A stretch of 34,385 nt of DNA from a virus: positions 1-34,385 of IMG/VR virus record IMGVR_UViG_3300048784_000056. One strand, 5' to 3'. The notes below the pieces were generated by a model that saw only the letters and a program-made list of their open reading frames with translations, made no database searches and was not told where the DNA came from. The translations under genes were made by a program, and so were the position numbers. Shown one piece after another: positions 1 to 34,385 of this stretch. Within the stretch, counting starts at the first letter, position 1. Every line of letters begins with the position of its first letter.

Positions 1-3
1 AAT

Positions 4-927
4 ATGCGCAGCGGCAGCGTCATCAGGTTTGCGTTGCGAGCAACTGGCCTGATTGAACGTGGTTTATTTCTCGGCATCGTATTGTCGATGCTGCTGGGCT
101 CTCACGCCCACGCGCAGCAGATCCAGTATCCTCCCGGTGTTAACCCGAGTGGGGGTAACGCCTCGGGCGCGAATGTGACGGCGACGGGCGGGACGACGAC
201 GAATACGCTTGCGACGTGGATGTCTTATTTATTGGGCGCATCCCCAGGAAACTCTAATACGTTTTATGGTGTAAATGCACTGAATGCAAGCACAACTGGT
301 GGCTATAACACTGCGTCGGGCGCGGGAGCACTTTATGCAAACACGACTGGTTACAGTAACACTGCATCGGGCGTGAGTGCCCTGAATGCAAACATGACTG
401 GTGCCTATAACACTGCGTCGGGCGCGGGAGCACTTTATGCAAACACGACTGGTTACAGTAACACTGCATCGGGCGTGAATGCCCTGAATGCAAACATGAC
501 TGGTGGCTATAACACCGCATTTGGCTATAATACTGGACTCTCGAACATAACCGGCTCCAGTAACCTCCTCCTTGGGTATAACGCAGATGTTCTGACCTCT
601 TCAACGTCGAATGAAATAAACATCGGAAACTTATTGTATTATAACAATACCTCTACTGCGGCTCCTGCTGTTACTTCGTGCGGAACATCACCTTCCATTG
701 ATAGTCACGCGAATAACCACAGTGGGACGGTTTCAGTGGGGTCTGGAACTGCAACAAGTTGCACAATTACGTTAGCCGGATCTGGTTACACCACATGGAG
801 CCATTGTCGGATTACCTCCCAATCGTCCATAGCAACGTTTGCTTATAGCTACACCTTAACAACAATAACTGTTAGTGCTACCTCGTTAACTTCCGATAAG
901 ATTGACTACGATTGCGATGGTTACTAG
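4..927 (+). CDS. Secreted fibre-like protein with 17-residue repeats
   Basis: The 307-residue product looks like a phage fibre or adhesin. Residues 1-38 resemble a Sec signal peptide: a basic start, a hydrophobic run LFLGIVLSMLLG and a likely cleavage after SHAHA. Residues ~90-175 hold tandem 17-residue repeats with the pattern N-T-A-S-G-x-x-A-L-x-x-N-x-T-G, like the head repeats of trimeric adhesins and of fibres carrying S74 tails. The C-terminal ~85 residues (from SCGTSP) resemble the end of the tailspike at 2960-4834, so they are probably a shared C-terminal domain. No enzyme motif is visible. The first ATG lies three bases from the window edge, so a start further upstream cannot be excluded. 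Base composition is poorer in GC after about 230 than in the morphogenesis genes. The fibre role is inferred from repeats and context. Confidence 0.7.
   Translation: MRSGSVIRFALRATGLIERGLFLGIVLSMLLGSHAHAQQIQYPPGVNPSGGNASGANVTATGGTTTNTLATWMSYLLGASPGNSNTFYGVNALNASTTGGYNTASGAGALYANTTGYSNTASGVSALNANMTGAYNTASGAGALYANTTGYSNTASGVNALNANMTGGYNTAFGYNTGLSNITGSSNLLLGYNADVLTSSTSNEINIGNLLYYNNTSTAAPAVTSCGTSPSIDSHANNHSGTVSVGSGTATSCTITLAGSGYTTWSHCRITSQSSIATFAYSYTLTTITVSATSLTSDKIDYDCDGY
271..504 (+). repeat. Tandem 102-bp direct repeats (2 x 51 bp units) inside the fibre gene
   Basis: Two nearly identical 102-bp copies lie at 301-402 and 403-504, with a diverged half copy before them (271-300) and another remnant after 505. 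Each 102 bp encodes two 17-residue repeats. The near-identity of the two copies suggests recent duplication and possible copy-number variation. Confidence 0.85.
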
Positions 928-961
928 CTCCGTTCCAAATAATTAAAACGAGGCTGCCAGA

Positions 962-1408
962 TTGACCTTACAGACAACTCAAACCCGTCCCTGGCGGAAC
1001 CGGAATCCTGGAGATTTGCGGCCCTTGGCTGAAGGCCAATGGTCCGGGCAGGTCGGGATTGACCACGCCGAAGGCGGCCCGTTCGCCATATTCGGCACGG
1101 CAATCATGGGCTGGAGGGCGCTGGCGCGCAACCTGCTGACATACTTCGAGGTTCATGGCCTTGTTACGGTCGAGGAAATCTGCGACCGTTTTGCGCCTCC
1201 GGAAGATCACAACGATACCAGCACCTACACCTCGATCGTCGCGCACATCGCGGCAGTGAGTCCGACGACCACGCTCGAACTGCGCGAAGCGGCGCAGATG
1301 GATGCTGTGTGCCGCGGCATTGCCGTGGCCGAGGGCGGCGCACGGTTGCCCTGGGACGCGTCGGAACGCGCCGCTGGAGTGAAGCTTGCACTGAGTGGCG
1401 ATTCCTGA
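962..1408 (+). CDS. P5-like phage structural or muralytic candidate
   Basis: The 148-residue protein opens with WRNRNPGDLRP. It continues with a GxFAxFxTxxxGWRALxRNLLTY segment and then APPEDHNDTSTY. This set recalls a widespread small phage family often annotated as structural protein P5 and sometimes linked to cell-wall hydrolysis; I place it there from memory of the motif order. The start is TTG at 962, supported by an AGG at 951-953 about eight bases upstream and by the position of the conserved motif. There is no signal peptide or membrane segment. It follows the fibre gene after a 34-bp gap and precedes the TnpB element, which may separate it from its original downstream partner. Lysis versus virion role is undecided. 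Confidence 0.65.
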   Translation: MTLQTTQTRPWRNRNPGDLRPLAEGQWSGQVGIDHAEGGPFAIFGTAIMGWRALARNLLTYFEVHGLVTVEEICDRFAPPEDHNDTSTYTSIVAHIAAVSPTTTLELREAAQMDAVCRGIAVAEGGARLPWDASERAAGVKLALSGDS

Positions 1409-1409
1409 T

Positions 1410-1506
1410 CAAAACGTGCTAAAGGTCCGCGCATCGGTAATCGGAGCATTGGTGCGTCATGAACTCGGACATGAATGACCGAGCTTGTAAGTGCCCAAGC
1501 ATAGAC
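1410..1506 (-). ncRNA. Candidate omega-RNA (reRNA) tail downstream of tnpB
   Basis: TnpB nucleases of this family are guided by an RNA made from the 3' end of tnpB and the right end of the element. The non-coding minus-strand stretch after the tnpB stop is where that RNA should end. It contains a 5-bp hairpin (CTCGG 1464-1468 with CCGAG 1479-1483, 10-nt loop). If the element ends close to 1440-1460, the guide would be the next bases towards 1410, taken from the neighbouring phage sequence. Location only; no covariance or expression evidence. Confidence 0.3.
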
Positions 1507-2583
1507 TTACGCAGCCCTACGTTCGGCGGCATGACGTTCCGCCCGACGGCCGATATTGACCGCCGCTGTGGTGTCTGCTGGTCCGGAGTAGGAGCAGCTT
1601 ATGCAGGCAAACCGGTCTCGGGTCGGGCGGTTCCGCCTGTCGATGCAACCACACTCCGGGCATTCCCGGCTCGTGTTGCGAGGATCGACACAGACCAGGG
1701 GCACGCCATTAAGCGCGGCCTTGTAGGTCACGAAACTCCGAAGCTGGGCGAAAGCCCATCCGTGGTGCGCTCTCCGCTGGCTCTTCCTCACCGTTGTCCG
1801 GTCGCGGATATGCGTCAGGTCCTCCAACCCGATGCCGCGTCCGGTGTCCTTAGCCTTGCGCACGATCGATTTGCTGATCCGATGGTTCAGGTTGCTGGCA
1901 AACCGCGACTCCTTGAGCCGGCGCCGACGCAGCAACCGTTTTGCAGACTTGGTTCCCTTCTTCTGGAGTTTCCGGCGCAAACGAGCGTGTCGGCGGCGAA
2001 GACTGGCATTCAACGCACCGCTGAACGTCTCGCCGTCGTTGTCGACCGCGATGTTCTTCTGTCCAAGGTCAACCCCGAGATATTCAGTGGGGTCGCCCTC
2101 ATCAGGCACGTCGCCAACGTCAACGGTCACGTAAAGGAAGAACATGCCATCCCGGTAGATCAAGTCGGCCTGACCGCGCGCCCGGTCCAGTCGGGCATGC
2201 TGATAGGCACCGCAGACCCACGGCATAATGGCGCGGCCATCGTTAGTCAGGATCGAGACGCGATCAGCGCCCTTCCACGACAGGATGCGCTGATCATAGA
2301 CGATGGCGCCATGCGGCCTGAACGTGGGCTGGATGGTCTTGTCCCGCTTGTAGACCTCGACCACCTTGGCGATGGCGCGCACGGTCATTTGGGCACCGAG
2401 CCCGAAGTCACGGCGGATGTCGTGGTAAGCCAGTTTCTGGAGTTCGACCTTATTCGCGCACTGATTGGCGAACGCGACGGCCGCCAGCGCATCGCACGCC
2501 GCATTGAACCGCTCCATCGTCCGAAGCATGGCGTCCGCCTGCTCGGTCGTCGGGAGAAGCTTCAATTGCATCGTCAAGTGCAT
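1507..2583 (-). CDS. tnpB: TnpB RNA-guided nuclease (IS200/IS605 OrfB family)
   Basis: The 358-residue protein is full length for TnpB, the family ancestral to Cas12. The RuvC-like triad is visible: D172 in GVDLGQKN, E254 in IGLEDLTHI and D337 in PADTTAAVNIG. A zinc ribbon sits between the last two (C308, C311, C327, C330). Arg/Lys-rich helices fill residues ~195-225 as in relatives. Known members cut DNA next to a short element-specific motif using an RNA from the element's 3' end; here this is inference from the intact motifs. ATG at 2583 has no Shine-Dalgarno, and a second ATG lies four codons in. A -35/-10 pair ends so close to the ATG that a leaderless mRNA is possible. It runs against all neighbours. 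Confidence 0.9.
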   Translation of the reverse strand: MHLTMQLKLLPTTEQADAMLRTMERFNAACDALAAVAFANQCANKVELQKLAYHDIRRDFGLGAQMTVRAIAKVVEVYKRDKTIQPTFRPHGAIVYDQRILSWKGADRVSILTNDGRAIMPWVCGAYQHARLDRARGQADLIYRDGMFFLYVTVDVGDVPDEGDPTEYLGVDLGQKNIAVDNDGETFSGALNASLRRRHARLRRKLQKKGTKSAKRLLRRRRLKESRFASNLNHRISKSIVRKAKDTGRGIGLEDLTHIRDRTTVRKSQRRAHHGWAFAQLRSFVTYKAALNGVPLVCVDPRNTSRECPECGCIDRRNRPTRDRFACISCSYSGPADTTAAVNIGRRAERHAAERRAA

Positions 2584-2590
2584 GATGGCC

Positions 2591-2619
2591 TATATAGGAA
2601 CCGCTCAATGCCGAAACAA
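2591..2619 (-). promoter_or_regulatory. Candidate tnpB promoter
   Basis: Read on the minus strand, TTGTTT (2619-2614) is followed by 17 bases and then TATATA (2596-2591). The -10 ends seven bases before the first tnpB ATG, so transcription would start at or near the start codon. The match is by eye to the sigma-70 pattern. Confidence 0.35.
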
Positions 2620-2640
2620 GGAAGCAACTGCGCTATTCCT

Positions 2641-2660
2641 CCCGGCCCTGAAGGACCGGG
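2641..2660. repeat. Near-perfect palindrome at the 5' side of the TnpB element
   Basis: CCCGG (2641-2645) pairs with CCGGG (2656-2660), followed inward by one mismatch and a further 2-3 pairs around a TGAA loop. No T-run follows on either strand, so a terminator is unlikely. A hairpin at an element end fits the subterminal palindromes recognised by Y1 transposases. Confidence 0.5.
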
Positions 2661-2678
2661 CTTCTCGCGGAGGATCAG

Positions 2679-2960
2679 GTGAGCGACTTCTTCTTCATTC
2701 CGGCTGCGGCCAATCAGGTCACCGTCAAGAAATCGACGATCGTGTTCGTAATGGACCCGACGTCAGAGGTGCTGATCACCGATCAGATCCCGCCGTCAAT
2801 TCCGAATGATCCAGGAGTCGATGACACCGATCAGCGCGTGATCTGCGTGATGCGCGGCGAGGACGATGAACGCAACGCGGTGAAAGTGCTATTCAACGTT
2901 TTTCCGACCGTCGAGCAGATTCGGGCGCTGATGGTTTACCTGCAGCACTGGACTCCGTAA
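2679..2960 (+). CDS. Conserved small phage protein of unknown function
   Basis: A 93-residue soluble protein that I do not recognise. It begins with GTG at 2679, preceded by a good GGAGG (2669-2673), and its TAA overlaps the tailspike start by one base (TAATG). It is acidic in the middle (DPGVDDTDQR) and has no Cys pair, signal peptide or membrane segment. Its tight coupling to the tailspike gene suggests a virion or tail-assembly role, for example a spike chaperone, but nothing in the sequence proves this. The TnpB element ends just before its ribosome-binding site, so insertion has spared translation but may have separated it from an upstream promoter. Confidence 0.65.
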   Translation: MSDFFFIPAAANQVTVKKSTIVFVMDPTSEVLITDQIPPSIPNDPGVDDTDQRVICVMRGEDDERNAVKVLFNVFPTVEQIRALMVYLQHWTP

Positions 2961-4834
2961 TGATGGTGATGCGCATTTTTGCGTTATTGCTGCTAGTTTT
3001 GGGCCCGGTGGCGAGCCGTGCGCAGGTCGCCGGCAATGTCGGCATGGTCAACCTGCAATCCGGTTTGACCTACACGCTGCAGAACCCCGACTGCGATCCG
3101 GAAGGGCGCCGCGTGGTGGTGCTCTCGAATACGAGCAACGTGACAGTGACGCTGCCGCAAGCAGGCTCTTCGGGCGCATTTTCGCATGGGTGCGTGATCA
3201 ACATCATCAATCCGACCGCGACGGCGACGGACACAATCAACGTCACCACTTCGACGATCAACGGTGCAAACTCTCTGCAGATCTTCCCAGGCGCGTGGGT
3301 CAGGATCTACACGGATGCGCAAGGCAACACGGGCAACTACTGGGCGCAGATCACCAGTGCTCCAACACTCGGCTATGCCAACGTAAAAGACTTCGGTGCG
3401 AAATGTGATTATCAGACAGATGATACGGTGGCGATAAATCATGCGCTCGCCGCGACGGACCCGGTTCGAGGGGGAGATGTTTGGTTTCCGCAAGGTGGTT
3501 GCTACATTACCGGTAGCCTCGTTGTGAACCATCCCAACGTTCACTTGCAGGGGGCGGGTGAATACGCAAGCACTATCATCACAAATACCCAGCCGTTCGA
3601 CGTGATCACCTTAAACGCGTCGTACTTTCAAATGACGGACCTTGGAGTTATCCAATATGCTTCTCCGGGCTCAATGCGGTCTTGGGTCATGTACGACAAT
3701 ACTTCTGCCGGCTCTGGTGGTGATCTATTTGAAAATATCAACGTAGGTGGTGGTGATAGCGGTTTCTACCTAAAAGGTGGCATCAATACATTTCGTAACA
3801 TCAATATGCGCGGGATTGGCCCCGGTTCCGGCATTGGCATGGAGTTCGATGGTCCCAATGTCGCTGTCATCGATCTATACAATATCTACATGGAAAATGC
3901 TGCGAACGAGAATGCTCAAGCGGGGATTTTTATCACTGGTGGCGTCGATTTTGTATTTGACCATCTTCAACTCCAAAAAATGGGTTCCCCTTTGATTGTT
4001 CAAGCAGCTCCGGGGTTCGGAGCGATAAGCGGAGCGTTTATTTCAAATAGTTACTTTGACACATCGGTAGGTCCGGAAGTGCTTCTGGATGGGACCAATG
4101 GATCGGTCAATCGGATATCCTTTGTCAACTCGTGGTTCAGTTCGTCGGGCACGAGTGCAGGGTTGAAGATGATAGGATCGGTGGATGATATTTCCGTGTC
4201 TGACTCTCAGATTTTCTTCAACGCGGGTTGTGGAATCGATGCCACCCAAACGACTTATAATCAGGGTTTGCTGATAACTGGCAATACCATCGCTAATAAC
4301 GCCAGTTTTGGTGTATGTCTTGGTAATCAAAGCAAAGTCCGGGTGCTGAATAATAGCATTGCGCTTGGTGGAACCGTCGGTCCCAACGGAGGAGGCATTT
4401 CTATTCCCGAAAGCAGCACCGCCGATTATATTTCGATCATCGGCAATGATCTATCCGGTAACAACGGCGTAGCACTACAAAACGGGTCAAACGGGTGGCA
4501 CAACGTTATTAAAAACAACACGGATGGATATGTAATGTCCGCGGCTAATTTGTCATCGTGTGGCACGAACCCAACATTTGGCACTATCTCCAGCACCTAT
4601 AGCGGCACAGTGACACCTGGCTCCGACGCCACCGAATGTGTCATCACCTTAGAGCCGGGCATGTTTGGCCAAACGCCCAACGTCTCTGTGTCGACCTATG
4701 GAGATAATATCATCAGCGTCGGAGGCGTAAACACGGAGCTCACGGGCTCAGGTGCGTCCGCTACTTTTGTTACCAGCATTACCATCGGGTGGACTGGATC
4801 TCCCTCAACGTTTTCATATTTGGTCTCGAATTGA
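2960..4834 (+). CDS. Tailspike-like beta-helix protein with signal peptide
   Basis: The 624-residue protein has three parts. Residues 1-22 resemble a Sec signal peptide (hydrophobic IFALLLLVLGPVA, cleavage near SRA-Q). Residues ~25-135 form a domain shared with the fibre at 18379-19818: a (D/N)CDP(E/Q)GR(K/R)VV motif, then STINxxxxLxIxPG, then GNYWA. From ~138 the motif VKDFGAKCDYQTDDTVAINHAL is the usual opening of pectate-lyase-type right-handed beta-helices used by phage spikes to bind or cut surface polysaccharide. Asn- and Gly-rich coils follow to ~530. The last ~90 residues match the C-terminal domain of the gene at 4-927. GC content falls where the helix begins (about 3375). Depolymerase activity cannot be assigned. 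A second ATG follows directly after the first. Confidence 0.8.
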   Translation: MMVMRIFALLLLVLGPVASRAQVAGNVGMVNLQSGLTYTLQNPDCDPEGRRVVVLSNTSNVTVTLPQAGSSGAFSHGCVINIINPTATATDTINVTTSTINGANSLQIFPGAWVRIYTDAQGNTGNYWAQITSAPTLGYANVKDFGAKCDYQTDDTVAINHALAATDPVRGGDVWFPQGGCYITGSLVVNHPNVHLQGAGEYASTIITNTQPFDVITLNASYFQMTDLGVIQYASPGSMRSWVMYDNTSAGSGGDLFENINVGGGDSGFYLKGGINTFRNINMRGIGPGSGIGMEFDGPNVAVIDLYNIYMENAANENAQAGIFITGGVDFVFDHLQLQKMGSPLIVQAAPGFGAISGAFISNSYFDTSVGPEVLLDGTNGSVNRISFVNSWFSSSGTSAGLKMIGSVDDISVSDSQIFFNAGCGIDATQTTYNQGLLITGNTIANNASFGVCLGNQSKVRVLNNSIALGGTVGPNGGGISIPESSTADYISIIGNDLSGNNGVALQNGSNGWHNVIKNNTDGYVMSAANLSSCGTNPTFGTISSTYSGTVTPGSDATECVITLEPGMFGQTPNVSVSTYGDNIISVGGVNTELTGSGASATFVTSITIGWTGSPSTFSYLVSN

Positions 4835-4854
4835 CATTGTAGGAGGAAGATCTG

Positions 4855-5043
4855 ATGCTGCAAGATGATGCTTCGAAGTCTGCCCTGTGCATTTCCTGCG
4901 CAGCAGACCGGTGCGCGACGTGCCCGCTCAGCGCTGCTCGATCGATGCCACCGGTGCCCCCGACCGCAAAACCGCTGCCGGATCATGTCTTCAGAGCGCG
5001 CGGCATCCAAATCGGTTTGCGGACGTGTCTCGATCCGACCTAG
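4855..5043 (+). CDS. Small Cys-rich protein upstream of terminase
   Basis: The 62-residue product has a tight Cys cluster (CISCAADRCATC), a plausible metal-binding knuckle, and a Pro-rich middle. The ATG at 4855 has the strongest ribosome-binding site in the region: AGGAGGA at 4841-4847, eight bases upstream. It lies just before the large terminase and overlaps its start in another frame, the usual place for a small terminase or packaging accessory. Its size and Cys cluster do not look like a classical small terminase, so no function is given. The strong start signal is the main argument that it is real; codon use is not decisive. Confidence 0.55.
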   Translation: MLQDDASKSALCISCAADRCATCPLSAARSMPPVPPTAKPLPDHVFRARGIQIGLRTCLDPT

Positions 5044-7790
5044 TTCATCTCGCCAAAGCCGAACTCGCCAAGCGCGACCGGATGCGCGCGATGAAAGACG
5101 AGGCGGAAAAGGACTTCCTGGCGTTCGTGCGGATGATGTGGCCGGTGCTGGAGCCGGAGCGGCCGCTGATCGAAGGGTGGTTGCTCGATCTGCTGTGCCT
5201 GCCGTTCGAGACCGAAGTCATCACCGAAGACGGCCCCATGGCGATCGGCCAATATGTGGAAGATGGCTGCCGTGCGCGGGTTCTAAGCTTCGACCACTTG
5301 TCCGGTAAGCCTGACTGGAAAAACGTCAAGTTTCGCCAAAAGTCGCAAGGGAAACCGCTGGTTAAACTCTCTCTCTGTGATACGATGCTGTCGATGACTG
5401 ACGATCATCCGGTGTTCGTGAAGGGGAGGGGATATGTCAGAGTTTGCGAAGTCAGCGCCGGGGAAACGCTCTTATGTGTGCGAAAATTGCGCCGCGACAT
5501 TCCTGCGCTGGCCTGGATCGGGGAAAAACGCCTATTGCAGGCAGTCTTGTCATTATCAGCATCGCACGAAGCTGGATCAGGATCGCAAGCGCCGGAAATG
5601 CGAAGGATGCGGCAAGATTTTCTCGCCGGTGCTCAAGAGAACCAGATTTTGCAGCATGGCTTGCTCGGGCAAGCGGAGGCAACTGCCCGAAACGAGAAAA
5701 TGCCCGAACTGCGGGAACTCCAAAAGCTGGGGGGCGAACCAGTGTCGCAAGTGCGATGCGATGTCTCGCATTACCGGCACGGAAGGGTGGTGCGAAAGCT
5801 GTGGCAAAACATTATGGATTACCGCCGCAAGGCAGCGCAGATTTTGCGGTCTGGCCTGCTTTGGGCTTGGAAACCGAGGCGAGAACAATGCCGGGTTCAT
5901 CCATGGAGAGTGGACGAAGAAATATCCGATCGAATTCTGGCAAATGCGGCTCAAAATCCGCAAGCGCGATGGACGGGCTTGTTTCCTTTGTCATGCCAAG
6001 GACGAGCTTCACATCCATCACATAGATCGGGACGTGGAAAACAACGAAGCGGCCAACTTGGTGACGCTTTGCCGTATTTGCCATCAGACCCAACACGGTC
6101 CGTTGGAGAGGTCTATACCGTTGTCGAATCACCTGTTCTCGCTGTTGAGCGAGAAATACGGATACCCGATACGGTATATAACCTCGCTGTAGAAGGTAAT
6201 CACAACTACTTCGCCAATGGTATATTAGTCCACAACTGCGACGTCTTAATGGCTATTTCTGATGGAGACATGACGCGCGTCAGCATCAACGTGCCGCCCG
6301 GCAGCACCAAGAGTACGCTACTGAACGTACTTTGGCCGGCGTGGGAATGGGGGCCGTGCAACCGTCCGGCGCTGCGCTATATGTCGGTCAGCTACTCGAC
6401 TGACGTTCCGGTGCGCGACAATCTGCGCTTCGCGCGGATCCTGAAACATCCGGTCTACCAGTCGTGTTGGGGCGATCGCGTGAAGATCACGCGCGAGGGC
6501 GCGGAATGGGTCGGAAACGACAAAACCGGCTTCAAGATGGTGACTTCGACCTCGGGCGGCACGACCGGGTTTCGCGGCGATCGCCTGTTGCTGGACGACT
6601 TGAACAATCCCGTGAACGTCGAATCCGACATCGTGCGTGCTTCGACGAACAAATTCATTCGCGAAGTGATGCCGGATCGCCTCAATGATTTGAAGCGGTC
6701 GGCGATTGTCAATCTGCAGCAGCGGACGCACGAAAATGATGCGACCGGCACGCTGATCGAACACGGTCAGGGCTATCAGTACGTCTGCGTGCCGATGGAA
6801 TTCGATCCGCTGCGGATCTGCCGCGTAGTGCTGCGGCATGACGATTTCGGCAATCCGGAGCGCGTCTGGGTTGATCCTCGGGCACTGGACGAACACGGTC
6901 GGCAGTTGCGCGGACTGTCTTTGAACGAGCGCGGCGAACCAAAGGTGGTCGACGGTTCGCCGATGGCAATGGCGGCTGGCGAGTCTTGCTGGCCGGAGCG
7001 GTTTGACGAGGAAGCAACGGCCAAGCTAAAGCTGGAGAAAGGCGACTACGCCTGGTCTGCGCAATACCAGCAGATCCCCGGCGTTCGCGGCGGCGCGATC
7101 ATCAAACGCGACTGGTGGAAGCTTTGGCAGGGCGCGGATTACCCTGAACTCGGGACTGTCGTGGTTTCGCTGGATACCGCGATCGAAGAGAGCGAGATAA
7201 ACGACTACAACGCCTGCACGGCATGGGGTGCGTTTGCGGGCAAGAACGGCGAGCCTCAGTTCTTATTGCTGGAGGCTTGGCGGGATCGGATGTCGCTCGC
7301 CGACTTGGTGCGCCGCGTCGCCGAGACGTGCCGGAAGCGAAAGGCGGATTACTTGCTGGTTGAGCGCAAGACGCGCGGGAAGGATGTGTCGGACGAAATC
7401 TTGCGGCTGTATGCGCGGACGTCATGGAACACGGAGCTGATCATTCCGCAGGGTGACAAGGTGTCGCGGCTCAGAGCGGTGTCGCATTTCTTCAGCGGCG
7501 ACGCGCGAAAGATACCGGACGGTTTCGATGAAGAGAGCAACGCCAAATACCGAATTGACTGGTCCGGCGGGGTGGTGTTCGCGCCAGACCGCGCATGGGC
7601 CGACGAAGTGATCTCGGAGGTGGCAAGTTTCCCGTATGGCGCAAATGATGACTATGTCGACTCGGTGTCGCAGGCGCTGGGCTGGGTGCGCAAAAACGGC
7701 GTCGTGTGCCGGAAAGTCGAGTATGAAGAGGCTGAAGAGGACCGGATGCGATATCGTAAGCCGGTAGGCGTGCCTTACGCGATACGGTAG
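5025..7790 (+). CDS. terL: Terminase large subunit precursor with intein
   Basis: This is the DNA-packaging ATPase/nuclease. Outside the intein it shows GWLLDLL|CDVL, Walker A PPGSTKST at about 6294-6317, a Walker B-like RLLLDDL near 6580, and nuclease-domain acids in VSLDTA (near 7173), LLVERKTRG and NDDYVDSVSQAL. The reading frame is open from 4887, but family members usually begin close to SRSDLVHLAKAELAKRD. GTG at 5025 therefore gives the most reasonable start; its ribosome-binding site is weak and translation may be coupled to the overlapping ORF ending at 5043. The spliced product would be about 574 residues. The interrupting 347-residue intein sits before the Walker A, at a conserved position. 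The portal gene follows after 11 bases. TAG at 7788-7790. Confidence 0.9.
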   Translation: MSRSDLVHLAKAELAKRDRMRAMKDEAEKDFLAFVRMMWPVLEPERPLIEGWLLDLLCLPFETEVITEDGPMAIGQYVEDGCRARVLSFDHLSGKPDWKNVKFRQKSQGKPLVKLSLCDTMLSMTDDHPVFVKGRGYVRVCEVSAGETLLCVRKLRRDIPALAWIGEKRLLQAVLSLSASHEAGSGSQAPEMRRMRQDFLAGAQENQILQHGLLGQAEATARNEKMPELRELQKLGGEPVSQVRCDVSHYRHGRVVRKLWQNIMDYRRKAAQILRSGLLWAWKPRREQCRVHPWRVDEEISDRILANAAQNPQARWTGLFPLSCQGRASHPSHRSGRGKQRSGQLGDALPYLPSDPTRSVGEVYTVVESPVLAVEREIRIPDTVYNLAVEGNHNYFANGILVHNCDVLMAISDGDMTRVSINVPPGSTKSTLLNVLWPAWEWGPCNRPALRYMSVSYSTDVPVRDNLRFARILKHPVYQSCWGDRVKITREGAEWVGNDKTGFKMVTSTSGGTTGFRGDRLLLDDLNNPVNVESDIVRASTNKFIREVMPDRLNDLKRSAIVNLQQRTHENDATGTLIEHGQGYQYVCVPMEFDPLRICRVVLRHDDFGNPERVWVDPRALDEHGRQLRGLSLNERGEPKVVDGSPMAMAAGESCWPERFDEEATAKLKLEKGDYAWSAQYQQIPGVRGGAIIKRDWWKLWQGADYPELGTVVVSLDTAIEESEINDYNACTAWGAFAGKNGEPQFLLLEAWRDRMSLADLVRRVAETCRKRKADYLLVERKTRGKDVSDEILRLYARTSWNTELIIPQGDKVSRLRAVSHFFSGDARKIPDGFDEESNAKYRIDWSGGVVFAPDRAWADEVISEVASFPYGANDDYVDSVSQALGWVRKNGVVCRKVEYEEAEEDRMRYRKPVGVPYAIR
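5196..6236 (+). other. Intein (347 residues) in terminase, class 1
   Basis: All canonical splicing residues are visible in the terminase frame. Block A starts with Cys1 in CLPFETEVITEDG (5196). Block B has T-x-x-H in MTDDHPVF. Block F is VYNLAVEGNHNYFANG, and block G is ILVHN followed by Cys+1 (6237). Removal joins ...WLLDLL to CDVLMAI, a normal terminase sequence. Between blocks B and F about 620 bases are open in this frame but encode no recognisable LAGLIDADG or HNH motif here; an HNH gene occupies the same bases in another frame. Splicing activity is inferred from motifs. Confidence 0.9.
5434..6192 (+). CDS. HNH endonuclease with four zinc fingers, nested out of frame in the intein
   Basis: The 252-residue protein is read in a different frame from the terminase/intein that encloses it. 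Residues 14-145 carry four Cys4-type fingers (pairs near C16/C19, C56/C59, C90/C93 and C120/C123, with partners at C35/C40-region, C73/C77, C104/C107 and C138/C142). Residues ~170-222 are a clear HNH nuclease: R-K-R-D-G-R-A-C-F-L-C, then LHIHHID with H195/H196, NNEAANLVTLC with N208, and CRICH with H217. The ATG at 5434 has its own ribosome-binding site, AGGGGAGGGG (5422-5431). Its first ~18 codons overlap the end of intein block B and its last ~30 overlap the block F region. Homing of the intein is the likely role, as with in-frame intein endonucleases, but here the enzyme would be made separately. Confidence 0.88.
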   Translation: MSEFAKSAPGKRSYVCENCAATFLRWPGSGKNAYCRQSCHYQHRTKLDQDRKRRKCEGCGKIFSPVLKRTRFCSMACSGKRRQLPETRKCPNCGNSKSWGANQCRKCDAMSRITGTEGWCESCGKTLWITAARQRRFCGLACFGLGNRGENNAGFIHGEWTKKYPIEFWQMRLKIRKRDGRACFLCHAKDELHIHHIDRDVENNEAANLVTLCRICHQTQHGPLERSIPLSNHLFSLLSEKYGYPIRYITSL

Positions 7791-7801
7791 AGGATCGATT
7801 T

Positions 7802-10051
7802 ATGTCCGGCTCGGTTGTGGCTTTTCCAAAGCAGACGACGATCGAAGATGACGATCCGGTCTTGGACACGACCAAAGCGACGATTACGATTGACGCCGAG
7901 GGCCTGACAAATATCGACATTCCTAGCGCGAAACCGCGCGTGGTGCGCAAGCCGAAGCCCAACGCGGGCGACTTTCACCGCAATCTTGCCGAGGACTTGG
8001 ACCCGCTCGCACTGCAGTCACTTGCGGCTTACCTCATCGAGGGGATCGAAGCGGACGAACAGGACCGCTCCGAGTGGGAACAAACCGCAAACCGCACGGC
8101 GTCCTATTTGGGCGTGAAGTTAAACGATCCGCTTTCTGAACCCGCAAGCGATGGCACGGTGTTTCAAGGCGTCGCAACCTGCATGTTGGAAGCGGTCACC
8201 AAGATGTGGTCGACCTCGTATGCCGAGTTGCTGCCGGCGGCGGGGCCGGTGAAGACGAAGCGCCAGGCGGTCGTGCCGCCCGGCGATGATCAAGCGCAAC
8301 CGGGTCAGGCGCCGCAGTCGCCGTCGGATCGCAGCGGCGACGATCTGGCCGAGGCGCTCGAAGAGGACATGAATTGGTATCTGACGACGAAGGACCGCGG
8401 CTATTACCCGGACTTCTCGAAGATGATCATGATGCGCAATCTGATTGGCATTGCGTTTCGCGAAATCTACCGCTGCCCGATCAAACGCATGCCAGTGTCG
8501 CGGATGATTATGGCGCAGGATTTGATCGTGCAGGGCGATCCGGCGGACCTGACGGAAGGCGGTCGCGTGACGGCGCGCAAGAAGGTCCGGCAGTCTACGA
8601 TGCGCCGGATGATGATGGCGGGGGAATACCTCGACATTGCCTTGGTCTCGCCGCAAGGGGAGACGTCCGAAACTGAGCTGGTGATTGGTCAAACGCAGGG
8701 CGTGAACCCAACGCCGTCATTGCCGCGTGATTTCGAACACACGATCTATGAATGCTGTTGCGAGCTGGGCAGCGGGACAAATCACGATCTCTATGGATCA
8801 CTGGACCAGCTCGATCTTGACGAAAACGGCGAAGATGTAGGGTATCCTCTGCCCTACCGGGTGACGATCGACCGCGACAGCCGGACCGTGCTTGCGATTC
8901 GGCGGAACTGGAAGCAGGGCGATCCCGATCACAAGGTCCGTGAACGCTTCGTGAAGTATGGGTTTATTCCGGCATTCGGCTTTTACGATTGGGGGCTGAT
9001 TCACCTCGTCGGCAACCCGACGCAAGGCGCGACAATGCTTCAGCGCAGCGGCGTGGATGCTTCCCTGAATGCCAATTTCCCGGCGTTCGCGATCATGCAG
9101 GGGCCGGCGTCGAAGCTGGAGAACACCGTTTTTCGACCGGGCCCGGGGCAAGTGGTCAAAGTGCCGGCCACGGGCGCGGCAAAAATCACGGACGTGTTGA
9201 TGGCATGGCCATACAAAGATGTCTCGCCGCAGAGCATGGCACTGGCCGAAAAGCTGGAGAGCGACGTTAAGAGCCTCGCGGGTGTCATCGATTTGCCCGT
9301 CGGCGAGGGGCGGCTCGGGAACCTGCCTGTCGGCACGATCATGTCCTACATCGAGAGCATTTCGATGGTGCCGGGCGCGGTTCACAAGGCGGACCATGCC
9401 GCCCAGTCGCGCGAGTTCGAACTGTTGCGCGAGTTGATCGCCGAGGAGCCCGAGGTTTTGTGGCGCGGCAATCCGACGCCGGCGCGGAAGTGGCAGGCGG
9501 CCGAGGAGGTTATGTCGCCGGACGTGTCGCCGCAGGCGGATCCGAACACGCCGTCCGCGGTGCATCGCCTTGCCAAGATTCAGGGCGTTGTGACGATGGC
9601 TGGCTTGCCGCAGTTTCAGGGCATTCCAGACCAGCGGAAGATTTGGAGCTGGGGCGTTGAGGCGCTCGTGGGTGCCGACGCTGCTTCCTACACGCTGCCC
9701 CCGCCGCCGCCAGGGCCTCCTCCAACGCCCGATCCTCGAATCGTTGCCGCGCAGATCAAAGCACAGTCGCAAACACAAAGCGATCAAGCCAAGCTGCAAG
9801 GCGAGCAGCTTGACCATCAGGGCAAGATGGCGGAGTTGGCCGTCGAGAGCGCGGACAAGGCTGCTGATCGCCAGGCGACGAACGCGCGCGAGGCGATGAA
9901 GGCGGGGACGAAGCACACCGAGATTGGTGCGGGGATGGCGTCCGATGCTATAGGGCATGCGCAGGCGGAGAAGCAGACCGCGCTGCAGGCAGCGTTCAAG
10001 CCGCCCGAGGTGCCGCCGGTAGATGATGGATCAGGCGCGGGGTCGGTTTGA
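7802..10051 (+). CDS. Portal protein
   Basis: The 749-residue protein follows the terminase directly and has portal-like size and layout. It has an acidic N-terminus and a DLDPLALQSLAAYL...DRSEWEQTANRTASYLG segment typical of portals of this phage group. The alpha/beta core follows, and near residue ~640 comes LPPPPPPGPPPTPDPR leading into a Gln/Lys/Asp-rich coiled coil (residues ~650-715). Twelve such subunits normally form the ring at the DNA-entry vertex. The start ATG has GAGGAT at 7791-7796. Its 3' end overlaps the convergent glycosyltransferase gene by 21 bases. Assignment rests on synteny, length and the N-terminal segment; no single catalytic motif exists for portals. Confidence 0.8.
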   Translation: MSGSVVAFPKQTTIEDDDPVLDTTKATITIDAEGLTNIDIPSAKPRVVRKPKPNAGDFHRNLAEDLDPLALQSLAAYLIEGIEADEQDRSEWEQTANRTASYLGVKLNDPLSEPASDGTVFQGVATCMLEAVTKMWSTSYAELLPAAGPVKTKRQAVVPPGDDQAQPGQAPQSPSDRSGDDLAEALEEDMNWYLTTKDRGYYPDFSKMIMMRNLIGIAFREIYRCPIKRMPVSRMIMAQDLIVQGDPADLTEGGRVTARKKVRQSTMRRMMMAGEYLDIALVSPQGETSETELVIGQTQGVNPTPSLPRDFEHTIYECCCELGSGTNHDLYGSLDQLDLDENGEDVGYPLPYRVTIDRDSRTVLAIRRNWKQGDPDHKVRERFVKYGFIPAFGFYDWGLIHLVGNPTQGATMLQRSGVDASLNANFPAFAIMQGPASKLENTVFRPGPGQVVKVPATGAAKITDVLMAWPYKDVSPQSMALAEKLESDVKSLAGVIDLPVGEGRLGNLPVGTIMSYIESISMVPGAVHKADHAAQSREFELLRELIAEEPEVLWRGNPTPARKWQAAEEVMSPDVSPQADPNTPSAVHRLAKIQGVVTMAGLPQFQGIPDQRKIWSWGVEALVGADAASYTLPPPPPGPPPTPDPRIVAAQIKAQSQTQSDQAKLQGEQLDHQGKMAELAVESADKAADRQATNAREAMKAGTKHTEIGAGMASDAIGHAQAEKQTALQAAFKPPEVPPVDDGSGAGSV

Positions 10052-10963
10052 GTCCTCGTCGCGCGCGCGGAAATAAGCTTCGATGTCGCGCTGCAACCCC
10101 TTCTTGGAGCCACTAAGTTCGATCACGCCGTCAAGGTTCGGCTTCAGGTCGGTCAGCGGATCGAACTTCGACTTGCGCAGGATGTCCCATCGGCTGACAT
10201 AGTTCCGCGACGCTTTCGGGCCGTGAAAACCGTGCTCGATGGTGCCGGGCACAAAGCCAATGCGTTGACCGACGAACTCGATCGCGCGGGCTTGCCACGC
10301 CGCCATCGTCTGCGTGAACGTCGGGCTGATATCGGACGGGAAGGTTTCATTGACGCGGCCAAGCATCGCAAGCGCCATGTTGTGATCCGCACTGCCGAGA
10401 GCGGCGGCAGCGTAAAGACCGCCTAAGTTGGCGAGTGTCTCGCGGCGCATCGCCCAGGCATATCCGGGATGTCCAAAGGTGTGGTATTGATTCCATTTCG
10501 GCGTTATCGGCTTGCCTTCCTGAACCAGCGAACAGAATGACGTGTGAAGCTCAAGGTGCTCGCCGCGCGGGCCGAGGTCGTAGCAGTTCTGCCATGGCTG
10601 AACGACGGCATATTGCTGTAGCGCATGGACCGTCTCGGCCGCCCAGTTTGGATCTCGAAATGTCACATCGGCGTCGATCCAGGCGACATAAGCCGCATCT
10701 CTGGGCAATCGGCTGAAACCGATGTTCAAGAGCGACTCCTTGTGCCAAACGATTGTTGTGTGCCGAACGGGGACATAGTTCACATGCGGGGCGCCGACCT
10801 TGGACAGCTCGAACGGACGCTGTCCGAGAGCGCATTCGACGGTTGTGAGATTGACACCCGAATCAAGCATGTGCTGACAGAAAGTTTCGTAAAGCGCGAT
10901 CCTGGATTGCCAGCGTAGCGGATTCGACACGCATGTTACGACGTGCAGAAGATCGGACCTCAC
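10031..10963 (-). CDS. GT-A type glycosyltransferase (phage moron candidate)
   Basis: The 310-residue protein begins LLHVVTCVSNPLRW and carries a D-x-D motif in AYVAWIDADVTFRDPNW, the nucleotide-sugar/metal site of GT-A fold enzymes. Later segments (YHTFGHPGYAWAMRRE and GSADHNMALAMLG) resemble acceptor-side motifs of family 2-like transferases. The GTG at 10963 was chosen because GGAAAG stands six bases upstream and the protein fold begins there; the frame stays open much further upstream. It is the only host-modification-type gene here, on the minus strand, with its end overlapping the portal end. A weak divergent promoter (ATGACA, 17 bases, TACATA; 11035-11007) lies upstream. It may alter host surface sugars or virion proteins; the substrate is unknown. 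Confidence 0.75.
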   Translation of the reverse strand: MRSDLLHVVTCVSNPLRWQSRIALYETFCQHMLDSGVNLTTVECALGQRPFELSKVGAPHVNYVPVRHTTIVWHKESLLNIGFSRLPRDAAYVAWIDADVTFRDPNWAAETVHALQQYAVVQPWQNCYDLGPRGEHLELHTSFCSLVQEGKPITPKWNQYHTFGHPGYAWAMRRETLANLGGLYAAAALGSADHNMALAMLGRVNETFPSDISPTFTQTMAAWQARAIEFVGQRIGFVPGTIEHGFHGPKASRNYVSRWDILRKSKFDPLTDLKPNLDGVIELSGSKKGLQRDIEAYFRARDEDSNRPRA

Positions 10964-11128
10964 AAGGGGCTTTCCTATTTGCGAAGGCGTGTTTGGGCAG
11001 CCCATGTATGTAATGCTTTGTCGTGCCGGTGTCATTGTGCATTTTTGTGTCAATCGTCGAGATGTAGCGCCGAGACGGTCATTTGTGGCAAAGTGCGTCG
11101 GCGCGGCTTGAAAAGGCATAAAATTTCG

Positions 11129-11404
11129 ATGGAAAGTAACTGCGGGAATTGCCTGTTTTTTAGGCGTAATGTTGCATTGCAGCCGATTGGAAAATGCCGC
11201 TTCAATCCGCCGGTTACGCACGTCATTGGCACGACGCAGCATCCTCAGACGCGGCATCAAGTTCCGCACGTGGGCACCTATTTTCCGGAGCTTCCAGACA
11301 CGGAATGGTGTGGCGCATACTCGCGCCGGCAACCGAAACAAGTCGCAATGGCGCAGATCAACCTCGAACGGCTAAATATCGGCGAACTCGAAGGGTCTGC
11401 CTGA
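11129..11404 (+). CDS. Small Cys protein (CxxC...C...WCG family)
   Basis: A 91-residue protein starting MESNCGNCLFFRR, followed by GKCRFNPP and later PDTEWCGAYSRR. The four Cys suggest a small zinc-binding fold. The pattern CxxCxFF, GxCRxxPP and WCGxY recurs in short phage and bacterial proteins of unknown function. The ATG at 11129 follows AAAAGG at a rather long 13 bases. The TGA overlaps a nine-codon ORF (11404-11433) that leads to the next gene. It starts the rightward gene set divergently from the glycosyltransferase; the 165-bp gap between them probably contains promoters for both directions, though none is clear. Confidence 0.7.
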   Translation: MESNCGNCLFFRRNVALQPIGKCRFNPPVTHVIGTTQHPQTRHQVPHVGTYFPELPDTEWCGAYSRRQPKQVAMAQINLERLNIGELEGSA

Positions 11405-11445
11405 TGCGTCGCCGCTTTGTGCTCAACCAGTAAAGGACAGCGAGA

Positions 11446-12147
11446 ATGGACGAAAAACCGCACGAGAGGGGTCGCCGGCATCTTCGCGAAGCTGGATATC
11501 ACCACAAGGAAGAGAAGGGCATTCACGGCGACGCAAAGCAGGATCGCAAGCAGATCGCCGGCGCGGTTCACAAGCATGAATCACACCTTCACCGCGGCGA
11601 ACCAAAGACGAAGCTGCGCCATGGCGGCAGGGTCCATGGCCACGAAGCGAAGCATCGCGTCGATCGCCGGGCCCGCGGCGGCCAGATCACCGAAGAGCAG
11701 CCAGATGACGCAATGGGCAATCGCAATGTCGATTCAGGCCGCGCGCACGGCGGCCATGTTGGCAAAAAGGGCGGCAAGACCGTCATCAACATCAACGCTG
11801 GCGGCGGCGCAGGCGGCGGCGATCAGCAGACGGCGCAGGCGGCGCAGATGGCGCATCAGCAGGGCATGCAACAGGGCATGCAGTTGGGCGCTCGCGCGGT
11901 GGCGCAGAAGATGGCCGCAGCGGGCGGCGGTGCCGGCGGCCCGCCGCCCGGTGCTGGCGGTCCGCCTCCTGGCATGCCGCCCGGTGCTGGCGGTCCGCCG
12001 CCTGGCGCGATGCCGCCGCGACCGATGATGCCGCCGCCCGGTGCTGGCGGTCCGCCTCCGCCTGGCATGATGCCGCCTCCTCGGGCGCGTGGCGGTGCAA
12101 TGGCGCGTGATTGCGGTGGCCGGTTCACCGGGGGTGCGGTCACATGA
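11446..12147 (+). CDS. His/Gly-rich RGG protein with Pro-Gly repeats
   Basis: The 233-residue protein is low complexity. Residues 1-65 are basic and His-rich (HLREAGYHHKEEKGIHGDAK, then KHESHLHRGEPKTKL). Residue ~75 shows DRRARGG. Next come a Gly run, a Gln/Met-rich helix (HQQGMQQGMQLGARAVAQKM) and three PPPGAGGPPPG units, then RARGGAMARDCGGRF. The segment GHEAKHRVDRRARGG closely resembles GHMAKERPDRRARGG in the protein at 20526-20954, so the two are probably related. ATG at 11446 is preceded by AAAGGA (11432-11437). It lies early in the head cluster. RGG and His-rich stretches can bind nucleic acid or metal, but the role here is unknown. Confidence 0.65.
   Translation: MDEKPHERGRRHLREAGYHHKEEKGIHGDAKQDRKQIAGAVHKHESHLHRGEPKTKLRHGGRVHGHEAKHRVDRRARGGQITEEQPDDAMGNRNVDSGRAHGGHVGKKGGKTVININAGGGAGGGDQQTAQAAQMAHQQGMQQGMQLGARAVAQKMAAAGGGAGGPPPGAGGPPPGMPPGAGGPPPGAMPPRPMMPPPGAGGPPPPGMMPPPRARGGAMARDCGGRFTGGAVT
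11944..12056 (+). repeat. Three exact 23-bp Pro-Gly coding repeats
   Basis: Identical 23-bp copies start at 11944, 11977 and 12034 (CCGCCCGGTGCTGGCGGTCC followed by GCC). They encode the PPGAGGPP units of the RGG protein and are likely slippage or recombination sites. Confidence 0.85.
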
Positions 12148-12389
12148 TCATTGTTCCGAAGATCGCGCTGCAAGACCTGATGACGCATATCGTCCAGAGC
12201 ACGCATGAGTTGTGCGACGAAAACGGCGAGCCACGCATCATGTCGACGATCATGGAAAGCCAGCTACGGATAGCGGCGGTCGTTGCGTTGCAAATTGCAA
12301 CCGGAGAGGCTATTTGGCCGGGTGATAAAATCATCCAGATCAAACGTCCTCGGATACGACAGGGCATTTTCCAGGAAGAAGAGCGCTAA
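12144..12389 (+). CDS. Small phage protein of unknown function
   Basis: An 81-residue soluble, mainly helical protein (MIIVPKIALQDLMTHIVQST). I do not recognise it. The ATG at 12144 overlaps the previous stop as ATGA, which favours this start over one 33 bases upstream in the same frame that would lie inside the RGG gene. It belongs to a run of five short coupled genes before the scaffold candidate. No motif or membrane segment is seen. Confidence 0.6.
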   Translation: MIIVPKIALQDLMTHIVQSTHELCDENGEPRIMSTIMESQLRIAAVVALQIATGEAIWPGDKIIQIKRPRIRQGIFQEEER

Positions 12390-12393
12390 CGAA

Positions 12394-12654
12394 ATGGCAA
12401 TTTTGATCAAGCTGGATGGCGACAAAGTTAACGGCTGGATGGGCGAAATTCACGACGGCACGCAACTGTTCACGTTCTCGCCGACCGGAGACGCTCCGTT
12501 GCCGGCACTGCTGAACATGTTGCGTGGTCACTTTGCGCCCGCCATGGCTGCGCCGGACACTCCGCCACCCCCGCCACCCCCGCCACCCCCGCCACCCCCG
12601 CCGCCGCCCGCACCGGCACCCTCTCCGCCGCCGGCCGCGAAAACTGAGGGCTGA
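12394..12654 (+). CDS. Small protein with a polyproline tail
   Basis: The 86-residue product has a compact first half (MAILIKLDGDKVNGWMGEIH...FTFSPTG) and then an almost pure proline run with a PAPAPSPPPAAKTEG end. The ATG at 12394 follows GGAAGAAGAG (12374-12383) at the end of the preceding gene. The first half has the alternating pattern of a small beta-domain; the tail is expected to be extended and would need elongation factor P for efficient translation. Function is unknown; its position between coupled small genes suggests a virion accessory or assembly role. Confidence 0.65.
   Translation: MAILIKLDGDKVNGWMGEIHDGTQLFTFSPTGDAPLPALLNMLRGHFAPAMAAPDTPPPPPPPPPPPPPPPPAPAPSPPPAAKTEG
12562..12606 (+). 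repeat. 9-bp minisatellite encoding polyproline
   Basis: CCGCCACCC is repeated four times exactly (12562-12597), followed by CCGCCGCCG. Copy number changes would only lengthen or shorten the proline tract because the unit is three codons. Confidence 0.9.
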
Positions 12655-12836
12655 TGTCGTACGCGTTCAAAAGCGCGCTGGTCAACAAGCTGCATCAGCG
12701 CACGGCGGAACACACTTTCCAACTCGCCAGCCGGACAACCGACGATCTCGGCGCGCTGCGGCTGCAACAGGGGATCATCATCGGACTGCAGATGGCAGAG
12801 ATCGCAGCCGAGGAAGTCCTGAAAGAATACGGATAA
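12654..12836 (+). CDS. Short helical phage protein
   Basis: The 60-residue product is predicted mainly helical (MSYAFKSALVNKLHQRTAEH ... GIIIGLQMAEIAAEEVLKEYG). The ATG overlaps the previous stop as TGATG, so translation is probably coupled. No known motif. Short helical proteins at this place, before the scaffold and capsid genes, are common in such phages but usually unnamed. Confidence 0.6.
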   Translation: MSYAFKSALVNKLHQRTAEHTFQLASRTTDDLGALRLQQGIIIGLQMAEIAAEEVLKEYG

Positions 12837-12841
12837 CTGTA

Positions 12842-13405
12842 ATGAACGAATTGGTTCCGATCGAAGACGGCAATCGGATGCTGGCGCCGCTGGCACAGAC
12901 GGCACGGTTCGGCGAGGCGATCACGCGCCACCACAAGCCGGCCTATGATGATTACGAAATTGCAAAAGATCATATTCATCAGGCACTTGGCGACATTACG
13001 GACATCGAAGTGTTCGGTCGTCAGGTTCTTGTTGCCGTTTTTTGCCGCCCGATTGTTAATGACAGGGGATTTTTTCAAACCGTAAAGGAAATCAAAGAGG
13101 ACTGGTGGCAGCACAAGGCCGTTTTGATCTTGAAGCTCGGCCCTGACGCGTTCAACGGCACGGAAGCTTACTTGAACGCCACGTTTGGCAGTGGTGTTCC
13201 GGCACCGAAGCCGAACGAATGGCTGTTCGCCAACGCGTCGGCCGGCCTGCAGGTCAATCTCATGGGCGACGGCGCGTCCCGGCCGCAGGGCAAGGATTAC
13301 GCGGGGCGCCCGATCGACCTGTTCGAGTGGGAAGGCTGGCCGTGCCGGATCATTGGCGATGACAACTTCCTTGGACGGCTTGTCAAGCCGCACAGCGTCG
13401 TCTGA
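12842..13405 (+). CDS. Possible GroES-like (co-chaperonin-fold) phage protein
   Basis: The 187-residue protein has a central pattern recalling phage GroES-like proteins: VFGRQVLVAVF early, then HKAVLILKLGPDAF, a glycine-rich insert, and LFEWEGWPCRIIGDDNFLGR near the end. In relatives this is a beta-barrel that may replace or bind host GroES during capsid folding. The usual mobile-loop motif is not clearly visible, so the call is tentative. The ATG at 12842 was chosen because MNELVPIEDGNRML is the first plausible start after the stop of the preceding gene (12836); its ribosome-binding site is poor. Its place upstream of the scaffold and capsid candidates would suit a folding helper. Confidence 0.5.
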   Translation: MNELVPIEDGNRMLAPLAQTARFGEAITRHHKPAYDDYEIAKDHIHQALGDITDIEVFGRQVLVAVFCRPIVNDRGFFQTVKEIKEDWWQHKAVLILKLGPDAFNGTEAYLNATFGSGVPAPKPNEWLFANASAGLQVNLMGDGASRPQGKDYAGRPIDLFEWEGWPCRIIGDDNFLGRLVKPHSVV

Positions 13406-13668
13406 TGTCCAAAAACGGCGTCATGGAACCCGAGTTTGCGACCGCCGCGTTCCAGCCACATCGTCGCGGCGAGCTGCTAGACCAGCTTTTCAGCGATCCC
13501 GCGCTGCTCACAAAAGCGATTGTCCGGCGGGATTATCTGGCACAGGCGCACGCCCGCGCGCAGGTCTTTGACCGCGACCATATCTCGAAGGTCGTGCATG
13601 ACATGCTTGATCGCATGGTGACGCAGGTCGCCAATGCAAAGGCCGAACAGCAGGTGAAAGTCGTATGA
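13405..13668 (+). CDS. Small phage protein of unknown function
   Basis: An 87-residue, largely helical protein with a charged end (VVHDMLDRMVTQVANAKAEQ). The start overlaps the previous stop (TGATG) and its own stop overlaps the next start (ATGA), so it sits in a tightly coupled series. No motif recognised. A minor capsid or assembly role is possible from position only. Confidence 0.6.
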   Translation: MSKNGVMEPEFATAAFQPHRRGELLDQLFSDPALLTKAIVRRDYLAQAHARAQVFDRDHISKVVHDMLDRMVTQVANAKAEQQVKVV

Positions 13669-14684
13669 GCGATACCGACGGAGTAGAAGAGGTCGTTGCG
13701 CGCCGGCCAATGCGCGAGCGGCCGCAGCGTGAGGTTCACCGTACGGAACGCCAGCCCGACGTTGTGATTGAATCCGGGGACGAAATCTCGCCCGAAGAAG
13801 CGTTGGCCGAATCGCGCCGGCTACTTGAGGCCAGCGACCGGCAGCGCCAGTCCAGCGAGCGTCAGGCTCGGGAAGCGGAGCGCCGCGCTGCCGAAGCTCA
13901 GGCGCAAGCACAGCAGGCGATTGCGAGCCGGGCAACCGATCGACAGACGGTAGTATCGTCCGCGATCGAGGCGGCTCGCAGCGAACAGGGAGCGGCGCAG
14001 GCGGCCTACGCTCAGGCGCGCACAGAGGGCGATATTCCTGCCGAGACTGCCGCGCTGGCGGCGATGACGGCTGCCGCGGCACGACTTGAGACGGCGACGC
14101 GCGAACTCGACTGGCTCAAAAGCCAGCCGGCACAGCAGCAGCAAAGTGCCGCGCCGGCACAAGCTAACCGCCCAAGTCCGGAAGCACAGCGCTGGATTGA
14201 CGATCATCCTGCCTACAAGAGCGACCGCACTTACCGCGCCGTGGCCAACGATGCACATGTCGAGGCGATTCAGGCCGGTTACGCCGCTGGATCGCAGAGC
14301 TATATTGACCATATCGAACGCGTCATGACAGAGACTTATGGCGACGGTCATGGGCAGATTGGAGAGCAACACGTGCCACCACCACACGCAGTGCGGCGCA
14401 GCGATGCCGCCCCTCCTTCACGGCGGACCAGCTTGAGCGGCGGCAATAATGGTTACAAGCCTGCCAATATCGCAGATGTTGGCACGATCCATTATCAGGA
14501 CCGGCCGGACGGCTCACGCAGCATTAAGATGACGACGGACCAGCGCACAATGTTCGAGGAATTCGCGAACATCTGCAAGATGGACCTTAACACCTATGTT
14601 AATGAGCAGATCCAGGCAGCGAAAGAGGTCGCAGCCGGTGGGCGTGGCGATGTGATCCGCGGTGAAGGGGCGAAATACGAATAA
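13665..14684 (+). CDS. Scaffolding protein candidate
   Basis: The 339-residue protein is acidic at the start and then forms a long Ala/Gln/Arg/Glu-rich coiled coil (residues ~40-165, including SRRLLEASDRQRQSSERQA). It ends in a more ordered segment (QRWIDDHPAYKSDRTYRAVA and MTTDQRTMFEEFANICKMDL). Coiled-coil proteins of this size between portal and major capsid genes usually scaffold the procapsid and leave or are cleaved before DNA fills the head. The coiled coil and synteny are what is seen; scaffold function is inferred. The ATG overlaps the previous stop, and TAATG links it to the next gene. Confidence 0.65.
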   Translation: MSDTDGVEEVVARRPMRERPQREVHRTERQPDVVIESGDEISPEEALAESRRLLEASDRQRQSSERQAREAERRAAEAQAQAQQAIASRATDRQTVVSSAIEAARSEQGAAQAAYAQARTEGDIPAETAALAAMTAAAARLETATRELDWLKSQPAQQQQSAAPAQANRPSPEAQRWIDDHPAYKSDRTYRAVANDAHVEAIQAGYAAGSQSYIDHIERVMTETYGDGHGQIGEQHVPPPHAVRRSDAAPPSRRTSLSGGNNGYKPANIADVGTIHYQDRPDGSRSIKMTTDQRTMFEEFANICKMDLNTYVNEQIQAAKEVAAGGRGDVIRGEGAKYE

Positions 14685-15307
14685 TGAGCGACGACCTAGA
14701 CGACAAGCGCGGGCGACTTCGGGCTGCCCAGTCGAACATCCGCGACCACGTGACGCGTGACGCGTTACCGCACGAGGCGACAGATCCTATCGGCGTCATG
14801 GCGCATCCCGGACCGGCGGAACGCAGAAACGAACCGACGCGGGAAGGCTACACACCCGACAACGACATCTTTGTCCGCCGCGGTCGTAATGAGCGCAATG
14901 CCGGCATGCTGGAAATTCCCAAGCATCGCCAGAAGCCCGGTTGGACGTATCAGTGGATTGCGACTCGGGTGCTGAATGAGCCGGTGGACCCGTCCAGGAT
15001 ACGTGATTTTACGTATAACGGCGGCTGGCGGCCTGTGCCGGCTAGCGAAATGCCCGAAATGGTCGACGAGGGCATACCTGCGTCGTCGCCGATCGAGGCT
15101 GAAGGCTGCCGCCTTTACATGCGGCCATTCTCGCTTACGCGGCAGGCGCAGATCGAAGACTTGCAGTGGGCTCAGGAACAGCAGCGGGACCGAACGCAAG
15201 CGGCGGCGGGCGGCAACAGTGCCATTCGTGGCGAAGATGGCATTCCGGTATCGAAAGGCATCCGCAAGGTTCCGGTTCAGTTTGACATTGAAAGCCTCGC
15301 CGGGTAG
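14684..15307 (+). CDS. Conserved phage protein upstream of capsid genes
   Basis: A 207-residue soluble protein with an acidic/basic N-terminus, then KPGWTYQWIATRVLNEPVD, FTYNGGWRPVPASEMPEM and YMRPFSLTRQAQIEDLQWAQ. I recall similar unnamed proteins in related phages just before the decoration and capsid genes, but no activity is known. The last ~40 residues are Gln/Ala-rich and basic. It ends 49 bases before a strong terminator, so it is the last gene of the packaging and scaffold transcript. A capsid-assembly role fits the position. Confidence 0.65.
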   Translation: MSDDLDDKRGRLRAAQSNIRDHVTRDALPHEATDPIGVMAHPGPAERRNEPTREGYTPDNDIFVRRGRNERNAGMLEIPKHRQKPGWTYQWIATRVLNEPVDPSRIRDFTYNGGWRPVPASEMPEMVDEGIPASSPIEAEGCRLYMRPFSLTRQAQIEDLQWAQEQQRDRTQAAAGGNSAIRGEDGIPVSKGIRKVPVQFDIESLAG

Positions 15308-15356
15308 AAGTGCGACTGGCTTGCATGATCCTCCTTGTGCTTCCTGACAGCCTTGG

Positions 15357-15395
15357 CGCCTAAGCGAGTTACCTCGCTTAGGCGTTCTTCTTTTC
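15357..15395 (+). terminator. Rho-independent terminator
   Basis: CGCCTAAGCGAG (15357-15368) and CTCGCTTAGGCG (15373-15384) form a perfect 12-bp stem with a TTAC loop, followed by TTCTTCTTTTC. The T-rich tail lies only on the + strand side, so it ends the upstream + transcript. The surrounding 227-bp gap (15308-15534) contains no gene. Confidence 0.85.
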
Positions 15396-15482
15396 AAGGC
15401 TATTGCATTTCCTATGTGACATGATTTAGGGTCCGCGCCGACCGCTCTCGCCGTGCCGGCCACTGGAGCAATACCAAGGCGT

Positions 15483-15513
15483 TTGACGATCTCGCGCTGA
15501 GTGTCGTTACAAC
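15483..15513 (+). promoter_or_regulatory. Candidate capsid-operon promoter
   Basis: TTGACG (15483-15488) is followed after 19 bases by TACAAC (15508-15513), ahead of the decoration-like gene at 15535. A promoter is expected here because a strong terminator lies just upstream. The -35 is good, but the spacing is long and the -10 is poor. Confidence 0.3.
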
Positions 15514-15534
15514 ACCACAAATGGAAAGCTCCGC

Positions 15535-16152
15535 ATGGCGACCAACGTCCTCGCGCCAACAGGGCTCGTGTTTAGCCGGATGAAGATTGGCGCGGCACCG
15601 TCCGCCCAGGTGCAGGCCTACAAGATCCGCAAGGGTTACAATTCCAGCGCGATCGGCATGAACGATCTGGTCAAGACCGGATCAGGGGCAAACCAAGGCT
15701 ACATCGTTCCTTCGGTGTTCAACGATACCTCGGGCATCGGCGTCTTTGCGGGCGTAGCGCCCTATTTCGACGCGACCTTCCAGTCCGTGCAGCATGGTTT
15801 GATCGGATCATGGCCGACGACCGCTAATCCGACCGCTGATGTGGATTGCTGGGTTATCGCTGATCCGTTCGCCGTGTTCCGCATTCAGGCGTCCGGCGGA
15901 CCGTGGAGCACCTCTTACCGCGGTCTGAACTGCAACTGGCTGACAGGCACCAATGCCGCGCCCAATCCCGTCGGTATTTCGACGCTGACGCTGGACCTGA
16001 CGACAACCGGAACCAGTAACACACTGCCGTTCCGCATCGAGGGCGTTGTCGGCGTTTCCGGCGGTCCGCAAGATCCTGCCAACACGAACCCGGTGTTAGA
16101 GGTCAGCCTCAATCCGGCCTGGATCGAATCGCTACAGGGGACGGGGATCTAG
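15535..16152 (+). CDS. Head decoration-like protein
   Basis: The 205-residue protein resembles phage decoration or stabilisation proteins in its pattern: VQAYKIRKGYNSSAIGMNDLVK, then a glycine-bounded VFAGVAPYFDATFQ and a WVIADPFAVFRIQ strand. It lies immediately before the major capsid gene, where such proteins are usual. It is rich in beta-prone residues and has no signal peptide. The ATG follows GGAAAG (15524-15529). It ends with TAG two bases before the capsid start. Function is inferred from pattern and neighbours, not from a catalytic motif. Confidence 0.65.
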   Translation: MATNVLAPTGLVFSRMKIGAAPSAQVQAYKIRKGYNSSAIGMNDLVKTGSGANQGYIVPSVFNDTSGIGVFAGVAPYFDATFQSVQHGLIGSWPTTANPTADVDCWVIADPFAVFRIQASGGPWSTSYRGLNCNWLTGTNAAPNPVGISTLTLDLTTTGTSNTLPFRIEGVVGVSGGPQDPANTNPVLEVSLNPAWIESLQGTGI

Positions 16153-16154
16153 CC

Positions 16155-17063
16155 ATGCCGGTAACAACCTCACAGATCCCGTCGCTGCTCGTTCCCGGCA
16201 TTCGCAAAGTCAAGGGTCTCTATCGCGAGATGGACACCCAGTGGAAGAAGATCTACGCGGTCGGCAATTCGAACATGGAATCCGAACGCACGGTCCATGT
16301 CCGCTATCTTGGCCTGCCGCAACTGAAGCTCGCCGGCACGCCGACGCAAATGGACAACCTGTCCGGCCAGCGTTTCACCTGGAGCCATTTGCACGTTGTC
16401 TTTTCCCTCGGTTACGCTTTCACCGAGGAGGCCCTCGACGACAATCTCTACAAATCCGCGTTCGATGCCGCGAATCTAGGCCTGGCGCGGTCTTTCCGCC
16501 AAATGAAGGAAATCAACGGCGCGGCGCCGCTCAATACCGGTAACGTGCTCAATGCCACAATTGGCGGCGATAATCTGCCGCTGTTCTCGACCTCGCATCC
16601 GGTCGACGGATACAGCGTTCCAAACACACCGTTCACGCCGATGGGCTTGAACGAAAATACTCTCGCCGGTGTGAACAACATGATCCGCCGGTTCCGCGAC
16701 GAAGCTGGACTGCTTGCGGGATTCCAGGGCAAGAAGCTCGTGGTTCCGGTCGAACAAAGGCACGCCGCGAAACGGTTGATGGAAACCGAACTGCGGCCTG
16801 GCACGACCAACAACGATGTGTGGTCTTTGAAAGAGAGTGACGACCTTCGCGACGGCTATGTCGTGATGGACTTCCTCACCTCGCCCTACGCTTGGTTCGT
16901 TCTGTCCGATGCCGGTGGCCTGATCTGTCTCGACCGCAAGCCGTTCCGCACCGAAATTCAGACCGACTGGGCGACCAATAACCTGATGGTTAAGGGCACC
17001 GAACGCTACTACATCGGCTGGGATGACTGGCGCTGCGGCGTGGGCGTCTACAGCACCAACTGA
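16155..17063 (+). CDS. Major capsid protein (HK97-like fold, Mu gpT-like candidate)
   Basis: The 302-residue protein has the length and texture of a major coat protein. Its segments include FTWSHLHVVFSLGYAFTEEALD (long E-loop/helix region), ARSFRQMKEINGAAPLNTG, DNLPLFSTSHPVDG and NTLAGVNNMIRRFRDEAG, and a closing TDWATNNLMVKGTERYYIGW like Mu gpT-type heads. There is no obvious prohead protease in the window and no N-terminal delta domain, which agrees with a separate scaffold. It lies between the decoration-like gene and a large structural protein. ATG at 16155 follows GGGGATC. Confidence 0.85.
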   Translation: MPVTTSQIPSLLVPGIRKVKGLYREMDTQWKKIYAVGNSNMESERTVHVRYLGLPQLKLAGTPTQMDNLSGQRFTWSHLHVVFSLGYAFTEEALDDNLYKSAFDAANLGLARSFRQMKEINGAAPLNTGNVLNATIGGDNLPLFSTSHPVDGYSVPNTPFTPMGLNENTLAGVNNMIRRFRDEAGLLAGFQGKKLVVPVEQRHAAKRLMETELRPGTTNNDVWSLKESDDLRDGYVVMDFLTSPYAWFVLSDAGGLICLDRKPFRTEIQTDWATNNLMVKGTERYYIGWDDWRCGVGVYSTN

Positions 17064-17077
17064 GCAGGAGACGCTGA

Positions 17078-18379
17078 ATGCCTGCTTCAATTATTGACGG
17101 GCCGCAATTCATCTACGGCAACATGGGTGCGCTGCAGGCGTCCGGGTGGGGCGCCGTGGTTGGCGACCCAAATGCCGAAGCCGGCCCGAGTGCCGATTTT
17201 ATGGGCCGTTCAATCCTTGACGTGCGTTTTTTCTTCCCCAAGGACCAAGTTCAGGGTTACGTCGGCAAAATTCCTGTTCATTACACGACGCCGTTTTTGC
17301 GCTCTGCATCCGCAATACCGGCGGCGACGACCGCAAGTAACATTGCTGCAGCGCAGGGTGTGACTTCTGGCACGCCGATGACGCTGGCGTCGGCGAACGC
17401 GACCGGGATCACGATCAATGTCCCTTACATTCCGTTTTCTCAGGGCGGTTTAAATCAACTTGCGACGGGCGCATCCGTGCAAAACTGCCCGGTCATGCTC
17501 GATTTCGGTTTTGAGTTTGGAACCGTCACCAGCGGCAGCACGACAGTTACGGTCGCAAACTCACAAGATTTCTTCGTTGGCATGCCGCTGGTCATCGCAG
17601 GCGCCGGCAATGCGGCCGGCACCGTGCCGTTGCTGACAACCGTGGCATCGATTGCCAGCACGACCACGATCACGATCAACAATACGCCGCTCGCTAGCGT
17701 CAACCCTGCAGCGATCGGCACAGGCAACGTCTGGGGCCCGTCTGAAACCTGGACAAACCTGAACAATCAGACGCCGACGGCGGCTTCTCCGTGGCTTGGC
17801 GTCGGCCCTTGCTTGCTCTTCGATCCGCGCCAATCACTGATGCGCGGCATCCAAATCGTCGGATCATCCGGCGCCACCGGCGGCACATTTACCGCCAAGT
17901 ATCTTGATATTTACAACAACACGGCGACGGAAACGATCACCGTCGGGGCAGGCGCTTCGACCGGCTATGGCAAGAAAACATGCAAAGGCCTTTTGTCAGT
18001 AACGCCAAATTTCACTGATTCCTCGCATAACTACACCGTCGGCACATCGGACGTGTTCGGGTTCGCTTACCGGGTTGGCATTTGGGAAGATGTCGACGTG
18101 AATTGGGCTGGCTTGTCGATGACATCTTCGACCGGTTTTACGGGTGCGACCGCGACGAACAGCACTTCATCGGCGACGACCGGGGACGTGCGTGGCACTG
18201 TTCAAACGAGTGGCACCGGCGGCGGAAGTGGCATCGGTGCGACAGCCAGTAATGGCACCGTGGTTTCCCTGGCAATGTCAGGCAACCGGTTGATGATGCA
18301 GCAAAACATTATCGGTCCTGTCGCCACTCAAGCCTATCCGTCGAATTTCATCTCACTCTACGGAGTTGCACAGTTCTGA
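17078..18379 (+). CDS. Large beta-rich structural protein after the coat protein
   Basis: The 433-residue protein begins MPASIIDGPQFIYGNMGAL and is rich in Ser, Thr, Ala and Gly, with many short beta strands (TVTSGSTTVTVANSQDF is typical of phage Ig-like or decoration modules). It has no signal peptide, unlike the next gene. The start has GCAGGAG (17064-17070) seven bases upstream. From its place directly after the major capsid gene it may be a second shell protein, a vertex or surface protein, or a tail tube component. I do not recognise the family beyond this. Confidence 0.65.
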   Translation: MPASIIDGPQFIYGNMGALQASGWGAVVGDPNAEAGPSADFMGRSILDVRFFFPKDQVQGYVGKIPVHYTTPFLRSASAIPAATTASNIAAAQGVTSGTPMTLASANATGITINVPYIPFSQGGLNQLATGASVQNCPVMLDFGFEFGTVTSGSTTVTVANSQDFFVGMPLVIAGAGNAAGTVPLLTTVASIASTTTITINNTPLASVNPAAIGTGNVWGPSETWTNLNNQTPTAASPWLGVGPCLLFDPRQSLMRGIQIVGSSGATGGTFTAKYLDIYNNTATETITVGAGASTGYGKKTCKGLLSVTPNFTDSSHNYTVGTSDVFGFAYRVGIWEDVDVNWAGLSMTSSTGFTGATATNSTSSATTGDVRGTVQTSGTGGGSGIGATASNGTVVSLAMSGNRLMMQQNIIGPVATQAYPSNFISLYGVAQF

Positions 18380-19818
18380 TGAAGAAGCTCCTTTTCGCCC
18401 TTCTGGGCCTGTGCTTGCTCGCGCCGGCCGCGCGGGCGCAGATGGTGAACGCGCAAACTGGCTCGACCTACACGTTTGCAAATACCGACTGCGATCCGCA
18501 GGGCCGCAAGGTCGTGACCTTCAACAATCAGTCCGGGACGGCTGTCACGCTGGCGCAGGCCGGCAACGGCTCGTTTCAGGGCGGCTGCATCATCCAGGCG
18601 CTCAACGTCGGCCTAGCCGGCGCCGTTACGATCACGCCGACGACCTCGACGATCAACAATCAGGCGGCTCTCATCATCCCGCCAGGCGGTTCGGCGTGGA
18701 TCACGGAAGACGCGACGGCGGCCGCTACCGGCAACTACTGGGCGCTTCTTGGCGCAGGCGGCGGCGGCGTTGCGAACAACACGCCGCGCAACTTGCTTGA
18801 CAACGGCGCAATGAACATCGTTCAGCGGGCGGTCGGCACCGCGACGACGGCATGCGGTGGCACCTCGGGCACGACCGCTTTGACTTACACGGCTGACCGA
18901 TGGGCTTGCCTTGCGAACGTCGGTTCGCAGGCGGGTGACTTCAAAGTGGCGACATCGTCGCCCACGCCGCCGACCGGCTTTGCCAAGGAACTTGTCGTCT
19001 GGCGCGCATCGGGCGCTCTGACGCAGCCGGTTTGCACGATCCAGGAAGTCCCGACGCTGGACTCGACGTCGCTGCAGGGCCAGACCGCAACGCTCAGCTT
19101 CTACGCGCAGGCGCTGGCTGGCTTGTCCGCCGACAACGGCAACGTCATCAACGCCTACATCATGACCGGCACAGGCACCGATCAGGGCCTTGCCACGCTG
19201 ACGGCGTCGCCAGCGATCACGCCAGCTTGGACCGGCATCGCGGCCACCATTACAAAGTCCTACACGCTGAGCGCTTCGACGTGGTCTCGCTACAGCCTGA
19301 CCGGCACAATCCCCACGGCTGGCACCGAAATTGCCGTGGCCATCTGTTTCACGCCGACGGCGACAGGTGCGGGGTCGACCGACGGGTTTGCCGTGACGGG
19401 CGTTCAGCTTGAAGCCGGTTCGCAGCCGTCCGCTTTCGAGTATCGTTCGCAGACCGCGGAGTTGACGAAGGATCAGGCCTATTTCTGGCAGATCACCGAC
19501 CCGGCCGCGACGGTCACAATTCCGTCGACATGTAACGTCACGACGGCCAACACGACCGTTAAATGCGCCGTCACGTTGCCGGTCAGCATGCGCGCTGTGC
19601 CGACAGCTTCAGTGCTTACAGCAACCAGCTTCGGCATTTGGCTTACAGCCGGCACAGCAGGCACGTGCACAACGCTTGCAGCGGCATCGTCGGCGAGCAC
19701 GGTCAACGCAATTGGGCTTACCTGCACCACAGGCGGCACGATCGCGTTGGGCACGGGCACCGGCCTGATCGGCGCCGCGGTATCGAACGCCACGCTTTCG
19801 GCGAGCGCGGACTTCTGA
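18379..19818 (+). CDS. Tail-fibre-like protein with signal peptide and jelly-roll domain
   Basis: The 479-residue protein starts with a classic Sec signal peptide (MKKLLFALLGLCLLAPAARA-Q). Residues ~22-135 are the domain shared with the tailspike at 2960-4834 (NTDCDPQGRKVV, TTSTINNQAAL, GNYWA). Then NLLDNGAMNIVQRAVG and YTADRW open a carbohydrate-binding jelly-roll typical of phage fibres, closing with VQLEAGSQPSAFEYRSQTAE and AYFW. The C-terminal ~95 residues form a Thr/Ala-rich beta domain. The ATG overlaps the previous stop (TGATG). The fibre role is well supported. Why a virion protein should carry an export signal is not clear. Confidence 0.8.
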   Translation: MKKLLFALLGLCLLAPAARAQMVNAQTGSTYTFANTDCDPQGRKVVTFNNQSGTAVTLAQAGNGSFQGGCIIQALNVGLAGAVTITPTTSTINNQAALIIPPGGSAWITEDATAAATGNYWALLGAGGGGVANNTPRNLLDNGAMNIVQRAVGTATTACGGTSGTTALTYTADRWACLANVGSQAGDFKVATSSPTPPTGFAKELVVWRASGALTQPVCTIQEVPTLDSTSLQGQTATLSFYAQALAGLSADNGNVINAYIMTGTGTDQGLATLTASPAITPAWTGIAATITKSYTLSASTWSRYSLTGTIPTAGTEIAVAICFTPTATGAGSTDGFAVTGVQLEAGSQPSAFEYRSQTAELTKDQAYFWQITDPAATVTIPSTCNVTTANTTVKCAVTLPVSMRAVPTASVLTATSFGIWLTAGTAGTCTTLAAASSASTVNAIGLTCTTGGTIALGTGTGLIGAAVSNATLSASADF

Positions 19819-19825
19819 GCGTGGC

Positions 19826-20515
19826 ATGTCCAACCCCACCGTCCTAAGCTTGCAGCTTGCCACGGCGATCTCGAACGGGATCGCTTTGGCGCAGCAGCCT
19901 TCGGGCGCGGGTGCTCTCACCCTCAATGGTTCGCTGGTATCCGGCGGCGTGGCGACCATGGATGTCGGCCGGCGCGTGTCGATTGCCTCGACCGGTTCCG
20001 ACTCTGCTGTCGTGTTCACGCTTGCGGGCACCGACAACTTCGGCAACAAGATCGGCGAAACGATTACCGGTGTGACCTCGGGAACGCCCGTGCAGTCCCT
20101 TGGCAACTACAAGACGGTCACGAGTGTCTCTACGAGTGCGGCGACGGCCGGCAACATCACGGTCGGCACGAACACGACCGGATCCACGCAGTGGACGTCG
20201 CTTGACTTCCTCAAGCGACATGTGCCGTTTTGCGTCGGCGGCGGCATCACTGGGCCGTCGGGCACGACTTACACCCTCGAGCAATGCTATTCGGACCCGA
20301 ACGGCGTTGCAGGCGACAGCCTCGTTGGCGCACAGCAATCAAGCATGTCGGCCGGTGGCCTTGTGCCACCGCACGTCTATACCTATGCAGGCATTGCGGC
20401 AGCTACAGGTGACAGCCAATTCGGCTATACGACGCCGGTCTTTGCGATACGGCTCACGATCAATTCCGGCACCGGGCTTGTGACGTTGGAAGCGATCCAG
20501 TCGGGCAACGAGTAG
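19826..20515 (+). CDS. Phage structural protein, beta-rich
   Basis: The 229-residue protein contains ALTLNGSLVSGGVATMDVGR and VVFTLAGTDNFGNKIGETITG, then TAGNITVGT, a pattern I recognise from unnamed virion proteins of many phages. It has no signal peptide or Cys pair that could be a zinc site. ATG at 19826 follows the fibre stop by seven bases with a weak GAGCGTGG. Likely a tail or capsid surface component; exact place in the virion unknown. Confidence 0.65.
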   Translation: MSNPTVLSLQLATAISNGIALAQQPSGAGALTLNGSLVSGGVATMDVGRRVSIASTGSDSAVVFTLAGTDNFGNKIGETITGVTSGTPVQSLGNYKTVTSVSTSAATAGNITVGTNTTGSTQWTSLDFLKRHVPFCVGGGITGPSGTTYTLEQCYSDPNGVAGDSLVGAQQSSMSAGGLVPPHVYTYAGIAAATGDSQFGYTTPVFAIRLTINSGTGLVTLEAIQSGNE

Positions 20516-20525
20516 GAGAGGCTAA

Positions 20526-20954
20526 ATGTCAAAACAAGACAAGCGCGACCGGGATATGTCTGAAGAAACCAAAGAGGAGGAGCGGGAAGCCGAAAACGAC
20601 GGCGACCGCGACACACCGGAACCGGCAGGCGAGCGCAAGCGCGGCGGTGGCATGCACAGCAAGCATCACGAAAAGCGCAAGCGCGGCGGTGGCCTTGATG
20701 CGGCGAAAGAGCACAAGGTCAACTTGGCTCACCACCATGCCCGTAAGCGCGGCGGCCATGTGCCGGGCCATATGGCGAAAGAGCGTCCCGATCGACGCGC
20801 GCGGGGCGGCGGAATGTCTGACACAAATCCCTACACATCTGCCGGGAAAGTGTCGGTTCCGGATTATGAGCACGCTTACAAGGATTCCAATGCGCCCGTT
20901 CCCAAGGGGGAAGGTGCAGACAAGATGCCATACGGCAAACGTCGCCCGGGGTAG
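20526..20954 (+). CDS. RGG-repeat protein, possible frameshift partner of the next domain
   Basis: The 142-residue protein is acidic for ~35 residues, then has four RGG units: ERKRGGGMHSKHH, KRKRGGGLDAAKEH, ARKRGGHVPGHM and DRRARGGGMSDTN. It ends in VPDYEHAYKDSNAP...PYGKRRPG. The DRRARGG section matches the protein at 11446-12147. ATG at 20526 follows AGGAGAGG. The stop TAG (20952-20954) directly follows C CCG GGG, and the -1 frame beyond it encodes a conserved phage domain, so the full product is probably made by frameshifting or the gene was broken by a one-base change. A DNA-binding or virion-linker role is possible. Confidence 0.65.
   Translation: MSKQDKRDRDMSEETKEEEREAENDGDRDTPEPAGERKRGGGMHSKHHEKRKRGGGLDAAKEHKVNLAHHHARKRGGHVPGHMAKERPDRRARGGGMSDTNPYTSAGKVSVPDYEHAYKDSNAPVPKGEGADKMPYGKRRPG
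20633..20693 (+). repeat. 19-bp direct repeat encoding RGG units
   Basis: GCGCAAGCGCGGCGGTGGC occurs at 20633-20651 and again at 20675-20693, 42 bp apart (14 codons). It encodes the paired RKRGGG motifs. Confidence 0.85.
20945..20951 (+). other. Possible -1 slippery site at a stop codon
   Basis: The heptamer C CCG GGG is followed at once by TAG (20952-20954). After a -1 slip the A-site GGG pairs perfectly again and the P-site changes CCG to CCC. The new frame stays open to 21160 and encodes a conserved domain. No downstream pseudoknot was checked. Confidence 0.35.
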
Positions 20955-21160
20955 ATGGCGCGCGCGACGCCCAAGCGCGCGCCCAGGGCGGCGGTATCCA
21001 CATCAAGGAATCGCACAAAGGGCGCCTTCATGCCGATCTCGGGGTGCCAAATGGCGACCCGATTTCCGTGCACAAGATGGAGGCGGCGAAAGCCCATGTC
21101 GGCCCAGCCGAACGCAAACGGATTACCTTCGCCGAGAACGCGCGCAAATGGAATACGTGA
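20954..21160 (+). CDS. Conserved HIKESHKG...RKRITFAENARKW domain without its own start
   Basis: Read from 20954, the 68 codons before TGA (21158-21160) give GGGIHIKESHKGRLHADLGV followed by PNGDP, then EAAKAHVGPAERKRITFAEN and ARKWNT. This is a frequent short phage protein pattern, usually after an Arg/Gly-rich lead. No ATG, GTG or TTG stands before the conserved part in this frame. The lead DGARDAQARAQ continues naturally from the RGG protein if a -1 shift occurs at 20945-20951. So this is either the frameshifted C-terminus of that gene, a gene broken by a one-base error, or a product with an unusual start. The ATG at 20955 belongs to another frame. Confidence 0.6.
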   Translation, partial: DGARDAQARAQGGGIHIKESHKGRLHADLGVPNGDPISVHKMEAAKAHVGPAERKRITFAENARKWNT

Positions 21161-21166
21161 GGCCGC

Positions 21167-21910
21167 ATGACGACCAGTGGCACATGGAACTTCCAGCTTC
21201 CGAACACTTCCATCGTTTTCGAAGCGTTCGAGCGCATCCAGGTCAATCCGGCGTCGCCGGCGATGGACCCGCAAAAGCTCATATCGGCGCGCAACAGCCT
21301 CAACCTCGTCTTGCTCGAATGGAGCAACAAGGGATTTAATTTCTGGAAACTGACGTCGGGAACCGTCAACTTGGCGGTCAACCAAGCGACCTACGTGCTT
21401 CCGGCGACGCTCGTTGTGCTCACAGAAATCTGGTATTCGCTCGTGAATGCCGGCGGGCCGGGGATCAATCAGGACCGCATTTTGGTGCCGATCGACCGCA
21501 CCAGCTATGCCCAGATCACCAACAAGTTGCAGCCGGGCATCCCGACGCAATACTGGTTGCAGATGCTATCGCCCGCGCCACAAATCACCATTTGGCAGGT
21601 TCCACAAGCTGGCCAGGTCGCGCCCGCGGCGGTGCTGAACTGGTATGGCCTGCAGCAGCTCGAGGACGCGAATGTCAGCGGCCTCGAAACGCCAGACATC
21701 CATTACCGCGCAACAGAAGCGCTGATAGCGGCGCTCGCGCTGAAGCTTTGCGAGAAGTTCGGGCCGACCGAACCGCAAGCGCGCCAAGCCCTGATGGTGG
21801 AAAAGAAAACGCTGGCGGATAGCGCATGGAATGACCTTCAGCGCCGCGACCAGGAACCGGGTTTCATCACCTATAGGCCAAACCTATACGTGTATGGACG
21901 CATGTCATGA
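21167..21910 (+). CDS. Tail adaptor, P22 gp4-like head-tail connector candidate
   Basis: The 247-residue protein has the features of the gp4/connector group that binds below the portal in short-tailed phages: FEAFERIQVNPASPAMDPQK with ISARNSLNLVLLEWSNKGFN, then QATYVLPATLVVLTEIWYSL and a helical end with KFGPTEPQARQALMVEKKTLADSAW. No lysozyme motif is seen. It is the first of two connector candidates (the other is the gp10-like protein at 27916-29937). ATG at 21167 follows TGAGG at the preceding stop. The 3' end overlaps the next gene (ATGA). Confidence 0.65.
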   Translation: MTTSGTWNFQLPNTSIVFEAFERIQVNPASPAMDPQKLISARNSLNLVLLEWSNKGFNFWKLTSGTVNLAVNQATYVLPATLVVLTEIWYSLVNAGGPGINQDRILVPIDRTSYAQITNKLQPGIPTQYWLQMLSPAPQITIWQVPQAGQVAPAAVLNWYGLQQLEDANVSGLETPDIHYRATEALIAALALKLCEKFGPTEPQARQALMVEKKTLADSAWNDLQRRDQEPGFITYRPNLYVYGRMS

Positions 21911-22356
21911 GGGCGATGAAATCCGGTCGCGATGTTCGGATCAACGTTCGAAAGCCGAAAGCACTTGGCGAGTGCGATCGCTGCGGCTTTTGGCATTTGC
22001 ATGCCAACATGCGGCGGCAATTTCAGTGGGCCGGCAACACGTTGCGCGACACCGGATTGCTTGTGGGGCTCGATTGTCTGGACGTCCCACAGCAGCAGCT
22101 TCGCTCGATTATTCTGCCGGCGGATCCGCTGCCGATCATCAACGCGCGGCCGTCGCCAAACATCACGCCTGCAACGGCTGTCGTCGGTGGGCCTCTGCCG
22201 ACCTCGCCGGATAACCAAGGATTCACGGTCTTTACGCTGGGTCTTGTTGCACCTCCTGCCGTGGCAGTCACGCCGCCGCCGCCGCCGCCGCCCGCACCTG
22301 CGCCATCGCTTGATTTTTCGAAGGCCACGAACTCCATGTATTTTGGCCTGATATGA
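21907..22356 (+). CDS. Zinc-ribbon phage protein with polyproline tail
   Basis: The 149-residue protein starts with a basic stretch, then ECDRCGFWH (C23, C26) and later TGLLVGLDCLDVPQQQLR with one Cys (C57). Related phage proteins normally have a second CxxC here; the first Cys appears replaced by Gly, so metal binding may be incomplete. The middle has ILPADPLPIINARPSP and the end has a run of eight prolines followed by NSMYFGLI. It lies between the gp4-like protein and a secreted structural protein. Role unknown; likely an accessory virion or assembly protein. Confidence 0.65.
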   Translation: MRAMKSGRDVRINVRKPKALGECDRCGFWHLHANMRRQFQWAGNTLRDTGLLVGLDCLDVPQQQLRSIILPADPLPIINARPSPNITPATAVVGGPLPTSPDNQGFTVFTLGLVAPPAVAVTPPPPPPPAPAPSLDFSKATNSMYFGLI

Positions 22357-23444
22357 GCATGCGCCATTTCCTCGCATTGTTTCTGTTTCTGCCAGCCATA
22401 GGCCAGGCCGCAACGCTGCCGGTCATCAACGGATCGGGCGCGCTGGTTCAGTTCAACGAACAGGTCGATGCCCTTGGCGCCTTCTCGGCGCGCAATCTGG
22501 TATGCGACGGGACGAACCCGGACATCTGCGCGCCGGTCAGTGCGACGGCCGGGCTTACCGTGTTGCCGCTGTCGCCGATCCCCGGCAACTTCAATGCCAC
22601 GGTCTTTCAGTCCACAGCCGCGAACCTGCAGGCGACCGTTTCGCAAGGCGTCGGCAATAATCTGCACGTCGTGGTCGACTCGTGCACCGGTTGCGGCTCG
22701 GGCGGCGGCGGGTTGCCGGACGAAAACGCTTTCACTTTTGGCACGACGACGCAGCTTCCGATTGGCGGGGTTTACCAGACGACCGCCACATCAAACCCCC
22801 TCACCAGCGGCCAGAGCGGCGTGGCGCAGATAACCGCATATCGCGCAATGCACATGAATCTGCGCAATTCATCTGGGGTAGAGATCGGCACCGCGTCGAC
22901 GCCGGTGCAGGTTTCGATCGCCAATACTGCGGCCAACAGCACGGCAATCGTCACCACCTCGACGCTGTCGCAGGGCGGTTCGGCACTGAGTGCCACAAAC
23001 GGCATTTACACAAACATGCTCATGAGCAACGCCGTCGTTGCGCCCGGCAATCCGGTCTATGTCTCTGCCGTTCCTTCGGTCGGAACCGGCCTTTCAGCGC
23101 AAAGCGCGATCGTCCCAAACAACACGACTTCGGTTGCCGTCGGCAGCAGCGCGCCGCACCAGCTCTATGGATTGGACGGCTATTCGATCTCCGCGGCAAC
23201 ACCGGTTTACGTGAAGTTTTACAATGCGACGCAGGGTTCCACGACGTGCGGTTCCGGCACGCCGGTTCTGCGCTATACCATCCCGGCGAGCGGTGGAAGC
23301 GCGGGCAGCGGTCAAATTATGCATGACCCGAATGGCGTCTCGTTCTCGACCGCGCTGAGCTACTGCGTGACGGCTGGAATTGGCGACAGCGACACGACGA
23401 CGCCGGCATCGAATTCTTACGTTCTTAACGTGTATTATAAATGA
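22353..23444 (+). CDS. Secreted beta-rich virion-type protein
   Basis: The 363-residue protein has a Sec-type signal peptide (MSMRHFLALFLFLPAIGQA-A). It then has a Ser/Thr/Ala-rich beta body (NNTTSVAVGSSAPHQLYGLD, then GYSISAATPVYVKFYNATQG). A Cys pair CTGC lies near residue 110, and other Cys near the end could form disulphides after export. The ATG overlaps the previous stop (ATGA). The body resembles phage surface proteins of unknown function. No catalytic motif. Its export signal and Cys content together suggest that it may really pass through the periplasm. Confidence 0.65.
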   Translation: MSMRHFLALFLFLPAIGQAATLPVINGSGALVQFNEQVDALGAFSARNLVCDGTNPDICAPVSATAGLTVLPLSPIPGNFNATVFQSTAANLQATVSQGVGNNLHVVVDSCTGCGSGGGGLPDENAFTFGTTTQLPIGGVYQTTATSNPLTSGQSGVAQITAYRAMHMNLRNSSGVEIGTASTPVQVSIANTAANSTAIVTTSTLSQGGSALSATNGIYTNMLMSNAVVAPGNPVYVSAVPSVGTGLSAQSAIVPNNTTSVAVGSSAPHQLYGLDGYSISAATPVYVKFYNATQGSTTCGSGTPVLRYTIPASGGSAGSGQIMHDPNGVSFSTALSYCVTAGIGDSDTTTPASNSYVLNVYYK

Positions 23445-23725
23445 CTGACCTGACCTCAGTCGTCAACGCGATCCAGCAGCAGAATAAGGTTCTGACTGCG
23501 ATCCTGGACACGCTGAAGAACGGTGTTGCGATAGATCCATCGCCGGATGTGTATACGGTTGCCCAGTTGCCGACGACCGGGAACGCGGCCGGTCAATGGG
23601 CTTGGGCGAGCAACGGTCGAAAAGCCGGCGAAGGATCGGGCACCGGAACCGGTGTTCCGGTATTCTGGAACTTGACGACTTCGAGCTGGTATTCCTACCT
23701 TTCAGGCGCGGCGGTAACGGCATGA
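23441..23725 (+). CDS. Short phage protein with coiled start and carbohydrate-like end
   Basis: The 94-residue protein begins with a helix (LTSVVNAIQQQNKVLTAILD) that could trimerise or anchor, then DVYTVAQLPTTGNAAGQWAW and GVPVFWNLTTSSWYSY. The second half is a common short phage module following fibres. It overlaps both neighbours by ATGA. Probably a fibre accessory or attachment piece; not more can be said. Confidence 0.6.
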   Translation: MTDLTSVVNAIQQQNKVLTAILDTLKNGVAIDPSPDVYTVAQLPTTGNAAGQWAWASNGRKAGEGSGTGTGVPVFWNLTTSSWYSYLSGAAVTA

Positions 23726-24273
23726 TCGACAGGCGTAGTGCATTCAAACTTGGGGCGCTCGCGGCGGCCGGCGCGGCCGCGGCAGCGATGCTCCCGCAGG
23801 AAGCCGAGGCGGCGACTGATTTTCTGTGGGAGGGCGCGGGCAGCTACGGCGTTTCTGTTGCGAACTGGTTGACAACAGAATTGAATTCCCTGGCGTCCAG
23901 CGCCGGAGGAAACACCCTGTCGACTCTTGGCCAGGCGTTTCAGAACACGACCGGCCGCATTTTTGCCGACGTCGAGTTTCTTGCGGGCGGGACATTTTCG
24001 CCTGGGCAGGGTGCGTTTTTGGAACTCTGGTTGCTCCGCTCGCTTGACGGTGGATCGACCTATGAGATTGGATCATCCTCGCAGGCGCCCGGCCGGCCGC
24101 CGGATATTGTCATTCCCATCCCAGCCGGCACGTCGATCACGCCAAGGTCGGGCGCATCGGGGCTCATTCTGCCGCCAGCCTACTACAAGCCGATTTTGCG
24201 CAATCAAACAAATGCGACACTTCCCTCTTCAGGGAATCTTGTTCGGTTCACAATGTATTCGCAGCAATACTAG
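23722..24273 (+). CDS. Virion-type protein with a twin-arginine (Tat) signal
   Basis: The 183-residue protein starts MIDRRSAFKLGALAAAGAAA and ends the signal near PQEAEA-A. The RR followed by F-K and a mildly hydrophobic Ala/Gly stretch is a good Tat pattern, used for folded protein export. The mature part contains FLWEGAGSYGVSVANWL and FLELWLLRSLDGGSTYEIGS, then VIPIPAGTSITPRSG, a beta-sandwich-like phage surface pattern. The ATG at 23722 overlaps the previous stop, so this start fits both coupling and the signal. No cofactor-binding motif is visible that would explain Tat export. Confidence 0.7.
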   Translation: MIDRRSAFKLGALAAAGAAAAAMLPQEAEAATDFLWEGAGSYGVSVANWLTTELNSLASSAGGNTLSTLGQAFQNTTGRIFADVEFLAGGTFSPGQGAFLELWLLRSLDGGSTYEIGSSSQAPGRPPDIVIPIPAGTSITPRSGASGLILPPAYYKPILRNQTNATLPSSGNLVRFTMYSQQY

Positions 24274-24277
24274 ATTT

Positions 24278-25066
24278 ATGCTGTCATTGAATGCAGGCAC
24301 TCCGCGACCGTTCAAGGCCAAGCCGATGTTTCACCAGGCCGAGGTCGATCCGAGCGGCCGCTTGCGGCGAAATTTGGCGTCGGTCCTTTTGTTCGAGGCC
24401 GGGCCGTGGCTTTACGATTATGTGATTCCAACTCAGCAGTTCACCACGACAAGCTTTGTCGCGCACGTCAATAGTCCGCAAGGCGGGGCAATCAGCGCCA
24501 ATGCCGACGGCGGATACCTGACGCTTAGCAAGGCGGTCGCCACGGCGGGCGATTGGACCGCGAGTGCGAGCATCTTTTTTGCCGGTGTTCCGCCGCCAGT
24601 TGGCTCCGTTAATGCGACTGATGGCAGTAACAATGTTTATTTCTATGTGCAAGGAGCGGCGGAAAGCATTCCTGGAGCGCTTTCCATCAACGGTTCCAAC
24701 GCGCAAGTTGGCACGTGGCTGGCTCAAAACTATTCCGGCTTTCACCGTATTACCGTTACAAATCAATCGTCTACAGGTATTTTCTATTTTGACGGTGTCT
24801 CTCAGGGCACGACAACAATCCCTATTCCTCCGACACAATTTGCCAACTTTCTTGGCGACCCGGTCTCTTCCGGAAATGACAACACCTTGTTTTCTGACTT
24901 TTTTCTGTGGACGCGAGCGCTATCGGCGTCGGAAGTCGCCTATCACAGTCAAGATCCCTACAACACCGTTCTGCGGCCGCGATTCCGCATTCTGAACAAT
25001 GGCAAAGGCGGCGCGCCGATCGCCCGCGTCAAGCCCGGCCTCATGACATTGGGTATCGGCCCCTGA
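24278..25066 (+). CDS. LamG/concanavalin-like fibre protein
   Basis: The 262-residue protein begins MLSLNAGTPRPFKAKPMFHQ and contains strands such as GDWTASASIFFAGVPPP, GFHRITVTNQSSTGIFYFDG and, near the end, FFLWTRALSASEVAYHSQDP. The last motif is the typical close of Laminin-G/concanavalin-like domains that bind sugars in phage adhesins. It ends PRFRILNNGKGGAPIARVKP, a common end in this phage group. It has no signal peptide. Start ATG lies four bases after the previous stop without a clear ribosome-binding site, so it is probably coupled. Receptor binding is inferred. Confidence 0.7.
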   Translation: MLSLNAGTPRPFKAKPMFHQAEVDPSGRLRRNLASVLLFEAGPWLYDYVIPTQQFTTTSFVAHVNSPQGGAISANADGGYLTLSKAVATAGDWTASASIFFAGVPPPVGSVNATDGSNNVYFYVQGAAESIPGALSINGSNAQVGTWLAQNYSGFHRITVTNQSSTGIFYFDGVSQGTTTIPIPPTQFANFLGDPVSSGNDNTLFSDFFLWTRALSASEVAYHSQDPYNTVLRPRFRILNNGKGGAPIARVKPGLMTLGIGP

Positions 25067-25752
25067 TGTCTGGATGGCCGTATCAGGACGGCGCTCCGCA
25101 GCCGGGCCTTTACCCTTTCACGCCAACCGATGTGCTGAATTCGGTCGCGGCCGCATCAGGCGTTGCCGTGCCGACAGATCTGGCCTTCACGCCGATTGTC
25201 TTGTCGCCGGCTAACACGACCGTGCCGCTACTCAGCGCGAACGCCAATCGCAGCTACCTCTTGATCTACAACCCGGCCTTTGTCCCGGCACAGTTTTCCC
25301 TCGGCACCGCGGCGCAGGGCGCGATCACCAATTTGGCGATCGGACCTGGCGAAGCGTTCTTTCAGGCGGCAGCGCAAGGGCTCGCGCCGACCTATGGCGG
25401 CGCATTGACGGCGATCGGCACCTTTGACCAACTTTCATTGTGGACCTGGGAGGACGGTGCCAACCTCTACAACGACGGTGGCGCGCTCGCCGTGGTCTCG
25501 CCGCCCGCCGGCTATCCGATTTCCCCAGTAGGGTTGCCGCCTGGCGCTTTGTGGATAGATCCAGGCACTGGGAACGGCGTCATTGGCATCATTCCCGGTA
25601 TCACGCCGGATCCAACGGCACCTCCGGTCTACTTTGGCCAGATCACGGCAGGCAATTTGCTAGCTCTTGGGGGCGGCAACCTGCCGCTCACAAACCCAGC
25701 TCCAGGAACCCTGCAATTGTGGAACGACGGTGGTATGCTGGCGATTGCGTAA
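25066..25752 (+). CDS. Beta-rich tail protein with NDGG motifs
   Basis: A 228-residue protein. Residues ~45-115 (RSYLLIYNPAFVPAQFSLGT and GPGEAFFQA) resemble a small beta-sandwich found in phage structural proteins. Two related motifs, LYNDGGALAVV near the middle and LWNDGGMLAIA at the end, suggest an internal duplication. Pro- and Gly-rich linkers join them. The ATG overlaps the previous stop (TGATG). Probably part of the fibre cluster; role not known. Confidence 0.6.
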   Translation: MSGWPYQDGAPQPGLYPFTPTDVLNSVAAASGVAVPTDLAFTPIVLSPANTTVPLLSANANRSYLLIYNPAFVPAQFSLGTAAQGAITNLAIGPGEAFFQAAAQGLAPTYGGALTAIGTFDQLSLWTWEDGANLYNDGGALAVVSPPAGYPISPVGLPPGALWIDPGTGNGVIGIIPGITPDPTAPPVYFGQITAGNLLALGGGNLPLTNPAPGTLQLWNDGGMLAIA

Positions 25753-25764
25753 GGGAGATCCCGC

Positions 25765-26517
25765 TTGGCCGCGCAGACTTGGAATGCACTACAGACGACG
25801 TTTCTTGCCATCAGCGTCAAGGCGCAGCCGCCCTATGGCGTTCCGCCGGCTGACTTCGCGGCGCTTATGCCGCAGGCGACAAGCTATGCCGAGGAACGCA
25901 TTTTCACGGATATTCCGTTTCTTGGACATCGCGCGGCGAACACGTCACTTAGCACCACGCCAGGCAGTCGCGTGATCAATCTCGCCATGATGGCCAACAT
26001 GAGCGGCGGTCCAATCATTGTGCCAGAATCATTTAACCTCATCACGGTGGCGCCGACCGGTGGTCGCATCCCCTTTGTGCGCGCGACGCCGTTCTTGATT
26101 GATCAGTTCTGGCCGACTGAAGCAACGACGCAGACACCTTCGGTGCTGTCTTTTTTGCCGCGCTACTGGGCAATGCAGGACAATCAGACGATCATCTATG
26201 CACCGACGGCGGACGCCGCCTACACCGTGGAAATTGCCGGCCTTTACCAGCCGACGCCGATCAGTCAGACGAACCAATCGACTTACATTTCGAGCACATA
26301 TCCGGCGATGTTCGAGGCGGCGTGCATGGTCTTTCTCACAGGCGCATTGCTGCACAACTACGGCTCGCAGGCGGATAATCCTCAACAGGGTTTGTCCTGG
26401 GAAGGGCTCTACCAACAACTGATGACCTCGGCGCGGGCCGAGGAACTGCGCCGTCGCGGCGTAATGCCAGATGTGCCAATGCCAACTGCTGCCGCCGCTG
26501 CTGGAGCCCCGCAATGA
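25765..26517 (+). CDS. Virion structural protein, TTG start
   Basis: The 250-residue protein contains FAALMPQATSYAEERIFTDI, HRAANTSLSTTPGSRVINLA and FWPTEATTQTPSVLSFLPRY. Such blocks occur in small connector or baseplate proteins of related phages. The start is TTG at 25765, supported by AGGGAG (25752-25757) at the normal distance; no better ATG lies near. The C-terminus is helical and Ala-rich. It overlaps the S74 fibre gene by ATGA. Head-tail joining or fibre attachment are both possible. Confidence 0.65.
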   Translation: MAAQTWNALQTTFLAISVKAQPPYGVPPADFAALMPQATSYAEERIFTDIPFLGHRAANTSLSTTPGSRVINLAMMANMSGGPIIVPESFNLITVAPTGGRIPFVRATPFLIDQFWPTEATTQTPSVLSFLPRYWAMQDNQTIIYAPTADAAYTVEIAGLYQPTPISQTNQSTYISSTYPAMFEAACMVFLTGALLHNYGSQADNPQQGLSWEGLYQQLMTSARAEELRRRGVMPDVPMPTAAAAAGAPQ

Positions 26518-27914
26518 CAATCTCCTATACACTTTCGCTTCGGCTTTGGCAGGCGACCGCCGGCGACCCAAGCGTGAAGTCAGCCTGGGCGCCGCCGGTC
26601 GATTCGAACATGGCGCTGATCGACAGCGCGGTGAACGGCACGTCGATTATCAACCTCGGTGGTCTAACGGCTTACACGTTGGCGGTCGCGAACGGTGCGC
26701 CAGACGAAGCGCGAGAACAAGTCTACAATTTTCAGGGCGCGCTGCCGGGCAATTGCACGGTCACGCTGCCCAATGTCCCGAAAGTCGGTTGGGCGATCAA
26801 CAATACGACTGGCGGATTTTCTGTCACCATGACGGCCGGAGCCGGCAGCACGGCCGTCATTCCGCCGGACGGCCTCTGGCATCTGTTTTCTGCGGACGGC
26901 GCCGGCAATGTGATTGCGCCGACGCTTGTTGCGAGCGCGTCGAGTTTGACAGGCACCACGCTATCCGTGTCGGGCAATGGCACGATCGGCGGTGTTCTAA
27001 CGGCGGGTTCGATCTTTTCGAACGGGAATATACAAACAACATCGAACGGTTATATTGCAAACGTTTACGCACAGAGCATTTCAACGAATACTCTTGCACT
27101 TGGCGGGGCATTTTCCGCGAACCAAATTACGGCAAGCGGAATAGAGGTTACCGGTCAAAACGGTTCCGCAATTCAATTCGGCCAACCCGGCGCCGGCGGT
27201 TCGATCGGCGTTAGCACGTCCGATCCACCAAGTTTCACCCTTTCCAACATAAGTGGTTCACCGATTGGAGTAATCGGAGGCACGTCGTCGAATATTTACA
27301 ACGGATTCAGCGCATCTGGGACGTTGTTTCTGGCACCTATTCCGGGAAGCGGGTATAACGGTTGGTCTTCTTTCGGCCTGCTAAATATTTTCCCACAGGC
27401 AGGACAGTCTAACAACTGCACAGTTCGCATTAATCCCAGCGCCTCCGGCGCTGTTAACGTCAATAGTTCCAGTTCGCCGTCGCAGAACTTTACTTGTTTC
27501 GTCGGAAACATACTTCCGGGGTCTTTTTACTGCTCATGGGAGTTTGGCGGTACGGTTGTCGGCAGCATTGGGCCGACGCCGGGCGGCAATGGTGTTGCTT
27601 ACAACACGACTTCCGATCAGCGCCTCAAGATTGATCGCGGCCGACTTTCGGGGGAGGTCGCAACGATGATGTTGCTCAATCTGAAGCCTCGCTGGTTCAA
27701 TTGGAAAGCGGACCCTGACGGCGATCCCGAGATTGGTTTTTTTGCGCAGCAGATCGAGCGGTGGGTTCCGTGGGCAGTCACGCGCGGCCGGGGCCGAACC
27801 GGCAAAAAGAACTTCCGGCCTTGGCAGACCGACAACGCAAAACTGGTTCCTCTCCTGACGGCCGCGTTACAGGATGCGCTCAAGCGCATCGATGCCTTGG
27901 AGAAGGCGCGCTGA
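26514..27914 (+). CDS. Tail fibre with C-terminal peptidase S74 chaperone
   Basis: The 466-residue protein ends in an S74 intramolecular chaperone (from ~365): TTSDQRLKID, with the Ser-Lys pair used for self-cleavage after fibre folding, then LKPRWFNWKADPDGDPEIGF and FAQQIERWVPW. A helical end (LLTAALQDALKRIDALEKAR) forms the trimer tail. The N-terminal ~130 residues contain a phage attachment-like region ending HLFSADGAGNVIAP. The middle (residues ~165-350) is a Ser/Asn/Gly-rich shaft with poorer GC than its ends, as in swapped receptor-binding parts. The ATG overlaps the previous stop. Strong assignment as fibre; host target unknown. Confidence 0.88.
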   Translation: MTISYTLSLRLWQATAGDPSVKSAWAPPVDSNMALIDSAVNGTSIINLGGLTAYTLAVANGAPDEAREQVYNFQGALPGNCTVTLPNVPKVGWAINNTTGGFSVTMTAGAGSTAVIPPDGLWHLFSADGAGNVIAPTLVASASSLTGTTLSVSGNGTIGGVLTAGSIFSNGNIQTTSNGYIANVYAQSISTNTLALGGAFSANQITASGIEVTGQNGSAIQFGQPGAGGSIGVSTSDPPSFTLSNISGSPIGVIGGTSSNIYNGFSASGTLFLAPIPGSGYNGWSSFGLLNIFPQAGQSNNCTVRINPSASGAVNVNSSSSPSQNFTCFVGNILPGSFYCSWEFGGTVVGSIGPTPGGNGVAYNTTSDQRLKIDRGRLSGEVATMMLLNLKPRWFNWKADPDGDPEIGFFAQQIERWVPWAVTRGRGRTGKKNFRPWQTDNAKLVPLLTAALQDALKRIDALEKAR

Positions 27915-27915
27915 T

Positions 27916-29937
27916 ATGCCGTTCCGCACACTTCGGCTGAAGCCTGGTGTCACGCTTGAGCAATCGCCGACGCTGAATCAGTTTCAGCTTTCCGCGTCCA
28001 ATCTGATCCGTTTCTATGGCTCATTGGTCCAAAAGCTGGGCGGCTGGGTCGCATTGACGACGCAAAAATTCGTCGGAACATGCTGCGGGTTGCACGGCTG
28101 GGCGGATACCTTGGGCAATGCCTACATGGGCATCGGCACCGACCAGCGCTTGCAGGTGCTGATCGCTGGAGCGATTTCCGACATTACGCCGGTGCCGCAG
28201 ACGGATAATCCGGCGGTGGCGTTTTCAACAATTGCCGGACAGTCCGCGGTAACGGTTGCCGATGGATCTTACTCGCCCAGCGTTGGCGACTGGGTCAACC
28301 TTGCCACGCAGGTTTCGGTTGGGGGCTTGATCCTCTTCGGGTTTTATCGTGTGACCGCAGTTGGCAGCGGCACATTCACGGTCACGGCAGGCGCTGCGGC
28401 TGTATCCACTGTCACAGCCGGCGGCCAAGTCCCTGCCTACACGACTGAGGACGGTTTTTCCGCCGTCTCGGTCAGCCTGCCGAACCACGGATTGTCAAAC
28501 AATGGGACGTTCGACGCGGCTGTATCGAAAACCATAGCGACGCTGACGATTTCGGGGTTGTATGCGGTCACCGTCATCGACGCCAACAACTTCACGATCA
28601 CAGCAACCGGCACCGCGAACGCGACGACAACCGCGTCCATGAACGGCGGGGATGCCCAGATTGCCTATCTGCTGCCCAGCGGCAATAGCGGCACGACAGC
28701 AATTACGGGCTGGGGCATTGGCGATTGGGGCGCCGGCGATTGGGGGCTTGGTTCGGCCGGCCAGACCTTGGCGGCGGGACGCCAATGGTCGCTCGGGCAG
28801 TGGGGGCAATACCTCATTGCCTCGCCGTCCAACGGCGGGATTTATTACTGGAACCCGCCGACGGTCGCGCCGGCCGTTGTCATTTCGGACACAGCGCCGC
28901 TCTACAACGTTTCCGTGATCGTGATGAACCAAGCGCAGATCATCATTTCTCTTGGCGCCGAGGTGGGTGGAACGCTGCAACCGCTTTTGGTCAGATGGTG
29001 TGACGCAGGGGACTTTACTGACTGGGCGGCATCGGCCACTAACCAAGCTGGGTCATTTCTGTTGCCGCAGGGGAGCACGCTTGTCGGCGGCCTTGTCACG
29101 GGCCTTGGCGCGCTGATCTGGACGGACACCGACGTGTGGTCAATCACCTACCTCGGCTTTCCGCTGGTGTTCGGTTTCAACATCGTGGCCGCAAACTGTG
29201 GCCTCGTGGCGCAGCGCGCGGTCGGCGTCGAGTCAACCCTGATCATGTGGCTTGGGGAGCAGTTCCATCAAGCATCGACCGGCGGCGGTGTTGTACCGGT
29301 CGAATGCCCGGTATGGGACTTCTATTTTTACAATGTCGATTTCAGCCAGCGCATCCAGATCTTTTGCGCGGTGAACACTATCTATCACGAAATGTCTTGG
29401 TTCTTCCCGATCGAAGTAACGTCGTCGCTTTACAACCCGCTCGCGCCATTCGGTTACGTGAAATACAATTACAGTGAACAAGTTTGGGATTATGGGCTTT
29501 CAAGCCAGTATCAGCGCACAGCCTGGGCCGGCAAGTCGCCGTTGGGCAATCCGGTTGGCGCGGATCTCAATGGGTTGTTGCAGCAGCATGAAATCGGCTT
29601 CGACGCGGATGGCCAATCTATGCTTTGGTCTTGGCAGTCTGGCTTTTTTGAAATGGATGAAGGCGAAAACTTTCAATACTCCGACTTCTTGATTCCGGAT
29701 TTTGTCACCATCGGATCGCCGGACTTCGTGCCTAACTTGCAGACGCTCGACTACACGAATGGGAATCCTACGCAAGTCGTGGCGCAGATGATAAACACTG
29801 CGTCAACCTATTTCATCACCTACTCTGCGCGAGGGCGGTTTATGTCGATCGGCTTTTCTGGTCCGGGTTCCGACGTGGGCACCTTTAACCGTTTGGGTGC
29901 CGTCCGCATGCGCGTTGCAAAGGATGGACAAAACTGA
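27916..29937 (+). CDS. Tail hub/needle-platform protein, P22 gp10-like candidate
   Basis: The 673-residue protein begins MPFRTLRLKPGVTLEQSPTL, followed by FQLSASNLIRFYGSLVQKLG, the usual opening of large tail proteins of P22-like phages that plug the head-tail channel. A beta-rich insert of short Thr/Val repeats fills residues ~90-250; the rest has propeller-like strands (QWSLGQWGQYLIASPSNGGI) with many Trp and Tyr. The chosen ATG is two bases after the S74 fibre stop. It overlaps the next gene by TGATG. Assignment rests on its opening, size and order. Confidence 0.75.
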   Translation: MPFRTLRLKPGVTLEQSPTLNQFQLSASNLIRFYGSLVQKLGGWVALTTQKFVGTCCGLHGWADTLGNAYMGIGTDQRLQVLIAGAISDITPVPQTDNPAVAFSTIAGQSAVTVADGSYSPSVGDWVNLATQVSVGGLILFGFYRVTAVGSGTFTVTAGAAAVSTVTAGGQVPAYTTEDGFSAVSVSLPNHGLSNNGTFDAAVSKTIATLTISGLYAVTVIDANNFTITATGTANATTTASMNGGDAQIAYLLPSGNSGTTAITGWGIGDWGAGDWGLGSAGQTLAAGRQWSLGQWGQYLIASPSNGGIYYWNPPTVAPAVVISDTAPLYNVSVIVMNQAQIIISLGAEVGGTLQPLLVRWCDAGDFTDWAASATNQAGSFLLPQGSTLVGGLVTGLGALIWTDTDVWSITYLGFPLVFGFNIVAANCGLVAQRAVGVESTLIMWLGEQFHQASTGGGVVPVECPVWDFYFYNVDFSQRIQIFCAVNTIYHEMSWFFPIEVTSSLYNPLAPFGYVKYNYSEQVWDYGLSSQYQRTAWAGKSPLGNPVGADLNGLLQQHEIGFDADGQSMLWSWQSGFFEMDEGENFQYSDFLIPDFVTIGSPDFVPNLQTLDYTNGNPTQVVAQMINTASTYFITYSARGRFMSIGFSGPGSDVGTFNRLGAVRMRVAKDGQN

Positions 29938-31031
29938 TGCCCAGCAATAGCGCCGCGCAACACCGCTGGATTGGCTGGCTGCACTCGAATCCGAAAGCGC
30001 GCGCCAAGTCGGGCATGTCGCAGGCGAAAGTTGACGAATGGCTTCATGCGGACCGCGGCAGCCCGTGGAGGCGCGCCGAGGGCGGCGGCCTTTCGCACTA
30101 CGATGATGGCGGAGGAACTGGCGGCATAGACGCTGGCAGCGCGAGCGGTAACGGCATTGGCGGAATTGCCCCTTCCGCGAACAGTAGCCTGAATCCGATC
30201 GTTGCAAACGCGATCCAGCGCTACGCTGGCATGTCGAACGAACAGCTTACGGAGCTTGTTTCGCGTCTCGGTCCATCGCAGCAGGGCCAGATGGCGCAGA
30301 AGGTTCTGCAACAGAAACGCATGAACCCGCAGCGCCAGCCGCAGCAGCAGCAGCCGCCGCAGCAGCAGCAGCCGCCGCAGCAGCAGCCGACTTCCGGTCC
30401 GCCACCGCAGGCACTTCCATCTGTGACCGGCGCACTGAGCACGGGCAACCCCGGCCCGTCAAACAACAACATGTTTAAGCGCGGTGGGCAGGTTGCACGC
30501 GCTGGCGGTGGCGACATGGGCATTAGCCCGGGCATGGCATCGCCATGGTGGACGAAGCGCGAAGCGACAGGCGCGGACTCAGGTTTCCTGCATGGCACGA
30601 CGCCAGGCCGTGCCGACAGTATCCAGACGACCGCGCCAGCCGGCGCCTATGTTCTGCCCGCCGACGTGATTGCCGGCCTTGGCGAGGGAAACAGCCTTGC
30701 CGGTGCTCGCGTTGCCGATGCGATCTTTTCGACCGGTCCGCACGGCATTCCGCAGTCGCCGCAGCGCGTCGGTCGAGGTCCGCCGCGGCCGCCGCCCGAG
30801 TTCCGTGAGGAAGTGAAGCGCGGCGGCGCGGTCAAGCTGTTCAACGGCGCCGGCACGAAACCGGTTGCCTTGTCGCACGGCGAGTACGTCATTTCGCCGG
30901 AGTATTGCCGCTGGCTTGGGAACGGCGACGTGGTCGACGCTCACCGCAAGCTTGATCAATGGGTATTGCAAAAGCGCAAAGAGACAATCGCGAAGATGCG
31001 GTCACTTCCGCCGCCGGTAAAGCCGTCATGA
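29937..31031 (+). CDS. Gln/Pro-rich virion protein with RGG motifs
   Basis: The 364-residue protein has a conserved start (AAQHRWIGWLHSNPKARAKS, then KVDEWLHADRGSPW) seen as small separate phage proteins elsewhere. A Gly-rich linker and helix follow, then a QQQQPP repeat tract (residues ~135-152), then FKRGGQVARAGGG and KRGGAVKLF. The close VALSHGEYVISPEYCRWLGN is a common phage C-terminal block. This looks like a fusion of an old small domain with a longer low-complexity and C-terminal part. Position before the ejection protein suggests an internal virion role. Confidence 0.65.
   Translation: MPSNSAAQHRWIGWLHSNPKARAKSGMSQAKVDEWLHADRGSPWRRAEGGGLSHYDDGGGTGGIDAGSASGNGIGGIAPSANSSLNPIVANAIQRYAGMSNEQLTELVSRLGPSQQGQMAQKVLQQKRMNPQRQPQQQQPPQQQQPPQQQPTSGPPPQALPSVTGALSTGNPGPSNNNMFKRGGQVARAGGGDMGISPGMASPWWTKREATGADSGFLHGTTPGRADSIQTTAPAGAYVLPADVIAGLGEGNSLAGARVADAIFSTGPHGIPQSPQRVGRGPPRPPPEFREEVKRGGAVKLFNGAGTKPVALSHGEYVISPEYCRWLGNGDVVDAHRKLDQWVLQKRKETIAKMRSLPPPVKPS
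30339..30389 (+). repeat. 18-bp CCG(CAG)4CCG tandem repeat
   Basis: Two full CCG-CAG-CAG-CAG-CAG-CCG units (30339-30356, 30357-30374) are followed by one short by a single CAG. They encode the Pro/Gln tract; length variation between isolates is expected. Confidence 0.9.
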
Positions 31032-31702
31032 ACGCGCACACATCCGTTTTGCGTCAGTCGCCGGACGGTCAAACGACGGTCGATCACACCGGCTCGCTTT
31101 ACATCTCGGCGGAAACGCTCGCGCGGTTCGGCGGCGGGAGCGCGAAGGTCGGTAGGGCGGAGCTCCGCGCGCTGCTGGCAGCCGAACGCGAAAGTCCGGT
31201 TCACAGCGGGCCGACTGCGAAGCCAACTTCGGTGCGCATCGCTGGGCCGGATGACGAACAGGATTTGCTTGCGCTGCTGACAATGGACCTCGAACAGAAC
31301 GCGGCGAACATCGCGCCGATTGCCAGCGAGAAAGTGCTTCAGCACATTCAGATGGGCACGCGGCGCCGCGGCGGTATCGTCGGCGTCATCGGGCACCCGG
31401 CCGTGGCCGTTGTGATCCTCATGCCTTATCAGTGGTGGTGGAGTAACGGCTGGTATTGGCAGGAACTGGTCAACTTCGTTCACCCGGACCATCGCAAGAG
31501 CCGGCACGCCGACGAGTTGATGGACTTCTGCAAGTGGGCGGCGGATGAACACACGCGCGGCATGGGTTATCGCTGGTGGCTTCTGTGCGGCGTGCTCGGC
31601 GCTTGGCGCGTGCAGTCCAAGGTCGCGAAGTATCGCCGCAAATTCTGGCAAGCCGGGGCCGCTTTCATTTATCCCGCGCCGCCTAGTCAGGGAGCGGGGT
31701 AA
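31028..31702 (+). CDS. GNAT-like acetyltransferase-fold phage protein
   Basis: The 224-residue protein has a basic/acidic lead of ~65 residues and then a GNAT-like core: SVRIAGPDDEQDLLALLTMD, a strand GGIVGVIGHPAVAVVILMPY, and WQELVNFVHPDHRKSRHADE followed by LMDFCKWA, which has the arrangement of the acetyl-CoA-binding motif A (R-x-x-R-x-A replaces the more common G-x-G/A). Phage GNAT-like proteins among tail genes are common; acceptors are usually unknown. The ATG overlaps the previous stop and its TAA overlaps the next ATG. Enzyme activity is uncertain because the glycine of the classical motif is absent. Confidence 0.65.
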   Translation: MNAHTSVLRQSPDGQTTVDHTGSLYISAETLARFGGGSAKVGRAELRALLAAERESPVHSGPTAKPTSVRIAGPDDEQDLLALLTMDLEQNAANIAPIASEKVLQHIQMGTRRRGGIVGVIGHPAVAVVILMPYQWWWSNGWYWQELVNFVHPDHRKSRHADELMDFCKWAADEHTRGMGYRWWLLCGVLGAWRVQSKVAKYRRKFWQAGAAFIYPAPPSQGAG

Positions 31703-34385
31703 TGTCGGGCGGCGGCACAAATACTGTAACGCAACAAAGCCAGCCTCCGGCGCAGTTCCTCAACGCCTACACGAACGTCAACAATGAGGCGAACGGGCTC
31801 GCGCAAATCCCGTATCAGCCTTATACTGGCGCTACGGTCGCGCCGCTCACTGCTCAGCAAACAACAGGCATGGAGATTGCTGCGTCCGGGCAGGCCAGTG
31901 CGCAGCCGTATATGCAAGGTGCCACGGGAGAGATTAATGCGTCGACTGCGCCTTTGCTGCCAGGTGTGCAGCCGTATCTGAATTCGGCCCAAGGAATGAT
32001 TGGCGCGGCCGAAGGAACGAATTTCGGCGCTTCGATCAATCCCTATACGGCAGGCGCAACAAACGCCTATGGGGCTGCAGAGAACATTAACGACGTCGGT
32101 GCGATCTCGCCATATTCGGCAGCGGCCGCCGGTGCCTACAATACCGCGCAGAACGCAAACCTGCAGTCGAGTTTGACGCCGTTTGTCGGCGTGGCCGGGC
32201 AGACGTTCAACAATGCGGGCTCGGGGATCACTTACAACCCGGTAACGGGCTCACAGATCAGCCAATACGAGAGCCCATACACATCATCCGTCGTCAACGC
32301 GACGCAGGCCGAGTTCAACAATCAGAACGCGCAGCAGCAACAGCAGGTCGAGGGCAACGCGATCTCGCAGGGCGCTTTTGGCGGCGATCGCGCCGCAGTG
32401 GCGCAGGGGATCACAGCCGGGCAGGAAGCGCTTGCGCAGGCGCCGGTTATTGCGGGCTTGGAAAACACCGGCTATTCGCAGGCGCTCAACGAGGCGAATA
32501 CGCAGCAGCAGACGCAGCTTCAACAGCAGCAGGCGAAGACAAGCGCCCAACTGCAGGGCGCGCAGGGTATTACATCGCTGGGCAATCAATCGCTGACCGC
32601 CGCGCAGGGCAATCTGAGTGCGCAGCTTGCGGCTGGACAGGGACTGACGCAGCTTGGCAGTCTGAACCTCGGCGCGACGCAGGACGAAGCGCAAAACCAG
32701 CTTGCGGCTGGGCAGGGAATTGCGGGGCTTGGAAGCCTGTCGCTTGGTGCGACACAAGACGCCGCGAACGAATACATGCAGGGCGCGCAGCAGGAAAACG
32801 CCGTCGGTCAGACCGCACTCGGCGCCAACGAGGCGAATGCGTGGCTTGATTCTCAGGCGGGGTATGGCCTGGCAAACCTCGGCAACGAGGCTTACAGCCA
32901 GGCCATTGGGCAAGGAAATGCCGACATTGCCGCGGGTGGCCTGCAGCAACAGGTGGAGCAGGAAAACCTGAACACCTCACTTTCTCAATGGCAGGCGCAG
33001 CAGGCCTATCCATATCAGCAAGTCGGTTGGCAGGCAGGGATCGCGGAGGGGCTCGGCGGTGCCGCTGGCGGGTCATCTTCGACAACAAGCCCGGGCGCGT
33101 CTACGGCCTCACAGCTTACCGGGCTCGGGATCACAGGCCTTGCGCTGAACGGCATGGGCGCGTTCAACGGGATTGGATCCGGCATTGGCAGCCTGATAGG
33201 CAGCGGTTTGGGCGCCGGGGAAATTGACACCGGCCTTGGCTCGGTTATCGCCGCCGGAATTTCGGATGGCGGTGGCATTGCAGAGCGCGCCCCAGGCGGC
33301 GGCATCCTCGGCTTTCCGCAGCATCTGACACGCATGCCAGGCACCGGCCGCGGCGGCATTACCGCCAACGATAATGGCGGCATGCACATTCCGCACCCGA
33401 TGATGCCACGGGTCCGGCTGGCGGCCGGTGGTAGGACCCATTACCGTGATGGCGGCGACGACGACGTTCCGATTGACGACCAGGGCTTGCCGGTTCCGCC
33501 TATACCGCCGGACCAAATGCCGCCAATTGCCGACCGTGGCATCGTCGCGCGCGGTTCGGGCATCGACGACAATTTGCCGATACCGCCAATACCGCCGGCA
33601 GGCGGGCCGCCACCGGCGACAAGCGGGCTTCCCGCGCCGACCTCGGGCGGCATGACTGGCGGCGGACCGCCGGCGCCACCACCGGCCGCAGCGACCAGCG
33701 GCGGCATCGCGCCAGCTCCGACCAGCGGCGCGGCATCACCGGCAACGTCCGACAGCGGCAGCAGCGGCTATTCGCCCTGGCAGGGCTTGCTCATGGCGGG
33801 CCTCGGCATCATGGGCGGCACGTCGCCGCATGCGCTGACGAACATCGGCCGCGGCGCGATGGAGGGCCTGCAGTTCAGCGAGCAGCAGCGCGCGCGCTAC
33901 GAACAGCAGGCTTTGTCGAAACTACAGCAACAGCAGACGGCGAAGTATCAAAACACGGAACTCGATCTGAAAGGCAAGCAGCTTGATCAGACGAAGCAAC
34001 TTTCCGAAGCGGAAATGTCTGCGACGCAAGCGAACACAGAAGCGCAGAGAGAACAAGCGATGGCAATCGCGAAAATGCACATCGGAATGGAGGGGGCGAA
34101 CCTCGCTGAAACGCGCCGGTATCATGATCTGGAAATGCAGCATCAAAGCGATGCGCTGAACCTCGGGAAATATACTTATCAACAGGTAACGCATCCAGAT
34201 CCGGACGATCCGACGAAAACCATTTCGGGAGTTCTCAAGCTTCCGGCGAAAGGGGACGAGGCTCCAACTTTTATCCCCACGATGACCGATCCAAACAAAC
34301 CCGGATCTGGCAATTCGATGAGCGGCCGTGAAAGCGTGTTTTTTAGTCGCGTCGCGGCTGCTGGAAATGAGGCAGCGACAGCCGC
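31702..34385 (+). CDS. Internal virion/ejection protein (incomplete at window end)
   Basis: The reading frame from 31702 is open to the window edge: at least 894 residues with no stop. Early residues contain SQYESPYTSSVVNATQAEFN, then NAQQQQQVEGNAISQGAFGG and DRAAVAQ, a pattern of large internal proteins ejected with DNA in short-tailed phages. The middle has two 25-residue repeats (LAAGQGxxxLGSLxLGATQD), long Gln/Ala helices, then a Gly/Pro-rich linker and GRGGITANDNGG. A second helical section (FSEQQRARYEQQALSKLQQQ) follows. The start overlaps the GNAT stop (TAATG). Role inferred from the motif and from being last in the tail cluster. Confidence 0.75.
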   Translation, partial: MSGGGTNTVTQQSQPPAQFLNAYTNVNNEANGLAQIPYQPYTGATVAPLTAQQTTGMEIAASGQASAQPYMQGATGEINASTAPLLPGVQPYLNSAQGMIGAAEGTNFGASINPYTAGATNAYGAAENINDVGAISPYSAAAAGAYNTAQNANLQSSLTPFVGVAGQTFNNAGSGITYNPVTGSQISQYESPYTSSVVNATQAEFNNQNAQQQQQVEGNAISQGAFGGDRAAVAQGITAGQEALAQAPVIAGLENTGYSQALNEANTQQQTQLQQQQAKTSAQLQGAQGITSLGNQSLTAAQGNLSAQLAAGQGLTQLGSLNLGATQDEAQNQLAAGQGIAGLGSLSLGATQDAANEYMQGAQQENAVGQTALGANEANAWLDSQAGYGLANLGNEAYSQAIGQGNADIAAGGLQQQVEQENLNTSLSQWQAQQAYPYQQVGWQAGIAEGLGGAAGGSSSTTSPGASTASQLTGLGITGLALNGMGAFNGIGSGIGSLIGSGLGAGEIDTGLGSVIAAGISDGGGIAERAPGGGILGFPQHLTRMPGTGRGGITANDNGGMHIPHPMMPRVRLAAGGRTHYRDGGDDDVPIDDQGLPVPPIPPDQMPPIADRGIVARGSGIDDNLPIPPIPPAGGPPPATSGLPAPTSGGMTGGGPPAPPPAAATSGGIAPAPTSGAASPATSDSGSSGYSPWQGLLMAGLGIMGGTSPHALTNIGRGAMEGLQFSEQQRARYEQQALSKLQQQQTAKYQNTELDLKGKQLDQTKQLSEAEMSATQANTEAQREQAMAIAKMHIGMEGANLAETRRYHDLEMQHQSDALNLGKYTYQQVTHPDPDDPTKTISGVLKLPAKGDEAPTFIPTMTDPNKPGSGNSMSGRESVFFSRVAAAGNEAATA
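32623..32772 (+). repeat. 75-bp tandem repeat in the ejection-protein gene
   Basis: Two diverged copies lie at 32623-32697 and 32698-32772 (25 codons each), both starting CAGCTTGCGGCTGG and encoding QLAAGQG...LGATQD. They extend a Gln/Ala helix. Confidence 0.8.

Follow-up and report, generated by a model that had tools for sequence, protein, structure and literature searches.

The gene for the terminase large subunit (TerL) in the window, by which we mean the whole 34,385-nucleotide stretch of viral DNA that was analysed, very probably carries a cis-splicing intein of the class 1 type, whose homing endonuclease comes from a gene of its own, nested completely within the intein in the +1 frame and translated by internal initiation into a free protein. 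The computed support for this is of several kinds: both frames are coding, the layout recurs in other phages, stop codons are avoided in the intein frame, the HNH frame is under purifying selection, a splicing fold is predicted, and intein-less alleles exist. From these data we infer splicing, internal initiation, cleavage and homing of the element.

The TerL intein and the HNH gene within it

The features of the region are the following.

4887..7790, + strand: terminase large subunit (TerL) ORF, carrying the intein; match to phrog_38, E 4.7e-69
5196..5492, + strand: N-terminal splicing half of the intein, with Cys1, block A and block B (TDDH); matches to TIGR01445 and PF14890
about 5397-5408, + strand: block B TDDH, intein residues 68-71
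5425..5429, + strand: Shine-Dalgarno-like GGAGG, with a 4-base spacer to the HNH ATG
5434..6192, + strand: HNH endonuclease gene, 252 aa, frame +1 relative to TerL and wholly within the intein; match to phrog_1271, E 2e-23
5493..6107, + strand: middle of the intein in the TerL frame; open, predicted disordered, constrained by the HNH frame
6108..6236, + strand: C-terminal splicing half of the intein, with blocks F and G, ending in ...ANGILVHN; match to TIGR01443
6237..6239, + strand: Cys+1, the first residue of the C-extein

The TerL frame is continuous and stop-free over 4887-7790; the longest ORF begins at GTG 4887, and the true start of TerL may lie nearer to GTG 5025. The host gene is expected to be essential, and the intein is positioned upstream of its Walker A motif, beginning with Cys1 at 5196 and ending with His-Asn at 6236, which gives a VHN/C junction with Cys+1 at 6237. 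The original prediction of complete intein blocks A, B, F and G, unbroken over 5196-6236, is borne out by the motifs, by the open ORF and by profile matches at both ends, the whole TerL protein matching TIGR01443 with an E value of 4.5e-9 and TIGR01445 with 0.0027. Both the N- and the C-terminal intein models are matched by 10/10 aligned family members, and C1, T68, H71, H346 and N347 are invariant in all ten. The marks of a class 1 intein are found in the window, namely Cys1 with block A, TxxH (here TDDH), His-Asn followed by Cys+1, a predicted HINT fold, and a precise insertion site with intein-less alleles. Such alleles with the exact insertion site had been proposed as a check, and five TerL relatives (L101, L102, L103, L141 and L153) have an empty site of the AI/CDHLEAV-like type, in which the Cys is the same as Cys+1.

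Structure prediction with AlphaFold for ten family members gave high confidence at residues 1-99 and 305-347. The intein-frame pLDDT is 91-95 at residues 1-90 and 90-94 in the C-terminal half, while residues 100-304 are mostly below 50, with no confident structure where the bases of the HNH gene encode them. The ordered part superimposes on the Mtu RecA intein (2in0) with a VIA Z of 23.0 and an rmsd of 1.3 Å over 136 residues, and among inteins of solved structure the NrdJ-1 split intein is the closest in sequence. The prediction for the TerL-frame intein is thus an ordinary splicing domain with a disordered middle.

The HNH protein consists of four zinc-finger-like modules with four Cys each, followed by the HNH domain, so that an HNH motif is combined with DNA-binding modules, as in HNH homing endonucleases. 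The earlier assignment of such a gene to 5434-6192 is confirmed by the PHROG match and by conservation of the zinc Cys and of the HH/N/H residues in HNH relatives at about 40% identity, a distance at which frame-specific dN/dS saturates. The model of the HNH protein has a mean pLDDT of 80, and comparison with the PDB returned weak matches to the HNH core alone. The HNH gene was also expected to have its own ribosome-binding site, and the intein codons for K-G-R-G-Y-V (AAG GGG AGG GGA TAT GTC, 5421-5438) supply both the GGAGG and the ATG. As anticipated, the gene overlaps splicing-domain code at both ends; from the AlphaFold confidence, which stays high up to about residue 99 and recovers at about residue 305, the overlaps are estimated at roughly 5434-5492 (about 59 bases) and 6108-6192 (85 bases). 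A Shine-Dalgarno match of at least 4 bases is present at 35/54 nested HNH starts, vs 39% in matched controls, and one of at least 5 bases at 16/54, vs 14%; the support is uneven across loci, 19/54 starts being without such a match.

Recurrence of the layout and selection on both frames

A tblastn search of annotated phages with the window HNH returned three records, two of Gordonia phage Clown and one of Synechococcus phage S-EIV1. All three matches lie inside genes annotated only as terminase, and in Clown and S-EIV1 an intact intein surrounds an HNH gene that lies in another frame. Relatives with the same overlap had been proposed as a further check, and scans of IMG/VR yielded eight distinct loci with an intein at the window's TerL site and the HNH likewise in the +1 frame (L096, identical to L180; L097/L099, identical to L182-184; L100, identical to L177/178; L176; L179; L181; L185/186; and L187). 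Every distinct relative found with an intein at this site (8/8) has the nested layout. L188 has a nested HNH at another TerL site, at Walker B. A scan of genome contigs with the type-1 HNH found no close relative.

In a second (type-2) HNH family the HNH domain comes first and the zinc fingers after it. Dozens of other TerL inteins, most of them inserted at the nuclease motif of TerL, contain a nested gene of this family, with an offset that is usually +2 and in some loci +1; examples are found in TJE1 and Highwayman, both isolate phages, and in the phage genome record LS06. The layout is also found inside an intein of DNA polymerase III alpha (L214), and in one nested locus (L086) the HNH frame is broken, as expected if such genes decay after homing saturation. 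Since the HNH gene nested in an intein recurs in dozens of divergent phage loci, it represents a genuine type of mobile element that has apparently gone unnoticed.

The effect of the HNH gene on the other frames was assessed by permuting synonymous codons within each HNH gene, so that the protein and its codon usage were kept, and counting stops in the other frames. For the window HNH gene the TerL frame has 0 stops vs 8.7 expected, and 0/2000 shuffles were stop-free, while the third frame has 4 vs 5.8 expected. The earlier caution that all three forward frames are open over 5444-6025 is correct, yet over the whole HNH gene the third frame has its 4 stops and the intein frame none. Taken over 51 non-redundant nested loci, stops in the intein frame number 0 vs 216.5 expected, while those in the third frame are about as frequent as chance predicts (721 vs 692 expected). 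In 16 split-intein loci of the type-2 HNH family the alternate frames are both at chance (118 vs 120 and 231 vs 253); controls that were first labelled free-standing include many split inteins, which leaves the statistic unaffected because the host frame need not be open there. The nested class is defined partly by openness of the host frame, and we therefore also counted over all 88 loci found by HNH similarity, of which 52 have an open alternate frame vs about 5 expected. Chance openness of the intein frame was considered and is ruled out by the synonymous shuffles.

In related pairs the mismatches peak at intein codon position 3, then at HNH position 3 and then again at host position 3. For L075/L076 the mismatches at host positions 1/2/3 are 19/6/43 in the N-terminal part, 23/9/5 in the middle (where host 1 = HNH 3) and 5/2/17 in the C-terminal part; the corresponding values for L053/L095 are 37/24/111, 22/76/33 (host 2 = HNH 3) and 9/6/29, and those for the window against 8 relatives are 482/423/638, 875/631/585 (host 1 = HNH 3) and 388/359/536. 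In the window alone, the peak in GC by codon position moves from host position 3 to HNH position 3. This switch of the substitution phase from intein position 3 to HNH position 3 and back shows that both frames are under selection, and that on the HNH frame is purifying. The middle of the intein is largely free to vary as long as it is stop-free, since HNH position 3 coincides with intein codon position 1 or 2. The original proposal of a separate HNH gene encoded within an intein whose frame is kept open is supported by the recurrence, by stop avoidance restricted to the intein frame and by the phase switch.

Alternatives and known systems

A single contig could carry compensating indels from assembly or sequencing that mask a conventional in-frame HNH intein, and in-frame HNH inteins of a related type do exist (L199, L208). 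Such indels had been named beforehand as one finding that would refute the prediction. However, the offset is the same in the eight distinct loci at the window's site, out-of-frame HNH genes are found in dozens more contigs and in the genomes Clown, S-EIV1, TJE1, Highwayman and LS06, and the HNH gene overlaps the splicing-domain code rather than abutting it. As independent contigs and isolate genomes have the same kind of offset, compensating indels are excluded for practical purposes, and an error of this kind has a negligible probability. It is very unlikely that the intein frame alone matters and that the HNH gene has arisen as an ORF by chance or survives as a decaying relic. Homing endonucleases do decay once homing is saturated, and the HNH of L086 is broken; the window HNH is nevertheless intact, with zinc and catalytic residues conserved across distant relatives and substitutions concentrated at HNH codon position 3. 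Removal of the insertion as an RNA intron, with an incidental intein-like frame, would have a parallel in ICP1, where splicing of phage terL transcripts with an adjacent HEG is documented (PMC10448857). We regard it as extremely improbable here, since the splicing domain is conserved and predicted to fold and the frame is stop-free, which an intron does not need; moreover, an Rfam search at the gathering threshold with the window and seven related loci gave no intron match.

Programmed ribosomal frameshifting is known in phages, and it could in principle give access to the HNH frame from TerL, producing a fusion of TerL-N, intein-N and HNH. Upstream of the ATG the HNH frame stays open for a few codons (5422-5434), but the HNH-frame stop at 5419 leaves little space before the ATG. 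The window and many relatives have a Shine-Dalgarno sequence with an ATG where the HNH gene starts; this, the presence of HNH as a separate ORF between the intein-half ORFs in split-intein loci, and the existence of both +1 and +2 offsets likewise argue against frameshifting, which we consider decidedly unlikely. A role of the HNH protein as a packaging nuclease that assists the terminase, and is merely encoded in the TerL intein, is unlikely but would be in line with the participation of HNH proteins in phage DNA packaging (Kala et al. 2014, as cited in PMC12613952) and with the free-standing type-2 homologs that lie beside intein-less TerL genes. Against this role, HNH genes are found within inteins of many divergent phages, at several TerL sites and in the DNA polymerase III alpha intein; the same HNH families occur also in split inteins and fused in frame; and the element is patchily distributed, some TerL relatives having no intein at that site. 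This pattern is that of a mobile element.

Intein endonucleases are normally described as in-frame domains. The conventional endonuclease inteins, such as those in TerL of cluster J mycobacteriophages, which are reported as HNH-encoding (PMC3706429), likewise have a HINT domain with the endonuclease between blocks B and F and reside in phage TerL. Their endonuclease is fused in frame into the intein polypeptide, whereas that of the window is a separate +1 gene, not in frame with the splicing domain. In LittleE and Thibault the cluster J inteins prove to be in-frame LAGLIDADG-like. Dassa et al. 2009 are said to have described fractured genes with split inteins, in which a free-standing endonuclease gene separates the two intein halves. 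The window resembles these in having a free-standing endonuclease between intein-N and intein-C, but a fractured gene has a broken host frame and yields its halves as two proteins, while in the window the intein is continuous, the endonuclease overlaps it and the TerL frame is unbroken; true interruption is found at L033, L063 and L067. Group I introns with HNH/HEG ORFs also place a free-standing endonuclease ORF in a self-splicing element of an essential phage gene, but they splice at the RNA level and the second frame need not stay open.

Also among the closest published layouts is the ShiLan element (Arsenault, Gosselin and Gogarten 2025, PMC11855218), in which an HNH gene is inserted out of frame into the gene of a phage DNA methylase. 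Here too a zinc-finger HNH is encoded in another frame of a host gene whose own frame is open, and homing is presumed. The authors report no intein or intron splicing domain, no RBS and a non-essential host gene (PMC11855218), in contrast to the window, with its complete splicing domain and a host gene that is expected to be essential. The original prediction, which named no standard class with this layout, needs two corrections: the layout is not unique to the window, and ShiLan has been published. In the open-access literature, to which the search was confined, no out-of-frame endonuclease inside an intein was found described. The combination of a complete intein with an out-of-frame HNH has apparently been overlooked.

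Proposed working and relation to split inteins

For the nested TerL intein we propose the following working. Ribosomes reading TerL would produce a precursor of TerL-N, intein and TerL-C, in which the middle of the intein would be an unstructured by-product of the HNH codons, and the two folded halves of the splicing domain would excise the intein and restore TerL. Other ribosomes would begin at the internal Shine-Dalgarno sequence and ATG (5425-5436), carved from conserved intein codons, and the product would be a free zinc-finger HNH nuclease of ~28 kDa. TerL alleles without the intein would be cleaved by this nuclease at the empty site or close to it, and the complete element would be copied into them during repair; the patchy distribution noted above is consistent with homing.

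Such a design separates production of the nuclease from splicing and forces a stop-free second frame across the whole enzyme gene; dual coding as extensive and as often repeated as this is unusual in nature. Because intein endonucleases are usually described as in-frame domains, intein surveys and gene callers miss a nuclease in the other frame; in Clown, S-EIV1, TJE1, Highwayman and LS06, TerL alone is annotated at the locus. Protein engineering may also gain new inteins, both cis and split, from nested loci.

Of the type-2 loci whose HNH gene is not contained in the intein, many are split TerL inteins (e.g. L033, L063, L067), with a TerL-N ORF ending in intein-N, an HNH gene, and a C-intein ORF with its own start, the ATG of which (3600) overlaps the HNH stop in L033. 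HNH genes adjoin an intein-less TerL in L035, L059, L081, SN1, Poludnitsa and EauM-23, and related HNH domains are fused in frame within an intein in L199 (TerL) and L208 (portal-like). The type-2 HNH family at the same TerL site is found in both nested and split states, which makes the origin of split inteins with free-standing endonucleases directly testable. In a maximum-likelihood tree of the type-2 HNH, the nested +2, nested +1, split and free states are intermixed, with at least 14 changes among them on a tree that has many weak forks and whose well-supported branches force fewer than 14. The tree suggests a recurrent origin, and repeated transitions among the states of the type-2 HNH are likely. 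It is conceivable, with a chance that we would put a little short of even, that nested HNH inteins with dual coding form a class that is widespread and has arisen repeatedly, and that they are also an intermediate, in which a free HNH gene by TerL becomes overprinted in a continuous intein that later gives rise to a split intein. At L176, L187 and L002 the HNH stop lies beyond the splice junction, within the C-extein.

Nested HNH genes in other host genes and across the splice junction

Among the loci compared with the window (L-numbers, with positions within each locus), the DNA polymerase III alpha ORF of L214 combines an intein with an out-of-frame HNH gene, and the layout thus extends beyond the terminase large subunit (TerL). 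In three further nested cases the HNH stop codon lies past the C-terminal splice junction, so that C-extein sequence encodes the end of the HNH tail, while in L086 the HNH frame is broken inside a still open intein frame, apparently a decaying example.

L214:210-4934, polymerase ORF with intein, junctions FFG/C ... HN/SYGFNKSHATSYG
L214:2917-3387, its out-of-frame HNH
L176:1636-2493, L187:2992-3720 and L002:2601-3524, HNH ending past the junction
L086:3001-3522, broken nested HNH

In-frame, double and split arrangements

The conventional counterpart to the nested form, HNH fused in frame, was found in two inteins. Three TerL ORFs apparently carry two inteins each: one of the nested-HNH type at the nuclease motif, and another at Walker A (GGGK/L...HN/T) in which a LAGLIDADG-like segment lies in frame.

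L199:1846-4395, in-frame HNH, TerL intein
L208:826-4275, in-frame HNH, intein of a portal-like protein
L023:200-3850; L091 and L094:315-3740, apparent double-intein TerL ORFs

The nuclease-motif site, common to many nested inteins, is also that of split TerL inteins (L028, L031-L033, L046, L055-L057, L060, L063, L065-L067, L073, L082, L083, L085, L092, L093), ordered as TerL-N with intein-N, HNH gene and separate C-intein ORF.

HNH genes in methylase ORFs and an HNH-like match in a tRNA array

HNH also lies out of frame within ORFs matching C-5 cytosine DNA methylases (L193, L200, L203, L204, L211, L215, L217, L219), in which no intein motif was found. These resemble the ShiLan element, an out-of-frame HNH insertion, without a splicing domain, in a phage DNA methylase (PMC11855218), although the methylase family differs. 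In Gordonia phage GodonK (L015:2501-2977) an HNH-like match falls in a dense tRNA array, where a short ORF is the sole annotation.
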